Notes under the pieces: model-generated
Told to the model about the DNA's origin: nothing
Database searches by the model: none
What the model saw: the letters and a program-made list of their open reading frames with translations, nothing else
NCBI RefSeq assembly: GCF_025149465.1
Contig: NZ_CP102275.1
Coordinates: 2,305,596 to 2,369,595, forward strand
Length of the DNA stretch: 64,000 nucleotides
Direction: 5' to 3'
Source: Thomasclavelia spiroformis DSM 1552
GTDB taxonomy: Bacteria > Bacillota_I > Bacilli_A > Erysipelotrichales > Coprobacillaceae
Made by a program: the position numbers and the translations under genes
Shown: one piece after another, positions 1 through 64,000 of the stretch
Numbering within the stretch: position 1 is the first letter of the stretch
Layout of the letters: every line of letters starts with the position of its first letter

Positions 1-1
1 A

Positions 2-217
2 AGTCCATTATTTCAAGGTCCTGCTAATACTAAGGAAAAAGAATTAGCTCAAAAAACTATTGAATATTATCGACGTTCTCCAGCAACATATGCATTATGG
101 TTTAAAAATCCTGGAACAAACGTTGTTTGCCCAGAAAAATTTTACGGCTATCTTGCAGGACGTTTTAAAAGCCATTGTTTTTATGATCCAGGCGAAGAGT
201 TAAGATGTGATTTTTAA
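2..217 (+). CDS. cwlJ: Spore cortex-lytic cell wall hydrolase CwlJ, C-terminal fragment
   Basis: An open frame enters from the left edge and ends at TAA 215-217, giving 71 residues. The tail reads like the end of the CwlJ/SleB hydrolase family, with SPATYALWFKNPG followed by a Cys and the late motif AGRFKSHCFYDP. CwlJ degrades spore cortex peptidoglycan during germination. The stop lies 34 bp before gerQ on the same strand, which repeats the cwlJ-gerQ pairing known from Bacillus, where GerQ is needed for CwlJ localisation. The catalytic part lies outside the window, so the assignment rests on the tail motif plus the neighbour. Confidence 0.78.
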   Translation, partial: SPLFQGPANTKEKELAQKTIEYYRRSPATYALWFKNPGTNVVCPEKFYGYLAGRFKSHCFYDPGEELRCDF

Positions 218-251
218 AATTTATTAGCATATTATTAAAAGGAGCGATAAA

Positions 252-587
252 ATGGATTATTTCGATGATTTAAACCCTTATCTTGTTCGACAACAAGAAA
301 ATCAAACAGAACCTGAACTACCACCAATTAATCCTGGTGCTGTTGGACAATCATATTTAGGCAATATACTTAAGCTAAATGTTGGTAAACTAGGTAAATT
401 TTATTTCACTTATAGCGACAGTGAAAAATGGCGTGATAAAAGTTATATTGGAATTGTAGAAGATGTTGGTAGAGACTATATTTTAATTAAAGATCCTAAT
501 AGTGAAAAACGCTTTTTATTAAGTTTTATTTATTTGCTATGGGTAGAATTTGATGAAGAATTAGATTTTCAATTTTCTTATCGCTAA
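252..587 (+). CDS. gerQ: Spore coat protein GerQ
   Basis: This 111-residue protein matches GerQ (YwdL). After a low-complexity, Pro/Gln-rich N-terminus of about 30 residues comes the family core: SYLGNILKLNVGK, then KWRDKSYIGIVEDVGRDY, then SEKRFLLSFIYLLWVEFDEE. GerQ is a coat protein that holds the cortex hydrolase CwlJ in place; in Bacillus it is crosslinked by transglutaminase. An AAGGAGCG ribosome site precedes the ATG. It follows the cwlJ end by 34 bp and is closed by a strong hairpin, so it is the last gene of a sporulation operon, presumably expressed in the mother cell. Confidence 0.92.
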   Translation: MDYFDDLNPYLVRQQENQTEPELPPINPGAVGQSYLGNILKLNVGKLGKFYFTYSDSEKWRDKSYIGIVEDVGRDYILIKDPNSEKRFLLSFIYLLWVEFDEELDFQFSYR

Positions 588-600
588 TTTTTCATTTATA

Positions 601-637
601 AATGTCAAATATTTATATATGGATATTTGACATTTTT
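601..637 (+). terminator. Terminator after gerQ, possibly bidirectional
   Basis: AATGTCAAATAT (601-612) pairs perfectly over 12 bp with 623-634, with a 10-nt loop and a short T run at 633-637. It lies between convergent genes. The other strand also has T-rich sequence after the hairpin, so it may stop the leftward transcript as well. Confidence 0.85.
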
Positions 638-673
638 ATATACTAAAAAGAATTTCACATAATAATGAAATTC

Positions 674-948
674 CTATTTACTTTTCATATATACAATAAA
701 ATTAAACACTATAACTATACACATTATCACAAATGCTATTTTAGAAATAAATGCTGATGTATCCAACAGCGCACTCCAATCTTGAATACTAACTAAATAA
801 TTATAATCATAAATTGTACAATACATAGCAAGTAATCCTGACGGTAAATTTAAACACTGTAACAATTTAACTTTTTTGTTTTTAAAATTAATGACATTAA
901 AGCTAAAACAATAGCAATTATTCCAAAAATTAAAATTATAAAAAACAT
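674..948 (-). pseudogene. Small two-helix membrane protein, apparently frameshifted
   Basis: The ATG at 948, preceded by AAGGA at 8 bp, starts a hydrophobic helix (MFFIILIFGIIAIVLALM) but that frame ends at 850. The overlapping frame then encodes a loop (LPSGLLAMYCTIYDYNYLVS) and a second helix (ISKIAFVIMCIVIVFNFIVY), ending at 674. Joined, the two frames would make a two-TM protein of about 90 residues. A single continuous frame also runs from 970, but its first 40 residues are poorly hydrophobic and it uses a worse ribosome site. I therefore read one indel near 850-880. I do not recognise the family. A real 98-residue protein starting at 970 is the alternative. Confidence 0.5.
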
Positions 949-974
949 TTTTAAATTCCTTCACTTCCATTAGT

Positions 975-1430
975 CTATTTACAATTCTTTTCCATTATAT
1001 AATTACTTAAATAAACATTATTTCGTATCACAACATTTTCCTTTACCACCTCATATCCTCTACTTTCAAAAAAAGGCTTTGCCGTAATAGAAGCATACGT
1101 AATAATCTTACAAGGTTTAACTTTCTTTTCTAATTCAACTAAAATCAAAGTTGCTATTTTCTTTCCTTGATAATCTTTATGAACATATAGTCTATCTAAA
1201 TAACCGGTTTTATCAATATCTCCAAATCCAACTATTATATTATTTTCTAAAGCAACAATAGTATAATTTTTTTTAAATGATTCATCCCATTGCTTTAAAT
1301 CAATATTCCCAGTTGCCCAAGCATCCAATTGTTTTTTTGAATAATCTTTGCTATTAATACTATGAACAGTATCATAAAATAATTGAGCTAAATATTTACA
1401 ATCTGTAGATTTATACTTTCGTATGATCAT
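975..1430 (-). CDS. GNAT family N-acetyltransferase
   Basis: A 151-residue single-domain GNAT protein. It opens with the usual beta strand (MIIRKYKSTDCKYLAQLFYD), has the core strand ENNIIVGFGDID and the acetyl-CoA loop YVHKDYQGKKIATLIL at about 85-105, and ends in a PFFESRGYEVV segment typical of YafP-like members. The substrate cannot be told from sequence. It lies 10 bp downstream of folC and is probably the last gene of the leftward run that begins with the esterase gene. Confidence 0.88.
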   Translation of the reverse strand: MIIRKYKSTDCKYLAQLFYDTVHSINSKDYSKKQLDAWATGNIDLKQWDESFKKNYTIVALENNIIVGFGDIDKTGYLDRLYVHKDYQGKKIATLILVELEKKVKPCKIITYASITAKPFFESRGYEVVKENVVIRNNVYLSNYIMEKNCK

Positions 1431-1440
1431 TTAATTTCTC

Positions 1441-2601
1441 CTATCTTATTTTTGGATTTTCTTTTAGATATTTACGTACTTCACTAATAAAATGTAAAGA
1501 ACCTGTTACAACAATATTTTTATAATTACCAATTAATTTATTTAATATATCTTTATAATTAATATCATCTGAATTTAAGCGTTCGTCATCAAAACTAACT
1601 TGGATCAGTGGATATTCTATCAACAATGCCTTCATTTCACAAACATCTTTATCACTTAAAGCACTAAAAACAATTACAATGTCCTCTAATTTTTGATCTT
1701 TTATTGTTTTTTTCAGTGCTAAAATACCATCAACATTATGTGCTCCATCTAAATAAATACTTCCAAATTTTTCAAACCTTCCAGGCCAATTAAAACAATC
1801 GATTGCTTGTTGGACAAGCTCTTTATCCAAATCAATTAGATAATTACATACATTTATTGCTAAAACTACATTTTTTACTTGATAACTTCCACCTGTTTTT
1901 AACACATATTCATTAGATAAGCAATTAAAAACATATGGATAATTAACCTCTTTAACATCACAAACATACAATTGACTATCATTAGTTTTACATACCTCTT
2001 TAAAAATATCGACTATTTCTTTGTTACTTTCGGTAGTAAAACATGGTTTTCTTGATTTAATAATACCAGCCTTATGTCTTGCAATCTCATCCAAACTATT
2101 TCCTAACATAAATTGATGATCATATCCAATATTAGTTATAACACTACAAATACTATCAATTACATTTGTTTTATCACATAAACCACCAATTCCCGTTTCA
2201 ATAATTCGATAATCTAAATCCAATTCATCAAAATAACGCAACATAATCAATACATCAATTTCAAACATTGATAAATTTTCTTTTTTTATTATATCTTCTA
2301 ATTCATTAATTATTTTAAGCAATTTATCATCACTAATCATATTACCATTAACACAAATTCTATCATTGTGAACAATCATATATGGTGATGTAAAGGTACC
2401 AACTGTATAACCATGTTTCATTAATATTTCTTTTATAAAATTAACGGTTGAGCCTTTTCCATTAGTACCAGCAATATGAATCATATTTTTTTGTTTTACA
2501 TTAAAACTATATTTAGTAACTATTTCTTGAAATTGTTCAAAAGTTCTTTTAACTCTTTTCGATTCAATATAATCTAGGGCTTCTTTAATATCATTAAACA
2601 T
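1441..2601 (-). CDS. folC: Folylpolyglutamate synthase / dihydrofolate synthase
   Basis: FolC adds glutamate to folates (and in bifunctional forms makes dihydrofolate from dihydropteroate) with ATP, a Mur-ligase-type reaction in the cytoplasm. The P-loop is HIAGTNGKGST near residue 48 and is followed by GTFTSPYM. Later Mur-ligase elements are ETGIGGLCDKTN, NIGYDHQ and the C-terminal YLDGAHNVDG. An upstream in-frame TTG exists at 2619, but I prefer the ATG at 2601, which overlaps the ung stop (ATGTTTAA) and gives 386 residues. Neither has a good ribosome site, which fits translational coupling to ung. Confidence 0.93.
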   Translation of the reverse strand: MFNDIKEALDYIESKRVKRTFEQFQEIVTKYSFNVKQKNMIHIAGTNGKGSTVNFIKEILMKHGYTVGTFTSPYMIVHNDRICVNGNMISDDKLLKIINELEDIIKKENLSMFEIDVLIMLRYFDELDLDYRIIETGIGGLCDKTNVIDSICSVITNIGYDHQFMLGNSLDEIARHKAGIIKSRKPCFTTESNKEIVDIFKEVCKTNDSQLYVCDVKEVNYPYVFNCLSNEYVLKTGGSYQVKNVVLAINVCNYLIDLDKELVQQAIDCFNWPGRFEKFGSIYLDGAHNVDGILALKKTIKDQKLEDIVIVFSALSDKDVCEMKALLIEYPLIQVSFDDERLNSDDINYKDILNKLIGNYKNIVVTGSLHFISEVRKYLKENPKIR

Positions 2602-3253
2602 TTTCAATCTGCCAATCAATTGGTGTCATATTATTCTTAATCAAAAAATCATTTGCTTTACTAAAAGGTTTAGACCCAAAAAAACCACGATGTGCTGAAA
2701 GAGGAGATGGATGGGCACTCTCTAAAACTAAGTGTCTACTAGTATCAATGTATTGTTTTTTACTACGAGCGTTATTTCCCCATAAAATAAATACCATTGG
2801 CTTTTCACGTCTATTTAACGCTTTTACAATATTTAATGTAAAAATTTCCCAACCAATACCCGCATGACTATTAGCTTTTCCTTCTTCCACTGTTAAAACA
2901 TTATTCAACAACAAGACTCCTTGTTTAGCCCATTTAGTTAAATCTCCATGATTAGGAATAAATGTATTAACATCATCTTTTAATTCTTTGTAAATATTAA
3001 CAAGACTTGGTGGTATTTTAACTCCTGGATAGACACTAAATGCTAAACCATTAGCTTGATGAAGTTCATGATATGGATCTTGACCTAAAATAACAACTTT
3101 TACATCTTCATAATCACAAAGATTCAAAGCTCTAAAAATATTTTGACGTGGTGGAAATATTGTTTTATGCAAATACTCGTTTTCAACATAACTATGTAAT
3201 TTTTTATAATAATCTTGTTCAAATTCAACAGCTACAATATCTTTAAATCTCAT
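2594..3253 (-). CDS. ung: Uracil-DNA glycosylase
   Basis: A 219-residue family-1 UDG that removes uracil from DNA in base excision repair. The water-activating loop GQDPYHELHQANGLAFS has the catalytic Asp at residue 59. The DNA-intercalation loop HPSPLSAHRGF is near 181-191, and LLLNNVLTVEEGKANSH lies between them. Length is normal. It overlaps the upstream HAD gene by 11 bp and folC by 8 bp, so it is inside the operon. Confidence 0.97.
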   Translation of the reverse strand: MRFKDIVAVEFEQDYYKKLHSYVENEYLHKTIFPPRQNIFRALNLCDYEDVKVVILGQDPYHELHQANGLAFSVYPGVKIPPSLVNIYKELKDDVNTFIPNHGDLTKWAKQGVLLLNNVLTVEEGKANSHAGIGWEIFTLNIVKALNRREKPMVFILWGNNARSKKQYIDTSRHLVLESAHPSPLSAHRGFFGSKPFSKANDFLIKNNMTPIDWQIENV

Positions 3254-4073
3254 TGAATATATACCTCTCTATCACTTCGGCAACAACGCCCTCATTATTA
3301 TCAGCCATAGTAACATAATCACAAATATTTTTAACATCTTCAGCTGCATTATTTGCTCCTACAGCTAATCCTGATGCCTTTAACATTGAAATATCGTTGT
3401 AATTATCACCTATTGCAATTGTATCTTTAATATCAATCCCTAATTTATTTGCTAAATCAATTAACCCTTTTCCTTTATCAATACCTAAGGCATTAAATTC
3501 CATATATTGATTAGAAGAATAACTAACAGTTACACACCCTTCTACTATTAAACTTAATTCTTTTTCTAAACGCATCAAAAAGTTTAAATCATTACTTTGA
3601 TAAAGCATTTTACATATTGGTTTGTCTTTTAAAAATTCAATATCTGGTTTTTCAAAATAAACAGCATCTATTCTTTGTCGTTTTAACTTTTGTTTTTGAT
3701 CATCATCAGCATTATAAATATATACCGTATCAATTGTGTTAATAAACTGACAAACATTATACCTAAGCCCTGCTTGAAAAATTTCTTTTACTTTTTCAAA
3801 TGTCAAACCATTAAATTGAAAAATTTTATTATCTTTATTTTCACTAAGTACTGCCCCATTAAAAGAAATAACATATTCATCTTCAAGTTCATTTAAACCT
3901 AATTCTTCTAATTCATATCGTACTTGTTTAAAACCTCTTCCTGTCGCTAAAACAAATTTAATCCCATATTTTTCTCTTGCTTTTTTTATTGCATCACAAT
4001 TCTTTTTAGCAATTCTGTGATTATCATCCAATAAAGTCTCATCTAAATCACAAGCAATTAACTTATATACCAT
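3243..4073 (-). CDS. Cof-type HAD-IIB family phosphatase (copy 1)
   Basis: A 276-residue HAD phosphatase. Motif I is LIACDLDETLLDD, motif II is VLATGRG, and motifs III/IV give GIDKGKGL and AIGDNYNDISML. A C2 cap lies between them, as in sugar-phosphate or flavin-phosphate phosphatases of the Cof/YwpJ group. The true substrate is unknown. The next gene upstream is a clear paralogue with the same motif layout and abuts this one at 4073, so the two arose by tandem duplication. Confidence 0.9.
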   Translation of the reverse strand: MVYKLIACDLDETLLDDNHRIAKKNCDAIKKAREKYGIKFVLATGRGFKQVRYELEELGLNELEDEYVISFNGAVLSENKDNKIFQFNGLTFEKVKEIFQAGLRYNVCQFINTIDTVYIYNADDDQKQKLKRQRIDAVYFEKPDIEFLKDKPICKMLYQSNDLNFLMRLEKELSLIVEGCVTVSYSSNQYMEFNALGIDKGKGLIDLANKLGIDIKDTIAIGDNYNDISMLKASGLAVGANNAAEDVKNICDYVTMADNNEGVVAEVIERYIFNEI

Positions 4074-4894
4074 TAATTTTCCTCCAAAATAAATTTTTCA
4101 ATTACTTCCTTTACTGCGCCTTGATAATAATCTAGTTTCGTAACATAATTAGCTATCACTTTAATATCATCATTAGCACTACTAACACATGCACCTAAAT
4201 TAGCTCTTTTAATCATTTCTAAATCATTATAATTATCTCCTATTGCAATCGTATCTTCAATTTCTATTTCTAAATATTTAGCCAACCAGGATAATGCATT
4301 ACCCTTATTTACATTTAAAGCATTAAATTCCATATATCGATTAGAAGAATAACTTATCGCCACCCTTTTACATATATCTTCTTTAAATTCATCTTCTATC
4401 ATCTTTAAATATTTAATATTTTTATTTTGATAAATCATTTTAGCAATCGGTTGATCTTTTAATAATTCAAACTCTTTTTCATCAATTATCTTAAATTTAG
4501 CTTTTTGTCTAATTTTACGAGCTACTTCTTCTTCATTAGCATTATATATATAACACATATCTAATGTAAAAATTAAAACACAAACATCATAATTTTTAGC
4601 CCTGTTAAACAATTCTTTTACATCTTCAAACAAAATGCTTTCAAAATTTAAAATACGATGATTTTTATTTTCAACTATTAATGCACCATTAAAACAAATA
4701 GAATACTCATTTTCTTTTTCATAAGTGCCAATTTCTTTTAAAATATCAAAAATCATATTATATGATCTTCCTGTTGCTACAACAAATTTAACTCCTTTAT
4801 CTCGGGCCTTTTTAATCGCTTCACAATTAAAATAAGGAACATGATGATCTACTAATAGAGTTTCATCCAAATCTGATAACATTAATTTATACAT
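4073..4894 (-). CDS. Cof-type HAD-IIB family phosphatase (copy 2)
   Basis: A paralogue of the gene at 3243-4073, 273 residues from the ATG at 4894. A GTG lies 6 bp further upstream, but AGGAG sits 5 bp before the ATG and includes that GTG, so ATG is the better start. Motifs are LMLSDLDETLLVDH, VVATGRSY, NVNKGNAL and AIGDNYNDLEMI, with a C2 cap. Shared stretches with copy 1, such as ISYSSN-YMEFNALN, lie in and after the cap. Substrate unknown. Confidence 0.9.
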   Translation of the reverse strand: MYKLMLSDLDETLLVDHHVPYFNCEAIKKARDKGVKFVVATGRSYNMIFDILKEIGTYEKENEYSICFNGALIVENKNHRILNFESILFEDVKELFNRAKNYDVCVLIFTLDMCYIYNANEEEVARKIRQKAKFKIIDEKEFELLKDQPIAKMIYQNKNIKYLKMIEDEFKEDICKRVAISYSSNRYMEFNALNVNKGNALSWLAKYLEIEIEDTIAIGDNYNDLEMIKRANLGACVSSANDDIKVIANYVTKLDYYQGAVKEVIEKFILEEN

Positions 4895-4906
4895 AATCAC
4901 TCCTAA

Positions 4907-5683
4907 CTAGCGATAAAATAAATCCATAAAAATCGGGACTCTTTGACGCCATTGCTCTTCATTATGACAAGCATCTTCAAAAAATCTCACGTTAATTCTA
5001 TCACTTTTTTCAATTAATTTATTATAAATAATTTCATTACTTTCATAATAAATTTTACTTATATAATCATCTCCATTTCCCTCATTTCCACCTAAATCCA
5101 TATAAAAACACTCAATTGAACTTAAATCACTTTTTTCAATCAATTCACAAAACTCTTTTATATAAAACCAATAAGCACTTGAAAGAGATGCCGTCTTTTT
5201 AAAAATATATCCATACTTGATTGCAGCATATGTAGTAATAATTCCTCCCATCGAACTTCCCACCATAGCACAATCATCTTTATCGGTTGGAAAATGATTA
5301 TCAATATATGGTTTTAACTGCTTAACAATAAAACGAATATATTTGTCTCCTTCACCACCAATTTTCAAATTCTCATTCCCATATTCCATTAATAAAATAT
5401 CTTTACTAATAGGCCATGGCCCATATTCATCTTCTCGTTTATGTAAAGTAAAATTGCATGGGATAGCAACCATAATTATATCTAAATTAACACTTTTTAC
5501 AAAATCATAAAATCCCCAACTAATCTTCATAAATGAATCTTCATCAAAAAAAGCATTTTGGCCATCGTTAATATACAAAACCGGATATCGTTTATTGCTT
5601 GTTTTATAATTATCTGGTATATATATCGTTATTTTTCTTGTTCTTCTTAAAGAACGCATATAAAAATTCTTTTCAACGAACAT
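4907..5683 (-). CDS. Esterase-D-like alpha/beta hydrolase
   Basis: A 258-residue protein of the putative esterase family (PF00756-like, as in Fes and antigen 85). It has YPVLYINDGQNAFF early, the nucleophile elbow MVGSSMGGIITTYAA near residue 140, and a C-terminal Asp/His region (MDLGGNEGNGD and ACHNEEQWRQR) that fits the catalytic triad. There is no signal peptide, so it should be cytoplasmic. It is the first gene of a leftward run of six genes. Substrate unknown. Confidence 0.85.
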   Translation of the reverse strand: MFVEKNFYMRSLRRTRKITIYIPDNYKTSNKRYPVLYINDGQNAFFDEDSFMKISWGFYDFVKSVNLDIIMVAIPCNFTLHKREDEYGPWPISKDILLMEYGNENLKIGGEGDKYIRFIVKQLKPYIDNHFPTDKDDCAMVGSSMGGIITTYAAIKYGYIFKKTASLSSAYWFYIKEFCELIEKSDLSSIECFYMDLGGNEGNGDDYISKIYYESNEIIYNKLIEKSDRINVRFFEDACHNEEQWRQRVPIFMDLFYR

Positions 5684-5770
5684 ATTTTTCCTCCAATTAA
5701 AATCAGATTTAGAATTTAAAATTGATAAATATTTTATAAATCATCAAACATAATTTTATGATCTATCACT

Positions 5771-5797
5771 TAATAAAAATAAGCACAACGTGCTTAT
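5771..5797 (-). terminator. Terminator of the yabP-yabQ-divIC operon
   Basis: On the minus strand ATAAGCAC (5797-5790) pairs with GTGCTTAT (5786-5779) around a 3-nt loop and is followed by TTTTTATT. The stem overlaps the divIC stop codon. Confidence 0.85.
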
Positions 5798-6081
5798 CAT
5801 TTGACCTCAGGTATAATTGAAACTTGTTCTCCTTCACGAGTAAAAACATAATTTTCACGGGCATAACGTGCTACATAATCATCATCATTCAATAATTCAA
5901 TTTCATTTTTCAACATTTCTCGTTCTTCTTCAATAGTTTCTTTTTGTTTTTTTACATCTGCCAGCTCATTTTTTCGCTGATAAACATTCATAAAACTATT
6001 AACTAGTATAAAGATTAAAGCACAACCACCAATCATGCACAAGAACCCTTTAATTGTTTTAAAAAATAATCTAGCGTTCAT
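5797..6081 (-). CDS. divIC: Septum formation initiator DivIC (FtsB-like)
   Basis: A 94-residue bitopic protein: a short cytoplasmic N-terminus, one TM helix at about 13-33, then a coiled coil (ADVKKQKETIEEEREMLKNE) and the family end motif DDDYVARYARENYVF. DivIC acts with FtsL and DivIB in the divisome. The gene overlaps yabQ by 4 bp; the order yabP-yabQ-divIC is the same as in Bacillus and Clostridium, which supports both this call and those of its neighbours. Confidence 0.92.
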   Translation of the reverse strand: MNARLFFKTIKGFLCMIGGCALIFILVNSFMNVYQRKNELADVKKQKETIEEEREMLKNEIELLNDDDYVARYARENYVFTREGEQVSIIPEVK

Positions 6082-6461
6082 CTTATCACCCTCTTTATGT
6101 GTTTTATTATACCATCAACTTTCCTAAAAAGAAATAACATCGGTCTTAAAATATATTTTATCATTCGAATTATCAATTCAATTAAATAATACATATAATA
6201 ACTATAATAATTCAAATATAAGATATACCCAATTAATATACATACAAAAAAATACATTCTAATTACACCATTATTAATTTTAAACAAACCTAAATAATAT
6301 ATATATCCAAATAATATTCCTATAGTTATTTGAATAACAATTCTTATCAAACGTTGATGATATTTATAAAACATTCGGTTAATAAGACTATATGCAAAAG
6401 TAAAAACAAAGCCAAAAACAAGTGAATATCCAATCACTTGTATCTGTTCAACCAAATTCAT
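6078..6461 (-). CDS. yabQ: Spore cortex biosynthesis protein YabQ
   Basis: A 127-residue, very hydrophobic protein with about four TM segments and a basic tail (FRKVDGIIKHIKRVIR), which is the YabQ layout. YabQ is a mother-cell membrane protein needed for cortex formation. It overlaps yabP by 1 bp and divIC by 4 bp, so translation is coupled. Sequence conservation in this family is low, and much of the weight comes from gene order. Confidence 0.88.
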   Translation of the reverse strand: MNLVEQIQVIGYSLVFGFVFTFAYSLINRMFYKYHQRLIRIVIQITIGILFGYIYYLGLFKINNGVIRMYFFVCILIGYILYLNYYSYYMYYLIELIIRMIKYILRPMLFLFRKVDGIIKHIKRVIR

Positions 6462-6760
6462 TATTTAAGCAATTTATTAAAAACACTTTCTTTTGCTTTA
6501 GGATTCTTTTTATTGGAAACATATGAAATCGAATCAATATTCCCCTTTATACTAACTTCGCATTTTTCCTGATCTAAACGAATCAAAGAAAGATCAGTTC
6601 CAGTTATATTCAAAAAACCTAATGAAGTTTCAATTAAAAATTCTAAAGAATCAAAACTTTCAATATTCTTAACCCCAGTTAATTCAATACTTTTTCGATC
6701 TTTTAAATAAACATTATGATAAGGCGTATGTTCAAATCGTATATTGTTATTATTATCCAT
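6461..6760 (-). CDS. yabP: Sporulation protein YabP
   Basis: A 99-residue protein of the YabP/YqfC family. It shows the family pattern of a beta-rich core: HNVYLKDRKSIELTGVKNIESFD, then FLIETSLGFLNITGTDLSL, then a positively charged end. YabP is produced in the mother cell and needed for spore formation. GGAGG precedes the ATG at 6760 by 7 bp, and a sigma-E-like promoter lies just upstream. Confidence 0.92.
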   Translation of the reverse strand: MDNNNNIRFEHTPYHNVYLKDRKSIELTGVKNIESFDSLEFLIETSLGFLNITGTDLSLIRLDQEKCEVSIKGNIDSISYVSNKKNPKAKESVFNKLLK

Positions 6761-6777
6761 ATAATTACCTCCAATAA

Positions 6778-6806
6778 ATAATATGAATCATCAGCATTAA
6801 ATATTC
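6778..6806 (-). promoter_or_regulatory. Candidate sigma-E promoter of yabP
   Basis: Minus strand: GAATATT (6806-6800), a 14-bp spacer, then CATATTAT (6785-6778). This matches the sigma-E -35 consensus (kmATATT) exactly and keeps CATA and the final T of the -10 (CATACANT). It lies 18 bp before the yabP start. yabP is sigma-E dependent in Bacillus. The assignment is by consensus only. Confidence 0.6.
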
Positions 6807-6984
6807 AAAAAAGTACCAATTTATTTTAATTTCTTTTTTCTATTTTGATATTTAATTAATATTTCAGATTCACTATTATTCAGCTTAATAGCTAAAATAT
6901 TTGTATCATTCAAATTAATGAAAAATCTCACATCACTTTGATTAATAATATAAAATTATTTTAAAACATAAAAACAAATGATAT

Positions 6985-7019
6985 AACAAAATAAAAGAAG
7001 TAGCCTAAACTACTTCTTT
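6985..7019 (-). terminator. Terminator of the GH3 gene
   Basis: Minus strand AAAGAAGTAG (7019-7010) pairs over 10 bp with CTACTTCTTT (7003-6994), loop of 6, followed by TATTTTG. The stem is almost the same as the one behind the GH20 gene (9841-9866). Confidence 0.85.
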
Positions 7020-7026
7020 AAATACA

Positions 7027-9741
7027 TTAATCTTCTTTTTTTCTAAGAACTTTAGCTCCTGCAATACTTAATAATGCTAATCCTGCTAATGTTCCTACTA
7101 ATGCATCATCACCTGTTTTTACACTTACAGTTGTATCGCCATTATTTACTGGTGTGTTTACTGTGTTATCTACATTTGATGGTGTACTTGGATTTGCTTG
7201 TAATCCGGCTATTGCTTTTTCTAATGTAGCTTTTGCATTATCTACTTCTTCTTGTGTTGCATTTGGATTTTCATATACTGCTTTTGCTTCATTTAATGCT
7301 TTTGTTAATCCATCAAATGATGCTTTTGTATAATTTGCACTATTTAATCCTTCTGCTTGATTAATTAAATCTTCTAATAAGCTCTTATCAGGAATTAATC
7401 TTAAGTTCAAGAATGCTGTTACTAAATTAGTATATGCTTCATTTACTTCTGGTTGCATTGCATTTACATCATTATATACACCATTTGCTGCTGTTAATGC
7501 ACCATCAAATTGTGTCCATGTAGTTTCAGTATATTTAGTTGAATCTAAATCACTAACTTTATCAATAAATGCTTTTAATGCTGTTTTATCTCCTACATAG
7601 AATTCTAATTTTTGCATTACACTTGCAAGTCTATCAAATGCTGCATTTACTTCATCTTGAGTTGCACTAGCATTATTATAAATTACATTTGCTTCATCTC
7701 TAGCTGCTTTGAATTCATTAGCTACTACTGGAATTACTTTTTCTAAATCTTTATCAGTTATTGCATTTGCTAGCTCGATTGCAATCTTTAATGCTGTTTT
7801 ATCAGCAATATCAACAGCATCATAAGTTAAACCGTAACCAATTGAATAAACAACTTCATCACTAAATGATCCATTTTCAAATTTATTAACATCTACTGGT
7901 AATTTACCAGTAGCTGCATGTCCTCCAAAAATAACTTCGATTCCTGCTGGAATATTTGGTCCAAATGCACTATCAGGAGTTAATCCTTCTGTTGGATCCA
8001 TTCCTTTATTACCATATACTGCTGCAACAGCTTTAGCATTTGGATAATTAGCAACATCATATGGTTTTGAAATACTCAATACTACAGCATCTTTATTTAC
8101 TTCATTTGCATAATTAACAACTTCAGTTGGAACTCTTGTTAACCAATGTGTTTGTTCCATTTGTGCTGCACTACCTATTTCAGAAATAACGATAACATAA
8201 TCAGCTGAGTCTATCTTATCTTTTAAATCAGCAATTGTTGTATTACTATTGTATCTAAAACTTTCATACGATACATTAGAACTAATTACATTTTCACCAA
8301 TCAAACGACGCATACTTAATTCCATACCTGGTAATTCATTATCATATGCTCCTAATAATAAAACTTTTTCCCCATCTTTTGGTCTTAATGGTAAAATATT
8401 ATCTTCATTTTTAGTAATAGTTACTGCTTGTGCTGAAACTTCTCTTTCAATATCACGGTTTTCTTTTGAGCCAACTTGTTCATTAGCATTTGCTAATTTT
8501 TCTTCCCATGTTCTTGTATCATCAGCATAATCTAAAATTCCGCGATTTTCTTTAAGAGTTAAAATTCTTCTAACCGAATCATTTAAATCATCTTCAGTTA
8601 TTGTTCCTTCATTTATAGCATTCTTCACTTCAGAAATAATAGTATCTAATTTAGCTACATCAGCTTTAGAACGTAAAATAGTTGGCATTAAACAAATATC
8701 AACATCTGCTTGAATTGCCATAATAACAGCTTGTGCTTCTCCGAAGTTTTTAGCAATTGCATCCATATTCATTGCATCTGTAACAACTACACCATCAAAA
8801 TTCATCTTTTCTCTTACTACACCTTTAATAATATCATCTGACAATGTAGCCGGAACATAAACCTCACTACCATCTGCAATTGATTTAACTGTATCTTTTT
8901 CAATTTGTGGATATTGAATATGAGCAGTCATTAACATATCTACACCATTATCAACAGCTGCTTGAAATGGTATTAATTCTAATTTTGATAATTCTTCATA
9001 TGATTTATCAACTAATGGTAATCCTGTATGAGAATCTGTTGCTGTATCCCCATGTCCAGGAAAATGTTTTGCAGCAGTAGCTACATTATGTTTTTGCATC
9101 CCTTTCATCATCGGAACCCCTAATTCAGCCACTAAATTAGGATCACTAGAAATTGAACGCAACCCAATTACTGGGTTATTTGGATTATTATTAGTATCAA
9201 ATGATGGCGCAAAGTTAACATTTATTCCAAGCTCATTTAACTCACGCCCAATAACTTCTCCAACATCATTAGCTGCTTCAACACTACGAGTAGCTCCTAA
9301 AGCCATGTTTCCTGGTAAAGCAGTCCCGCTACCTAACCTATAAACAATTCCCCCTTCTTGGTCAATTGTAATTAATAATGGTAAATTCCCATTACCTGCT
9401 TTATTTGAAATTGCTGCTTCTTGTAAATCATTTGTCAATTTCAAAGTTTGCTCAGTTTCTTTAACATTATTTGCAAATAAAATAACTCCACCAAAATCAT
9501 AATCATCAATGATTTTAGCTACTTCATCATTCAATACTGTTAAATCACTTACAGCAGTTTCCCCTTCTTGTTGCCATTGTCTAAAATCTGGCATAATCAT
9601 TTGGGTAATTTTTTGATCAAGTGTCATTCCTTCCATAATTTGATCAATACGACTTTGAGCGTTGACCAAACTAAGATTCATTGTTGCCCCAATTGTCATT
9701 GCTAACGCCAATGACGAAGCCAATAGTTTTCTCTTCTTCAT
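7027..9741 (-). CDS. Secreted GH3 beta-N-acetylhexosaminidase with FIVAR repeats and wall-anchor tail
   Basis: A 904-residue surface glycosidase. Residues 1-28 are a signal peptide ending VNA. The GH3 catalytic domain (about 30-400) has the NagZ-type dyad motif KHFPGHGDTATDSH near 224-237 and the nucleophile region VVVTDAMNMDAI near 317-328, which points to beta-N-acetylglucosaminidase. A GH3 C-terminal domain follows (about 430-630). Three FIVAR repeats (about 645-860) act as a stalk, then come SVKTGD, a TM helix and RKKED, a sortase-type signal with V instead of P. Likely role: removing GlcNAc from mucin glycans or muropeptides outside the cell. It is transcribed alone, with its own terminator, downstream of the GH20 gene. 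Confidence 0.93.
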   Translation of the reverse strand: MKKRKLLASSLALAMTIGATMNLSLVNAQSRIDQIMEGMTLDQKITQMIMPDFRQWQQEGETAVSDLTVLNDEVAKIIDDYDFGGVILFANNVKETEQTLKLTNDLQEAAISNKAGNGNLPLLITIDQEGGIVYRLGSGTALPGNMALGATRSVEAANDVGEVIGRELNELGINVNFAPSFDTNNNPNNPVIGLRSISSDPNLVAELGVPMMKGMQKHNVATAAKHFPGHGDTATDSHTGLPLVDKSYEELSKLELIPFQAAVDNGVDMLMTAHIQYPQIEKDTVKSIADGSEVYVPATLSDDIIKGVVREKMNFDGVVVTDAMNMDAIAKNFGEAQAVIMAIQADVDICLMPTILRSKADVAKLDTIISEVKNAINEGTITEDDLNDSVRRILTLKENRGILDYADDTRTWEEKLANANEQVGSKENRDIEREVSAQAVTITKNEDNILPLRPKDGEKVLLLGAYDNELPGMELSMRRLIGENVISSNVSYESFRYNSNTTIADLKDKIDSADYVIVISEIGSAAQMEQTHWLTRVPTEVVNYANEVNKDAVVLSISKPYDVANYPNAKAVAAVYGNKGMDPTEGLTPDSAFGPNIPAGIEVIFGGHAATGKLPVDVNKFENGSFSDEVVYSIGYGLTYDAVDIADKTALKIAIELANAITDKDLEKVIPVVANEFKAARDEANVIYNNASATQDEVNAAFDRLASVMQKLEFYVGDKTALKAFIDKVSDLDSTKYTETTWTQFDGALTAANGVYNDVNAMQPEVNEAYTNLVTAFLNLRLIPDKSLLEDLINQAEGLNSANYTKASFDGLTKALNEAKAVYENPNATQEEVDNAKATLEKAIAGLQANPSTPSNVDNTVNTPVNNGDTTVSVKTGDDALVGTLAGLALLSIAGAKVLRKKED
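7150..7806 (-). repeat. FIVAR array and anchor of GH3, near-duplicate of the GH20 array
   Basis: Three FIVAR units and the anchor closely match those at 9990-10655, with long identical protein stretches such as DKDLEKVIPVVANEF, TAFLNLRLIPDKSLLEDL and ANPSTPSNVDNTV. DNA identity is also high. A recent duplication or gene conversion between the two genes would explain it. Confidence 0.85.
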
Positions 9742-9774
9742 TTTCCCTTTTCTCCTTTCTTAAAGCGCAGAAAA

Positions 9775-9788
9775 AGTATACGCTTACA
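9775..9788 (-). promoter_or_regulatory. Possible cre (CcpA) site upstream of GH3
   Basis: Minus strand TGTAAGCGTATACT fits the cre consensus TGWNANCGNTNWCA at 8 of its 10 fixed or W positions; the mismatches are positions 10 and 14. It lies 34-47 bp before the start codon and downstream of a TATAAT at 9801-9806, where a roadblock would act. A weak call by consensus only. Confidence 0.3.
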
Positions 9789-9800
9789 ACAATATTGTAA

Positions 9801-9806
9801 ATTATA
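9801..9806 (-). promoter_or_regulatory. Candidate -10 element of the GH3 gene
   Basis: Minus strand TATAAT, about 60 bp before the GH3 ATG. I find no good -35 at 16-18 bp, so the promoter is only suggested. Confidence 0.35.
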
Positions 9807-9829
9807 TCCTAGTACAAAGCAACTAAAAG

Positions 9830-9866
9830 CACTTAATAAAAAAGAAGTAGCCTAAGCTACCTCTTT
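9830..9866 (-). terminator. Terminator of the GH20 gene
   Basis: Minus strand AAAGAGGTAGC (9866-9856) pairs with GCTACTTCTTT (9851-9841), one G-U pair, 4-nt loop, then TTTTATT. It is a near copy of the GH3 terminator. Confidence 0.85.
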
Positions 9867-9870
9867 TTCA

Positions 9871-12800
9871 CTAATTTTCTTTTCTTCTCAACACTGTATA
9901 TCCAGCTACACTTAATAATGCAATTGTTGCAAACATTCCTACTAAGCTTCCATCTCCTGTTTTAACACTTGCAGTTGTATCACCATTATCTAGTGGTGTA
10001 CTTACTGTGTTATCTACATTTGATGGTGTACTTGGATTAGCTTGTAATCCAGCAATTGCTTTTTCTAATAAGTCTTTTGCATTATTTACTTGTTCTTGAG
10101 TTACATTTGGATCATCAAATACTACTTTTGCTTCATCTAATGCTTTTGTTAATCCATTAAATGTTGCTTTTGTATAGTTTACACTATTTAATCCTTCTGC
10201 TTGATTAATTAAGTCTTCTAATAAACTCTTATCTGGAATTAATCTTAAGTTCAAGAATGCTGTTACTAATTCTTTGTATGCATTGTTTACTTCTTCTTGC
10301 ATTGCATTATCATCGTTATATACAACATTAGCTTCATTTAATTCTTTTTCAAATGCTGCCCATGTATCTGTTGAATATTTACTTGAATCTAATCCTGTAA
10401 CATCATCGATAAATGCTTTTAATGCTGTTTTATCACCTTTTACAAAGTCTAACATATGCATTGCACTAGCAAGTATATCAAATGCTGCATTTACTTCATC
10501 TTGAGTAGCACTTGCATCATTGTAAATAGCATTAGCTTCATCTCTTGCTGCAATGAATTCATTTGCAACTACTGGGATTACTTTTTCTAAATCTTTATCA
10601 GTAATTGCATTAGCTAAGTCTACTGCAATCTTTAATGCTGTTTTATCAACTTCTTGAATATCTTGATCATATAATATTTTTGCATAATCAATTTCAATAT
10701 CGCTTGAAGTTGAATTTTCATTTTTGTTTCTAGTTGCTGATACTTTAATTGTATGTTGACCATATTCTAATCCAGTAACAGAGAATAATAATTGTTGATA
10801 TAAAGTACTTGGATTATAAGCATCAACTTGAATTACTTCTCCATCATCTACAGTAATATCATAGATTCCCATCATTGTATCTTTATTTCCATAAAGTTCA
10901 ATTCCTGTTCCTTCAAATGTAATTGTGAAATATGGTACAATATCTCCTTCTTGATAACGAGCCCAATTGAACCAATGTTCATCTCCATTATAGAAACGAT
11001 CTAGATATCCTTGACTTACGCCCCATTCACCAACAAAGTTAAATTGATCTACACCTGTTCCAACTTCTGAATCATTAATAATTTTATTTGATTCAACAAG
11101 TTGATCCATAACTACTTCTAATTTATCAATCATTGCATTAATTTGATCTTGTGTTGCATCTGCAGCTAATCCTTTTGCTTCTTCAATTGCTTTAGCTAAT
11201 ACTGCATAGCTAGCTTCTGTATAAGAATCACTTGGTAAACTTTCTGCTTTTTCTAATGTATATCCTAATAATTGTCTATTAGGCACTTCTTCATCAAGAA
11301 GTTCGCATTGAGCATATAACATATAATGATCAGATAAACCTTCATTTACTGTTTCTACTGTATTAATTTTGATATTTCTAGTTGTGATAATGTTATCTAT
11401 TTCACGACGTGCACCTTCTGCAGTATCTCCAATAGTTTCTAACCATACATCATCTTTACCATTTGCAATATTGTAATTTCTTAAGAATGGATAGAATTCT
11501 GAATTAGAATCACCTGTATTGAAATCACCTGTTAAAATCTTGTATGGTGTTGGATCTGCATCCATTGCATTAATAATAGTTTCGATTTGTTGTCTTCTTA
11601 TATCTGAATCTTCATAAGAAAGATGTGTACTATAAATAGCAATTGTTTTTCCATCTTTTTCAAATTCTGCACGAGCATAAGCTCTTCCTTCAATACCTGG
11701 TAGGCTAGGTAATGATGCTCCAGATTGTCCACTTAATTCATTTTGTGAAACAATACCAACACCATATTCTCCACCACCATAATCAATTGCTTTTTGGAAA
11801 TGTGAATAACCAAAGTAGCCTTGATTTACAAATTCTTGCATCATATCGTAATTATTACGACTTGTAAATACATCTACTTCTTGCACACCTGCAACAGTAA
11901 TTTGTTTTTCTTCCATCAAATCACTTATTGCAGCTATATTTGGATGTCTATTGGCTGCAATGTTAAATGAAGCAATATTAATTTCATTTGATTTTAATTC
12001 TTTCTTCAATCCTTCTCTTGCTTTTACTAATGCATAATAAGCACTATTAATTTGAGATTGAGTTGCTTCATCATTAGCATATACTTCTTTAGCAACAGCT
12101 AATGCATCTTCCAATTCTTTCCATGATTTTTCTGTATATTCGTCTTTTTCTAAACTTTCAGCAGCATCAATTTCAGCTTTTAATGTTTCTTTTTCAATTA
12201 TTACTACAGAGCCATCATAAATTGCTTTGATTTCTTCTGCTTCTAAAGCACGATTATATATATTAAGTTCATCCATAGAACCACTCATGTTTCCAGGACT
12301 ATTAATATCATTATTTACTGCTGCTCCAATTCTTTGTACCGGACAATTAATAGTTGTAGATACTTTATCAATATATTGACCATCAACATATAATGATGTT
12401 CCAGTAGAATCACCTACAAACGCTACATGTTTCCATTCACCCTCTGAAAGAGAATAATCAAAACTTGAATCAACAACACCATAAATACTAACTCCTAACT
12501 TTTTAGTATTTTTGTATTGTTCTAGTTTAATATCTCCTTCACTTCCACCAAATAATACGGCATTTGTATGTGGATTAGTTCCATTTTTTACCCAACAAGC
12601 AACTGTCCAGTCACCTTTTACCTTACCTAATTCTAAATCTACATAACCTTTTCTATTGAAATCTAAAGCTTTTCCGTTAACACCATCTGTCCAGCCTACT
12701 TCTCCTTGGAAAGTTCCAATATACTTACCTTCTGTATCAGTAATTGTATTACCTTTACCTTCATCTAAGTTCCACATTCCATTTACTGGTTCATATGGTA

Positions 12801-14445
12801 CTTCCCAGATATCTTCATCCTTATTGAATTTGATTCCCTGGTTTTCTAATCTTTCTCCATGAGCTATTAATCTTGGCTTATATGTATCCCAGCTTCTTAA
12901 TTCCTTTGGTGTCCATCCTATTTCTGCATGGCTTAAGATCTTTGGATATGCCATATAGTCTAAATGATCATTGTTTGCTAATGTTTCTGACCATAAGCAT
13001 GCTTCGATTCCTACGATATTTTCTTTATCTCCATAGTTTGTTGGATCCCAGCTGTATGTATCTTCGATTGAATTGTATCCTGCCCATTGTAATCCTAATT
13101 CACAGCTTGCATCATATTTCATATCCATATATGCATAATCTGCTGGTGAAACTACATATTTGATACCATCTTTTAATTTCGCATTTCCTGTTGACCAGAA
13201 CTGTGTTACTGTTCCTTCTTTATCTTCTGCTACACCGTCATAGTTTTGCCATCCAATTGGTGTCTTTCCGTACTTCTTAGCTATTTCTGTTACTCTGTTC
13301 ATGAAATATGCATAATCTTCTGATGATGTTGAATGTGCTTCATCTCCTCCGATATGGATATATTTTGATGGTGAGATAGCTGCTACTTGTCTAAATACTT
13401 CATCGATGAATTCATATGTTTTTTCATTACGGCATTCAAATGTTGAAAATCCTACATCAATTCCTTCATATGGCTTAGTATTGTCATAGTTTCCTGAATG
13501 TGGTTTTCCATCTTCACTGCTGTTCAAGAAATTCAATGATACTAATGCTGCCCATGAATGTCCTGGCATATCAAATTCTGGAATGATTTCTACATATCGA
13601 TCTGCAGCATATGCTACGATTTCTTTATAGTCTTCCTGTGTATATTGTCCGGCTTTGATTCCATTGATACTTGTTGAAGTTTGAGCTCCAATTGTATTTA
13701 GTTTTGACAATGATTCACCGTACATTTCACCTTTGATCTCTAGACGCCATCCCTGGTCGTCACTTAAATGAAGATGTAATTTGTTCATTTTATACTGAGC
13801 CATATTATCGATATAGCGTTTTACATCTTCTACTGAAAAGAAGTGTCTTGTCACATCAAGATGTGATCCACGATATTCATATTCAGGTTTATCATTAATA
13901 GATGAACATGGAATAACCCAAGATACCCCTTCTACTAATTCTGTTTTTTCGATATCAGCTGGTAAAAGCTGTCTTACAGTTTGAACAGCCATAAATGCTC
14001 CAGCTGGCTGATTTGCTGTAATTTCCACACCAGCTTCTGTAGTTTTAATCTTATAGCCTTCTTCACCTAAATCGCTTTCTGAATCTGAAATTACGATAGC
14101 GATATTTCCAGTTCCTTCATTGTCCCCTTTGATAACAGGAAGTTCATATCCTGTAGAAGGTCTAAGCTTGCTGGCAAGATATTCCCCAACATTTTCATAT
14201 AATTCATCAGTTTGTTTATCATCCAAACCTTTGACATAGATATTTGTGTCTTCACTGATTGTAAATTTGTCTTGAGTTACCTCATAATCTACTGGAAGAG
14301 GTATTAATTGTCGTTCCAGACTAGCAGGTTCCTCTACAGCATTAACCGGCTGTATAGGCATAGCAGTTACAGTAGTAAAAGACATAAATGCAGCTAATGT
14401 TAGTGCCAACATTTTTTTCATTTTAAATTTTTTTATTAAACTCAT
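9871..14445 (-). CDS. Multidomain surface GH20 beta-hexosaminidase with LamG-like and EEP domains
   Basis: A 1524-residue secreted protein. Order: signal peptide 1-36 (ends PVNA); GH20 N-terminal domain (about 45-175); GH20 TIM barrel (about 185-550) with the catalytic Asp-Glu pair in HIGGDEAHS near 368 and LHLHLSDDQGWRLEIKG before it; LamG-like sandwich (about 555-745); FIVAR; EEP-family domain (about 822-1050) with ASFNIAAN, AGVQEVD, YSTHLSY, TGDFNTGD, REIDNIITT and the end motif SDHYML; FIVAR; a beta-rich domain (about 1120-1255) that may bind carbohydrate; three FIVAR repeats; SVKTGD, TM helix and RRKEN anchor. GH20 enzymes remove terminal GlcNAc or GalNAc, fitting mucin use. The EEP domain keeps all core acidic and His residues, so it should be active as a nuclease or phosphoesterase. 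The fusion is unusual. Confidence 0.93.
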   Translation of the reverse strand: MSLIKKFKMKKMLALTLAAFMSFTTVTAMPIQPVNAVEEPASLERQLIPLPVDYEVTQDKFTISEDTNIYVKGLDDKQTDELYENVGEYLASKLRPSTGYELPVIKGDNEGTGNIAIVISDSESDLGEEGYKIKTTEAGVEITANQPAGAFMAVQTVRQLLPADIEKTELVEGVSWVIPCSSINDKPEYEYRGSHLDVTRHFFSVEDVKRYIDNMAQYKMNKLHLHLSDDQGWRLEIKGEMYGESLSKLNTIGAQTSTSINGIKAGQYTQEDYKEIVAYAADRYVEIIPEFDMPGHSWAALVSLNFLNSSEDGKPHSGNYDNTKPYEGIDVGFSTFECRNEKTYEFIDEVFRQVAAISPSKYIHIGGDEAHSTSSEDYAYFMNRVTEIAKKYGKTPIGWQNYDGVAEDKEGTVTQFWSTGNAKLKDGIKYVVSPADYAYMDMKYDASCELGLQWAGYNSIEDTYSWDPTNYGDKENIVGIEACLWSETLANNDHLDYMAYPKILSHAEIGWTPKELRSWDTYKPRLIAHGERLENQGIKFNKDEDIWEVPYEPVNGMWNLDEGKGNTITDTEGKYIGTFQGEVGWTDGVNGKALDFNRKGYVDLELGKVKGDWTVACWVKNGTNPHTNAVLFGGSEGDIKLEQYKNTKKLGVSIYGVVDSSFDYSLSEGEWKHVAFVGDSTGTSLYVDGQYIDKVSTTINCPVQRIGAAVNNDINSPGNMSGSMDELNIYNRALEAEEIKAIYDGSVVIIEKETLKAEIDAAESLEKDEYTEKSWKELEDALAVAKEVYANDEATQSQINSAYYALVKAREGLKKELKSNEINIASFNIAANRHPNIAAISDLMEEKQITVAGVQEVDVFTSRNNYDMMQEFVNQGYFGYSHFQKAIDYGGGEYGVGIVSQNELSGQSGASLPSLPGIEGRAYARAEFEKDGKTIAIYSTHLSYEDSDIRRQQIETIINAMDADPTPYKILTGDFNTGDSNSEFYPFLRNYNIANGKDDVWLETIGDTAEGARREIDNIITTRNIKINTVETVNEGLSDHYMLYAQCELLDEEVPNRQLLGYTLEKAESLPSDSYTEASYAVLAKAIEEAKGLAADATQDQINAMIDKLEVVMDQLVESNKIINDSEVGTGVDQFNFVGEWGVSQGYLDRFYNGDEHWFNWARYQEGDIVPYFTITFEGTGIELYGNKDTMMGIYDITVDDGEVIQVDAYNPSTLYQQLLFSVTGLEYGQHTIKVSATRNKNENSTSSDIEIDYAKILYDQDIQEVDKTALKIAVDLANAITDKDLEKVIPVVANEFIAARDEANAIYNDASATQDEVNAAFDILASAMHMLDFVKGDKTALKAFIDDVTGLDSSKYSTDTWAAFEKELNEANVVYNDDNAMQEEVNNAYKELVTAFLNLRLIPDKSLLEDLINQAEGLNSVNYTKATFNGLTKALDEAKVVFDDPNVTQEQVNNAKDLLEKAIAGLQANPSTPSNVDNTVSTPLDNGDTTASVKTGDGSLVGMFATIALLSVAGYTVLRRKEN
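9990..10655 (-). repeat. FIVAR array and anchor of GH20, near-duplicate of the GH3 array
   Basis: The partner of 7150-7806, same strand and same distance from the gene end. The DNA contains identical runs, for example around 10236-10265 and 7402-7431, both coding for TAFLNLRLIP. Confidence 0.85.
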
Positions 14446-14674
14446 TTGCCTTTTCCTTTCTTTAAAAATTAATTTTTAAATATCCCCGTAATTACCATAA
14501 CTGTACTATAAATAAAATTTCCACCTCCTTTTTCTATGTTATTCAAGGTCATGCCTACCTAAAGTAACATCCCTCTCTATAGCATGTACTAACATAAGTA
14601 TAACACTGAAAAAATATTTTAAATATTTAAAAAAAATGTAATATAAAATACAATTTTTTTATCTCATAATCATA
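14446..14674 (-). promoter_or_regulatory. GH20 upstream region and leader
   Basis: About 230 bp between the IS200 end and the GH20 ATG. It contains AAAGGAAAAGG as ribosome site, AAAAATTAATTTTT self-complementary DNA at about 14464-14477, a GGAGGTGG without a nearby start codon at 14521-14528, and the symmetric hairpin 14536-14570. No convincing -35/-10 pair was found. The IS lies immediately upstream and is read in the same direction. Confidence 0.4.
14536..14570 (-). other. Symmetric stem-loop in the GH20 leader
   Basis: ATGTTA (14536-14541) pairs with TAACAT (14565-14570), and inside it AGGT (14546-14549) pairs with ACCT (14557-14560), with a symmetric internal loop and a 7-nt apical loop. 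No T run follows, so it is not a terminator. Function unknown. Confidence 0.4.
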
Positions 14675-14695
14675 ACCACGCCTAAAAGACGTGGT
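14675..14695 (-). repeat. IS200 right-end hairpin
   Basis: ACCACG, nine unpaired bases, CGTGGT. Same geometry as the left-end hairpin; both are presumed TnpA recognition structures. Confidence 0.8.
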
Positions 14696-14774
14696 ATGCA
14701 CCCGCCCTGTAAGGGCATGCTGTTGCGCTAGTCATTCGACCACTGAACGCCTTGACAGCCGCAACGTCATTTAC
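14696..14774 (-). other. Structured GC-rich segment between tnpA and the IS right end
   Basis: Read on the minus strand, this segment holds GTTGCG...CGCAAC (14765-14760 with 14728-14723) enclosing about 30 nt, then the hairpin GCCC-TTACA-GGGC (14716-14704). With GACCC/GGGTC at the end of tnpA and the right-end hairpin, it forms a chain of four stems. GC content is well above the surroundings. This is the place where TnpB-carrying relatives encode omega RNA, but there is no tnpB here. No open frame of note. Confidence 0.45.
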
Positions 14775-15287
14775 TCACTGACCCTCAAAGGGTCTTTTAC
14801 TTTTTTTCTTTTTCTTGTACCCATCCACTGGTTCTCCTGTGAACGGGTCAATAAATTCTTCCATACTCATTTGATCACTCAACTTATCTTCCGCTAACTG
14901 ATTTTGAATATATTCTCTCACTGTCTTCTCGTTCTTTCCTACTGTATCTACAAAATAGCCTCTTGCCCAAAATTTTCTATTTCCATATTTATATTTCATA
15001 CTTGCATGACGATCAAATATCATAAGCGTTGACTTGCTTTTCAGGTATCCCATAAACTCCGCCACAGAATACTTTGGTGGTATTTCTAATAGAAGATGAA
15101 TATGATCAGGACATAACTCTCCTTCTATCAGCTCTACTCCCGGTTTTCTTTCAATTAAGGTCTTTATAATTAATCTTATATCATGTCTTAATTTATTGTA
15201 TATTACCATCCTTCTAAATTTTGGTACTATTACAATATGATATTTACATCTATATGATGCATGTGATAAACTTTTTGTGTCTTTCAT
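14775..15287 (-). CDS. tnpA: IS200/IS605-family Y1 transposase TnpA
   Basis: A 170-residue HUH transposase. The HUH motif is DHIHLLLEI with His 62 and His 64, and the catalytic Tyr lies in REYIQNQLAED at about 126. The N-terminal SYRCKYHIVIVPKFRR and KFWARGYFVDTVG are family hallmarks. It cuts and joins single-stranded DNA at the hairpin ends. A basic Lys-rich tail follows the usual end. The frame looks intact, so the element may be active. Its ribosome site is sequestered (see 15293-15352). Confidence 0.95.
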   Translation of the reverse strand: MKDTKSLSHASYRCKYHIVIVPKFRRMVIYNKLRHDIRLIIKTLIERKPGVELIEGELCPDHIHLLLEIPPKYSVAEFMGYLKSKSTLMIFDRHASMKYKYGNRKFWARGYFVDTVGKNEKTVREYIQNQLAEDKLSDQMSMEEFIDPFTGEPVDGYKKKKKSKRPFEGQ

Positions 15288-15292
15288 AGACT

Positions 15293-15352
15293 AACCTCCT
15301 CGTTATTTTATTTGCAGCTGCCAGGCTACAATTATTATATCACGAGGAGGTT
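15293..15352 (-). promoter_or_regulatory. RBS-sequestering hairpin of tnpA
   Basis: On the mRNA, AACCTCCTCG (15352-15343) pairs over 10 bp with CGAGGAGGTT (15302-15293), which is the tnpA Shine-Dalgarno, 6 bp before the ATG. An inner GCAGCTGC region could add pairing. IS200 elements are known to repress transposase translation this way. Confidence 0.8.
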
Positions 15353-15381
15353 TTTTACCCAGACGCTAAAGCTTTATTGTT

Positions 15382-15402
15382 ACCACGCGCATAGCACGTG
15401 GT
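15382..15402 (-). repeat. IS200 left-end hairpin
   Basis: ACCACG, nine bases, CGTGGT, matching the right end in stem sequence and loop length. Confidence 0.8.
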
Positions 15403-15410
15403 TTTTGTTT

Positions 15411-15442
15411 CACAATAAAAGGTACCTGCATACAGGTACCTT
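15411..15442 (-). terminator. Terminator of the M18 aminopeptidase gene
   Basis: Minus strand AAGGTACCTG (15442-15433) pairs with CAGGTACCTT (15428-15419), 4-nt loop, then TTATTGTG. The IS200 left end begins about 10 bp further on. Confidence 0.88.
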
Positions 15443-15448
15443 CATCAA

Positions 15449-16816
15449 TTAAATTTTTTGTAAAAATGTTCGATATGCTAAATACGCTTCATAAACATCA
15501 ACTTTACTTACAATTTCCATTGGTGCATGCATATTTAAAACCGCAACTCCAGCATCAATAACATTCATATTATAATTTCCAAGAATATAAGCGATAGTTC
15601 CGCCACCTCCTTGGTCAACTTTACCAAGCTCTGCAGTTTGATAATAAACATTTTCATCATCTAAGATCTTTCTAATTTGAGCAACATATTCAGGGTTCGC
15701 ATCATTTGATCCACTTTTACCACGAGACCCAGTATATTTGTTAAAAACAATTCCTTTGCCTAAATAAGCAGCATTTTTCTTATCATTAACACTTAAATAT
15801 AAAGGATCTACTCCTGCACTAACATCACTCGATAACATTTTTGAATTAGCCATCGCTTTTCGTGTTTTAATAAAACTGTCAACATCTTGTTTAGATAACA
15901 ATTCACTAACTATATTTTCAAAAAATAAAGAATGTGCTCCGGTTGCTCCAACACTTCCGATTTCTTCTTTATCTACTAATATACAGCAACTAGTATATTC
16001 TGGTAAGTCAATATCCAAAATAGCCATCAATGATGTATACGCACACACTCGATCGTCATGTCCATATCCTGCTACCATACTACGATCAATTCCATAATCA
16101 CGTGCTTTACCACTTGGTACAATTTCAATTTCTGCACTTAAAAAATCTTCTTCTTCAAAATCATATTTTTCTTTTAAAATTCTTAACACATTAGCTTTAA
16201 CTGTATCTTTTTCACTATCTTTTAATGGCATACTTGCTACAGTAACATCTAAATCTTCACCTTCAATTACCTTAGCAGCCTCTTTTTTCAATTGATCAGC
16301 TGATAAATGAACTAATAAATCACTAATTCCAACTACTGGATCATTTTCATCTTCACCAATATTTACATCAATTACGGTTCCATCTTTTTTTACTACTACC
16401 CCAATCATAGATAAAGGAATTGTAACCCATTGATATTTTTTCACACCTCCATAATAGTGTGTATCCAATAAAGCAAATCCCTCACTTTCATATAGCGGAT
16501 TTTGTTTTAAATCTAGTCTAGGTGAATCGATATGCGCCCCTAATATTCTAAGCCCTTTTTCAATTGGTTGTTTACCAATTACAAATAAAGCAATATTTTT
16601 ATTCATATTAGTTACATAAACCTTATCCCCTGGTTTTAAAATATCAACATCATCTAGATTTTTATATCCTGCATCAATTGCTTTAGTAACTACTTCTTTG
16701 ACACATAACCTTTCTGTTTTTCCGTTAGTAATAAATTTTTTATATCCTTCATTAAAATCCATTATTTTTTGGATTTGTTTATCATCATATTTTTCCCATG
16801 CATTTTTTGCGTACAT
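15449..16816 (-). CDS. M18 family aminopeptidase
   Basis: A 455-residue zinc aminopeptidase of the M18 (aminopeptidase I / ApeA) family. Metal-site motifs in order are LGAHIDSPRLD, DKEEIGSVGATG and the late NMHAPMEIVSK; the middle has GYGHDDRVCAYTSL. These enzymes form cytoplasmic dodecamers that trim N-terminal residues from peptides. Length is normal. GGAGAA precedes the ATG. It is a single-gene unit, divergent from the ABC pair at 16954. Confidence 0.95.
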   Translation of the reverse strand: MYAKNAWEKYDDKQIQKIMDFNEGYKKFITNGKTERLCVKEVVTKAIDAGYKNLDDVDILKPGDKVYVTNMNKNIALFVIGKQPIEKGLRILGAHIDSPRLDLKQNPLYESEGFALLDTHYYGGVKKYQWVTIPLSMIGVVVKKDGTVIDVNIGEDENDPVVGISDLLVHLSADQLKKEAAKVIEGEDLDVTVASMPLKDSEKDTVKANVLRILKEKYDFEEEDFLSAEIEIVPSGKARDYGIDRSMVAGYGHDDRVCAYTSLMAILDIDLPEYTSCCILVDKEEIGSVGATGAHSLFFENIVSELLSKQDVDSFIKTRKAMANSKMLSSDVSAGVDPLYLSVNDKKNAAYLGKGIVFNKYTGSRGKSGSNDANPEYVAQIRKILDDENVYYQTAELGKVDQGGGGTIAYILGNYNMNVIDAGVAVLNMHAPMEIVSKVDVYEAYLAYRTFLQKI

Positions 16817-16837
16817 ATAATTCTCCTTTCATTTCTT

Positions 16838-16851
16838 TATACTATAGTATA
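16838..16851. promoter_or_regulatory. 14-bp palindrome upstream of the aminopeptidase
   Basis: TATACTATAGTATA is perfectly self-complementary and lies 22 bp before the aminopeptidase ATG. It contains -10-like hexamers (TATACT, TATAGT) on both strands, so it may be the -10 region itself or a small operator. Confidence 0.4.
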
Positions 16852-16901
16852 CCAATTTCCAATATTTCTCAATCAATATAAATAAATATATAATAGATAA
16901 C

Positions 16902-16930
16902 TTGTTAATTCATATCATTAATTATAAAAT
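16902..16930 (+). promoter_or_regulatory. Promoter of the ABC transporter operon
   Basis: TTGTTA (16902-16907), 17-bp spacer, TAAAAT (16925-16930), followed by AGGAGGGG and the ATG at 16954. The leader is short. Confidence 0.65.
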
Positions 16931-16953
16931 AACATAAAAGGAGGGGATATTTT

Positions 16954-17847
16954 ATGGAGATAATTAAGATCAATAATTTAACTAAAGATTATGGTAATGG
17001 AAAAGGTATTTTTGATGTTACTTTCACAATAAAAAAAGGGGAAATATTTGGTTTTTTAGGACCTAATGGCGCAGGTAAAACAACAACTATTAGACACTTA
17101 TTAGGTTTTATAATTCCAAAAGAAAAAAAATGCATAATTAATAGTCTTGATTGTAATAAAGATATTGATCTTATTCAAAAAAAGATTGGATATATACCTG
17201 GTGAAATTAATTTAATGGAAGAAATTAGCGGTATTCAATTCATTAAATTCATGGCTGATTATCGAGGTATGAAGAATTTAGGAAGAGCAAATGAACTTAT
17301 TAAGCGTTTTGAACTAGATCCTAAGTGCAAGATTAAAAAAATGTCTAAAGGAATGAAGCAAAAAGTAGGCATAGTTGTTGCTTTTATGCATGATCCAGAT
17401 ATTTTAATTTTAGATGAACCGACAAGCGGATTAGATCCATTAATGCAAAATGAGTTTGTAAACCTAATTCTTGAAGAAAAAAAACGTGGTAAAACTATTT
17501 TAATGTCTTCACATATATTCGAAGAAGTTGAAAAAACTTGTAATCGCGTAGGAATTATTAAGCAAGGAAAAATAGTTAGTATTGAAGATATCGATACTTT
17601 AAGAAAATCTAAACATAAAATATATGCTATCACCTTTAAAAACATTAAAGATATTGATAGTTTTAAAAAAGAAAATTTTTCTATTAAAAACATAAATAAT
17701 AATGTCGTTGAAATCGTTATTCAAAATGAAATCAATGAACTTATTGCCTGTTTGAATAATTATCAAATTATAAATCTAGATGTTGTTAATCAAAGTTTAG
17801 AAGAGATCTTTATGCACTTTTATGGAGGTGAAATTGATAATGTTTAA
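16954..17847 (+). CDS. ABC transporter ATP-binding protein
   Basis: A 297-residue ATPase. Walker A is GFLGPNGAGKTTTIRH, the signature is the variant MSKGMKQKVGI, Walker B is DILILDEPTSGLDP, and the H-loop is MSSHIF. About 70 extra residues follow the nucleotide domain, as in ATPases paired with ABC-2 type permeases. AGGAGGGG precedes the ATG. It overlaps the permease gene by 8 bp. The likely role is export of a drug or lipid, but the substrate is unknown. Confidence 0.92.
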   Translation: MEIIKINNLTKDYGNGKGIFDVTFTIKKGEIFGFLGPNGAGKTTTIRHLLGFIIPKEKKCIINSLDCNKDIDLIQKKIGYIPGEINLMEEISGIQFIKFMADYRGMKNLGRANELIKRFELDPKCKIKKMSKGMKQKVGIVVAFMHDPDILILDEPTSGLDPLMQNEFVNLILEEKKRGKTILMSSHIFEEVEKTCNRVGIIKQGKIVSIEDIDTLRKSKHKIYAITFKNIKDIDSFKKENFSIKNINNNVVEIVIQNEINELIACLNNYQIINLDVVNQSLEEIFMHFYGGEIDNV

Positions 17848-18640
17848 TAAAGCTTTATTTAAATTAGAATGGAAAACAAATTATAAAATTTTAATTATTT
17901 TTTGTTTAATCCTAATTATGTATACAACAATTATAATAAGTATGTATGATCCTGAATTAGGCTCTGCATTAGAAGTTTTTTCAAAAAGTATGCCCGAAAT
18001 CATGGCAATGGTAGGAATGAGCGGTACACCTGATACTTTAGTTGATTTTATTACTGAATATTTATATGGATTTATTATGATTGTTTTTCCTTTAATATTT
18101 GGAATTATACTTTCATTGAGATTACTTGTAAAAAAGGTTGATAATGGGGTAATGAGCTATTTACTTAGTAGCGGTGTAAAACGTACAACTGTATGGACTA
18201 CAGAAATGTTAGTAATTGTATCTAATATGTTTGTATTGATTTTGTTTTGCACTGGACTAGGAATTATATGTTCACAAATAATGTTTCCCGATAAATTAGA
18301 TATTTTTGTATATATTTCAATCAATATTGGGGTATATATTTTACACTTAGCTCTTTTAGGAATTTGTTTTATGTGTTCAAGTATTTTTAATGAATATCGT
18401 TTAGCTACATTATTTGGGGCTGGTTTTCCAATTATTTTTATCTTAATTCAAATGTTATCAAATATGGAAGGTAGTATGGAGTGGTTGAAATATATGACGA
18501 TTCTTACTTTATTTGATTCTAATAAATTAATAAGTGGAAATAATGAAGCCTATTTGATGCTAGGAGGATTAGCGATCATCGCTATTATTTGTAGTATTAT
18601 TGGTGCAGTCGTTTTTAAAAGAAAAAGTATGTCATTATAA
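17840..18640 (+). CDS. ABC-2 type transporter permease
   Basis: A membrane protein of 266 residues with six predicted TM segments and a soluble stretch after TM1 (YDPELGSALEVFSKSMPEIM), the usual ABC-2 shape. The start is the ATG at 17840, with GGAGG 11 bp upstream; an earlier in-frame start at 17822 would lie inside the upstream gene and overlap this ribosome site. It works with the ATPase at 16954. A shared hairpin ends the unit. Confidence 0.88.
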   Translation: MFNKALFKLEWKTNYKILIIFCLILIMYTTIIISMYDPELGSALEVFSKSMPEIMAMVGMSGTPDTLVDFITEYLYGFIMIVFPLIFGIILSLRLLVKKVDNGVMSYLLSSGVKRTTVWTTEMLVIVSNMFVLILFCTGLGIICSQIMFPDKLDIFVYISINIGVYILHLALLGICFMCSSIFNEYRLATLFGAGFPIIFILIQMLSNMEGSMEWLKYMTILTLFDSNKLISGNNEAYLMLGGLAIIAIICSIIGAVVFKRKSMSL

Positions 18641-18668
18641 AAGCAAAGGTTGTTATGCCTTTGCTTTT
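18639..18668. terminator. Bidirectional terminator between convergent genes
   Basis: AAAAGCAAAGG (18639-18649) pairs over 11 bp with CCTTTGCTTTT (18658-18668). A and T runs on both sides serve the ABC operon on the plus strand and rqcP on the minus strand. Confidence 0.88.
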
Positions 18669-18933
18669 ATATATTACGTTCAATTCTTTGTTCATTAATT
18701 ATCTCATAAAGCATTGTACTGTCTTCTTTTAATACATGCTCTTTTAGTTCTTTAACTTTAACTGTTAATAAGCTACGTCCAAATTCAATCTCAATTTCAT
18801 CACCAACTTTAAGTTTAGTGCTAGGTTTAGCTATTTTTCCATTAACTTTAACTCGTGAACTTTCGCTTATTTCTTTAGACAAAGTTCTTCTTTTGATAAT
18901 TCTTGAAACTTTTAAAAATTTATCTAATCTCAT
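18667..18933 (-). CDS. rqcP: RqcP (YabO), S4-domain RNA-binding protein
   Basis: An 88-residue S4 protein: [21 protein letters not shown], then [25 protein letters not shown]. This matches YabO/RqcP, which stabilises the P-site tRNA during poly-alanine tailing by RqcH on stalled 50S subunits. In Bacillus yabO stands next to yabP; here it is 12 kb away and follows the pyrophosphatase gene by 1 bp. Confidence 0.9.
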
Positions 18934-18934
18934 T

Positions 18935-20575
18935 TTATTTACTCATCACCGTAGTAATAGCTGGAACAACTTGTTTTTTACGAGAAATAACACCATTTAA
19001 TGTTGCTTGATAATCATTTAAGCTAATATCAAATGCCTGTTCAACCAATTGTGGTTTTGGTCCAGCTACAAAAATTTCACTATTTGCATTGATAATATCT
19101 GTTAATAATAGTAATGTAAATTCTAAATTATTATCTTCAGCGAATTTATTCATATATTCTAACATTTCTTCTTTGTATGGTAAAAAGCCTTCAATATCCA
19201 TTGAATTAACTTGTCCAACTCCTACAGTTCCTGTTTCAAATGAAAACTTTTTAAAATCTTGATTAAAAATTTCCTCAACTGTCTTACCAACTAATGAAGT
19301 TCCTGCTTTAAACATTTCCATAGCAAATTCTTCAATATCAACGCCCGCAATTTTAGCTAACTTACGTGCTGTTTTAGTATCAACAGGTGTACATGTTGGT
19401 GATTTAAATAATAATGTATCAGAAATAACTGCCCCTAATAACGCTCCTGCAATAGATTGTGGTATTTCAATATCATTTTCATCAAAGATCTTTGTAACAA
19501 TAGTTGCAGTTGAACCTAATGGTTCACCTCTAAATAATAAAGGTCCCACAGTTTGAATATCAGCAACTCGATGATGATCAACAATTTCAAGAATATCAGC
19601 TTCATCAATACCTGGAATTGATTGCCCTCTTTCATTATGATCAACTAAAACAACCTTTTTTCTTAAACCTTTCAATAAAGCAAAACGAGAAATACTACCT
19701 ACACAACGATTATTTAAATCAAGTACAGGATAACTACGATATCTAGTTTCACTCATTACTTCTTTTACATGATCTAATGTATCATCAGTAGTAAATAGTT
19801 TTAAATCACCTTTTTGCATAATATATTCAACTGGAATTGCTTGAATAATTTGTTGTGATGTTAAATATGTATTATATGGTGTAGAAATAACACTAATTCC
19901 TTTTTCTTTTAATTTATCTAACATAGTAGCATCAACATCTAAAGAACCTGTCAAAATAATTAAAGATACATCTGCTTCAATCATTGAATTAACTGCATCT
20001 TCACGATCTCCTCCAACAATAACAATATCACCAGATTTAATACGCTTTTTAGCTTCTTCACCACGCATTGCCGCAATATGTAAATCACCTTCAATAAATT
20101 TTAGATCTTGATTTAAATAAAGAATTGAAGCTTCTAATGTATCAATGACATTTTCAATTGGTGTATGAGCTTCTTTTAGTAAACTGCTATCCCATTTTTC
20201 CATATATCCTTCAACAATATTAGAAGTTGATAATAATCCTAACAATTGTCCATGATCATCTAAAATTGGAGCAGACTTTAAATTTTGTTGCTTCATTAAA
20301 GACCAAGCTGTTTTTAATGTCAACTCTTTAGAAAAAACAGTTACTTTATCATAATTTAAATCTTCAACTTTTTGTTTAACTGTTTTTAATAACATTGGGA
20401 TTTCAATATGAAATCTCTTTAAAATATATTCAGTTTCACGATTAATTTCTCCTAATCTAACAGGAATCGCATTATAACGATCAAGTGCTTTCAATAAATA
20501 AGCATAACCGATTGCTGAACAAATAGAATCTGTATCGGGATTTCTATGTCCACTTACATAAACTAATTCTTTCAT
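18935..20575 (-). CDS. Manganese-dependent inorganic pyrophosphatase with CBS/DRTGG regulatory insert
   Basis: A 546-residue family II PPase that hydrolyses pyrophosphate. The N-terminal DHH motif is [19 protein letters not shown]; after it lies a long insert with two CBS domains (about 70-125 and 250-300) flanking a DRTGG-like domain ([20 protein letters not shown]). The DHH core resumes with [19 protein letters not shown] and the SRKK segment of the DHHA2 domain. In such CBS-PPases, AMP and ADP inhibit and ATP or Ap4A activate. It forms an operon with rqcP. Confidence 0.93.
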
Positions 20576-20584
20576 TTTAACCTC

Positions 20585-21250
20585 CTATTTTTCCATCTTT
20601 TTTAAATAACGATAAACTGTCGGTTCAGAAACTGCTAGTTTTTCTGCAACTAACACAATCGCTCCTTTAACCTTAAAAGTTCCTTTTTCCTGTAAATATT
20701 TTACAACTTTTATTTTCTCATCCACATTTAAACGTTCTGCCAAGAAATAACTAGGAAATCCCATTTTTTCAAGGCATTCTTTAACATACATATCAATCAT
20801 TTCATCTAAAGGAGAAGATAAAATTTCAACTGGATTGTCCATTTTAAACTCAATATCTTTTTCATCTTTAATCCCTAAAATTTTCTTGATTGTAGAAGTC
20901 AAATATTCAAAATCAGAGATATTTACATTAACACATAACATCCCTACTGGCAACTCTTTACCTTCTTCTTTAATAAAGTAAGTAGCTGCTCTCATTAACT
21001 TACCATCAGGTCCAGTTGTCTTATAATTTAAAACATAATCATGATCTAGATATTGTTTATCATCTAAATAATGCATTGATAAATTAGATAACTTAGCTCC
21101 TATTTCCCTTCCAGAATTATGATTATTTGCAATTGCAACAATTTCTTGCTCTTTAGAAGTTAAATCATGTAAAGCAATCTCTACATTATCCCCTAGAGCT
21201 TTTCCTAAGAATTCTACCATTGCTGCATATGGCTCTAAGTATTTATACAT
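20585..21250 (-). CDS. YheO/DauR-type transcriptional regulator (PAS plus HTH)
   Basis: A 221-residue protein. The N-terminal domain (about 1-115) matches the YheO-like PAS domain, with LGDNVEIALHDLTSKEQEIVAIANNHNSGREIG. The C-terminal domain (about 160-221) is its usual HTH with VAEKLAVSEPTVYRYLKKM as recognition region. Members respond to unknown small molecules; DauR controls D-arginine catabolism. The gene lies 9 bp before the pyrophosphatase start, so both may be co-transcribed. Confidence 0.88.
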   Translation of the reverse strand: MYKYLEPYAAMVEFLGKALGDNVEIALHDLTSKEQEIVAIANNHNSGREIGAKLSNLSMHYLDDKQYLDHDYVLNYKTTGPDGKLMRAATYFIKEEGKELPVGMLCVNVNISDFEYLTSTIKKILGIKDEKDIEFKMDNPVEILSSPLDEMIDMYVKECLEKMGFPSYFLAERLNVDEKIKVVKYLQEKGTFKVKGAIVLVAEKLAVSEPTVYRYLKKMEK

Positions 21251-21337
21251 CTTTACTTATCACTCCTTCATTGCAATTATACACGAATATTAAAAAAAAT
21301 AGTAGCGTTTTTTATCACGATAATAAATTCTTTTATT

Positions 21338-21922
21338 TCAAAAGTTTTTACCCAAACAATATGCTCGTTTTAAATTATTATTAAAATTATTACTTCGATT
21401 TACATAATCTCTAGACATTCGATCAAACACAACCATTTCCTTCTCTTTACTCCTATTTCCTATTCGATTTTCAAACATTATTACTTTCATCGCCTCTACT
21501 TCTGCTTGTCTAATTGGCTCATTTAAATCACCACCCATAGTAACTAACATCAATACCTTATCTAATTGCTTCATACTTGCATTATTACCATAAGCAAATC
21601 CATAAGTCCAAACTCGCTGAAACCATCCAACTAATTTACTAGGAGCTTCACCCCAAAATATCGGATAAATAAATACTAAAGCATCATTTTGATTAATTAA
21701 TTGCTGAAATTTTTTTACATCATCTAAAATATCTATCTTTTCATTATGAAATGCTTCTCTTAAATATTCACTTTCACTAAATGTTTCTTTAAAATCTAAA
21801 GCATATAAATCTAATAAAGTATATTCATGATTTCCATCATGTAATCCTCTAATAAATTCATTTTTAACTTCATATGTAAAACTATTATTACTTGGATGAC
21901 AATATATAACTAATACCTTCAT
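21338..21922 (-). CDS. NAD(P)H:quinone oxidoreductase, flavodoxin fold
   Basis: A 194-residue Kef-associated/MdaB-type reductase. It begins with MKVLVIYCHPSNNSFTYEV, has DALVFIYPIFWGEAPSKLVGWFQRVW in the middle and LVTMGG later, typical of FMN-binding two-electron quinone reductases. Single gene; the 87 bp between it and the regulator have no clear hairpin. Confidence 0.88.
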   Translation of the reverse strand: MKVLVIYCHPSNNSFTYEVKNEFIRGLHDGNHEYTLLDLYALDFKETFSESEYLREAFHNEKIDILDDVKKFQQLINQNDALVFIYPIFWGEAPSKLVGWFQRVWTYGFAYGNNASMKQLDKVLMLVTMGGDLNEPIRQAEVEAMKVIMFENRIGNRSKEKEMVVFDRMSRDYVNRSNNFNNNLKRAYCLGKNF

Positions 21923-22041
21923 AATTCCTCCTTTTTTATATTATATCAAGTAAACTGAGAAAATTCTTATTTAATTATTATCAAACTTTAAGGTATAAAT
22001 CATTAAAATAGGTTATTATATAGTCGAGAGGAGGGATAGTA

Positions 22042-22365
22042 ATGCAAATACTTTCAAAGTATAAAAAACAATTAATTATAAGTATTTCAATAATAATGGT
22101 TATAATTATTATTATTGGGATATACATCCTTCATACAACTCTTACAAACATCAATTATTCGAAAAGTCAAGCGCATTTAATCGCATTAAGAACTTTTTCA
22201 GGAACTATTATTTCTTCTAATATAGATTATGATGATTTTCAAATTTATTATGATTTAGAAATTCAAAACTCTAATCAAGAAGTAGTAGATGTTGTTATTA
22301 ATGCTAAAGATGGTAAAATTGTTAGTTATGAATACGAGGAGGGATATAATGATATTGATTATTGA
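22042..22365 (+). CDS. Membrane-anchored PepSY-like protein
   Basis: A 107-residue protein: a basic start, one TM helix at about 11-30, then an external PepSY-like domain with SKSQAHLIALRTF, YYDLEIQNSNQEV and DVVINAKDGKIVSYE. The last element is the usual PepSY end. GAGGAGGG precedes the ATG. Its 3' end overlaps the response regulator start by 17 bp. It may modulate the two-component system encoded next; this is inference from position. Confidence 0.8.
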   Translation: MQILSKYKKQLIISISIIMVIIIIIGIYILHTTLTNINYSKSQAHLIALRTFSGTIISSNIDYDDFQIYYDLEIQNSNQEVVDVVINAKDGKIVSYEYEEGYNDIDY

Positions 22366-22999
22366 AGATGAAAAAAATATCTCTAATTTATTAAAGCTAG
22401 AATTAACACATGCAAATTATGAATGTGATCAAGCTTTTGATGGTGAAAGTGGTCTAAACAAGGCTCTTAATCAAGATTATGAATTGATTCTTCTTGATTT
22501 GATGTTACCTAGAATCAATGGAATTGAAGTATGCCGGCAACTTCGTTTAAAAAAACAAACACCTATTATTATGCTGACAGCTAGAGACGAAGTCATGGAT
22601 AAAGTAAATGGCTTACAAGTGGGAGCTGATGATTATTTAGCTAAACCATTTGCAATGGAAGAACTGCTCGCCAGAATAAATGCGTTGTTAAGAAGAGTTT
22701 CAAACCAAAATAAATCATTAAAATATAAATATGGTGAAATTGAAATCGATGTTATAAACCATCATGTGAAATTTAAAGATGAAACAATTACTCTTACTAC
22801 AACAGAATTTGATTTATTAAGTTTATTAGTTCAAAATGGTGGAAATATTGTAACAAAAAATGATATTTTAAATAAAGTTTGGGGTTATGAGAAAAATGTT
22901 TCTACTAATGTTGTAGAAGTTTATATTCGCTATCTTAGAAATAAATTAGCAGGTATTAATATAGAAACTATTCGTGGAATAGGATATCGACTAGTATGA
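22349..22999 (+). CDS. OmpR-family response regulator
   Basis: 216 residues from the ATG at 22349, which has GAGGAGGG 6 bp upstream; earlier in-frame starts fall inside the PepSY gene. Receiver domain: MILIIEDEKN, phospho-acceptor Asp in LILLDLMLPRINGIEV, and the Lys in DDYLAKPFAMEEL. The C-terminal winged helix ends RYLRNKLAGINIETIRGIGYRLV. It overlaps the kinase gene by 4 bp. Confidence 0.94.
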   Translation: MILIIEDEKNISNLLKLELTHANYECDQAFDGESGLNKALNQDYELILLDLMLPRINGIEVCRQLRLKKQTPIIMLTARDEVMDKVNGLQVGADDYLAKPFAMEELLARINALLRRVSNQNKSLKYKYGEIEIDVINHHVKFKDETITLTTTEFDLLSLLVQNGGNIVTKNDILNKVWGYEKNVSTNVVEVYIRYLRNKLAGINIETIRGIGYRLV

Positions 23000-24066
23000 A
23001 AAAAAATAAATCTTTTCGTTTTCAACTAACATTTTCAACTTCGCTAATTATTATGAGTTTTATTGGTATATTTAGTTTAATCTTACTTGTATATATGACA
23101 TATTATCTACTTATAATTAGTAAAATATATACTATGGATGAAAATGTTATGACACCTATCGCTAGTATTATTATATTATTATTATTTATTCTTGCAATTA
23201 CAGCTTTGATAAGCAGTATTATTTGTGGAATTACAATTAGCGATAAATATTTAAAAACCGTTAATAAATTTAATAACAACGTTAAACAAATAAAAAAAGA
23301 TGGTTTAAAACATCGTTTACAAATAGAAGGTAATGATGAGTTAGGTCAATTAGGTAAAGAATTCAATGATGTTTTAGATCAATTAGAAACATCTTTAAAT
23401 CAACAAAACCAATTTGTAAGTGATGCTTCACATGAATTAAAAACTCCTTTAGCTATTATCAAAGGAAACTTAGACATGTTACTTCGCTGGGGAAAAGATG
23501 ATCCTGAAATACTTAATTCTTCATTAGAAATTTCTAGTAAAGAGGCTGATCGATTAATTATGTTGTGTAATGAATTACTTCATTTAACAAGAGAGATGAA
23601 GGTCAAATGTAAAGAAGCCATTAATATCATTCCAATTATTAATCAAATTATAAAAGAATTTGAAGAATTACATCCAGATTTCACTTTTACGATAACTATT
23701 GATTCTAAGAAGAAAATTTGGATTACTGAAGAACATTTACGACAACTGTTAATTATACTATTAGACAATGCTGTAAAGTATTCTAAAGCTGATAATAAAA
23801 AAATTGAATTGAAATTCATAAATTATGAATTAAAAGTTAAAGATTATGGTATAGGTATTGAAGAAAGTAAAATAAATTACATTTTCAATCGTTTTTATAA
23901 AACAGATGAATCACGGGTTAAAAACAGTAACAGTTTTGGCTTAGGTTTAGCTATTGCTAAAAGACTATGCGATCATTATGGTTTTAAAATTAGTGTTATT
24001 AGTAAACTTAATGAGTATAGTGAATTTACAATAAATTTAAAAAAAGAAGAGGAGAAAGACTTATGA
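22996..24066 (+). CDS. Sensor histidine kinase
   Basis: 356 residues, two TM helices (about 12-38 and 53-80) with a very short outer loop, so the sensor part is probably intramembrane or relies on partners. A HAMP-like linker follows, then the H-box SDASHELKTPLAIIKGN, N-box LLDNAVKYSKAD, and the G-boxes YGIGIEE and SFGLGLAIAKRLC. It is ArlS-like. The gene overlaps both neighbours by 4 bp. Confidence 0.93.
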   Translation: MKKNKSFRFQLTFSTSLIIMSFIGIFSLILLVYMTYYLLIISKIYTMDENVMTPIASIIILLLFILAITALISSIICGITISDKYLKTVNKFNNNVKQIKKDGLKHRLQIEGNDELGQLGKEFNDVLDQLETSLNQQNQFVSDASHELKTPLAIIKGNLDMLLRWGKDDPEILNSSLEISSKEADRLIMLCNELLHLTREMKVKCKEAINIIPIINQIIKEFEELHPDFTFTITIDSKKKIWITEEHLRQLLIILLDNAVKYSKADNKKIELKFINYELKVKDYGIGIEESKINYIFNRFYKTDESRVKNSNSFGLGLAIAKRLCDHYGFKISVISKLNEYSEFTINLKKEEEKDL

Positions 24067-24602
24067 AAAAATTAATCACATTATTATTTGTTACATTTAT
24101 TTTAGTAGGATGCAGCAATGCTTCAACTAAAACAATCACATTAGATGAAGCACAAGAAATTGCTTTAGCTGAAGTAGATGGTAAAGTTACTAGAGCAGTT
24201 GAAGAAACAGATGATGGACGTAGTTATTATGAATTTGATATCATCACAAATGACCAAAAACACGAACTTGAAGTTGACGCATCATCAGGTAAAATTACTA
24301 AAAATGAAATAGATGAAGATTATGTTCCATCTACAACTGATACAAATAACCAAACAACAAATAACCAAACAACAAATAACCAAACAACAAATAATCAAAC
24401 TACAATTATCAGCAATGAAGAAGCTCAAAAAATTGCTATGGATCGTGTTGGAAATAATGGTTATTTAGTAAAATGTGAATTAGACAATGATGATGGTAGA
24501 CAAGTATATGAAATAGAAATTAAAAATGGTAGAATTGAATACAATATTGATATTGATGCTGTTTCTGGTGAGATTATTAAATATGAAGAAGATCATGATT
24601 AG
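24063..24602 (+). CDS. PepSY-domain lipoprotein
   Basis: A 179-residue lipoprotein with lipobox LVGC at 14-17. It has two PepSY domains (about 25-90 and 118-176), each with the pattern DEAQEIALAEV ... YEFDI ... VDASSGKI, joined by a Thr/Asn/Gln linker made of four NNQTT repeats. PepSY domains bind peptides or inhibit proteases; here the protein is likely an extracytoplasmic partner or target of the two-component system that ends 4 bp into it. Confidence 0.9.
   Translation: MKKLITLLFVTFILVGCSNASTKTITLDEAQEIALAEVDGKVTRAVEETDDGRSYYEFDIITNDQKHELEVDASSGKITKNEIDEDYVPSTTDTNNQTTNNQTTNNQTTNNQTTIISNEEAQKIAMDRVGNNGYLVKCELDNDDGRQVYEIEIKNGRIEYNIDIDAVSGEIIKYEEDHD
24344..24403 (+). repeat. Four 15-bp tandem repeats in the PepSY linker
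   Basis: Unit AAATAACCAAACAAC occurs four times in a row, the last with two changes. It codes for the NNQTT linker. Copy number could vary by slippage without breaking the frame. Confidence 0.9.
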
Positions 24603-24634
24603 AGTTATAACAAAAAATAGTTCTTATACTATTT

Positions 24635-24654
24635 AGAGCGTTATAGCTCTTTTT
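24635..24654 (+). terminator. First terminator after the PepSY/two-component operon
   Basis: AGAGC, 6-nt loop, GCTCT, then TTTT. Confidence 0.65.
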
Positions 24655-24670
24655 ACATAAATTAAAAATG

Positions 24671-24705
24671 TCTTAAAGAATAGCTATTTTTCTTTAAGAT
24701 TTTTT
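24671..24705 (+). terminator. Second terminator after the PepSY/two-component operon
   Basis: TCTTAAAGA (24671-24679) pairs with TCTTTAAGA (24691-24699) and is followed by six T. Confidence 0.78.
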
Positions 24706-24770
24706 AAACATATCTAATTATTTTTATACTGATATTTAGATTATAAAGTAGATAAAATATTATTATATCG

Positions 24771-24791
24771 AAAAAGCACTCAAACGAGTGC
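24771..24791 (-). terminator. Terminator of nfnAB
   Basis: Minus strand GCACTC (24791-24786), loop of 4, GAGTGC (24781-24776), then TTTTTCG. Confidence 0.85.
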
Positions 24792-24807
24792 CTATTTTTT
24801 ACTATAA

Positions 24808-26196
24808 TTATTTAGTAGAAAGATATTCATCCATTGCTTTAGCTGCTGATTTACCAGCTCCCATTGCAAGAATTACTGTTGCTGCTCCAGTAACAACGTC
24901 ACCACCAGCATATACTCCTTCTTTACTTGTTTTCATTGTTTCTTCATCTACAATAATTCCACCCCATTTTTGAGTATCTAAACCAGGAGTAGTTTGTCTA
25001 ATTAATGGGTTTGGACTTTGTCCAATTGAAACAATTACTGTACCTGTTTCAATAATAAAGTTTGAACCTTCTTTTGCGATTGGCCTTCTTCTACCACTTT
25101 CATCGGGTTCACAAAGTTCCATTTCAACACATTCCATAGATTTAACCCATCCATCTTCACCATTGATTTTTACAGGGTTAGTTAATAATTTAAAAATAAT
25201 TCCTTCTTCTTTAGCGTGATGTACTTCCTCAGCTCTAGCTGGTACCTCTTCTTCACCACGGCGATATACGATATAAACATTTTTCGCCCCTAAACGTTTA
25301 GCCGTTCTAGCAGCATCCATTGCTACATTCCCAGCACCAATTACACAAACTGTTTCAGTAATTTTAACAGGAGTTGGATGATTTGGAAATTCGTATCCCT
25401 TCATTAAATTTACTCTTGTTAAAAATTCATTTGCTGCATAAACACCATTTAAGTTTTCACCTGGAATATTTTGGAATCTTGGTAATCCTGCTCCACTTCC
25501 AATAAAAATCCCTTGATATCCTTGTTCTTGTAATTCATCAATTGTGACTGAACGTCCAACAACTACATTAGTTTCGAATTTAACGCCTAATGAAGCAACA
25601 CTATCAACTTCTTTTTGAACTAGTGATTTAGGTAAACGGAATTCTGGGATTCCATATGATAAAACTCCTCCTGTTTTATGAAGCGCTTCAAAAACAGTAA
25701 CATCATATCCTTTTTTTGCTAATTCACCAGCACAAGTAATTCCCGCTGGTCCTGAACCAATGATTGCAACTTTTTTTCCATTTGGTTCAATTTTTAATTC
25801 AGGAGTTTTACCATGAGCCATATGATAATCAGCAACAAATCTTTCTAAACGTCCAATTCCTACTGACTCACCTTTAATACCACGAACACATTTACCTTCA
25901 CATTGATTTTCTTGAGGACAAACACGTCCACAAATTGCCGGTAAAGCATTTTCACTTGTAATAATTTTATAAGCTTCTTCAAAATTACCAGCCGCTACTT
26001 CTTGAATAAATTCAGGAATTGGTACTCCTACTGGACAACCGCTTTTACATGGTTGATGTTTACAATTTAAACAACGAGTTGCTTCTTCCATTGCCATTTC
26101 TTTTGTATATCCTAAAGCAACTTCTTCAAAATTTTTATTTCTTACATCAGGTTCTTGTTCAGGCATAACAACCTTTTTTAATGACATATTAGGCAT
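24808..26196 (-). CDS. nfnB: NfnB, large subunit of NADH-dependent ferredoxin:NADP+ oxidoreductase (GltA-like)
   Basis: 462 residues, homologous to the glutamate synthase small subunit. Cysteines 42/45/50/54 and 89/93/99/103 bind two [4Fe-4S] clusters; FAD and NAD(P)H dinucleotide motifs are IIGSGPAGITCAGEL (about 146) and VIGAGNVAMDAART. Next to an NfnA-type flavoprotein it most likely forms NfnAB, which bifurcates electrons from NADPH to ferredoxin and NAD+ or runs the reverse. Annotation pipelines often call it glutamate synthase; no large glutamate synthase subunit is nearby. It overlaps nfnA by 1 bp. Confidence 0.88.
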   Translation of the reverse strand: MPNMSLKKVVMPEQEPDVRNKNFEEVALGYTKEMAMEEATRCLNCKHQPCKSGCPVGVPIPEFIQEVAAGNFEEAYKIITSENALPAICGRVCPQENQCEGKCVRGIKGESVGIGRLERFVADYHMAHGKTPELKIEPNGKKVAIIGSGPAGITCAGELAKKGYDVTVFEALHKTGGVLSYGIPEFRLPKSLVQKEVDSVASLGVKFETNVVVGRSVTIDELQEQGYQGIFIGSGAGLPRFQNIPGENLNGVYAANEFLTRVNLMKGYEFPNHPTPVKITETVCVIGAGNVAMDAARTAKRLGAKNVYIVYRRGEEEVPARAEEVHHAKEEGIIFKLLTNPVKINGEDGWVKSMECVEMELCEPDESGRRRPIAKEGSNFIIETGTVIVSIGQSPNPLIRQTTPGLDTQKWGGIIVDEETMKTSKEGVYAGGDVVTGAATVILAMGAGKSAAKAMDEYLSTK

Positions 26197-27044
26197 TATC
26201 TTGTACCTCCCATTAAATTACAAATACGATTAGCATTTTCACTAACTGTATGTTCTTCTTCTTTAAACATTCTTTGACGCATCATCAATTCATCAAAATC
26301 AACTTGTAATCCATCAAAATCAGGACCATCTACACAAGCAAATTTAATTTTACCATCTACACTAACACGACAGCACCCACACATACCTGTACCATCAATC
26401 ATAATTGGGTTTAAAGATACTGATGTTTTAATTTTTTTTGGTTTAGTAACATTAACAACTGCTTTCATCATTGGTACTGGACCAATTGCAATTACTTCAT
26501 CAATACTTTCACCTTTTTCAATTAAATCGCTTAATACTGTAGTAACGAACCCTTTTGTCCCTAAAGAACCATCATCCGTAGCAATATATACATTTTTACA
26601 GAATTTTTTGAATTCATCTGCTAATAAAACATATTGTGCTTCTCGCCCACCAATAATAACATCAACTTCAACACCACGATTTGCTAATTCACGAAGTTGT
26701 GGATATAATGGAGCACTTCCTACACCACCTGCTACACCTATAACATGTTTTACATCATGGAATTTTGTTGGAACACCTAATGGTCCTACAAAATCAGTTA
26801 ATTCATCACCTTCATTCAACTTAGATAACTCACGAGTAGAATATCCTACAATTTGATAAATAATTGTAATTGTTTCTTTTTCACGGTCATAATCAGCAAT
26901 TGTTAGTGGGATTCTTTCGCCATCTTCACCAACACGTAAAATAATGAATTGACCGGGTTCACATTTTTTTGCAACATATGGTGCATAGATTTCCATTAGT
27001 TCTACTGCATCATTTAGTACTTCTTTTCTTAAAATTTTGTACAT
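26196..27044 (-). CDS. nfnA: NfnA, ferredoxin-NADP+ reductase subunit alpha (PyrK-like)
   Basis: 282 residues: FAD-binding barrel with ERIPLTIADYD, the NAD-binding half with GVAGGVGSAPLYPQ, and a C-terminal [2Fe-2S] site with Cys 222, 224, 225 and 237 (GTGMCGCCRVSVDG and KFACVDGPDFDG). The family also includes PyrK and sulfide dehydrogenase beta, but the gltA-like partner indicates NfnA. A good promoter lies 30 bp before the ATG. Confidence 0.88.
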   Translation of the reverse strand: MYKILRKEVLNDAVELMEIYAPYVAKKCEPGQFIILRVGEDGERIPLTIADYDREKETITIIYQIVGYSTRELSKLNEGDELTDFVGPLGVPTKFHDVKHVIGVAGGVGSAPLYPQLRELANRGVEVDVIIGGREAQYVLLADEFKKFCKNVYIATDDGSLGTKGFVTTVLSDLIEKGESIDEVIAIGPVPMMKAVVNVTKPKKIKTSVSLNPIMIDGTGMCGCCRVSVDGKIKFACVDGPDFDGLQVDFDELMMRQRMFKEEEHTVSENANRICNLMGGTR

Positions 27045-27073
27045 AACTTATCCCCCTTTTATAATACTTATTT

Positions 27074-27102
27074 ATTTTATCTTGCTTAACAAAAAATTAC
27101 AA
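27074..27102 (-). promoter_or_regulatory. Promoter of nfnAB
   Basis: Minus strand TTGTAA (27102-27097), 17-bp spacer, TAAAAT (27079-27074). Confidence 0.65.
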
Positions 27103-27117
27103 CGATAATTAAACATT

Positions 27118-27134
27118 TTGTATACAATATTGTA
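27118..27134. promoter_or_regulatory. Overlapping palindromes between divergent nfnA and the LytTR gene
   Basis: TTGTATACAA (27118-27127) and TACAATATTGTA (27123-27134) are both self-complementary and share five bases. They lie 15 bp upstream of the nfn -35 and 5 bp upstream of the LytTR -35, so one protein could control both promoters. No known box is matched. Confidence 0.45.
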
Positions 27135-27139
27135 TTTTA

Positions 27140-27169
27140 TAGACAAACTTTATCGTATTTTTGTATAAT
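27140..27169 (+). promoter_or_regulatory. Promoter of the LytTR gene
   Basis: TAGACA (27140-27145), 18-bp spacer, TATAAT (27164-27169). Confidence 0.65.
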
Positions 27170-27193
27170 ATTTTTTAAGTTAGGAGGGGTACT

Positions 27194-27883
27194 TTGTATA
27201 AAGTTGCAGTTATCAATCATAATGATGAAATTTATTGTATTATCAATGATACTTTTAAAAACTACGGTATTGAAACTGATATAACATGCTTCAATGATTT
27301 TATGAATATTAAAATGATTTTTGATTTTTTATTTATTAATGTTGATATATCTAATTTAAATAATATTCAATTTATCAAAAAATATCTATCTATTCATAAT
27401 AATACTTTAGTAGTTATTATCGATGATAATTATGATTCATTATTTAATTATGGTAATCTCCATTTTTTTGATTTTGTAAAAAAAGATAGTCTATACTTAG
27501 GACTGACTAATTCAATAAAACATATTGTTAGTAAAATTAACGAACAACAACATTTTATTACTATTAATAACAAAAGTGGTATAATTAATATTGCTTGTAA
27601 TGAAATTATTTTTTGTAAAAGTCAAGGACATACTTGTTTTATTTATACAGATAGTGATACTTATCAAACAACTAAATATAAATTATCTATGCTGGAACAG
27701 TTTATTAATTCTTGTGATTTTTATATGATTAATCGTTCTTGTTTAATTAATTGGAATTATGTTTATAAGATAGATGATAAAAATATTGTTTTAAAAAACA
27801 AAACTATTCTTAAAATAAGTAAAAATAGATATAAAAATGTCTTACTAGCTTATCAAAAATATATCAAAAGAAATCTAATTTAG
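27194..27883 (+). CDS. LytTR-domain regulator with degenerate receiver
   Basis: 229 residues starting at TTG, placed 6 bp after AGGAGG. Residues 1-110 look like a receiver: VAVINHND replaces the usual acidic pair, an Asp is kept in DFLFINVDISN and a Lys in DFVKKDS. Residues 120-229 form a LytTR DNA-binding domain (IIFCKSQGHTCFIYTDSD, YMINRSCLINWNYVYKI, LKISKNRYKNV). No kinase is nearby. It is followed at 10 bp by a HAD gene. Its partner signal and targets are unknown. Confidence 0.88.
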   Translation: MYKVAVINHNDEIYCIINDTFKNYGIETDITCFNDFMNIKMIFDFLFINVDISNLNNIQFIKKYLSIHNNTLVVIIDDNYDSLFNYGNLHFFDFVKKDSLYLGLTNSIKHIVSKINEQQHFITINNKSGIINIACNEIIFCKSQGHTCFIYTDSDTYQTTKYKLSMLEQFINSCDFYMINRSCLINWNYVYKIDDKNIVLKNKTILKISKNRYKNVLLAYQKYIKRNLI

Positions 27884-27893
27884 GAGGTAAATT

Positions 27894-28682
27894 ATGTCTG
27901 ATAAAAACATTCTATTTTTTGATATTGATGGTACTTTATTATCACATACTACCCATTCTATTCCTGAAAGTGCTATCATAGCAATAAAAAAAGCTAAAGA
28001 GAAAGGCCATCTTATTTTTATAAATACTGGTAGACCTTTTTCATTGATTGATGAGTGTATCAAAGCATTAAAACCTGATGGATATGTTTGTGGATGTGGA
28101 ACATATATTAGATATCATGATGAAGTTTTATTTTCTTATTCAATCCCATTAAAAAGATGTTTAGAAATAAAAGATTTAATTAGAAAAACAAATGTTGATG
28201 GAGCATTAGAAAGTAAAAACACTATTTATTTTGATAATAATATTCGAAATCCATTTTTAGATAGCCTTAAACAACGTTATATTACTAATAATTTTACAAT
28301 GTCAAACTTTGATGATCCAATGTTATCTTTTGATAAGTTTTGTATCTGGTTTGATGAATTAAGTGACATAACTTATTTTAAAAAAGCAATAGAAAATGAT
28401 TTTGATTATATTAGTAGAGCAAAGGATTTTGGAGAAATCGTCCCAAAAGGTTACTCTAAAGCTACAGGTATTCAATTTTTATTAAATTATTTTGATATAG
28501 ATATTAATAATACTTATGCTTTTGGTGATAGTTTTAATGACGAGGCAATGCTTTCATTTGTAAAAAATGCAATTGTAATGAAAAATAGTGATCCAGAATT
28601 ATATAAACTTGCTAGTTTTGTTACTAAAGATATTGATGATAATGGTATTTATTATGCAATGAAACATTTTAATTTAATTTAA
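27894..28682 (+). CDS. HAD-IIB family hydrolase
   Basis: 262 residues with motif I FFDIDGTLLSH, motif II INTGRPF, the late motif AFGDSFNDEAML and a C2 cap. It resembles Cof-like sugar phosphatases but is not especially close to the two copies at 3.2-4.9 kb. AGGAGG precedes the ATG. It lies 10 bp behind the LytTR gene, so it is probably co-transcribed. Confidence 0.9.
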   Translation: MSDKNILFFDIDGTLLSHTTHSIPESAIIAIKKAKEKGHLIFINTGRPFSLIDECIKALKPDGYVCGCGTYIRYHDEVLFSYSIPLKRCLEIKDLIRKTNVDGALESKNTIYFDNNIRNPFLDSLKQRYITNNFTMSNFDDPMLSFDKFCIWFDELSDITYFKKAIENDFDYISRAKDFGEIVPKGYSKATGIQFLLNYFDIDINNTYAFGDSFNDEAMLSFVKNAIVMKNSDPELYKLASFVTKDIDDNGIYYAMKHFNLI

Positions 28683-28689
28683 ACATAAA

Positions 28690-29880
<1,191 letters not shown>

Positions 29881-29881
29881 G

Positions 29882-30907
29882 ATGAAGTTAAGTGAATTTG
29901 ATTTTGAATTACCTGAAGAATTAATTGCTCAAACACCATTAGATAAGCGTGATACATCGAGATTAATGGTATTAAATCGAGAAAATCAAACAATTGAGCA
30001 TAAGCATTTTTATGATATTATTAATTATTTAAAACCTGGTGATGTTTTAGTTAGAAATAATACTAAAGTTATTCCAGCACGTTTATTTGGAGTTAAAGAA
30101 GAAACAAATGGTCATGTTGAAGTTTTATTATTAAAAGATCAAGGCAATGATGTTTGGGAATGTTTGGTTGGAAATGCAAGAATCGTAAAACTTGATACAA
30201 TCATTACTTTTGGCGACGGTTTATTAAAAGCTAAATGTCTTGAAATAAAAGATGAAGGTATTAGAGTTTTTAAAATGATTTATGATGGAATTTTTTATGA
30301 AATCTTAGATCAATTAGGAACAATGCCTTTACCTCCTTATATCAAAGAAAAATTAAATGATCAAAGTCGTTATCAAACCGTCTATGCCAAAATAGAAGGT
30401 AGTGCTGCTGCACCAACTGCTGGATTACATTTTACAGATGATATTATTAGAAAAATAAAAGCTAAGGGAATTGAAATACTAGATATTACTCTACATGTTG
30501 GTTTAGGGACATTTAGACCGGTAAAAGTTGATAATGTACTAGAGCATCATATGCATAGTGAATATTATATGATTGAACCAGAAGTAGCTGATAAATTAAA
30601 CCAAGCTAAAGCAAATGGTCAAAGAATCATTGCTGTAGGTACTACTTCTACTAGAACTTTAGAAGCTAATATGCAAAAATATGGTAAATTTACAGCAACT
30701 CATGAAAACACTGATATCTTTATTTATCCTGGTTATCAATATCAAGCAATTGATTGCTTAATTACAAATTTTCATTTACCAAAATCAACTTTATTAATGT
30801 TAATTAGTGCTTTTGCTACAAAAGAATTTATTTTCAAAGCTTATCATGAAGCTATTGAAAATAAATATCGTTTCTTTAGTTTTGGTGATAGTATGTTTAT
30901 AATGTAG
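29882..30907 (+). CDS. queA: S-adenosylmethionine:tRNA ribosyltransferase-isomerase
   Basis: 341 residues from the ATG at 29882, one base after the tgt stop; earlier in-frame starts lie within tgt. QueA builds epoxyqueuosine from preQ1-tRNA using SAM ribose. Family motifs: [56 protein letters not shown] and [11 protein letters not shown] terminator overlaps its stop codon. Confidence 0.96.
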
Positions 30908-30928
30908 ATTTAAAATCTACATTTTTTT
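30901..30928 (+). terminator. Terminator after queA
   Basis: AATGTAGATT (30901-30910) pairs with AATCTACATT (30914-30923), then a T run. The 3-nt loop is tight, so the top pair or two may be open. Confidence 0.78.
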
Positions 30929-30944
30929 ATTTTTATGATATAAT
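30916..30944 (+). promoter_or_regulatory. Promoter of queH with no room for a leader
   Basis: TCTACA (30916-30921), 17-bp spacer, TATAAT (30939-30944). The expected +1 falls on or next to the A of the queH ATG at 30951, and the -35 lies in the queA terminator. Confidence 0.55.
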
Positions 30945-30950
30945 CATTAT

Positions 30951-31583
30951 ATGAAAATAAATTATGATATAAAATTAAAAGAAGAATTAGAAAAAATTGG
31001 TGATAGTAAACCAAGTCTATTACTACATGTCTGTTGTGGTCCTTGTAGTGGTAACGTAATTAGAGAAATAGCAGATAAATTTAAAATAACTATTTATTAC
31101 TCTAACTCCAATATTTATCCTCGTGAAGAATACAATCGTCGTTTTGAAGAATTAAAAACTTTTTTAAGTAGTTTCAATAAAGATTATAATCAAAGCATTA
31201 ATGTGATTGAAGATCCATATTCACCTAAAAATTATCTTGAAAAAATTTCAGTATACAAAGATGAACCAGAGGGAGGAAAAAGATGTTATCTTTGTTATCA
31301 AGAAAGAATGAGACAAGCTTATAATTATGCATTAAAAAATAATTTTGATTACTGGACAACTGTATTAAGTGTTTCACCACATAAAAATAGTCAATGGATC
31401 AATGAAATAGGCGCATCATTTGATCAACAATCTACTAAATTTTTATTTAGTGATTTTAAAAAAAATAATGGTTATTTAAAGTCTGTTCGTTTTGCAGATA
31501 AATATCACTTATATCGACAAAATTATTGTGGTTGTGTATATTCATATCAAGATATGCTTGAACGTAAAAAACATGAGGATTAA
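30951..31583 (+). CDS. queH: Epoxyqueuosine reductase QueH
   Basis: 210 residues of the QueH (DUF208) family, which reduces epoxyqueuosine to queuosine in place of QueG. Cysteine motifs: LLLHVCCGPCS (residues about 23-33), GGKRCYLCYQERM (about 103-115) and NYCGCVYS near the end; these bind an Fe-S cluster and iron. There is no ribosome site before the ATG and a TATAAT ends 6 bp upstream, so translation may be leaderless. No in-frame ATG occurs soon after, and the family begins here. Confidence 0.95.
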   Translation: MKINYDIKLKEELEKIGDSKPSLLLHVCCGPCSGNVIREIADKFKITIYYSNSNIYPREEYNRRFEELKTFLSSFNKDYNQSINVIEDPYSPKNYLEKISVYKDEPEGGKRCYLCYQERMRQAYNYALKNNFDYWTTVLSVSPHKNSQWINEIGASFDQQSTKFLFSDFKKNNGYLKSVRFADKYHLYRQNYCGCVYSYQDMLERKKHED

Positions 31584-31595
31584 CTCATGTTTTTT
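31566..31595. terminator. Bidirectional terminator between queH and the Rieske gene
   Basis: AAAAACATGAG pairs with CTCATGTTTTT across a 6-nt loop; T runs exist on both strands. Confidence 0.88.
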
Positions 31596-32955
31596 AATAT
31601 TTTTTTAGATTTCTTGTTGCTGGAATGCTTACTAAATTTCCATAACAATCAAAAATCGAGCCATGACATGGACAATTCCATGTATTATCTTTTTCATTAA
31701 ATTCAATTACACATTTTAAGTGTGGACAATATGGTGAAAAATAGAAATATCTATTTTGTTTATCTCTATATATTGCAATAAGATGCCCTTTATGATTAAT
31801 CACTTTACCTTGATTTTCTTTTAAATCAACTTCTTTACTTACTAATATTCGATTTTTAATCATTCCATGAAAATTATTCTTTACTAACTTAATAAAATCA
31901 TTTTTAGAATATAAATAACTTGCATAACTTGGATCATATAATGATGTATATCTATTATCATTATTCATTAACATATCATAGATTAATTTACTTGCTACAT
32001 GACTTAACGTCATTCCCCACTTGTTATATCCATAGGCAATATATTCATGTTGATTAATTTTTCCAATATATGGTATTTTACGTAATGGGATACTATCTTG
32101 ACCATACCAATATAGATCAGTATTAAAAACACCTCTATTTATTTCTAACATTGCATTATTATTTAATGGTCGCTTAGAATAATTAGTTGTTAGATCTAGA
32201 TGGCTATCATTTGAAGTTGATTTTTCTTGATAAATTATATGTTCTTTTTCTTGAAGCAATCTTAAAAAATAACCCTTTTGCAGATTTAAAGGATACCTAG
32301 TCATCCATATCACAATACTAGTTTTTACTTGACAACCATTTACATCTAGATAAATTTCATTATTTATTATTGTTTTTTTAGTTACTAATGAATGTTCATA
32401 AATATCAATATTATTACATTTTTCAAGTAATCCTTTAAGATATTTTAATGGATGAAAAATTGCTTGCTTATCTAACCCCATTGATATATTTTCATTATTA
32501 TTTACAATAACATCTAATTTCCATGATTTAAATAATTTAATTTGTTTTAAAATTTTCTCACAATTAACTTTATCACTTGCACTAATATAAGCAATATTTT
32601 CTTGAAAATCACAATCTATTTTATTCATTTCAATTATTTCTTTAATTTCATTTAATGACTCGTTATTAGAATCAAAATATTCTTTTGCCTTATCATTTCC
32701 ATATGCTTTACAAATATCAACACAAATTACATCATGCAAACACGTTACTTTACCCGTTGTATGACCTGTTGTTTTACTTGCTAATGTATCACTTTCAAGT
32801 AAAGCAACATTAAAATTACTATTGTTTAATCGATATGCTAATGTAATTCCACTCATCCCTCCACCAACAATTACAATATCATAAGTACAATCTTGTTTAA
32901 TTTTAGGATAGTGTGGTAAGGTAGTTGTTTTTTGCCAATATGATTCATTATTCAT
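31594..32955 (-). CDS. FAD-dependent oxidoreductase with C-terminal Rieske domain
   Basis: 453 residues. The N-terminal DAO-type FAD fold has DIVIVGGGMSGITLAYRL and KTTGHTTGKVT. The last 75 residues are a Rieske [2Fe-2S] domain with CPHLKC and CPCHGSIFD as ligand motifs. The start is the ATG at 32955; an in-frame TTG at 32988 lies inside the T run of the nadC terminator and is unlikely. Such DadA-Rieske proteins are common in Firmicutes; substrate unknown. The terminator between it and nadC suggests separate transcription, though it could receive read-through. Confidence 0.9.
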   Translation of the reverse strand: MNNESYWQKTTTLPHYPKIKQDCTYDIVIVGGGMSGITLAYRLNNSNFNVALLESDTLASKTTGHTTGKVTCLHDVICVDICKAYGNDKAKEYFDSNNESLNEIKEIIEMNKIDCDFQENIAYISASDKVNCEKILKQIKLFKSWKLDVIVNNNENISMGLDKQAIFHPLKYLKGLLEKCNNIDIYEHSLVTKKTIINNEIYLDVNGCQVKTSIVIWMTRYPLNLQKGYFLRLLQEKEHIIYQEKSTSNDSHLDLTTNYSKRPLNNNAMLEINRGVFNTDLYWYGQDSIPLRKIPYIGKINQHEYIAYGYNKWGMTLSHVASKLIYDMLMNNDNRYTSLYDPSYASYLYSKNDFIKLVKNNFHGMIKNRILVSKEVDLKENQGKVINHKGHLIAIYRDKQNRYFYFSPYCPHLKCVIEFNEKDNTWNCPCHGSIFDCYGNLVSIPATRNLKKY

Positions 32956-32984
32956 CCTATCACCACATAAATTATGACCAAAAA

Positions 32985-33012
32985 ACAAAAAAAGATACCA
33001 AAACAGGTATCT
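32985..33012 (-). terminator. Terminator of nadABC
   Basis: Minus strand AGATACC (33012-33006), loop of 6, GGTATCT (32999-32993), then TTTTTTG. It overlaps the nadC stop codon. Confidence 0.85.
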
Positions 33013-33865
33013 AATCTGGTCTTAAATTTTTCATTGAAAAATCAAGAATTGGTGCACTATAAGTAATTGCCCCAGAAGAAACGAAATCCACTCCAATTCC
33101 AGCAATTTCTAAAAGTCTTTCTTTAGTAACATTACCAGAACATTCACTTTGAGCCTGATTTCCAATTAAAGCAACTGCTTGTTTCATCATATCATTATTC
33201 ATATTATCTAACATAATAATATCAGCTTTTGCTTGCAATGCTTCTTTTACTTGATCTAATGACTCTACTTCTACTTCAATTTTTCGTACAAATGGAGCAT
33301 AATCACGAGCCATTTCAACTGCTTTAGTAATGCTACCAGCTGCACCAATATGATTATCTTTAATTAAAATACCATCAGATAAATTATAACGATGATTTGT
33401 TCCACCACCTACTTTAACTGCATATTTTTCAAAAATACGGTTATTTGGTGTTGTTTTACGAGTATCTAATAATTTAGTTTTTGTTCCTTTTAAAATTTCT
33501 ACTGATTCATGAGTATATGTTGCAATTCCACTCATTCTTTGAAGATAATTTAAAGCTACTCTTTCACCAGATAATAAAACTCTAATATCTCCTCTTACTT
33601 CTCCTATATGATCACCTTTTTTTATTATATCACCATCGCGATATTTAGTAAAAAATTGGCAATCATTATCCAATAATTTAAATGTTCTTTCAAAAACTTC
33701 TAAACCACAAATTATCCCATCTTGTTTACAAATTAAGTCAACACGTCCTAATTTTTTTTCTGGCATAATCGCATTAGTTGTAACATCTTCACTAGTTATA
33801 TCTTCTTTTAAAGCATTTAAAATATAATCATCAATATTAACCTTAAGATTTACACCATTTATCAT
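33011..33865 (-). CDS. nadC: Nicotinate-nucleotide pyrophosphorylase (carboxylating)
   Basis: 284 residues. NadC makes nicotinate mononucleotide from quinolinate and PRPP. Motifs: LNALKEDITSEDVTTNAI at the start, LNYLQRMSGIATYTHE, TRKTTPNNRIFEKYAVKVGGGTNHR (only partly cited here), ILIKDNHI and EVEVESLDQVKEAL. I chose the ATG at 33865, with GGTGA 6 bp upstream; two earlier starts (33895, 33877) lie deeper in nadB. It overlaps nadB by 23 bp. Confidence 0.95.
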   Translation of the reverse strand: MINGVNLKVNIDDYILNALKEDITSEDVTTNAIMPEKKLGRVDLICKQDGIICGLEVFERTFKLLDNDCQFFTKYRDGDIIKKGDHIGEVRGDIRVLLSGERVALNYLQRMSGIATYTHESVEILKGTKTKLLDTRKTTPNNRIFEKYAVKVGGGTNHRYNLSDGILIKDNHIGAAGSITKAVEMARDYAPFVRKIEVEVESLDQVKEALQAKADIIMLDNMNNDMMKQAVALIGNQAQSECSGNVTKERLLEIAGIGVDFVSSGAITYSAPILDFSMKNLRPD

Positions 33866-35144
33866 AGAATTCACCATCTTTTCTTTTAATTTCATTCATA
33901 ATAAGATTTCGATTTTCTTTCATCAAACGATCTCTATCATATTTACTAACATCTACATACTTTGGATCAAAATCAATATTTTCAATTTCATCTTTAATCA
34001 CTCTTGCGGCTCTTTTAGCAAAAACTAGACTTTCTAATAATGAATTACTTGCTAAACGATTAGCTCCATGAACTCCATTACACGCTGTTTCACCAACAGC
34101 ATATAAGTTTTTCATCGACGTTTTACCAAAAGTATCACTTTTAATTCCACCCATTAAATAATGTTGAGCAGGAACAACCGGAATTGGTTCTTTATACATA
34201 TCATAACTTTCTTTTAAACATCGATCATAAATATGTGGAAATCTTGTTTGAATTTGTTGATGATCCATATGCATTACTGATAAATAAACATACGGCATAT
34301 TATACTTATCCATCTCATTTTTTATTGCATTACTAACAATGTCTCGTGGTAATAATTCATTGACAAAACGTTCCATTTTACAATTCAATAAATAAGCACC
34401 TTCACCACGAACAGATTCACTTATCAAAAAACTTCTTCCTGGTTTTGTAGTATATAATGTCGTTGGATGAATTTGAATATAGTTGATATTTTCTAACTGA
34501 ATATTATTTCTTAATGCAATAGCAAAGCTATCTCCTGTAATATGTCTAAAATTTGTAGAATGTTTAAATAATCCACCGATTCCTCCAGTAGCCAAAATTA
34601 CAACTTTAGCATTAATTTGAACAATATCACTGTTATTTTCCATAATAATTCCACTTACTTTATTATTTTCACTAATAATATCCAACATTGTAGCATCTTC
34701 AATAACAGTAATATTATTACGTAACTTTACTTGTCGAATCAATTTAGATGTGATTTCTTTACCTGTTACATCTTGATGATGTAAAATTCTAAATTCTGAA
34801 TGTGCTCCTTCACGAGTATAAGCTAAATTCCCTTCACTATCACGATCAAATTTAACGCCATAATCCATTAAATCTTTCATTATTTGAGGTGATTGTTGTA
34901 TCATTATCCTTACTGATTCGGGATTGTTTTCATTTCTACCCGCTTTTAGAGTATCTTGATAAAATGCATCAAAATCATCAGCACTTTTTAAAGTACAGAT
35001 ACCTCCTTGAGCTAAATAAGAATCACTATTTTCCATCTTATCTTTAGTAATCATTAATACATTTAAATTAACCGGTAAACATAAACCTGCAAATAACCCA
35101 GCAGCTCCAGTTCCAACTATAATTACATCAAAATTATTATCCAT
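33843..35144 (-). CDS. nadB: L-aspartate oxidase
   Basis: 433 residues. NadB oxidises aspartate to iminoaspartate with FAD; in an anaerobe fumarate would be the acceptor. Motifs: DVIIVGTGAAGLFAG, YLAQGGICTLKSADD, EGAHSEFRILHHQD, ATGGIGGLFKHSTN and NGVHGANRLASNSLLES. It is about 100 residues shorter than the E. coli enzyme and lacks most of the C-terminal helical domain, as in many clostridial forms. AAGGTG precedes the ATG. Confidence 0.95.
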   Translation of the reverse strand: MDNNFDVIIVGTGAAGLFAGLCLPVNLNVLMITKDKMENSDSYLAQGGICTLKSADDFDAFYQDTLKAGRNENNPESVRIMIQQSPQIMKDLMDYGVKFDRDSEGNLAYTREGAHSEFRILHHQDVTGKEITSKLIRQVKLRNNITVIEDATMLDIISENNKVSGIIMENNSDIVQINAKVVILATGGIGGLFKHSTNFRHITGDSFAIALRNNIQLENINYIQIHPTTLYTTKPGRSFLISESVRGEGAYLLNCKMERFVNELLPRDIVSNAIKNEMDKYNMPYVYLSVMHMDHQQIQTRFPHIYDRCLKESYDMYKEPIPVVPAQHYLMGGIKSDTFGKTSMKNLYAVGETACNGVHGANRLASNSLLESLVFAKRAARVIKDEIENIDFDPKYVDVSKYDRDRLMKENRNLIMNEIKRKDGEFYDKWCKS

Positions 35145-35157
35145 TTTTCACACCTTC

Positions 35158-36069
35158 TTATTTTGCTAATTCATGCATTTTTATTAGTGGTTTTTTTGCT
35201 TTTTCAATAAATTCATGATCTAAATTAACTTGATTTTTATTATCTTTTAAACAATCTCTAATTTTTTCCAGTGTATTTTTTTTCATATCTAAACATACTA
35301 ATTTATTGTTTACAGGATAAAATTTCTTATTTGGATTTTTCTTTTCCATTTCATGGATTACACCTATTTCTGTGATAACAATAAATTCATCATGCTTATT
35401 ATCATTACTTGCAAAATCAATAATTTCAGAAGTACTTCCTGCATAATCTGCTAATTCAACGCATTCTTTTCTACATTCAGGATGAATTAATATTGCCGCA
35501 CTGGGATATAATTCCCTAGCTTCTTTTATATCTTCAGGTGTAATTTGATAATGAATTGGACAATGTCCATCACAAAAAATAAAATTTTTCTCTGGTACAA
35601 GTTTTGCAATATGTCTACCTAAATTTTGATCTGGTATAAATAAAATATTTTTATTAGGCAAAGCTTCAACTATTTTTTTAGCATTTGATGATGTTACACA
35701 AACATCGGCAAGTGTTTTAATTTTGGCGGTTGAATTTATATAACATACAACACATAAATCATCATATTCTTCACGTTTTTGTTTAATAAATTCTTCACTA
35801 ACCATATGTGCCATTGGACAATCAGCTTCAATATCTGGCATTAATACTATTTTATCAGGATTTAAAAGTTTAGCACTCTCTCCCATAAATTCCACGCCAG
35901 CAAATACAATAACATCTTGTGGACAATCAATAGCAATTTTTGATAAATAATAAGAATCTCCTAAATAATCAGCAATATCTTGAATTGTGCTATCTACATA
36001 ATAATGTGCTAAAATAACTGCATTTTTTTCTTTTTTTAATTTTTTTATTTCCTCAATAATATCATTCAT
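35158..36069 (-). CDS. nadA: Quinolinate synthase
   Basis: 303 residues. NadA condenses iminoaspartate with DHAP to quinolinate using a [4Fe-4S] cluster. Motifs: AVILAHYYVDSTIQDIADYLGDSY, the Cys in DVCVTSSNAKKI, FIPDQNLGRHIA, FCDGHCPIHY and IHPECRKE; the full first stretch is at about residues 18-41. It is the first gene of nadA-nadB-nadC and has a promoter with a perfect palindrome upstream. Confidence 0.95.
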   Translation of the reverse strand: MNDIIEEIKKLKKEKNAVILAHYYVDSTIQDIADYLGDSYYLSKIAIDCPQDVIVFAGVEFMGESAKLLNPDKIVLMPDIEADCPMAHMVSEEFIKQKREEYDDLCVVCYINSTAKIKTLADVCVTSSNAKKIVEALPNKNILFIPDQNLGRHIAKLVPEKNFIFCDGHCPIHYQITPEDIKEARELYPSAAILIHPECRKECVELADYAGSTSEIIDFASNDNKHDEFIVITEIGVIHEMEKKNPNKKFYPVNNKLVCLDMKKNTLEKIRDCLKDNKNQVNLDHEFIEKAKKPLIKMHELAK

Positions 36070-36105
36070 TTACTTATCCCCATTTATTTAATTTATATAC
36101 GTTAA

Positions 36106-36134
36106 AATATCCCACAAATTATAAATATTGTCAA
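36106..36134 (-). promoter_or_regulatory. Promoter of nadABC
   Basis: Minus strand TTGACA (36134-36129), a consensus -35, 17-bp spacer, GATATT (36111-36106) as a weak -10. Confidence 0.6.
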
Positions 36135-36138
36135 GTGA

Positions 36139-36163
36139 AATATTTAACATGATGTTAAATATT
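36139..36163. promoter_or_regulatory. 25-bp perfect palindrome, candidate operator of nadABC
   Basis: AATATTTAACAT and its exact reverse complement flank one central base. It ends 5 bp upstream of the -35 hexamer. No T run follows on either strand and the hairpin loop would be too small, so an operator is likelier than a terminator. Confidence 0.6.
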
Positions 36164-36190
36164 AGTATATTTTTTTATTAAACTAGTAAA

Positions 36191-36646
36191 TTATATACAA
36201 TTTAGTATACCTGCTATAAATAATACAAATATTATTATTAATACTATGGTTATTAACATTGTTATTTTTGAACTATTATCTATATTTTTATTTTTTTCTT
36301 GATTTGTTGTTTTATTTTTATATATTTTTTGATTTATTTTATAAAGAAGTGCTAGTGGATCTTGTTGAATTAATATTTGATGATAAAAATTAGTAATCAT
36401 CTCTATTTCTTTTAAAGAACATTCGGTTTCTTCAACACTATGAACAATCCTATTTCTTAACCACCGTAAATGTTTAAGCATTTTATAATTTATAGTCCAT
36501 TCATCAACAAATTCTTCTCCTTGTTCAAATAATAATTCCATCCGATTAATATATTCACTAACTCCTTGCAAAGTAGAAAGCATATCTTGGCAAAGTCTGT
36601 CTAACCGCTTGTATTCTTCTAAAAATTCTATTTCCACTTTTGTCAT
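36191..36646 (-). CDS. Tail-anchored protein with HEPN-like RNxxxH motif
   Basis: A 151-residue protein I do not recognise by name. Residues 1-100 are helical and charged, with LKHLRWLRNRIVHSVEE at about 58-74; Arg64-Asn65-...-His69 fits the Rx4-6H motif of HEPN ribonucleases, in the expected helix-end context. Residues 105-127 are a polar linker and 129-148 a hydrophobic helix with only three residues after it, a tail anchor. No toxin or nucleotidyltransferase partner is adjacent. It follows the dnaK terminator and precedes nadA. Confidence 0.65.
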   Translation of the reverse strand: MTKVEIEFLEEYKRLDRLCQDMLSTLQGVSEYINRMELLFEQGEEFVDEWTINYKMLKHLRWLRNRIVHSVEETECSLKEIEMITNFYHQILIQQDPLALLYKINQKIYKNKTTNQEKNKNIDNSSKITMLITIVLIIIFVLFIAGILNCI

Positions 36647-36714
36647 CCTCCAAATTCCCTCCTTTTAAACCTTTATCCCATTATAATATTATAATCACTT
36701 TTTATCCAACTAAT

Positions 36715-36742
36715 AATGAAAAAAGTTCCATACAGGAACTTT
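36715..36742 (-). terminator. Terminator of the chaperone operon
   Basis: Minus strand AAAGTTCC (36742-36735), loop of 5, GGAACTTT (36729-36722), then TTTTCATT. It overlaps the dnaK stop. Confidence 0.85.
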
Positions 36743-38501
36743 ATTGCATTGATAATAATGTAGCTGCTAGCGATTCTAAATTAATCTTCGCTGATTTTAT
36801 TTCATCAAATTTAGCTTGATCACATGTTTCATAATCAACTTTTTTAGTTAATTTTTTGAAGCTTGCAAGCTCGTTTTTAATATTAGATTTAGTTGCTTTA
36901 TCAAGTTGTTTTCCATTTTTAGCTAAAGCTGCTTCAATTGAAATCACTAAATTTTCTGCTTCATTTTTAAATACTAATCTTTCTTTAGTAATTGCATCTT
37001 GTGATTCATATTGTTTTGCTTCACGAATTGCTCTTTCAATATCTGCATCTGACATATTTGAAGTATTTTCAATTGTAATACTTTGCATGTTTCCACTGGC
37101 TAAATCTTTAGCTGAAACATTAACTATTCCATTAGCATCAATATCAAACGTTACTTCTATTTGAGGAACACCTCGCATCGCTCTTTTTATTTTCTTTAAT
37201 TTAAATTTACCTAAACTTTTATTATCTTTAGCAAGGGGTCTTTCTCCTTGTAATACATTGATCTCTACTTGTGTTTGAAAATTTGCTGAAGTTGTAAAGA
37301 TTTGAGAATGACTAGTTGGTATTGTTGTATTACGTTCAATCAAAGGTGTTGCTACCCCACCTACTGTTTCAATTGATAAAGTCAATGGTGTTACATCTAA
37401 CAACAATACATCAAAATTACCTGTAGTACTAACATCTCCTGACAACTTTCCACCTTGTATACTAGCTCCTAATGCTACACATTCATCTGGGTTTAAAGAT
37501 TTACTTGCTTCTTTTCCTGTTATTTCTTTGATCTTATCCTGCACAGCTGGAATTCTCGAAGAACCTCCTACTAAAATAATTTTATTTAATTCAGCAGGCG
37601 TTAATCTAGCATCATTTAATGCATTTTGCATTGGTAAAACTAAACGATCAACTAAATATCTAGTTAAATCATTAAATTTAGCACGTGTTATTTCTATTTC
37701 TAAATTTTTTGGGCCACTATTAGTATTAGTAATAAATGGTAAATTAACAACTGTTGTAACCATTGTAGATAATTCTATTTTGGCTTTTTCACCAGCTTCT
37801 TTAATTCTTTGCATAGCCACTTGATCATAACTTAAATCAATTCCTTCAATTCTTTTGAATTCATCAACAATATATTTAGCAATACAATCATTAAAATCAT
37901 CTCCTCCAAGATGATTATCACCTGAAGTAGAAAGAACTTCAATTACACCATTTCCAATTTCTATTATTGAAACATCGAAAGTTCCTCCACCTAAATCAAA
38001 TACCATAACTTTTTGCCCATAACTATTTTCTAATCCATAGGCTAAAGCAGCTGCAGTTGGTTCATTAATAATTCTTTTAACATTAAGTCCTGCAATTCTT
38101 CCAGCATCTTTAGTTGCTTGACGTTGAGCATCATTAAAATAAGCAGGTACAGTTATAACAGCTTCAGTTATTTTTTCTTGTAAGTATGCTTCAGCATCAA
38201 TTTTCAATTTTTGTAAAATCATTGCTGATATTTCTTGTGGCGTGTATTCTTTATTATTAATTTTTTTACGATAATTTGTTCCCATTTCACGTTTTATAGA
38301 AGCAATCGTATTATTAGGATTAGTTACTGCTTGTCTTTTAGCATTTTCACCTACTAATCGTTTTCCATCATTAGTAAAAGCAACAATACTTGGGGTTGTT
38401 TTGTTTCCTTCAGCATTTGGAATAATAACTGCTTTTCCATTTTCCATATATGCCATACAACTATTAGTTGTACCTAAATCTATTCCGATTATTTTACTCA
38501 T
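36741..38501 (-). CDS. dnaK: Hsp70 chaperone, DnaK-like, lacking the acidic tail
   Basis: A 586-residue Hsp70. The ATPase domain has [62 protein letters not shown] and [13 protein letters not shown]; the substrate domain has [14 protein letters not shown] and [11 protein letters not shown]. The lid is short and the protein ends LAATLLSMQ, without the disordered acidic end of housekeeping DnaK. No grpE, hrcA or class I dnaJ is near; a J protein, DUF5685 and a Zn-ribbon membrane protein precede it. It is probably a second, specialised Hsp70, but whether the genome has another dnaK cannot be seen here. Confidence 0.93.
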
Positions 38502-38517
38502 ATCATTTTCTCCTCTT

Positions 38518-39126
38518 TTAACAACAACAATTTAATAAACAACTACACAATAATATATTGTAACATAGTGACATGTCACCAAATGGAGAACTATAAGATT
38601 GCTGCCCACTTTGATATTGTCTTTGTCCACCTTTTAATTGTTGTAATAATAACAAATATTGCAAGTTATTAGGTTCCATTTGTAATGCCGTTTGAGCATA
38701 TTCAACAGCTGTTATATTATTACCCACACCATTTTCTGCTATTGCACTATAATAAAACCACATCGCATTGCGAGTTCTTATTTGCTCTAAAATATTAAGA
38801 GCCTCTTGATATCTATGGGCATTAATAAAACCAATAACTTCATTAAAAGCCGCTTGATCATTACCATTGTATTGATAACTATATTGACCACTATGATTAG
38901 TATTTTGACTATTTCCATAATTACGATTAGTAAACCCTCGTTTACGATCGTCCATAATTGTTTTATATGCATTTTGTACTTCTTTAAATTTTTCAGTATA
39001 TGCTGCTTGATTAGGATTATTTATATTAGCATCCGGATGATATTTTTTACTAAGTGTTCGGTATGCTTTTTTTACCTCATCATCAGTTGCATTTGGATCT
39101 ATCCCTAATATTTGATATGGATTCAT
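38518..39126 (-). CDS. J-domain protein with TPR-like middle and cysteine-rich end
   Basis: 202 residues. The J domain is at 1-65 with the HPD motif in [12 protein letters not shown] Gly/Asn/Gln-rich linker (about 70-90) leads to a helical region (about 90-160) that looks like two TPR-type repeats ([35 protein letters not shown]). The end is unusual: [15 protein letters not shown], hydrophobic with six Cys, suggesting acylation, membrane or metal contact. It overlaps the DUF5685 gene by 1 bp and precedes dnaK by 16 bp, so it is the likely co-chaperone. Confidence 0.9.
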
Positions 39127-39959
39127 TATTTCCTACCTTCCATTCGTTTTTTCTTGATCATTTCATACTTTGTCCATACACCACTATATAAAATATTGCG
39201 AATAATAGTAGCGTTTTCTATAATTGGTAATCTTTCAAAAGCTAAAGTTGCTTCAGATATCATTAATTCTAGAATATCTTTACATTTTTCTTCAAATTGT
39301 TTTGTTTGATATAATTCCTTAAATGGATTATAAGTTTCTTTTTCTAAATCATCTTCAATATCTTCGTATGCATCGATAAAATAAATAAATCTTCCTAGAT
39401 AAAAACCTAATTGATATAGTTCACTATACCATTCATCTTCTTTATATGCACAAATAAGTCCCATAACTTCTCCAAAACATTTAGACACTTCATCTAAATT
39501 ATTAAAGTCTTGTTTTTCATATTCATTTATTTTATGCAAACATTTTTCGATATTACTTACTTTATCATAATATTCTTCCTTAACTTTAGTATATGCTTTA
39601 TTTATCAATTTTTTATACATTTGCTTACTAAATTTTTGTTCATCTAACCAATCATCTTCACATTTAAAATATGTTAAAACAATTGTCATTTTTGCTGCAT
39701 AATCAACAAACTCATTATAACACTCTTGATGTTTTTTTAAAGGATGCATGACACAACGAGCATTTTTCATTTCTAACTTTGGTTCATATAACCCAGATAA
39801 TAAAATTGCTAAAAAATTCATATCAAAATTTAAAGCAGCTTGAGCTCTCAATCCATAATTATTTTTTAACGTTTTACATAACCCACAATAATATGCATGA
39901 TATACATCAAACTCTTTAAACTTCATCTCAGGTTTATTTACTACTACATATCCAAACAT
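39126..39959 (-). CDS. DUF5685 family protein
   Basis: 277 residues. The start [17 protein letters not shown] and YYCGLCKTL are typical of DUF5685, a family of unknown function found beside J proteins in Clostridia-like genomes. Visible features: Cys pair CGLC (about 29-32), [14 protein letters not shown] (about 67-80), then mostly helices with an acidic stretch [20 protein letters not shown]. The acidic stretch recalls metal-binding helices of all-helical synthases, which is speculation. It lies between a Zn-ribbon gene (2 bp) and the J gene (1-bp overlap). Confidence 0.85.
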
Positions 39960-39961
39960 AC

Positions 39962-40354
39962 TTAACTTCTCTTTTCAAATTTATTTTGACAACTAGGACA
40001 TGTAATAACGATTTTACCACGTCCTTTTGGTACTCTTACTATTTGTTTACAGCATGGACATGAAAAATGTTTATGCATTGAATCTTGCTTGTTCATATTT
40101 TTTAATTTTATATATATTGTTATTGGTTTAATATAATTTAAAAACTTTTCATTTTCTTGATTTCTTACATAAATATTTTTTGATAACATTCTAAAAATAA
40201 CAATAAACCATAATAAATATGCCAATATTCCAATTACTATATTTCCTACAAACATATTAATAATAAAGCAAATAATACTAATAATTATTAATACATTATT
40301 TAATTGATCTACACCATATCTTCCTTGCATAAATTGGAAAAGTCTTTCTTTCAT
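39962..40354 (-). CDS. Membrane protein with C-terminal zinc ribbon
   Basis: 130 residues: two TM helices at about 17-38 and 40-60 forming a hairpin, a basic linker, and a C-terminal zinc ribbon with CPCC and CPSC (about 98-122). The first gene of the chaperone operon, 2 bp before DUF5685. Function unknown; it could tether the chaperone set to the membrane. Confidence 0.82.
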   Translation of the reverse strand: MKERLFQFMQGRYGVDQLNNVLIIISIICFIINMFVGNIVIGILAYLLWFIVIFRMLSKNIYVRNQENEKFLNYIKPITIYIKLKNMNKQDSMHKHFSCPCCKQIVRVPKGRGKIVITCPSCQNKFEKRS

Positions 40355-40451
40355 TTTATCTTCGCCACCCTTAATTTTATAGAAAATAGTATATTTTTTT
40401 ATTATTAACTATTCATGAACTTTCAATTTGTCATAAATAAAATAATGATTA

Positions 40452-40491
40452 TACAAAATAAAATGACCTATATGGTCATATAAGTCATTTT
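40452..40491 (-). terminator. Terminator of the lactococcin-972-type ABC pair
   Basis: Minus strand AAAATGAC (40491-40484) pairs with GTCATTTT (40467-40460), loop of 16 that can form a small inner ATGACC/GGTCAT-like stem, then ATTTTG. Confidence 0.7.
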
Positions 40492-40498
40492 ACGATGA

Positions 40499-41128
40499 TT
40501 AAATCATTATTACACGTTTGGCATAACTATATAAAGTTTTATCATGGGTTACCATAATAATAGTTTTTCCTCTTTTATGCATATCACAAATTAAATTCAT
40601 AACCATCATTTTATTTTCTTCATCTAAACTTCCAGTCGGTTCATCACAGATTATTATATCTCCTTGTTTTAATAATAATCTTGCTATTGCTACTCTTTGC
40701 TGTTGTCCTCCAGAACATTCGTAAATATATTTATCATATGTTTCTTCCATACCAACTTCTGATAATTTTTCTTCAATTAGTTTTCGATTATTTTTTCTTT
40801 CTTTTTTAGAAGGATATACAAGTTCTAAGTTATATCCAACTGTTTTATTATCTATCAATGCAAAGTTTTGAAATAAATAAGATATATTTTTGCTCAATAA
40901 TTTAGCTATCTTACTATCTTTATAATCTATCTCTTGATCTTTGATAAATACTTTTCCTTGATCTGGTTTATCTAATAAACCAATGATATTACATAAAGTT
41001 GATTTTCCTGATCCACTTTTTCCAGAAATAATAACAAATTCACCTTCATCTATTTCTAAATTAAAATCATGAAATACATTATGATGATAATAACTTTTAG
41101 ATATATTTTCAAGTTTTACAATTGCCAT
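40499..41128 (-). CDS. ABC ATPase, lactococcin-972 export group
   Basis: 209 residues. Walker A ISGKSGSGKSTLCNIIG, Q-loop YLFQNFALIDNKTV, signature ECSGGQQQRVAIARLL, Walker B DIIICDEPTGSLDEEN and H-loop MVTHD. It resembles MacB/LolD-type ATPases, and the length and partner fit the putative bacteriocin export group (TIGR03608). It lies 2 bp behind its permease. The ATPase may energise export or immunity. Confidence 0.88.
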   Translation of the reverse strand: MAIVKLENISKSYYHHNVFHDFNLEIDEGEFVIISGKSGSGKSTLCNIIGLLDKPDQGKVFIKDQEIDYKDSKIAKLLSKNISYLFQNFALIDNKTVGYNLELVYPSKKERKNNRKLIEEKLSEVGMEETYDKYIYECSGGQQQRVAIARLLLKQGDIIICDEPTGSLDEENKMMVMNLICDMHKRGKTIIMVTHDKTLYSYAKRVIMI

Positions 41129-41130
41129 AA

Positions 41131-43122
41131 CTACTCACTTCCTTTTAATAAATTTACTGTTGTTTTATGATCAAATTTTTTCATCATGATACTTTCGATA
41201 CAAACTTCACAAATGATTAAAAATAATATTACTGCTAAAGTTGTAAATATATTTATTTTTAACAAAAATACATTTATTGAAAAAGGTAATAAATAGCCAC
41301 CGAAGTTTATTAAATAAACATCTTTATATCTATCAAAAAAACTATAACCTAATGTTTTTTTGATAGATATTTCTTTAGCATTTTGATAAAAATATAACAT
41401 CATATACATATATATTGTTGTTAAATAAACAATTAAATATATTCCAATATACGTAACTAATTTAACTAATAAAGGTAAGGTATAATATCTAAACATAATT
41501 GTAAGAGATTCACTTGCATCCGTTAATCGCATTTCATTTTCATTAACATAATCAGCTACTAAGTTATGATAATATGCAGGTTCTTTATCATTTCTCAATA
41601 ATAAATGACTCCAACTATAATAGTCTTTATTTGATAAAAGAATAACAGGGTATCTTATTTCACCTCTCATATTATTTACAACATTCAAATAAGTATGATG
41701 TCCTTTTACATAATAAACTTTACAGTCAGTACCATATTTGTATTGTTCAATAGCTTCATCTTTATATGCTTCAGGTACAAGTAAAGCAGGAGCCTGTATA
41801 TCTTTGTATTTATCTGAATATAAATTCAAATAGTTTTTATTTACAATAATATAGGGTAATTCAGTTTCTTGATTAGCTTCACTGTAAAAGAAACATGCTA
41901 GGGTATCTTTTTGTTTTAATAATATTTCTATTGCTTTGTATGCATTTTTATTATTTACCATGTTTTCAATCAAATAATAATCATCGCTAATATTCTTTTT
42001 AGCTAAATATAATCGTGTTTCGTTAAATATTTCTTTTGCTCCTGCAAGAGAATAAAACAAAACTAGACACAATAATATAATAATCACATTTTTAAAAGCA
42101 AAACTTATCTTTAGTAATCCATTATAATTTAAACTTTTTTTAATATTTATATTTCTTACTAATAATAAATAAGCACATATAGTTATAATTACTGTAATTA
42201 TTATAAAGATTAAACAATTAAGAATAACGATTCCTAAAAAACTCAACCCTCTTATACTTAGATTACGTACCATAATAAGCCATAAAATAACATTAACAAA
42301 AAGATAAATAAAAATTATTTTGATAACAAACTGTGAGAAAAGATTTGAAAATAAATTTCTTTTAGAATATCCCATTAATTTCATTACTGTAATTTCTTTT
42401 TTCATTCGAAGAAATTCATTAATAATACATATCAATAATGCAATTACTGTAAAGACTATAATTATATAAATATCAAGATTAACAGGCATTGATTCTTCAT
42501 ACATTTCATCATCAAGAACTTCATATTCTATTAATCCTTGCGCAATATTATTAATTTCTTTGCTAAGTTTTTCTAAATCATTGCCATATATATTATAAAT
42601 GATATCATTATTAACACTTTCTAATTTATTAATAAAATTATCAAAACCAGTATATTCGTATATATTGTCACCCAAATAACTTTGACTTGTGATTTTTAAA
42701 TATCCGTTTGTTTTAGTATCACTTAAATCAGTAGTAATATATCCATCATCAAATGATTTAAGTTTTATTTTATATCCGTAATTTTTATTTAAATAATCTA
42801 GAAGCAGATTATTTTGATCATAAATATATGTGATTTCTTTATGAGTTGAAGTATCAATATTTATCATTTGACTAGTAGCTAAAATATAGTCATTATCTTG
42901 GCACAAAGATATTAATTCATCAAGAAACTTTTGATTATTTTTCTTAGGTTCATCCATTATTAAAATTCGATAATTTTTCTTATTAGTAACTTTACTAATT
43001 TGATTATTTGAAAAACTCCCTAAAATACTAACATCTTCTCTATTTTGATTAGTATAACTAATCGAAAATGTCAATATACTTAGTAAAACTACTAATATAT
43101 ACATTATTTTTTTCATCTTCAT
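41131..43122 (-). CDS. Bacteriocin-associated integral membrane protein (DUF1430-like permease)
   Basis: 663 residues with about 8-10 TM helices: one at 4-22, an external domain of about 190 residues, a cluster near 215-365, a second external domain, and a final cluster from about 560. Segments FLRMKKEITVMKLMGYSKRNLF and YQNAKEISIKKTLGYSFFDRY (both inside longer runs) are the paired FtsX-like coupling regions. The layout matches the TIGR01654 group associated with lactococcin 972. No lactococcin-like precursor is seen in the 236 bp upstream. Confidence 0.82.
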   Translation of the reverse strand: MKMKKIMYILVVLLSILTFSISYTNQNREDVSILGSFSNNQISKVTNKKNYRILIMDEPKKNNQKFLDELISLCQDNDYILATSQMINIDTSTHKEITYIYDQNNLLLDYLNKNYGYKIKLKSFDDGYITTDLSDTKTNGYLKITSQSYLGDNIYEYTGFDNFINKLESVNNDIIYNIYGNDLEKLSKEINNIAQGLIEYEVLDDEMYEESMPVNLDIYIIIVFTVIALLICIINEFLRMKKEITVMKLMGYSKRNLFSNLFSQFVIKIIFIYLFVNVILWLIMVRNLSIRGLSFLGIVILNCLIFIIITVIITICAYLLLVRNINIKKSLNYNGLLKISFAFKNVIIILLCLVLFYSLAGAKEIFNETRLYLAKKNISDDYYLIENMVNNKNAYKAIEILLKQKDTLACFFYSEANQETELPYIIVNKNYLNLYSDKYKDIQAPALLVPEAYKDEAIEQYKYGTDCKVYYVKGHHTYLNVVNNMRGEIRYPVILLSNKDYYSWSHLLLRNDKEPAYYHNLVADYVNENEMRLTDASESLTIMFRYYTLPLLVKLVTYIGIYLIVYLTTIYMYMMLYFYQNAKEISIKKTLGYSFFDRYKDVYLINFGGYLLPFSINVFLLKINIFTTLAVILFLIICEVCIESIMMKKFDHKTTVNLLKGSE

Positions 43123-43302
43123 TCACTTCCTTCATACATTTTTATCTAAAATATCCCTATTAAAACTACTTATTCTTCTTAATTTAATAACATATCTATT
43201 ATCATAAGTTATTTTTAGTGATACTTAAGATTAATGTTTTAATTTTAAAATTTCCTTTTTTACACAGCCAAGATACTTATTTTATATTAAATTATATATA
43301 TC

Positions 43303-43332
43303 AAAAAAGGAGAATTATTAAAAAATCTCCTT
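43303..43332 (-). terminator. Terminator of the MATE gene
   Basis: Minus strand AAGGAGA (43332-43326), loop of 12, TCTCCTT (43313-43307), then TTTTGA. The remaining bases of the 43123-43358 gap are AT-rich and hold nothing else I can name. Confidence 0.75.
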
Positions 43333-43358
43333 AAATGGTTAAATACTTCTTTAAATGG

Positions 43359-44702
43359 TTATCTTAATTTTTTAACAATTGTTAACCACATTGTAATGTA
43401 ACAAGCTCCACCGCCAATAAAATTACTTATTGCTTCAGCAATAAAAACACCATTAATTCCTATATAAATAGGTAATATCAATGTTAGTGGAACTACTATA
43501 ATAACTTTTCTAAAAACTGAAAAAAAGATTGCTTGTCTAGACTTACCTAAACCAACAGCGACAGCTTGTCCTACCATTTGAAATGCCATCATAAAAAAGC
43601 CAAAGAAATATAATCTTAATGCATTAACACCATCTTTTACTATTTCTGGATTATGACTAAAAATTTTAATAAATAATTCTGGAAAAAATGTAATTGCAAA
43701 CCACAAAATCAACATCATTAATAAAGCACTAAAAGTTACAAATTTAATTCCCTGAATTACACGATCACTTTTACCAGCACCATAGTTATAACCTAATACT
43801 GGTTGGCACGCATTAGAAATTCCTTGTCCTGGTAATGACGCTACTTCACGAATTGAATTTATTATTGTCATAATTGCAATATACAAATCTCCTCCGTATT
43901 TTTGTAATGTAGCATTACAAACAATAGTTACAGTTGAATTTGTTATTGCCATCATAAAACCTGCCATTCCTAAGGAAACTATTCTTTTAACATGAATTAT
44001 TTTTAATCTCATATTTTTCTTTTTTAATTTTAAGATTGTTTTATTTCCCGTTAAAAAATATATTGTCCAAAGCGCTGAGATAAATTGTGAAATAACAGTT
44101 GCTATTGCAGCTCCTTTTACCCCCAATTCAAAAGTAAAAATAAATATTGGATCAAGAACAATATTTAATATTGCCCCTATTAAAACTGTACACATACCAA
44201 TTTTTGCAAATCCTTGACTATTTATAAAACTATTCATTCCTAAACTAATTAAAACAAAAATTGTTCCAAATAAATAAATTGTCATATAATCATTTGCATA
44301 AACAATCGTATCTTTACTAGCACCAAATAACCATAATAAATCCTCTTTTAAAACGAAAACAATTACCGTTAATAATATTCCAAAAATAACTAATAAAGAA
44401 AAAGAATTACCCATAATCTCTTCTGCTTCATCATTTTTTCCTTGTCCTCTAGCAATTGAACATAATGGAGAACCTCCCATTCCAAATAAATTAGCAAAAG
44501 CAATAATAATTGATATTAACGGTAAACATAATCCTAAACCACCCATTGCTAACGTTGAAATTTCTGGAATTCTTCCTATATATACTCGATCAATTACATT
44601 ATATAAAACATTGATAAGCTGGGCTACAATCATCGGTCCTGCTAAGTTTGTTATATGCTTAGCTATACTTCCTTGCGCAAAGTTATTTTTATTTATTTTC
44701 AT
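43359..44702 (-). CDS. MATE family efflux transporter
   Basis: 447 residues, twelve TM helices in two homologous halves, MepA-like. Typical pieces are LAGPMIVAQLINVLYNVIDRVYIG in TM1, GMGGSPLCSIARGQG, GQGISNACQPVLGYNYGAG at the second half and FFMMAFQMVGQAVAVGLGKS. It exports cationic compounds using Na+ or H+. The group II intron lies about 110 bp upstream of its start codon. Confidence 0.93.
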   Translation of the reverse strand: MKINKNNFAQGSIAKHITNLAGPMIVAQLINVLYNVIDRVYIGRIPEISTLAMGGLGLCLPLISIIIAFANLFGMGGSPLCSIARGQGKNDEAEEIMGNSFSLLVIFGILLTVIVFVLKEDLLWLFGASKDTIVYANDYMTIYLFGTIFVLISLGMNSFINSQGFAKIGMCTVLIGAILNIVLDPIFIFTFELGVKGAAIATVISQFISALWTIYFLTGNKTILKLKKKNMRLKIIHVKRIVSLGMAGFMMAITNSTVTIVCNATLQKYGGDLYIAIMTIINSIREVASLPGQGISNACQPVLGYNYGAGKSDRVIQGIKFVTFSALLMMLILWFAITFFPELFIKIFSHNPEIVKDGVNALRLYFFGFFMMAFQMVGQAVAVGLGKSRQAIFFSVFRKVIIVVPLTLILPIYIGINGVFIAEAISNFIGGGACYITMWLTIVKKLR

Positions 44703-44812
44703 TATTAATCACCACGTACTTTATTTATATCTTATATAATCTTAGCACATTTATTAAGTTAAATATAGGATCAATAATAAAGCTCTATACTAAAAATATG
44801 TAACTTATTGTA

Positions 44813-44886
44813 ATTGAATAGGGGCTAAGAATTAAAATCTTTCGCCCCTTTCACAACACCGTGCGTAGGGTTCCCTACACGGCGTT
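44813..44886 (-). ncRNA. Group II intron domains V and VI
   Basis: Minus strand: domain V is CGCCGTG-TAGGG-AAC-CCTAC-GCACGGTG with the catalytic CGC at its 5' side; domain VI is the GGGGC/GCCCC hairpin at 44848-44821 followed by TATTCAAT. The maturase stop codon lies just upstream. Confidence 0.8.
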
Positions 44887-45546
44887 TCATAAGTTTATAG
44901 AGTTGTAATAATCTAGTGCACTTATAAATCCGTATATTTTTAATACTTCATTTGTAAGTGTCCTTTTTAGTATGAAGCTATTGGCGATGTGCCAGTAGCT
45001 TTTTCTTGTGTTTGCCCATTCCCATGCCTTACTTTTATTAATACCTAGTTTTTGTAAATTTCTATACCTTGTTCTTACTAACTTCCATCTTTTCCAATAT
45101 ATCATTCGTATTCTTCTTCTCATCCATGAGTCTATTTCCCTTAGATGTTTACTCATATTCGCTATCCTATAGTAATTCACCCAACCTGTAATGTATTCTT
45201 TTAACTCTTTAGCTAATTCCTTACTTGATATTGGTCGGTTCCTTTTGGTGATTTCCTTTATTCTCTTTTTCATCTTTTCTTTAGATTTCTTGTGAACAGT
45301 GATTCGTACATTACCACTCTTCTCTATATAAAATCCAAAGCCCAAGAATTTTATATCAGTAATATAGGCTACCTTTGTCTTCTCTTGGTTCACTTTTACA
45401 AATAATTTCTCTTCTAAATATCTTGTCACTGTTTCTTTGACTCTCATTGCACTTCTTTTACTTTTGAATAGTATGACACAGTCATCTGCGTACCTTACAA
45501 ATCGATTTCCTCTTCTTTCCATTTCTTTATCAAATTCATTAAGATA
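44887..45546 (-). pseudogene. Group II intron maturase, C-terminal part
   Basis: 219 residues that continue the reverse transcriptase interrupted by the IS. It begins YLNEFDKEMERRGNRF, has the catalytic box FVRYADDCVILFKS and the maturase (domain X) region LAKELKEYITGWVNYYRIANMSKHLREIDSW (longer run not cited in full), and ends without an HNH endonuclease. With the N-terminal part it gives a 472-residue protein in frame. As it stands this half lacks a start. Confidence 0.88.
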
Positions 45547-45644
45547 TATTGATGCTAGAATAAAAACTGTACCAGTTAAATGGAAGAACTAGCTAGTATA
45601 TGATACAATGTCATAAGCTTAAATCAAAAATAGAAAAGGGGTAT

Positions 45645-45941
45645 ATGATGATGACTAAACCAACATTTACAGATGAATTTAAACAGGGAGTTGTTCAATA
45701 TGTTTTAGAACATCCTGATGAATCTAAAGTAGCTATAGCTAAACAGTTTGGTATTGCTGATAGCACTGTTCATAAATGGCTTAAAGATGCCAGTAGTAAT
45801 GACGGCGTAATTAATTCAAGAGGAAGCGGTAATTATTCAAGTGACGAAGCTAAAGAAATTGCCAGATTAAAAAAAGAACTGAAAGATACACAGGATGCTT
45901 TAGAAGTCCTAAAAAAGGCTATTGGCATACTGGGCAATTAA
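45645..45941 (+). CDS. IS3-family transposase OrfA
   Basis: 98 residues from the ATG at 45645 (MMMTKPTFTDEFKQGV), preceded by AAAAGGGG; an earlier in-frame ATG at 45600 has no ribosome site. It has the HTH VAIAKQFGIADSTVHKWLKD and a C-terminal leucine-zipper-like coil EIARLKKELKDTQDALEVLKK, both typical of IS3/IS150 OrfA. It binds the ends and controls transposition. An A6G slippery site near its end should allow OrfAB production. Confidence 0.9.
   Translation: MMMTKPTFTDEFKQGVVQYVLEHPDESKVAIAKQFGIADSTVHKWLKDASSNDGVINSRGSGNYSSDEAKEIARLKKELKDTQDALEVLKKAIGILGN
45911..45917 (+). promoter_or_regulatory. Programmed -1 frameshift site of the IS3 element
   Basis: AAAAAAG, 24 bp before the OrfA stop. 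A -1 slip here enters the OrfB frame without a stop for 90 codons, as in other IS3-family elements. Confidence 0.75.
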
Positions 45942-46826
45942 CTAAGCAGGATCTTTATAAAAGGATAAAAGAAAAATCTAAAAAAGATAAACAGACTTCA
46001 GTTACCGGTATGCTAAAAAAATTACAACTGAGTAAATCAGGATATTATGAATATTTGAAAAGAAAACCATGTAAACAAAAAATCAGAAAAGCTAGAATCA
46101 CAGAAAGAATCAAGAAAATCTATAAGGATTCAAAAGAAATATATGGAGCTCCTAAAATAACTGAAATACTAAAAAAAGAGGGAGAAAAAAATAAGTGAAA
46201 AATATGTAGGAAACATAATGAGGGAAAACAATATTAAAGCTCATTATATCAAACCATATACAATAACAACAAAAGACTGTGATTTTTCAAATAAACTAAA
46301 AAATATTCTAAACCGAGATTTTAATCCAAAAGCACCAAATCAGGCATGGTGTACTGATATAACATATATCTGGACAGCAGATGAAGGATTTGTATATTTA
46401 ACCAGTATAATGGATCTCTATTCAAGAAAAATAATAGCATGGACATTAAGCAAAACATTAGAAGTAGATGAAGTATTAAAATGTCTGGAAACAGCTAAAA
46501 AAAGAAGAAAAAGCGCAAAACCAATAGTAATCCATGCAGATCGCGGAGTGCACTATACATCGAAGAAATACAAAAGATTAACTAAGCAGATGAAAAGAAG
46601 CTATTCACAAAAAGGAACACCGTGGGATAATGCGTGTATAGAATCATATCATGCATTGATAAAAAGGGAATGGCTGAACAGATTTAAGATTATAAATTAT
46701 AATCATGCATATAAGCTGGTATTTGAATACATAGAAGGATTTTATAATACAATAAGAGTACATTCACATTGTGATTATAAATCACCTAATGAATATGAGC
46801 ATGATTATTTAATTAGTATCAATTAA
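45914..46826 (+). pseudogene. IS3-family transposase OrfB, frameshifted
   Basis: Two frames together make a full OrfB. The first (45914-46198) has KKLQLSKSGYYEYLKRKP and KEIYGAPKITEILKKEG and stops at 46198. The second (to 46826) carries the whole DDE core: WCTDITYIW, VIHADRGVHYTS and KGTPWDNACIESYHALIK. The break is a run of seven A at about 46184-46190; with six A the frame reads GEKISEKYVGNIMREN without interruption. So one extra A disables it unless slippage repairs some transcripts. Confidence 0.88.
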
Positions 46827-46872
46827 TTAAATTTCTTACATTTATGTGGTCCGAAATCTTGACATAGTACCA

Positions 46873-47631
46873 TATATTTGATAATAATGGGCTGAGTGGC
46901 CCACCTTGGGGTACTCCTTTTGTAGTTTCTTCAAACTTATGTTTTACTATGACTCCTGCATTGAGATATTTATGTATGAGTGATATAACTCTTCCGTCTT
47001 TAATAGTTTGTGACAATATCTGTATAAGTCTTGAATGGTTGACTGTATCAAAGTACTTCTCTAAATCTAGGTCTACTGTATATCGATATCCTTCATTGGC
47101 GTATTCGACTACTTTTCTTACTGCTTGATGGGCATTTCTTCTTGGTCGGAACCCATAACTATTGTCACTGAATTGGGGTTCAAATATTGGTGTCAGTACC
47201 TGTACTATCGCCTGTTGTATGACCCTATCCGTCACTGTTGGAATTCCTAACTCTCTTTTCTTTCCGTTATCTTTTGGTATTTCTACTCTTTTAACGGCTT
47301 GTGGACTATAATGTCCCTCCATGATAAGTTTCTTTAGATAAGACCAGTGTTGTGCGAAATGCGTACGAACTTCTGCGACTTGCATTTTATCTACACCACC
47401 ACTTCCCTTATTACTCATAACCCTTTGGATTGCCTTTTCTATATTGGCATCCTCCATAATTGTTTCAAGTAACTTCTCATGTACTACAAATCTATTGGTG
47501 TTCTTCGTATGTGATATCTCTTGTTTTGATGTAGGATACACTTCTCCACTATTGTCGTATCCCGTACTATCTTCATAGAGTAAGCCTAATGATAGTTGAC
47601 AGTATCCTATTTTATCTTGAGTATCTTTCAT
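46873..47631 (-). pseudogene. Group II intron maturase, N-terminal part
   Basis: 253 residues of reverse transcriptase up to the IS border. Start ATG at 47631 with AAGGAGGTG 10 bp upstream. It contains RT blocks 0-4: SNKGSGGVDKMQV, RRVEIPKDNGKKRELGIPTV-like run (as KRVEIPKDNGKKRELGIPT), PQFSDNSYGFRPRRNAHQAV, YTVDLDLEKYFDTVNHSRL and KGVPQGGPLSPLLSNI. The frame then runs 17 codons into IS DNA. The first catalytic Asp box is here and YADD is in the other half, so neither half can be active alone. Confidence 0.9.
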
Positions 47632-48034
47632 TTCCAGTTCACCTCCTTATGTTCGGTCCTTCGCTAGATAACCATTACAGTTATCATCATCACTACTATG
47701 ACCTCGGCTGACTTCCTAGGACAAACGTTTCCACCATGATTACATTTTCATCATGTTCCTAGGACCTCCCACGGTAAGACATAACACTTTCATCCTATGT
47801 ACCCACTATCTTTACACTGCTTATTCCGTCGTACTATTGGACTTCGATTTGTTTAGCAATCTCATCCGATAAGCTTCTGCCTAAAATAGTTCGTATTCCT
47901 TGGGTCAGGACTTTGCCTCCAACTTCCTCCCGTTCACACCTTACGATGGATACCTTGTCTTCGGCTAGTGGTTGGTAGTACGAAACCCCCACAGTGGACT
48001 TTCACCACCTAGTCTTATGTCATGCGTGGCACAC
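47632..48034 (-). ncRNA. Group II intron 5' RNA (domains I-IV region)
   Basis: About 400 nt without coding potential, more GC-rich than the flanks. It begins GTGTGCCACGC and includes the maturase ribosome site (AAGGAGGTG) at its 3' end. Several purine-rich motifs (GGTGGTGAAAGTCCACTG, GGGAGGTCCTAGG) look like domain I elements. I did not fold it in full. Confidence 0.75.
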
Positions 48035-48035
48035 T

Positions 48036-48066
48036 AAAATAAAAGAAAGTAGCTATTACTTTCTTT
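48036..48066 (-). terminator. Kinase-gene terminator, target of the intron
   Basis: Minus strand AAAGAAAGTA (48066-48057), loop ATAGC, TACTTTCTTT (48051-48042), then TATTTTA and at once the intron 5' end. Confidence 0.9.
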
Positions 48067-48084
48067 TTCTATTATATTAAATTA

Positions 48085-49395
48085 TTATTCAATGTTTTTT
48101 TCAATAATAAAACTTACACCAACTTCTTGGTTAACTGCTTTTACATTATATCCATACATTGTACATGTTTTATGAACAATTGATAACCCTAATCCAAATT
48201 GCCCTTTAGTACCTTTTTCATATGGTTGGAACAAAGCTTCTATATTATCACTATCAATTGGTTCTCCATCATTGTATATTTCTAAATAATCTTCTTTTAA
48301 AACAATTTTTATTTTTTTATTTACATAACGATATGCATTTTCAATTATATTTTCAACACAAATGCGCCAACATTCTTCATCTCCTTTAAACGAGATGTCT
48401 TTTAAATCTGTTTCTATTTCTATTTCTGGATGCATTCCTCGTAGTTGAATTGTAATGTGTTCAATTAATTCCTCCATGTTTACATTATTATTAGTACTTT
48501 CATTACTTAAAAAGTCCAATCTATTTAAATATAATAAACTTCTAACTTTATTATCCAATCGATCTGCATTTTCAATGATAACATCCATTGAAGAATTTTT
48601 ATCACCATATGGATATATATCATCTTTAACACTTTGCGAATATGATTTTATTAGAGCTATTGGTGTCTTTAAATCATGGGAAATATTATGAATCATTTCT
48701 TCTTTTATTTTACTTTGACGATTTATTTCTTCTTTCATCGCAATAAGTTCATCAGATACTATTCCGATTTCATCTTTACGGTTAATTTTTAGTTCACTTT
48801 CTTCATCATTTCTAATATCTTCAATATATTTTCTAATTTGCTTTAATGGTTTAATCAAACTACTTACCCATAAAAAAATCACTACACCTACTATTACAAA
48901 CGTAATATACAACGTATTTATTATTTGTTGTCTAATTGCTGAAATTAAATTAGCTGAATAGTCACTATAAGCTAACGAAATTACATAAGTATTTGTATCT
49001 TTTTTTGTTATTTGAAAATAAATAGCTGTTTCTGCATACTCTTCCTTTCCTTGAATTTTTTCTTTATTATCTTCAATCATGTCTGTCAAATAACTACTGA
49101 AAACATAACTTAAATTTTTTGCCTCAGTATATGTAATATTACCAGATGGAATTATTAAATTGTTTTTTACATCATATGTAAGATGATATATTTGTTTATC
49201 TGAAGATTTTTCTATGGGATTATAATCATAATCGATATAGCCACGTTGAGCTATTTCTAGTGTTTGAAACATTTGTTTATCAATAACATTTGAAAGATTT
49301 TTATTTATAAGCGGTACAACTATTATAAGAACAGCTAAAGATATAATAGAAAATATTAAAATTAATTGCCGTTGGAGTGAGAATTTTTTTAACAT
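48085..49395 (-). CDS. Sensor histidine kinase
   Basis: 436 residues: TM helices at about 10-30 and 157-178 with an external domain of about 125 residues between, HAMP-like linker, H-box IHNISHDLKTPIALIKSYS, N-box IIENAYRYVNKK, and G-box GQFGLGLSIVHKTC. The F-box region is FQPYEKGTK. It overlaps the regulator stop by 1 bp, so the pair is coupled. The signal is unknown; the next gene downstream, past the intron, is a MATE exporter. Confidence 0.93.
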   Translation of the reverse strand: MLKKFSLQRQLILIFSIISLAVLIIVVPLINKNLSNVIDKQMFQTLEIAQRGYIDYDYNPIEKSSDKQIYHLTYDVKNNLIIPSGNITYTEAKNLSYVFSSYLTDMIEDNKEKIQGKEEYAETAIYFQITKKDTNTYVISLAYSDYSANLISAIRQQIINTLYITFVIVGVVIFLWVSSLIKPLKQIRKYIEDIRNDEESELKINRKDEIGIVSDELIAMKEEINRQSKIKEEMIHNISHDLKTPIALIKSYSQSVKDDIYPYGDKNSSMDVIIENADRLDNKVRSLLYLNRLDFLSNESTNNNVNMEELIEHITIQLRGMHPEIEIETDLKDISFKGDEECWRICVENIIENAYRYVNKKIKIVLKEDYLEIYNDGEPIDSDNIEALFQPYEKGTKGQFGLGLSIVHKTCTMYGYNVKAVNQEVGVSFIIEKNIE

Positions 49396-50048
49396 TAGTC
49401 TAAACGATAGCCAAATCCGTAAATTGTACGAACATTAATTTCTGGCATTTTCTTTCTCAGTCTTCTTAGTGTATCATCAACAACGCGATCACTACCATAA
49501 TAATTTTCATCCCAAACCTTATTAAGTACTTGTTCACGTGATATAGCTAACCCTTTATTAGTAATAAAATAAACTAATAAATCATATTCTTTAGTTGTTA
49601 AAATAATTTCATTTTCATGATTAAATACTCTTCTTTTTTCTAAATCTATATCATATCCATCTAACTTAATTTTTGATGGATCATCATACGATCTTTTTAT
49701 TAAATTATTAATTCTTAAAATTACTTCTTTAATATTAAATGGTTTTGTAATATAGTCATCAGATCCTTTTTCTAAACCAATAATACGGTCAAATTCTTGA
49801 TCACGGGCTGACATAAAAATTATTGGCATTTTAGGTCTAATACTTTTTATCTCATTAAATAATTCAAAACCACTTGAACGATCTAACATAATATCAATTA
49901 ACCATAAATGTACATCATCATTTTTATGCATTAATGCTTCGTCATATGTATAAAAAGAATATACGATATATCCCTCTTTTTCTAAATATGTTCTTACTAA
50001 ATCATTTAAGTTCTTCTCATCATCTATTATATTTATTTTAAACTGCAT
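49395..50048 (-). CDS. OmpR-family response regulator
   Basis: 217 residues. Receiver: KINIIDDEKNLNDLVRTY, Asp in LWLIDIMLDRSSGFEL, Lys in DDYITKPFNIKEVI. DNA-binding winged helix: LTTKEYDLLVYFI ... VDDTLRRLRKKMPEINVRTIYGFGYRLD. It is the first gene of the pair with the kinase at 48085. Confidence 0.94.
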   Translation of the reverse strand: MQFKINIIDDEKNLNDLVRTYLEKEGYIVYSFYTYDEALMHKNDDVHLWLIDIMLDRSSGFELFNEIKSIRPKMPIIFMSARDQEFDRIIGLEKGSDDYITKPFNIKEVILRINNLIKRSYDDPSKIKLDGYDIDLEKRRVFNHENEIILTTKEYDLLVYFITNKGLAISREQVLNKVWDENYYGSDRVVDDTLRRLRKKMPEINVRTIYGFGYRLD

Positions 50049-50094
50049 ACATTTCGCCTCACTTTAAGATATATTTTATACTTTATATCCTTAA

Positions 50095-50130
50095 TATATA
50101 TAAAATATTGCCATATTACATGGCAATATT
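50095..50130 (-). terminator. Terminator of cdaA-cdaR-glmM
   Basis: Minus strand AATATTGCCAT (50130-50120), loop of 5, ATGGCAATATT (50114-50104), then TTATATATATT. Confidence 0.8.
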
Positions 50131-50148
50131 GTGTGATATTATGTTATT

Positions 50149-51498
50149 TTATCTTTTTATAACAAATCCTTTTTCAATCATCTTATCGACAATTTTATTA
50201 ACATATTTCAGACATTTTTCATCTGTATCTGCTTCAACCATAACTCTGACTACTGGTTCTGTTCCACTTTCACGCACTAACACACGACCATTATCTCCTA
50301 AAGATGCTTCTACTTCAGCAATTACCGCTTTTACGTCTGCATCTTGTTGTGCTTCTTTTTTATCTCTTACTGGAACATTTTTCATTAACTGTGGATAAAT
50401 TGTAACTGGTTCAATTAATTGTGCAATTGTTTTTTTGCTCTCAATTACAGCTTCCATAACTTTTAATGAAGTTAAAATTCCATCTCCAGTTGTTGCATGT
50501 TTTGAAAAGATAATATGACCAGATTGTTCACCACCAAGTACATGACCATTTTTTACCATATTTTCATTTACATATTTATCGCCAACAGCAGTTTTTTCAT
50601 ATTTTATACCTTCTTTATCAAATGCTTTATATAATCCTAAATTTGACATAACTGTGGTAACAACAGTATCATTTGCTAATTCACCATGATCTTTTAAATA
50701 TTTACCACAAACATATAAAATTAAATCACCATCAATTACACGACCAAATTCATCGACACAAATACAACGATCAGCATCACCATCATAAGCAAAACCAATA
50801 TCTAATGCATTTTCTTTAACATATTGTTGTAAAACTTCAATATGTGTAGAACCACAATTAGTATTGATGTTTAATCCATTAGGATCACTATTAATTACAA
50901 ATGTTTTAGCACCTAATGCGTCAAAAACACTTTTTGCAATAGCGCTACTTGCTCCGTTTGCACAATCAAGCCCTACTCGATAATTTCTAAATGCTCTTGT
51001 TGGAATTGACATTAAATAACCAATATAACGATTACGTCCAATTGAATAATCTAATACACATCCTATTTCATCTTTTGTTGCATATGGCAATTCATCAATT
51101 AAACCATCAATATATTGTTCAATTAAATTTTCAATACTAGCATCTAACTTATGACCATTACCATCTAGAATTTTTATTCCATTATCATAATATGGATTAT
51201 GTGAAGCTGATATCATGATACCACAATCAAACTCTTCACTAGTAACTACATATGATACTGAAGGAGTAGTAGTTACATGTAATAAATAAACATCTGCGCC
51301 ACTTGCTGTAAGTCCTGATACTAATGCATATTCAAACATATAAGAACTTCTACGTGTATCTTTTCCAATTACCACTTTTGCTTTTCCATTTTGAGAATAA
51401 TACCATCCAAGATATCTTCCAACCTTATATGCGTGTTCAACTGTCAAATCTACATTTGCTTCTCCTCTAAATCCATCTGTTCCAAAATACTTACCCAC
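50149..51498 (-). CDS. glmM: Phosphoglucosamine mutase
   Basis: 449 residues. GlmM converts GlcN-6-P to GlcN-1-P for peptidoglycan precursors. The phosphoserine loop is GIMISASHNPYYDNGIKI (Ser near 100), metal loop DGDADRC, sugar loop GGEQSGHIIF and phosphate-binding RESGTEPVVRVMVEA. It is the last gene of cdaA-cdaR-glmM, an arrangement in which GlmM binds and inhibits CdaA in Firmicutes. Confidence 0.97.
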   Translation of the reverse strand: MGKYFGTDGFRGEANVDLTVEHAYKVGRYLGWYYSQNGKAKVVIGKDTRRSSYMFEYALVSGLTASGADVYLLHVTTTPSVSYVVTSEEFDCGIMISASHNPYYDNGIKILDGNGHKLDASIENLIEQYIDGLIDELPYATKDEIGCVLDYSIGRNRYIGYLMSIPTRAFRNYRVGLDCANGASSAIAKSVFDALGAKTFVINSDPNGLNINTNCGSTHIEVLQQYVKENALDIGFAYDGDADRCICVDEFGRVIDGDLILYVCGKYLKDHGELANDTVVTTVMSNLGLYKAFDKEGIKYEKTAVGDKYVNENMVKNGHVLGGEQSGHIIFSKHATTGDGILTSLKVMEAVIESKKTIAQLIEPVTIYPQLMKNVPVRDKKEAQQDADVKAVIAEVEASLGDNGRVLVRESGTEPVVRVMVEADTDEKCLKYVNKIVDKMIEKGFVIKR

Positions 51499-51510
51499 TA
51501 TTTTATCCTC

Positions 51511-52929
51511 CTATTTTTTTAAAGTTATTCTTATTTTTTCTGGTGAAAGTAATCTATAGTTTAAGTAACTTTTACTTGTACTTAAATCTACTTTAACAGT
51601 ATTAATTCCACTTTTCAAGTTTTCTACGTCAATAGTTGCATTAAAATCATTAGCCAAGACATTATTCAATAATTCTTCTACTCCCTCAACTTCAATAGAA
51701 ACTTTATCAGATTCATTTGCAAAAACAACTTGATAATCATGATTGTTATTAATCACATTTATAGGTATATCAGTAATTGTTTTTTTAATTGCAGGTGAAA
51801 CTTTTAATGAAGCATCAACTGTATCAAAAGATAACTTATTAATTTTTTCTATTCCTGCAATTGGTAATTTTTCATAAGTTTTATCACCACTTAATCCCGA
51901 TATATCAATCATAACATATACGCTATTTATACTATTAAGTAATTCTTCTTTACCATATATTCGAACTTTATCTTTAGACAACGTGATTTCTTTTAAACCA
52001 TACCCATTTTCAAACCGTCCCACATATTCAGGTACAATGGAAACTTCTTTACTGTATGAAGAAACATCACATTGAACGTGCACGGAATCAGGAATAATTT
52101 CTACATCTAATTTTTTACCACTTCGATCATATGCATATATTTTAGCATCTTGTTCAAATGATTTATTGATACCACTTAAATCAATATTAGCTTTAACTGT
52201 GTTTATTTTTCCTATTATATCCTGTGACCCGCGGATTTCTACTTGCTGATGTTCCATTGATTCTACTGATACTGAATATTTACTATCTATTTTATCTTCA
52301 TTAATAAAATCATATCCTAATTCAAATGTTTCAGTATATTTCTGTGTAATTTTAACATTTACGGTTTGTGGCACAATCATTACTTGTAAATTAGTAGGAA
52401 ATCCTTCACTCTTTAATTCAATTGTATGATCACCCTCACCAAGGCTTGAAAAATCAGCAATTATTTTATAATTCTTTGATATCTTTGCTGTATAAATATC
52501 TAATGATGGTCCAACTAATGCCACATTTACTGTTTCCGGTAATCCTACTACATCATAATCATCTTGTAATCCTCTTACACTAATTTTTACATCATATATA
52601 TAATCTCCCCCATTAGGTGTAGAGAAGATATTATTAATATTTCCATTAATAGTGAATAATAGTACTATTGCTATTATAAAAGATAATATCTTCATTGAAA
52701 GATTGGATTGTAACATACGATCTAAAAAAAGATTTAAAGAATTTACTGCTTTATATATAAATTCAAATGACTTATTTTTTACATTTAATAATTCTTCATT
52801 AGGTTTTATTGATGACTGTTTTTCAGATTTTTTATTTTCAGATTTTTGACGATTTATAAAATTTAAAAAGAAATCTGTAGTCGTATCTTTTTTTATTGAT
52901 GGTTTTTGATTATCTTTTTTTGACATCAT
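51511..52929 (-). CDS. cdaR: CdaR, regulator of diadenylate cyclase (YbbR domains)
   Basis: 472 residues. A polar cytoplasmic N-terminus (about 1-75) is followed by one TM helix (MKILSFIIAIVLLFTING, about 79-98) and four YbbR-like beta domains with repeated patterns such as VNVALVGPSLDIY, VEIRGSQDIIGKI and VRIYGKEELLNSI. The start is taken as ATG 52929, with AAGGTGG 6 bp upstream; a GTG at 52938 is possible. The gene overlaps cdaA by 20 bp. Confidence 0.92.
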   Translation of the reverse strand: MMSKKDNQKPSIKKDTTTDFFLNFINRQKSENKKSEKQSSIKPNEELLNVKNKSFEFIYKAVNSLNLFLDRMLQSNLSMKILSFIIAIVLLFTINGNINNIFSTPNGGDYIYDVKISVRGLQDDYDVVGLPETVNVALVGPSLDIYTAKISKNYKIIADFSSLGEGDHTIELKSEGFPTNLQVMIVPQTVNVKITQKYTETFELGYDFINEDKIDSKYSVSVESMEHQQVEIRGSQDIIGKINTVKANIDLSGINKSFEQDAKIYAYDRSGKKLDVEIIPDSVHVQCDVSSYSKEVSIVPEYVGRFENGYGLKEITLSKDKVRIYGKEELLNSINSVYVMIDISGLSGDKTYEKLPIAGIEKINKLSFDTVDASLKVSPAIKKTITDIPINVINNNHDYQVVFANESDKVSIEVEGVEELLNNVLANDFNATIDVENLKSGINTVKVDLSTSKSYLNYRLLSPEKIRITLKK

Positions 52930-53728
52930 TTTCACCACCTTTTTCTTTTGTTTTAAACCAATTTAATTCATTAACTAAAGATGCACGTAATTCTTTTCGG
53001 GGTATTTTACGTAATTTACCATCTTTAGCAAATGATATAGTTCCCGTTTCTTCTGATACTACAACAGTTAAAGAATCAGTTATCTCACTTATTCCAAGGG
53101 CTGCACGATGCCTTGCTCCATATAATGGACTAAGCTCTTGATTAGTAGGTGGATAAAAAGCTGCAGCACAGACTACACGATCATCTTTGATAATTGTTGC
53201 GCCATCATGTAACGGTGTTCCTTCCCAAAATATTGTTGTAAAGAGCTCTGATTTTATATCAGCATTTATTCTAGTTCCAGTATTTATATAATCAATCAAA
53301 GATTGTCCACATTCAAATGTAATTAATGCACCTGTTTGGTCTTCAGATAATTTAGTTATTGCGCTAACTAATTCATCCATTAATCTTTCCTTTTCATCAT
53401 CCGATAAATTTTCATGATTAGGCTCTAATTTAGTTCGTCCCATTTTTTCTAATAACCCTCTAATTTCAGGCTGGAATACAACAATAATAGCAACTACGCC
53501 CCATGTTAATACAATATCTACTAGATAATCCATTACACTTAATCCTAATAGACTAGTAAACATTTTTAAAATCAGTATTAATAGAACCCCTTTAAACAAT
53601 TGCATAGTTCGCATATTTTGCTTCATCATTGAAATTAACACATAGATTACATACCATACTAATATTAAGTCAATAACTGTCCTAAGGACATTAAGTATCG
53701 AACTTAAACTAAATGTAATTGTTGTCAT
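52910..53728 (-). CDS. cdaA: CdaA, membrane diadenylate cyclase
   Basis: 272 residues from the ATG at 53728 (GGTGG 8 bp upstream; starts at 53734 and 53749 are possible). Three TM helices occupy about 11-90, then comes the DisA_N cyclase domain with LHDGATII (DGA at 175-177) and GARHRAALGISE (RHR at 206-208). It makes c-di-AMP, the potassium and cell wall messenger of Firmicutes. First gene of cdaA-cdaR-glmM. Confidence 0.96.
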   Translation of the reverse strand: MTTITFSLSSILNVLRTVIDLILVWYVIYVLISMMKQNMRTMQLFKGVLLILILKMFTSLLGLSVMDYLVDIVLTWGVVAIIVVFQPEIRGLLEKMGRTKLEPNHENLSDDEKERLMDELVSAITKLSEDQTGALITFECGQSLIDYINTGTRINADIKSELFTTIFWEGTPLHDGATIIKDDRVVCAAAFYPPTNQELSPLYGARHRAALGISEITDSLTVVVSEETGTISFAKDGKLRKIPRKELRASLVNELNWFKTKEKGGENDVKKR

Positions 53729-53926
53729 TATCATACCACCCACTTTCACGATTTATTATAACATTATCATATTCAAAATAAAAATCATTTAGTGTATATT
53801 TAATTTTCTTTAATATGATAAATTATTTCTTTTTTGACATTATATAGCTTTTTTTTATTTTTTTTTTAATTTTCTTGAAAATAATGTTAAAAGGAGTAAT
53901 ATATATATAGAAAAAAGGAGAATATT

Positions 53927-54499
53927 ATGGATAAAAAATTTATCGTTGAAACCTCAGCAAGACATATTCACTTATCAAAAGAAGATTTAGAAACATTATT
54001 TGGAGAAGGATATCAATTAACAAACAAAAAAAACTTATCTCAACCAGGGCAATTTGCATGTGAAGAAAAAGTTACAGTTGTTGGTACTAAAGGAGAACAA
54101 AAAATGTCTGTTTTGGGACCCGTTCGTAAAGCTACTCAAGTTGAGTTGTCTTTAACTGATGCTCGTTCATTAGGACTTAAAGCTAGTATTAGAGAATCAG
54201 GTGATATTGAAGGAACTGAAGGATGTAAATTAGTAGGTCCTGCAGGAGAAGTAGAACTTTCTTGTGGTGTAATTGCTGCAAAAAGACATATTCATATGAC
54301 ACCTGCTGATGCTAAAGAATTCGGTGTTGTTGATAAAGAAATTGTTAGTGTTAAAATTGATACTGATAATCGTTCATTAATCTTTGGTGATGTTGTTTGT
54401 CGTGTAAGTGAAAATTATGCTACTGCAATGCATATTGATACAGATGAATCTAATGCTGCTGGGTGTGGTAGAGAAGTATACGGAACTATTGTTAAATAA
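53927..54499 (+). CDS. pduL: PduL-type phosphate acyltransferase
   Basis: 190 residues with the two zinc-binding PduL halves: VETSARHIHLSKEDLETLFG near the start and AAKRHIHMTPADAKEFG near 120. PduL exchanges acetyl- or propanoyl-CoA with phosphate. No microcompartment shell genes are near and there is no encapsulation peptide, so it probably serves as the housekeeping phosphotransacetylase for acetate formation. AAAAAAGGAG precedes the ATG. Confidence 0.93.
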   Translation: MDKKFIVETSARHIHLSKEDLETLFGEGYQLTNKKNLSQPGQFACEEKVTVVGTKGEQKMSVLGPVRKATQVELSLTDARSLGLKASIRESGDIEGTEGCKLVGPAGEVELSCGVIAAKRHIHMTPADAKEFGVVDKEIVSVKIDTDNRSLIFGDVVCRVSENYATAMHIDTDESNAAGCGREVYGTIVK

Positions 54500-54521
54500 A
54501 AAAGCCTTTTGGCTTTTTTAT
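54498..54521 (+). terminator. Terminator of pduL
   Basis: AAAAAAGCC, TTTT, GGCTTTTTT. Confidence 0.9.
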
Positions 54522-54525
54522 TTTA

Positions 54526-54553
54526 TTAACATATTGTCGAATTATGTTATAAT
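54526..54553 (+). promoter_or_regulatory. Promoter of the DUF4230 gene
   Basis: TTAACA (54526-54531), 16-bp spacer, TATAAT (54548-54553). Confidence 0.65.
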
Positions 54554-54570
54554 GTTCTCAGGTGATAGAT

Positions 54571-55206
54571 ATGAAACTACTTGATACTCTCGGTAAAACA
54601 AAAAAAGCAATAGGAGGAATTATATTAATCCTATTGATTACGATATTAATCTTTTTTGCTGGTACAAGATATGCTAAAAGAAATAGTAATCCAGAAATTA
54701 CTTCAACCAGTTTAACTCAACAATTGCAAGAAATTGAAGAACTTGCTACTATGTCATATAATTATACTAAAGTTGGTGAATTTTCCGACAATCTTAAGTT
54801 TAATGGTTGGGATATTCCACTTACTGAAAAGAGCTTTTTAATTACTTATGATGGTAAATTGAAAGCTGGTATTAAAATGGATGAAATCGAAATAGCTATT
54901 AATTCAAACAAAATCATTGTCTCAATTCCTGAAATTGAAATATTAAGTAATGAAATTGATGAAAATAGTATTGAAGTCTATGATGAATCTAAAAATGTTT
55001 TTAATCCTATCTCGATAAATGATTATGCTACTTTTGCTAAAAAGCAAAAAGAAATGGTGGCTGAAGAAGCAATTGAAAATGGTTTATTAAGTGAAGCGGC
55101 TACTAAAACTCAAGATGCAATAAAAAAATATTTAAATGCTATTCCTAATATTAATGAAAATTACACTATTGAAGTTAAATTTTTAGAAACAAAAAATGGT
55201 CAATGA
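54571..55206 (+). CDS. DUF4230 membrane-anchored protein
   Basis: 211 residues from the ATG at 54571 (AGGTG 6 bp upstream; a GTG at 54562 is inside that ribosome site). One TM helix at about 14-33, then an external alpha/beta region that matches DUF4230: LATMSYNYTKVGEFSDN, FLITYDGKLKAGIKMDEIE, KIIVSIPEIEILSNEIDENS and a helical AIENGLLSEAATKTQDAIKK. Function unknown. Single gene with its own promoter and a terminator shared with hup. Confidence 0.85.
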   Translation: MKLLDTLGKTKKAIGGIILILLITILIFFAGTRYAKRNSNPEITSTSLTQQLQEIEELATMSYNYTKVGEFSDNLKFNGWDIPLTEKSFLITYDGKLKAGIKMDEIEIAINSNKIIVSIPEIEILSNEIDENSIEVYDESKNVFNPISINDYATFAKKQKEMVAEEAIENGLLSEAATKTQDAIKKYLNAIPNINENYTIEVKFLETKNGQ

Positions 55207-55216
55207 CCATTTTTTT
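55192..55216. terminator. Bidirectional terminator between DUF4230 and hup
   Basis: AAAAATGGT (55192-55200) and ACCATTTTT (55206-55214) around CAATG; A and T runs on both sides. Confidence 0.88.
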
Positions 55217-55490
55217 ATTTATTTACCGCATTTTTTAAAGCACTACTAGCTTTAAATGCTGGAGCTTTACTTGCTGAGATAGTCATTGTTTCTCCAGTTC
55301 TAGGATTACGCCCTGTTCTTTCTCCTCTTTCTCTAATTTCAAAATTTCCAAATCCTTTTAATGATACTTTTTCACCTTTTACTAATGCATCTGTTACTAC
55401 TTCAATAAATGAAGTGATAACTTTATCTACATCTGTTTTTGTCATATTTGTGTTTGAAGCAATTGCTTCTACTAATTCAGTTTTATTCAT
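55215..55490 (-). CDS. hup: HU family DNA-binding protein
   Basis: 91 residues, full length. MNKTELVEAIASNTNMTKTDVDKVI at the start, GEKVSLKGFGNFEIRERGERTGRNPRTGE (partly cited) as the beta arm with RNPRTGE, and KAPAFKASSALKNAVNK at the end. It compacts and bends DNA. Single gene. Confidence 0.97.
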   Translation of the reverse strand: MNKTELVEAIASNTNMTKTDVDKVITSFIEVVTDALVKGEKVSLKGFGNFEIRERGERTGRNPRTGETMTISASKAPAFKASSALKNAVNK

Positions 55491-55558
55491 CTTAATTTCT
55501 CCAATCTTTTTATTATAGGAAATAGTCCTACATTCATTATATTACTTATCATTATTGA

Positions 55559-56590
55559 TTACAAGTTATAATCTTTTGTATATTGTTTGACAGTTTTTAT
55601 AAAATTGTCAACATCTTTTTTTTGGGTAGCCCATGATGTGACTAAACGTATACAGTAATGATTTTCATCAATTTTATTCATTACATTAAAAGAGTAATTA
55701 CGTTGTAATTTTGTTATTAAATCTTTTGGTAAAATCGGAAATACTTGATTGCTTGGAGATTCAACATACATATCATAATCTTTAAGTCCTTCTCTTAAAA
55801 TATCAGCCATTTTATTTTCATGAATCCCAATTTCTAAATAAAGATTATTACTAAATAATTCTTTGAATTGTGCCCCTAATAACCAGCCTTTTGCTAGCAT
55901 AGCGCCTCTTTGTTTAATATTATATCTAAAATCATTTTTTAAGTCATCGTTTACAATTACTAAACATTCTCCAAATAATGCCCCCATTTTAGTTCCACCT
56001 ATATAAAAAGCATCACTATAATTAGATAAATCTTTTAATGTAGGTGTTCCTTTTATTGCTAATGCACTTCCAAGTCTAGCTCCATCAACATATAAATATA
56101 ACTGATTTTTTTTACAGAAATAATAAATTTCTTTTAATTCATTTAGTGTATATACAGTTCCATATTCTGTAGTCTGTGAAATGTATACCATCTTAGGTTG
56201 TACCATATGTTCATCTTGGTGTTCTTCAATTATTTTTTTTATTATTTCTGTAGTTAATTTTCCATCTTTATGTACTTTAGTAAGCACTTTATGTCCTGTA
56301 GCTTCAATTGCTCCTGTTTCATGAACATTTATATGTCCACTATCTACAGCAATTACAGCTTGATATGGTTTTAATGCTGAAGCAATAAATGTTGCATTAG
56401 TTTGTGTTCCTCCTACAAGATAATGTATATCAACATTATCATTTTCCATTTGCTTTTTTAAAATATTTGTTGTTTCATAACAATATTGATCTAATCCATA
56501 TCCAGTATTTTGTTCATTGTTTATTTTTGACAATGCCTCTATTATTCTATAATGTGCTCCTTCACTATAATCATTTGTAAAACTATACAT
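55559..56590 (-). CDS. Low-specificity threonine aldolase-like PLP enzyme
   Basis: 343 residues from the ATG at 56590 (GGGGG upstream; earlier in-frame starts lie in the RpiR gene). It begins MYSFTNDYSEGAHYRIIEAL, has VGGTQTNATFIASALKPYQAVI, YVDGARLGSALA and the PLP lysine in YIGGTKMGALFGE. The fold-type I beta-eliminating lyase/threonine aldolase family cleaves threonine to glycine and acetaldehyde. It follows the RpiR regulator by 10 bp. Confidence 0.9.
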   Translation of the reverse strand: MYSFTNDYSEGAHYRIIEALSKINNEQNTGYGLDQYCYETTNILKKQMENDNVDIHYLVGGTQTNATFIASALKPYQAVIAVDSGHINVHETGAIEATGHKVLTKVHKDGKLTTEIIKKIIEEHQDEHMVQPKMVYISQTTEYGTVYTLNELKEIYYFCKKNQLYLYVDGARLGSALAIKGTPTLKDLSNYSDAFYIGGTKMGALFGECLVIVNDDLKNDFRYNIKQRGAMLAKGWLLGAQFKELFSNNLYLEIGIHENKMADILREGLKDYDMYVESPSNQVFPILPKDLITKLQRNYSFNVMNKIDENHYCIRLVTSWATQKKDVDNFIKTVKQYTKDYNL

Positions 56591-56600
56591 TATTATCCCC

Positions 56601-57431
56601 CTATCTTCTTGGATATAAAATTCCATAACGAACATATAATAAATCAAAATATGTTTTCATTGTTGTTGTTCCAGATAAAGATGATTCCGTAAAATTACTT
56701 TCTTGTCCATGAACAAGAAATGTTCGATCAGCTAATTTAATTACTTCACTTTGCTCATTCATCGTTATTAAAATTACTTGGGCACCTCTATTTTTAATTG
56801 ATTTAACTAATTCCCCTACTGGCATCATTCGCGCTCGCACAGATAATACAATTGCAACACTATTTTTATCTAATAACTCAATTCTTTGACTATCATCTCC
56901 ACGATCAGCAAATGCATACGAAAACTTTCCTAACTTCACCAATTTAAATTGAATATCGGAAGCTAATATTTTATTGAATTGAAATCCAAAAAAATGTAAT
57001 TTTTTTGCATTATATATAATATCACACAAGTGATCTATTTCGTGAATATTGACATATTTTTTACTTTCTTTTAATGAATTAATAGATAAGTCATATACCA
57101 TATCTACACATTTTGAAGGTTCGTTATGGATTTTACCTAAATCTTGTGAACTTAATTTTATTTCGTGATTTGCTTGTCTTAAACCTGATTCTACTTCTTT
57201 TTTAAATTCCGCAAAATTATCACATTTTAAGGCTTTACAAAAACGAGATATTGTTGCTGGTGATGTATAACATAAATCAGCTAGTTCATTAATGCTTATA
57301 TTTGGTATTTTTTCAATATTATTTAATACTTGATAACATATTGTATAATATATACCTTGACTGTATGATGCATTTATATATGTTAATAAATTATATAAAA
57401 TATCTACCTCAGTATTTCTTTTAATGTTCAA
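56601..57431 (-). CDS. MurR/RpiR family transcriptional regulator
   Basis: 276 residues. I place the start at TTG 57431, with GGAGGTGA just upstream; an in-frame TTG at 57449 lies before that site. N-terminal RpiR HTH: ISINELADLCYTSPATISRFCKALKC. C-terminal SIS domain: KKLHFFGFQFNKILASDIQFKL and AIVLSVRARMMPVGELVKSIKNRG (in part). SIS domains bind phosphosugars. No sugar genes are adjacent; the downstream gene is the aldolase. The SIS loop SVRARM replaces the usual SxSG(x)T, so the ligand may differ. Confidence 0.88.
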   Translation of the reverse strand: MNIKRNTEVDILYNLLTYINASYSQGIYYTICYQVLNNIEKIPNISINELADLCYTSPATISRFCKALKCDNFAEFKKEVESGLRQANHEIKLSSQDLGKIHNEPSKCVDMVYDLSINSLKESKKYVNIHEIDHLCDIIYNAKKLHFFGFQFNKILASDIQFKLVKLGKFSYAFADRGDDSQRIELLDKNSVAIVLSVRARMMPVGELVKSIKNRGAQVILITMNEQSEVIKLADRTFLVHGQESNFTESSLSGTTTMKTYFDLLYVRYGILYPRR

Positions 57432-57463
57432 AACCTCACCTCCATACAATATTATTTTGTTAC

Positions 57464-58372
57464 TTAATCATTTACATATTCAAAAATAAAATTTTTTAAT
57501 GTATTTTTAAAATCATCCGTTTCTTTTAATTCGTATAAATAGCGTTCATCTTTTAGAACAAATAGTTCTTTGTTTCCACGATTAGCATTATACAAAGGAT
57601 ATACCATATCTAATGGTACAAAGTCATCATTTTTCATATGAATGAATAACGTTGGTATGTCATTATGTTTTAACATTAAAGGGTATGATTCTTTGATATT
57701 AATCTTTATTTCCTGTTTAATTTTATGTCGAATCATTTGGATAGTTGGAAATTTTATTACTTTATAATCTTTAACAATTCGATAAGCTAATATATCATAT
57801 ACACTAGTATATGCTCCATCACTAATGATTGCTTTTACATTTTTTAATAAATGTTTACTAGCTGCTTTTAATATTGTATTTGCTCCTGCTTCTTTTCCAT
57901 ATAAAATAATTTGATGATCTTTACCATATTCTTTTAATAGATATTCATTCCAACAAACCAAATCATTTACATCTTTTATACCTAACCCCCGTATATAACC
58001 GTCACTTTGCCCATGTGCACAAGCGTCTATTAGCAATATATTCCATGAAGGATAACGTTCTTTAAAAAAAGGAACATATAAAGACATATCTTTCGCTTCT
58101 AATGCAAAAGGATGTAAAATTATTAAAGTTTTTGTAGCACTTGTTTCTTCAACTAAAATTCCTCTTAATCGAATATCTTGTTTATTCTTTATATATATAC
58201 TTTTACTTCTATATTTTGTTTCTAAAATACTTGGTTTATCATCATCTTTATGATGACGATATATTATTGATTTAACAGTTCGATTAACAAACATATTTAA
58301 AGCTCCTGCTCCTGATGCTAATCCCGCTAAAACTGCTAAAGAAGTAACTACTTTTTTTCCTTTATTATTCAT
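57464..58372 (-). CDS. Membrane-anchored alpha/beta hydrolase fold protein lacking the Ser nucleophile
   Basis: 302 residues from ATG 58372, which overlaps the upstream stop; an ATG at 58381 has AAGGAG only 1 bp away, too close. A hydrophobic segment at about 10-28 is a signal anchor. The fold is a BAAT/YqkD-type hydrolase: TLIILHPFALEAKDMSLYV, LLIDACAHGQSDG, and the elbow ILYGKEAGANTIL. Here Glu161 replaces the Ser of GxSxG. The acid region MKNDDFVPLD is kept, but the expected C-terminal His is not evident. It may be an inactive or repurposed relative. Confidence 0.82.
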   Translation of the reverse strand: MNNKGKKVVTSLAVLAGLASGAGALNMFVNRTVKSIIYRHHKDDDKPSILETKYRSKSIYIKNKQDIRLRGILVEETSATKTLIILHPFALEAKDMSLYVPFFKERYPSWNILLIDACAHGQSDGYIRGLGIKDVNDLVCWNEYLLKEYGKDHQIILYGKEAGANTILKAASKHLLKNVKAIISDGAYTSVYDILAYRIVKDYKVIKFPTIQMIRHKIKQEIKINIKESYPLMLKHNDIPTLFIHMKNDDFVPLDMVYPLYNANRGNKELFVLKDERYLYELKETDDFKNTLKNFIFEYVND

Positions 58373-59567
58373 TTTTTCCATACTCCTTATAATTTTCCAT
58401 TAATAATCTATTTATATTGCTTACTTGCTCAAATGAGCTTAAGCGATATTCATCATGCTCCATTCTACCTGCATAAAATCTAATGGCTTTTTCCAATTCT
58501 TCTCGTATTTTTTCATGATATTCTTTAGGAAATGTTGAAATTGGAAAACAAACAAAAACAAATGTATTATAGTCTTTCGAAAATAAATTAATTAATAAAT
58601 CATATCCTTCGCTTCTTACTATTGAATTACCGATTGCTAATTGTAAATCATGATTTGCAAATGTTAACATATCATTCATGACAAATCTTATTACATCCAT
58701 TGATGCTTCTTTAAATGCTTCATGATCACTTTCAAAAATAGCTTTTAAATATGCAACTACAATATTTTTATCTTTATTATTATCTTTAAGATAATTATCT
58801 ACATATTTAAAAATTGCCTTAGTTACTCTATAATGAGATAATACTAAATTTCCAAAATCAGTCATGATTGCAAAAGCAAATCTTTGAGATGTACATAACT
58901 TCCAAATTGCTTCCAATAAATATTCTTTAACTTGATCATAAAAAACATCAAGTTTTTCAAAAACCATCCTAATAATTCTTCTAAAATAATATAAATGAAA
59001 TTGATATTGAGTATCTAAATATTTTGCCGTCGTTCCATCCCATTCATATTCATATAAAATTTTATCAAGTAATAAATTAACTGAATCAATAAATTTTCTA
59101 TAATTTTTCATTTTCATTAGCTTTTCTAAATATGGCATAAATATTTCATAAAATTCATCTATTGTTTCTTGATTAATACCTCTATGATATTCTAAATAAT
59201 CAAGGATATTTCGATAATCTAAAGGTTCTAACATTATTTCTGTGTTTTTACTATCAATATATTCTTGGAAATCATCACATTTTAAAATCGTATGATATTC
59301 ATTAATATATAATATTTGTTTTAAAGCATCTTTAGTAATATATTCTTCTTCCTGTTCATGAAGATCCACTGAAAACACACTTTTTATTTCTGAACCAGAA
59401 TAATCTAATGTTAAAAATACATTAATCTCTCTAAATTGAATATCTCTAATATAGTAATGAAATTTATGTTCATATTGTTTTGTTTGAACACAACTATGAC
59501 ATCTATATTTTCCCTGATAATTACTTTTATGTTCTTCTAAATATTTGTGAATACAGACATGCATCAT
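58365..59567 (-). CDS. Uncharacterised 400-residue helical protein
   Basis: I do not recognise this protein. From the ATG at 59567 (GGGGTG upstream) it has a short Cys/His-rich start (MMHVCIHKYLEE ... YRCHSCVQTKQYEHKFHYY) that may bind zinc, a beta-rich part with VFLTLDYSGSEIKSVFSVDL, then about 280 residues of helices rich in Tyr, Leu and Glu. No TM helix. The gene overlaps the hydrolase by 8 bp and they form a two-gene unit. An RNA- or protein-binding HEAT-like role is possible but unsupported. Confidence 0.7.
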   Translation of the reverse strand: MMHVCIHKYLEEHKSNYQGKYRCHSCVQTKQYEHKFHYYIRDIQFREINVFLTLDYSGSEIKSVFSVDLHEQEEEYITKDALKQILYINEYHTILKCDDFQEYIDSKNTEIMLEPLDYRNILDYLEYHRGINQETIDEFYEIFMPYLEKLMKMKNYRKFIDSVNLLLDKILYEYEWDGTTAKYLDTQYQFHLYYFRRIIRMVFEKLDVFYDQVKEYLLEAIWKLCTSQRFAFAIMTDFGNLVLSHYRVTKAIFKYVDNYLKDNNKDKNIVVAYLKAIFESDHEAFKEASMDVIRFVMNDMLTFANHDLQLAIGNSIVRSEGYDLLINLFSKDYNTFVFVCFPISTFPKEYHEKIREELEKAIRFYAGRMEHDEYRLSSFEQVSNINRLLMENYKEYGKNE

Positions 59568-59749
59568 ATTTTCACCCCCCTTATAGGAATATTTTACCAC
59601 TTATAATAAAATATTAAAACTAATAAAAATATCAACTTTATATATTAGTTTTTTGTTACTAATTGAGAGTTATAATTAAATTATATACATTATTTTTAGA
59701 TAATATGCCTTTTCATTTATTATAATTAAATTTTTTGTATTTAAAAATT

Positions 59750-60481
59750 CTAATCATAAAATACCTCATATAAATATAATCCTTGTGGTTTTGCTTTAAA
59801 TAAGCATTTTTCTTTACCTTTACTATCTAAAAATTCTTGTAATCTTTTTTTTGTTATTCTTTTAGCACCGACTTGTATCAAACCACCGACAATATGCCTT
59901 ACCATATAACGTCTAAAACCGTTTCCAACTATGGTAAATGTTATAATTCCATTGTTATCTTCGATTAGTATTTTATATAATTCTCTAATTGTATTACCAT
60001 ATTGATCATAACTACAAAAAGATGCAAAGTCATGCTCTCCTATAAAAATATTTGCAGCATCTTTCATCAATTCTAAATCTAAGGGTCTACCATATTGATA
60101 TATATAATTTGTTTCAAAAGGACTATACTCTTTTGTACTTAATAAATAACGATACTCTTTTTTTGTTGCACTATATCTACTATGAAAATCCTCGCTTACA
60201 AATAACGAATCCAATATATATATATCATTTGGTAAAAAATGATTTATTGCTCTTTTCCATTGTTTTTCAGGCATCTGTCTTAATGTATCAAAATGAAAAA
60301 CTTGTTTATTTCCATGTACTTTGGCATCAGTTCTTCCTGAAGCATGAATTGTTACTTCTTCTTCACAAATCTTTTTTAATGCTTTTTGAATTTCTCCCTG
60401 AACAGTTCTTAATTTATTTTGAATTTGAAAACCATAAAATTTACTACCGTCGTAACTAACTATACATTTTACTCTAACCAT
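59750..60481 (-). CDS. truA: tRNA pseudouridine(38-40) synthase TruA
   Basis: 243 residues. Catalytic Asp52 lies in HASGRTDAKVHGNKQVFHF. Other motifs: SYDGSKFYGFQIQ, FHSRYSATKKEYRYLL, HDFASFCS and GNGFRRYMVRHIVGGL. TruA modifies the anticodon arm of many tRNAs. It overlaps ecfT by 1 bp and ends the rpoA-rplQ-ecf-truA operon; rplM-rpsI, often next, are absent here. Confidence 0.97.
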   Translation of the reverse strand: MVRVKCIVSYDGSKFYGFQIQNKLRTVQGEIQKALKKICEEEVTIHASGRTDAKVHGNKQVFHFDTLRQMPEKQWKRAINHFLPNDIYILDSLFVSEDFHSRYSATKKEYRYLLSTKEYSPFETNYIYQYGRPLDLELMKDAANIFIGEHDFASFCSYDQYGNTIRELYKILIEDNNGIITFTIVGNGFRRYMVRHIVGGLIQVGAKRITKKRLQEFLDSKGKEKCLFKAKPQGLYLYEVFYD

Positions 60482-61281
60482 TACAATATAAAACTAAGTG
60501 TTATAACACATCCTGATACTATAGCTGTAATGATGAATGCTAAAGTGTCAGTTCTCCTCCATTTTAATGTTTTATAACGTGTTCTTTTAGCTTCTGGGTT
60601 ATAGTTACGACTTTCCATTGCATTTGCTAAATCTTCTGCACGCTGAAATGCTGATATAAACAATGGTATAATCAGTGAAATAATAGCTTTTATTTTATCC
60701 GTTAATTTCCCCTCGCTAAAATCTACACCTCTACTTGCTTGTGCCTTCATTATTCTTTTAGCCTCATCTAATAAATCAGGAATAAATCTTAATGCAATCG
60801 AAATCATCATTGCAAGTTCATGAGATGGAAACCCAATTTTTTTTAATGGATTCAAGAGAGCTTCAATTGCAAGTGTAAGATCCAATGGCTTTGTTGAAGA
60901 AGTTAAAATTGTAGTCATAGTAATAATTAAAACTAATCTAATAAAAATATATGCTGATTGTAATAATGCATCAGAATATATTTTTATAAAACCAAGACTA
61001 ACTAACAGTTCCCCTGTTTTAATTAAGAAAATATTAAATATCATTAAAAATAACATCATAAATAACATAGGTTTAACTGCTTTTAATATGTGCTTTAAGT
61101 TAATATTTGAAATAATTGTTGTGCCTATTGTAAATATAGCCATAATGGCATAGCCTATTGATCCTGCATCAAAAAATATTGCAATTAAAAATATTAATAA
61201 TGCTAATATTTTTAATCTTGGGTCTAATTGATGTATTGTTGAGTTAATTGGTATATATTTACCAAATGTAATATTATCCAT
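60481..61281 (-). CDS. ecfT: ECF transporter transmembrane subunit EcfT
   Basis: 266 residues with five to six TM helices. The coupling helices have MKAQASRGVDFSEG (the A-R-G motif) and LANAMESRNYNPEAKRTRY. EcfT joins the ATPases EcfA1/A2 with interchangeable vitamin-binding S components. It overlaps ecfA2 by 8 bp and truA by 1 bp. No S component is in the window, which fits the group II type. Confidence 0.96.
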   Translation of the reverse strand: MDNITFGKYIPINSTIHQLDPRLKILALLIFLIAIFFDAGSIGYAIMAIFTIGTTIISNINLKHILKAVKPMLFMMLFLMIFNIFLIKTGELLVSLGFIKIYSDALLQSAYIFIRLVLIITMTTILTSSTKPLDLTLAIEALLNPLKKIGFPSHELAMMISIALRFIPDLLDEAKRIMKAQASRGVDFSEGKLTDKIKAIISLIIPLFISAFQRAEDLANAMESRNYNPEAKRTRYKTLKWRRTDTLAFIITAIVSGCVITLSFIL

Positions 61282-62125
61282 TTAACTCACCTCCAATGAC
61301 ATTTATAAGTTCATCAATATCTTTAATTGATGAATTAATATTAAAACCGCCTTTATTTAGTTTTAAAATAAAATCTGTAATAATTGGTAAATCAATTCCT
61401 AATTCATTTAAATACTCACTATCTTTAAAGATATTTGCAACAGAATCATGTCTTTCTACTTTTCCGTGATTCATAACAACAACTTCATCACAATATTGCA
61501 AAACATGATTCATATCATGAGTTACAAGAATAATTGTTTTACCAGATTTATTTATTTTCTTAAACAAATTCATCATTTCATTCGCCCCCTGTGGATCTAA
61601 TCCTGCAGTTGGCTCATCAAGAATTAAAATATCCGGATCCATTGCTAAAATTCCTGCAATTGCAACTCTTCGTTTTTGCCCACCTGATAAATCAAATGGT
61701 GATTTGTCTAAATATGTTTCATCTAAACCTACAATGTTTATGACTTTTTTTGAAATTTGCTTGGCTTCATCCTCGCTAATTCCAAAATTTATTGGTCCAA
61801 AAATAATATCTTTTTCAATCGTTTCTTCAAATAATTGATATTCAGGAAATTGAAAAACTAACCCCGCTTTTTTTCTTAACATTTTAAGTCCACTAGGCTT
61901 ATTTGCTGATGTAATTACATAATCATCAATTTCAATATTTCCACTGCTTGGAAGAAGTAGTGCATTAATATGTTGGATCAATGTACTTTTGCCACTTCCA
62001 GTTTGTCCTATAACTGCTGTAAAGCTACCGTTTTTAATATCTAAATTTACCCCTTTTAAAGCATGATAAGCAAATGGTGTACTTTCACTATATATATGCT
62101 CTACTTCTTTGAATGTAATTGACAT
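61274..62125 (-). CDS. ecfA2: ECF transporter ATPase EcfA2
   Basis: 283 residues. Walker A AVIGQTGSGKSTLIQHINAL, Q-loop VFQFPEYQLFEETI, signature DLSGGQKRRVAIAGILA, Walker B DILILDEPTAGLDPQG, H-loop LVTHDMN. The C-terminal domain ends VIGGELNG. It overlaps ecfA1 by 25 bp. Confidence 0.96.
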   Translation of the reverse strand: MSITFKEVEHIYSESTPFAYHALKGVNLDIKNGSFTAVIGQTGSGKSTLIQHINALLLPSSGNIEIDDYVITSANKPSGLKMLRKKAGLVFQFPEYQLFEETIEKDIIFGPINFGISEDEAKQISKKVINIVGLDETYLDKSPFDLSGGQKRRVAIAGILAMDPDILILDEPTAGLDPQGANEMMNLFKKINKSGKTIILVTHDMNHVLQYCDEVVVMNHGKVERHDSVANIFKDSEYLNELGIDLPIITDFILKLNKGGFNINSSIKDIDELINVIGGELNG

Positions 62126-62931
62126 AACTCTTTTACTAATTCCTCCATATCTAAAGTTCTACTAGTTTCAATATTTAACTTTCTTAAACTATTTGCTACC
62201 TTTAAAGCAAAAGGAATATCTAACTCATATTTGATCAAAATTTTTTCATCACTTAATATTTCTTGAGGTTTTCCAATTGCCATAACTTTACCGTTATTCA
62301 TAACAATAATACGATCTGCATTTTTAGCTTCTTCAATATCATGAGTAATTGATATAATGGTCATTGTTTTTTCTTTATTTAATTTTCTTACTAAATTATT
62401 TATCTCACGCTTTCCTATAGGATCTAACATACTTGTTGCTTCGTCTAAAATAATTATTTTAGGATTCATTGCTAATATACCAGCAATCGCAACACGTTGT
62501 TTTTGACCTCCAGATAATTTTATTGGCTCATGATCTAAGAAATCTTGCATATCAACTTTACTGGCATAATTATTTATTATTTCGTCCATTTGATTTTGCG
62601 GAACACAATTATTTTCTAAACCAAACGCTATATCGTCTCGAACAGTGGCTCCTATAAATTGATTATCAGGGTTTTGAAATACAATTCCAATATTATCGCG
62701 AACTTTATATAAGTTTTCTAAAGTTAATTCAACTCCATTAACAATAATTGTTCCTTTTAATTTTTCCAATAATCCAATAATTAGTTTTGCTATTGTACTT
62801 TTACCACTACCGTTATGACCCAATATAGCAACATATTCCCCTTCAAATATATCAAAACTTATATTATTTATCGTTCTTATACCCTCTCTATATTCAAATG
62901 ATAAATTTTTTATCTCAATGATCTTTTTCAT
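62101..62931 (-). CDS. ecfA1: ECF transporter ATPase EcfA1
   Basis: 276 residues from the ATG at 62931, which follows GGTGGTGAAGAG; an in-frame start 57 bp earlier has no ribosome site. Walker A AILGHNGSGKSTIAKLIIGL, Q-loop VFQNPDNQFIGATV, signature KLSGGQKQRVAIAGILA, Walker B IIILDEATSMLDPIG, H-loop SITHDIEE. It lies after a hairpin behind rplQ that may reduce but not abolish read-through. Confidence 0.96.
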   Translation of the reverse strand: MKKIIEIKNLSFEYREGIRTINNISFDIFEGEYVAILGHNGSGKSTIAKLIIGLLEKLKGTIIVNGVELTLENLYKVRDNIGIVFQNPDNQFIGATVRDDIAFGLENNCVPQNQMDEIINNYASKVDMQDFLDHEPIKLSGGQKQRVAIAGILAMNPKIIILDEATSMLDPIGKREINNLVRKLNKEKTMTIISITHDIEEAKNADRIIVMNNGKVMAIGKPQEILSDEKILIKYELDIPFALKVANSLRKLNIETSRTLDMEELVKELCQLHSKK

Positions 62932-62989
62932 CTCTTCACCACCTATCCTGTTTTTTATAATTCTATATTCAATGAATATTTTAGTCAAG

Positions 62990-63015
62990 TAAAAGAAAAA
63001 GACCCTAGGGTCTTT
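62990..63015 (-). terminator. Terminator after rplQ
   Basis: AAAGACCC and GGGTCTTT (62998-63015) form a perfect stem around TA; with the inner pair opened the loop is 4 nt. TTTTCTTTTAC follows on the minus strand. Confidence 0.8.
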
Positions 63016-63021
63016 AAGTTA

Positions 63022-63384
63022 TTAAATTAATGTTATGATTGCCATTGGGGCATTGTCACCTTTACGATTGTAAGTTTTTAAGATACGTGTGTATCCTCCT
63101 TTTACATCTTTATATTTAGGTGCTACATCATCAAATAATTTTTGTACAGCAGTTTTTCCTGTTGATTCATCAATTACATTATGTAATACAGCAGCAGCTT
63201 GACGTCTTGCATGTAAGTCGCCACGTTTACCTAAAGTAATTAATTCTTCAACAACAGAACGAACTTCTTTAGCTCTAGTTTCTGTTGTTTCTAATTTACC
63301 ATACATAATTACTTCTGTTGCTAGAGAACGTAACATTGATTTTCTAATGTCAGAAGTACGTCCTAATTTTCTATTTTTAGCCAT
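63022..63384 (-). CDS. rplQ: 50S ribosomal protein L17
   Basis: 120 residues, full length: [21 protein letters not shown] at the start (cited in part), [24 protein letters not shown] and the end [21 protein letters not shown] (in part). It follows rpoA by 32 bp, the universal order. Confidence 0.98.
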
Positions 63385-63416
63385 GAGATTAGTGCTCCTT
63401 CCTTCGTATTTGCGAA

Positions 63417-64000
63417 TTAATCAATAGGTTTAAACCCTAACCCTAATTCGACTAATTTTTCTTTTACTTCTTTTAATGATTTCTTACCTAAATTTCTTAC
63501 TTTGATCATATCATCTTCAGACTTAGCGGCAAGATCTTGAACAGTTTGAATACCTGCTCTTTTTAAACAATTGTATGAACGTACAGATAGATCTAATTCT
63601 TCAATTGTCATATCTAATACTTTATTACTTGTATCATTTTGAGCTTCAGACATAACCTCCATATTGACTGCCATATCTGTTAACTCTACAAACATATTTA
63701 AATGTTCCACCAAAATCTTAGCAGCTAGTGAAATAGCTTCATAAGGTTTTAATGCACCATTAGTTTCTATTTCTAATGTTAGTTGATCGTATTTTGCACT
63801 TTCACCAACTCTTGTTGGTTCAACAGCATAAGATACACGTTCAACTGGTGAAAAAATTGAATCCGTTGGAATAATACCAATTGTATTAATATCTTTCTTA
63901 TTTTGATCAGCGCTTATATATCCGCGATCTTTTTTTGCATATAATTCCATGTATAAGTGAGCACCTTGAGCAACATGAGCTATTACTAAATCATTTGAGA
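63417..64000 (-). CDS. rpoA: RNA polymerase alpha subunit, C-terminal part (runs off the edge)
   Basis: The frame is open to the window edge; about 194 residues are visible. The N-terminal domain part includes [35 protein letters not shown] and [15 protein letters not shown]. The alpha-CTD follows a short linker: [20 protein letters not shown] and [20 protein letters not shown]. The start and the dimerisation region lie beyond 64000. Confidence 0.98.

Follow-up and report, generated by a model that had tools for sequence, protein, structure and literature searches.

A predicted surface protein of Thomasclavelia spiroformis that joins a GH20 hexosaminidase to a putative phosphoesterase of the EEP superfamily

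GH20 enzymes, EEP (endonuclease/exonuclease/phosphatase) domains and multi-catalytic anchored enzymes are each already known separately. The described EEP proteins that come closest to the one reported here are of two kinds. BT3783, the mannosyl-6-phosphatase of Bacteroides thetaiotaomicron (PDB 4C1R), is a bacterial phosphoesterase that works on a glycan, and SpnA of Streptococcus pyogenes and SWAN of Streptococcus sanguinis are wall-anchored EEP nucleases (PMC9294136, PMC4118848). In SpnA, seven residues are necessary for the wall-anchored DNase (PMC9294136). On the glycosidase side, GH20 enzymes of mucin feeders have been described from Bifidobacterium bifidum (PMC10245121) and Akkermansia (Am2136; PMC9673926).

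Here, we describe a gene of Thomasclavelia spiroformis DSM 1552 that brings GH20 and EEP domains together, found in a 64,000-nucleotide stretch of contig NZ_CP102275.1 (hereafter the window, whose numbering is used below). It is one open reading frame on the minus strand (9871-14445) encoding 1524 amino acids, with zero internal stops, and every Pfam match within it exceeds its curated cut-off. The chain begins with a predicted signal peptide (residues ~1-36, 14338-14445), judged by eye from a basic start, a hydrophobic core and VNA before VEEP, followed by a GH20b N-terminal domain (residues 46-185, 13891-14310; 74 bits), the GH20 catalytic domain (residues 189-513, 12907-13881; 270.9 bits) and a LamG domain (Laminin_G_3, residues 600-740, 12226-12648; 72.1 bits) with about 50% identity to the LamG of other GH20 proteins. 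FIVAR 1 (residues 747-818, 11992-12207) then precedes the EEP domain (PF03372; residues 822-1048, 11302-11982), and FIVAR 2 (residues 1055-1121, 11083-11283), recognized by BLAST to FIVARs of relatives, precedes a jelly-roll module (residues 1122-1262, 10660-11082). The chain closes with C-terminal FIVAR repeats (residues 1263-1470, 10036-10659), 71-78% identical to the tails of the GH3 and PL8 genes of the same genome, and a wall-sorting tail (residues 1471-1524, 9874-10035). All these features lie on the minus strand, and Pfam itself matches FIVAR in three stretches of the protein.

Much of this layout had been anticipated by an original prediction made from the DNA letters. Membership of GH20 is borne out by the catalytic domain match together with the Asp-Glu pair (D368-E369, within HIGGDEAH), and the EEP range given there, 11295-11982, is accurate to a few codons. 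The EEP motifs that it named are in place (QEVD at residue 855, STHL at 939, TGDFNT at 972 and LSDH at 1037), and a further one, NIASFNI, lies at residue 823. Its domain list of GH20, LamG and EEP stands according to Pfam, but omitted the FIVAR repeats and the jelly roll. The latter, for which a Pfam search of residues 1122-1262 gives zero match, is modelled by AlphaFold as a beta sandwich (pLDDT 89.5); Foldseek finds its nearest counterparts in MiXBM and a portion of BT_2959, and its relatives recur within the genus, including in a GH123 protein that adjoins one of the related EEP genes (L032). We regard the module as carbohydrate-binding-like, with a presumed binding role.

The protein had also been predicted to be anchored to the wall, which appears likely, but not by the LPXTG route. 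The canonical LPXTG is absent from the C-terminus and VKTGD stands in its place (9952-9966). A degenerate form of the VKTGD pattern occurs 43 times in the genome, against once for a reversed control pattern, and the genome encodes four sortases. The signal peptide, the VKTGD variant, a hydrophobic stretch, the basic tail RRKEN and a genomic sortase are thus all present, and the protein is probably secreted and sortase-anchored through VKTGD.

The EEP domain matches Exo_endo_phos (PF03372) at residues 825-1040 with 59.3 bits (E 6e-16, cut-off 24.5). An AlphaFold model made from 13 aligned sequences is confident (pLDDT 91.5, pTM 0.91), and its four-layer fold belongs to the EEP superfamily, with Z scores of 21-28 to solved EEPs (Foldseek, VIA-align). 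The highest-scoring neighbours are 4RUW (28.1), 3G6S and TDP2 (both 25.8), 3L1W (25.5) and 3MPR (25.4), with BT3783 at 25.1, tied with TDP2 and the uncharacterised EEPs, and neutral sphingomyelinase at 23.6. Because most of these scores, for phosphatase, TDP2, nuclease and sphingomyelinase, are nearly equal, the fold leaves the substrate undecided. The metal-site and catalytic residues N828, E856, H941, D974, N976, D1017, D1039 and H1040 do not vary across the 33 sequences compared, and R921 is a further core residue. The description of the domain as active-looking is therefore upheld by both fold and residues, and a dead EEP can be ruled out in that every catalytic residue is retained.

We used profile and fold scores, rather than a tree with DNases, sphingomyelinases and GPI-related members, to place the domain, because identities of 15-20% would make such a tree unreliable. 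This EEP falls short of the cut-off of every curated DNase, exonuclease III and sphingomyelinase model. The NCBIfam exonuclease III models TIGR00195/TIGR00633 give 20.1 bits against a cut-off of 182.55 and 16.5 against 99.05, and the sphingomyelinase model TIGR03395 gives 13.4 against 248.2; scores so far below the cut-offs rule out an ordinary enzyme of either type. The subfamily is rare: at a threshold of E 1e-25, samples of 395 genomes from the class and 392 from the phylum each yielded four genomes that carry it, and searches of plasmids and phages gave only distant EEPs apart from an Escherichia phage tailspike, considered below.

The fusion itself appears natural, as had been claimed. 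An assembly join is ruled out by the intact reading frame, the single-contig genome (2.53 Mb) and homologous unions in independent assemblies; GC content is 0.29-0.36 along the whole gene. The GH20 domain is 62-66% identical to those of the loci L025, L026 and L147, and the LamG domain is 47-51% identical to theirs and 41% identical to that of L024, from T. saccharogumia. FIVAR 1 and the EEP domain are closest to L024, at 56% (the runner-up to FIVAR 1 reaches about 40%) and 65%, respectively, above any other relative. The L024 protein has the order LamG-FIVAR-EEP without GH20, and its locus resembles that of the window, with M18 peptidase, DHH-family and PAS-regulator genes near both. These similarities are most simply read as the fusion of a GH20-LamG head with a FIVAR-EEP unit, the break falling between LamG and FIVAR 1 and FIVAR 1 being the likely junction of the two halves; the alternative is that L024 lost its GH20. 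The expectation that close relatives would carry the fusion thus held in that it recurs, but not for the relative with the closest EEP.

The C-terminal tail is common to the neighbouring GH3 gene and dozens of sites in the genome, which makes FIVAR repeats plausible joints. Over their final 300 nt, the GH3 gene (7025-7324) and the GH20-EEP gene (9869-10168) share 83% identity. With dozens of FIVAR/VKTGD tails of this kind across the genome, surface-protein genes look as though they exchange or homogenise their tails. Directly upstream of the GH20-EEP gene, before the M18 peptidase gene, lies an IS200-like (Y1_Tnp) transposase gene (14775-15287, minus strand), which is absent from the similar T. 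saccharogumia locus. That locus also encodes (L024:10626-14001), two genes from the LamG-EEP gene, a secreted protein that resembles purple acid phosphatases and has a choice-of-anchor I domain, predicted to be a second extracellular phosphoesterase nearby.

Relatives of the domain, read in loci of separate assemblies, show a variety of unions. The EEP precedes a canonical GH20-LamG in L025 and L026, at the opposite end from the C-terminal EEP of the window protein. It also precedes a divergent GH20 with F5/8 domains in L027, L028 and L038 and follows the divergent GH20 in L029, L030 and L032, so that this clade, whose members retain the Asp-Glu pair as HIGTDEYD, is joined at either end too. 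In L044 (Candidatus Mediterraneibacter) an intact gene has the order F5/8-EEP-F5/8-Big_2-PL8-FIVAR. The proteins of L040-L042 are lipoproteins with EEP-F5/8-CBM4_9-Big_2, and L047 belongs to the same EEP clade. In L038, a 309-aa reading frame (5140-6069, plus strand) before the EEP-GH20 gene repeats that gene's signal peptide and EEP sequence at its start and is apparently a partial tandem duplicate.

In the EEP tree, GH20-linked EEPs as one clade are rejected (AU p 2.9e-6), as are those of the divergent GH20 clade (AU p 4.6e-4). The test likewise rejects one clade for the EEPs of the window protein, L025 and L026 (AU p 7.5e-5), and with it a common origin of these three canonical-GH20 fusions. 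Architecture defined the groups in all three tests, although an initial tree was already to hand when they were drawn up. Association with GH20 switches at least four times on the tree, in counts that cannot tell gain from loss. These several separate joins suggest that the EEP helps to dismantle amino-sugar-rich material rather than being an accidental passenger.

The T. spiroformis genome has a second EEP of the subfamily (L033, C1:314000-328000), with F5/8 domains before a PL8 lyase. It follows the L044 domain order but is split into three minus-strand reading frames (2719-5754, 5871-6368 and 6386-8182), so the gene looks broken or the sequence has errors. A related GH20-LamG head, in L147, runs into GH29 and not EEP. 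A GH29 fucosidase gene like that part of L147, broken into several reading frames, is present in the T. spiroformis genome (L203:1550-5565). The idea of a clean swap of EEP for GH29 in one slot has been softened, as this genome has GH29 and a LamG-FIVAR tail in separate genes.

Gene neighbourhoods add context on the substrate. Beside the window gene lies a secreted, NagZ-like GH3 beta-N-acetylhexosaminidase (7027-9741, minus strand; Pfam GH3 323 bits) with the same FIVAR tail and anchor, which scores 174.9 bits against NCBIfam PRK05337, under its cut-off of 207. Neighbours in relatives include GH84 (L147), GH89 (L151) and GH123 (L032). The lipoprotein EEPs of L034, L035 and L043 adjoin PTS genes, NagE-like in three genera, that among NCBIfam models score best against the GlcNAc-specific IIBC (430-483 bits, under the cut-off of 553); in the Faecalicoccus locus, NagB and a GatZ-like gene also lie within 7 kb. 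In the Lachnoclostridium loci the EEP is preceded by MurQ (446 bits, above cut-off), a beta-lactamase-family gene, a PTS of the Aga/Man type and a gene that looks RpiR-like by eye, and in Providencia about 6 kb separate the EEP from NagE. Judged by sequence, partners and neighbours are mostly amino-sugar enzymes and transporters (GH20, GH84, GH89, GH123, PL8, NagE-like PTS, MurQ), in a tally of loci of this EEP subfamily alone. This context leans to a glycan-linked phosphoester.

We therefore favour a bi-catalytic, HexNAc-directed surface enzyme whose EEP domain is an active metal-dependent phosphoesterase that probably acts on a phosphate ester of a HexNAc-containing glycan, and give this reading an even chance of being right. 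EEP catalysis, a glycan-linked substrate and anchoring are all things that we infer. The GH20 domain would remove terminal beta-linked GlcNAc or GalNAc, and the EEP domain, with a divalent metal, would hydrolyse a phosphate ester (mono- or diester) carried by the HexNAc-containing glycan under attack or by one next to it. Removal of the phosphate would make blocked chains trimmable, and the amino sugar (and phosphate) would be taken up. LamG and the jelly roll may hold the substrate, and the FIVAR repeats may act as spacers and recombination joints. A phosphorylated HexNAc-containing glycan is a more likely EEP target than DNA or sphingomyelin, with the mannosyl-6-phosphatase BT3783 as an EEP to compare. 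Mucin O-glycans are poor in phosphate, so a glycan target would have to be something else. If the EEP does cleave a glycan-linked phosphoester, the fused protein would be a route to host or microbial glycans closed to glycosidases alone, and a rare EEP subfamily would gain its first function.

A broader proposal, which we advance tentatively and hold less likely than not, would make these EEP modules the first members of a family of phosphoglycan esterases in gut Bacillota, specific for HexNAc-bearing phosphoglycans and repeatedly fused to GH20 or PL8. Its members would be phosphodiesterases or phosphatases, found also alone beside amino-sugar PTS genes, and the phosphoglycans would be phosphorylated host glycans or teichoic-acid-like polymers. 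To our knowledge, no catalogue of carbohydrate-active enzymes holds a phosphoglycan esterase class of this kind. Our literature searches found neither a recurrent union of this EEP subfamily with HexNAc-acting enzymes nor anything relevant on BT3783, mannosyl-6-phosphatase or EEP-glycosidase fusions, which is weak evidence of novelty as the slashed domain name is unsearchable.

The readings overlap, and the likelihoods we attach to the favoured one and its rivals may add up to more or less than one. SpnA and SWAN make an extracellular DNase the strongest rival, with the EEP digesting mucus or neutrophil-trap DNA while GH20 trims glycans; we think this rather unlikely, though a serious contender. 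The seven residues necessary in SpnA are matched by E856, R921, H941, D974, N976, D1017 and D1039, and the spacing equals that of SpnA in three intervals (R-H 20, D-N 2, N-D 41), but the set is general and so cannot separate nuclease from phosphatase. TDP2, among the closest folds, is a DNA-end phosphodiesterase, and 5 of 13 relatives weakly match the MnuA membrane nuclease model. Against a DNase stand the low exonuclease III scores, the amino-sugar genes that adjoin the relatives and the partner modules: no OB-fold nucleic-acid-binding module of the SpnA/SWAN type occurs in the window protein, where Pfam finds GH20, LamG, EEP and FIVAR, with the jelly roll in the unmatched stretch, so that lectin-like and glycosidase modules are present instead. 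The domain is also acidic, with 34 D+E against 17 K+R, but bovine DNase I is acidic too. Were the EEP a DNase, a gut commensal would couple feeding on glycans to clearing extracellular DNA.

MurQ and the NagZ-like GH3 suggest a special case, in which the target is a bacterial wall polymer. The EEP would then cut a teichoic-acid-type phosphodiester (e.g. at MurNAc-6-phosphate) while GH20 and the GH3 neighbour remove GlcNAc. Teichoic acids contain both phosphodiesters and HexNAc, and the Lachnoclostridium relatives come after PTS, RpiR-like and MurQ genes, but the PL8, GH29, GH89 and GH123 partners and neighbours in relatives point to host glycans, and we consider a wall target improbable.

Profile similarity raises another reading, in which the EEP works as a phosphodiesterase on epithelial-surface or dietary substrates, either lipid head groups (as sphingomyelinases do) or anchors of the GPI type. 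In a profile search of the PDB, the lowest E-values for our EEP query (A1) belong to sphingomyelinase-type chains (E 1.9e-9), and neutral sphingomyelinase is among the fold neighbours. The PGAP2IP/Cwh43 EEP model (PF23226) is weakly matched by 4 of 13 relatives but has no match to the window EEP at E 1, TIGR03395 scores far too low, and GH20 and PL8 partners are inactive on phospholipids, which leaves this a slim chance. Similarly slim is the chance that the EEP is a passive hitch-hiker, with domains shuffled by freely recombining FIVAR repeats without functional coupling: FIVAR/anchor segments are common to several genes, dozens of similar tails exist and the relative with the closest EEP has no GH20, but even strongly diverged copies keep every catalytic residue unchanged, and unions with HexNAc-acting enzymes recur at opposite ends.

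A further likeness to the favoured glycan-directed enzyme comes from two Escherichia phages, BEK2 and BEK3. In BEK2, an annotated tail fibre protein (L204:1960-3477, QGH76735.1) has Tail_spike_N and an EEP match of 42.6 bits, above cut-off. The EEP looks like the catalytic part of this protein, which may be a phosphoesterase tailspike and would be expected to bind surface glycans. It shares the EEP motifs ExRxYxR, YxTHL and GDxNT with the window protein but carries Tail_spike_N rather than glycosidase or lectin domains, and the similarity spans 43% of the EEP domain. As tailspikes commonly attack surface glycans, this would be a second setting of a kindred EEP in a glycan-directed protein and, by analogy only, an independent hint of such a role.

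Compared with the systems described at the outset, the window protein shares something with each. The GH20 enzymes of the mucin feeders likewise have the catalytic Asp-Glu pair and release amino sugars, and the titles and abstracts of those reports do not mention an EEP module (PMC10245121, PMC9673926). BT3783 and the uncharacterised bacterial EEPs 4RUW, 3G6S, 3L1W, 3MPR and 3TEB share the fold (Z 24-28 over about 220 residues; HMM match of query A1 to 4C1R, E 1.2e-5) but are only 14-21% identical and stand alone, without GH20, LamG or anchor. SpnA and SWAN have the same essential residues and are likewise wall-anchored proteins with an EEP module, but whereas they combine DNase activity with OB-fold partners and LPXTG/LPKTG anchors, the window protein combines its EEP with glycosidase and lectin-like partners and a VKTGD signal.
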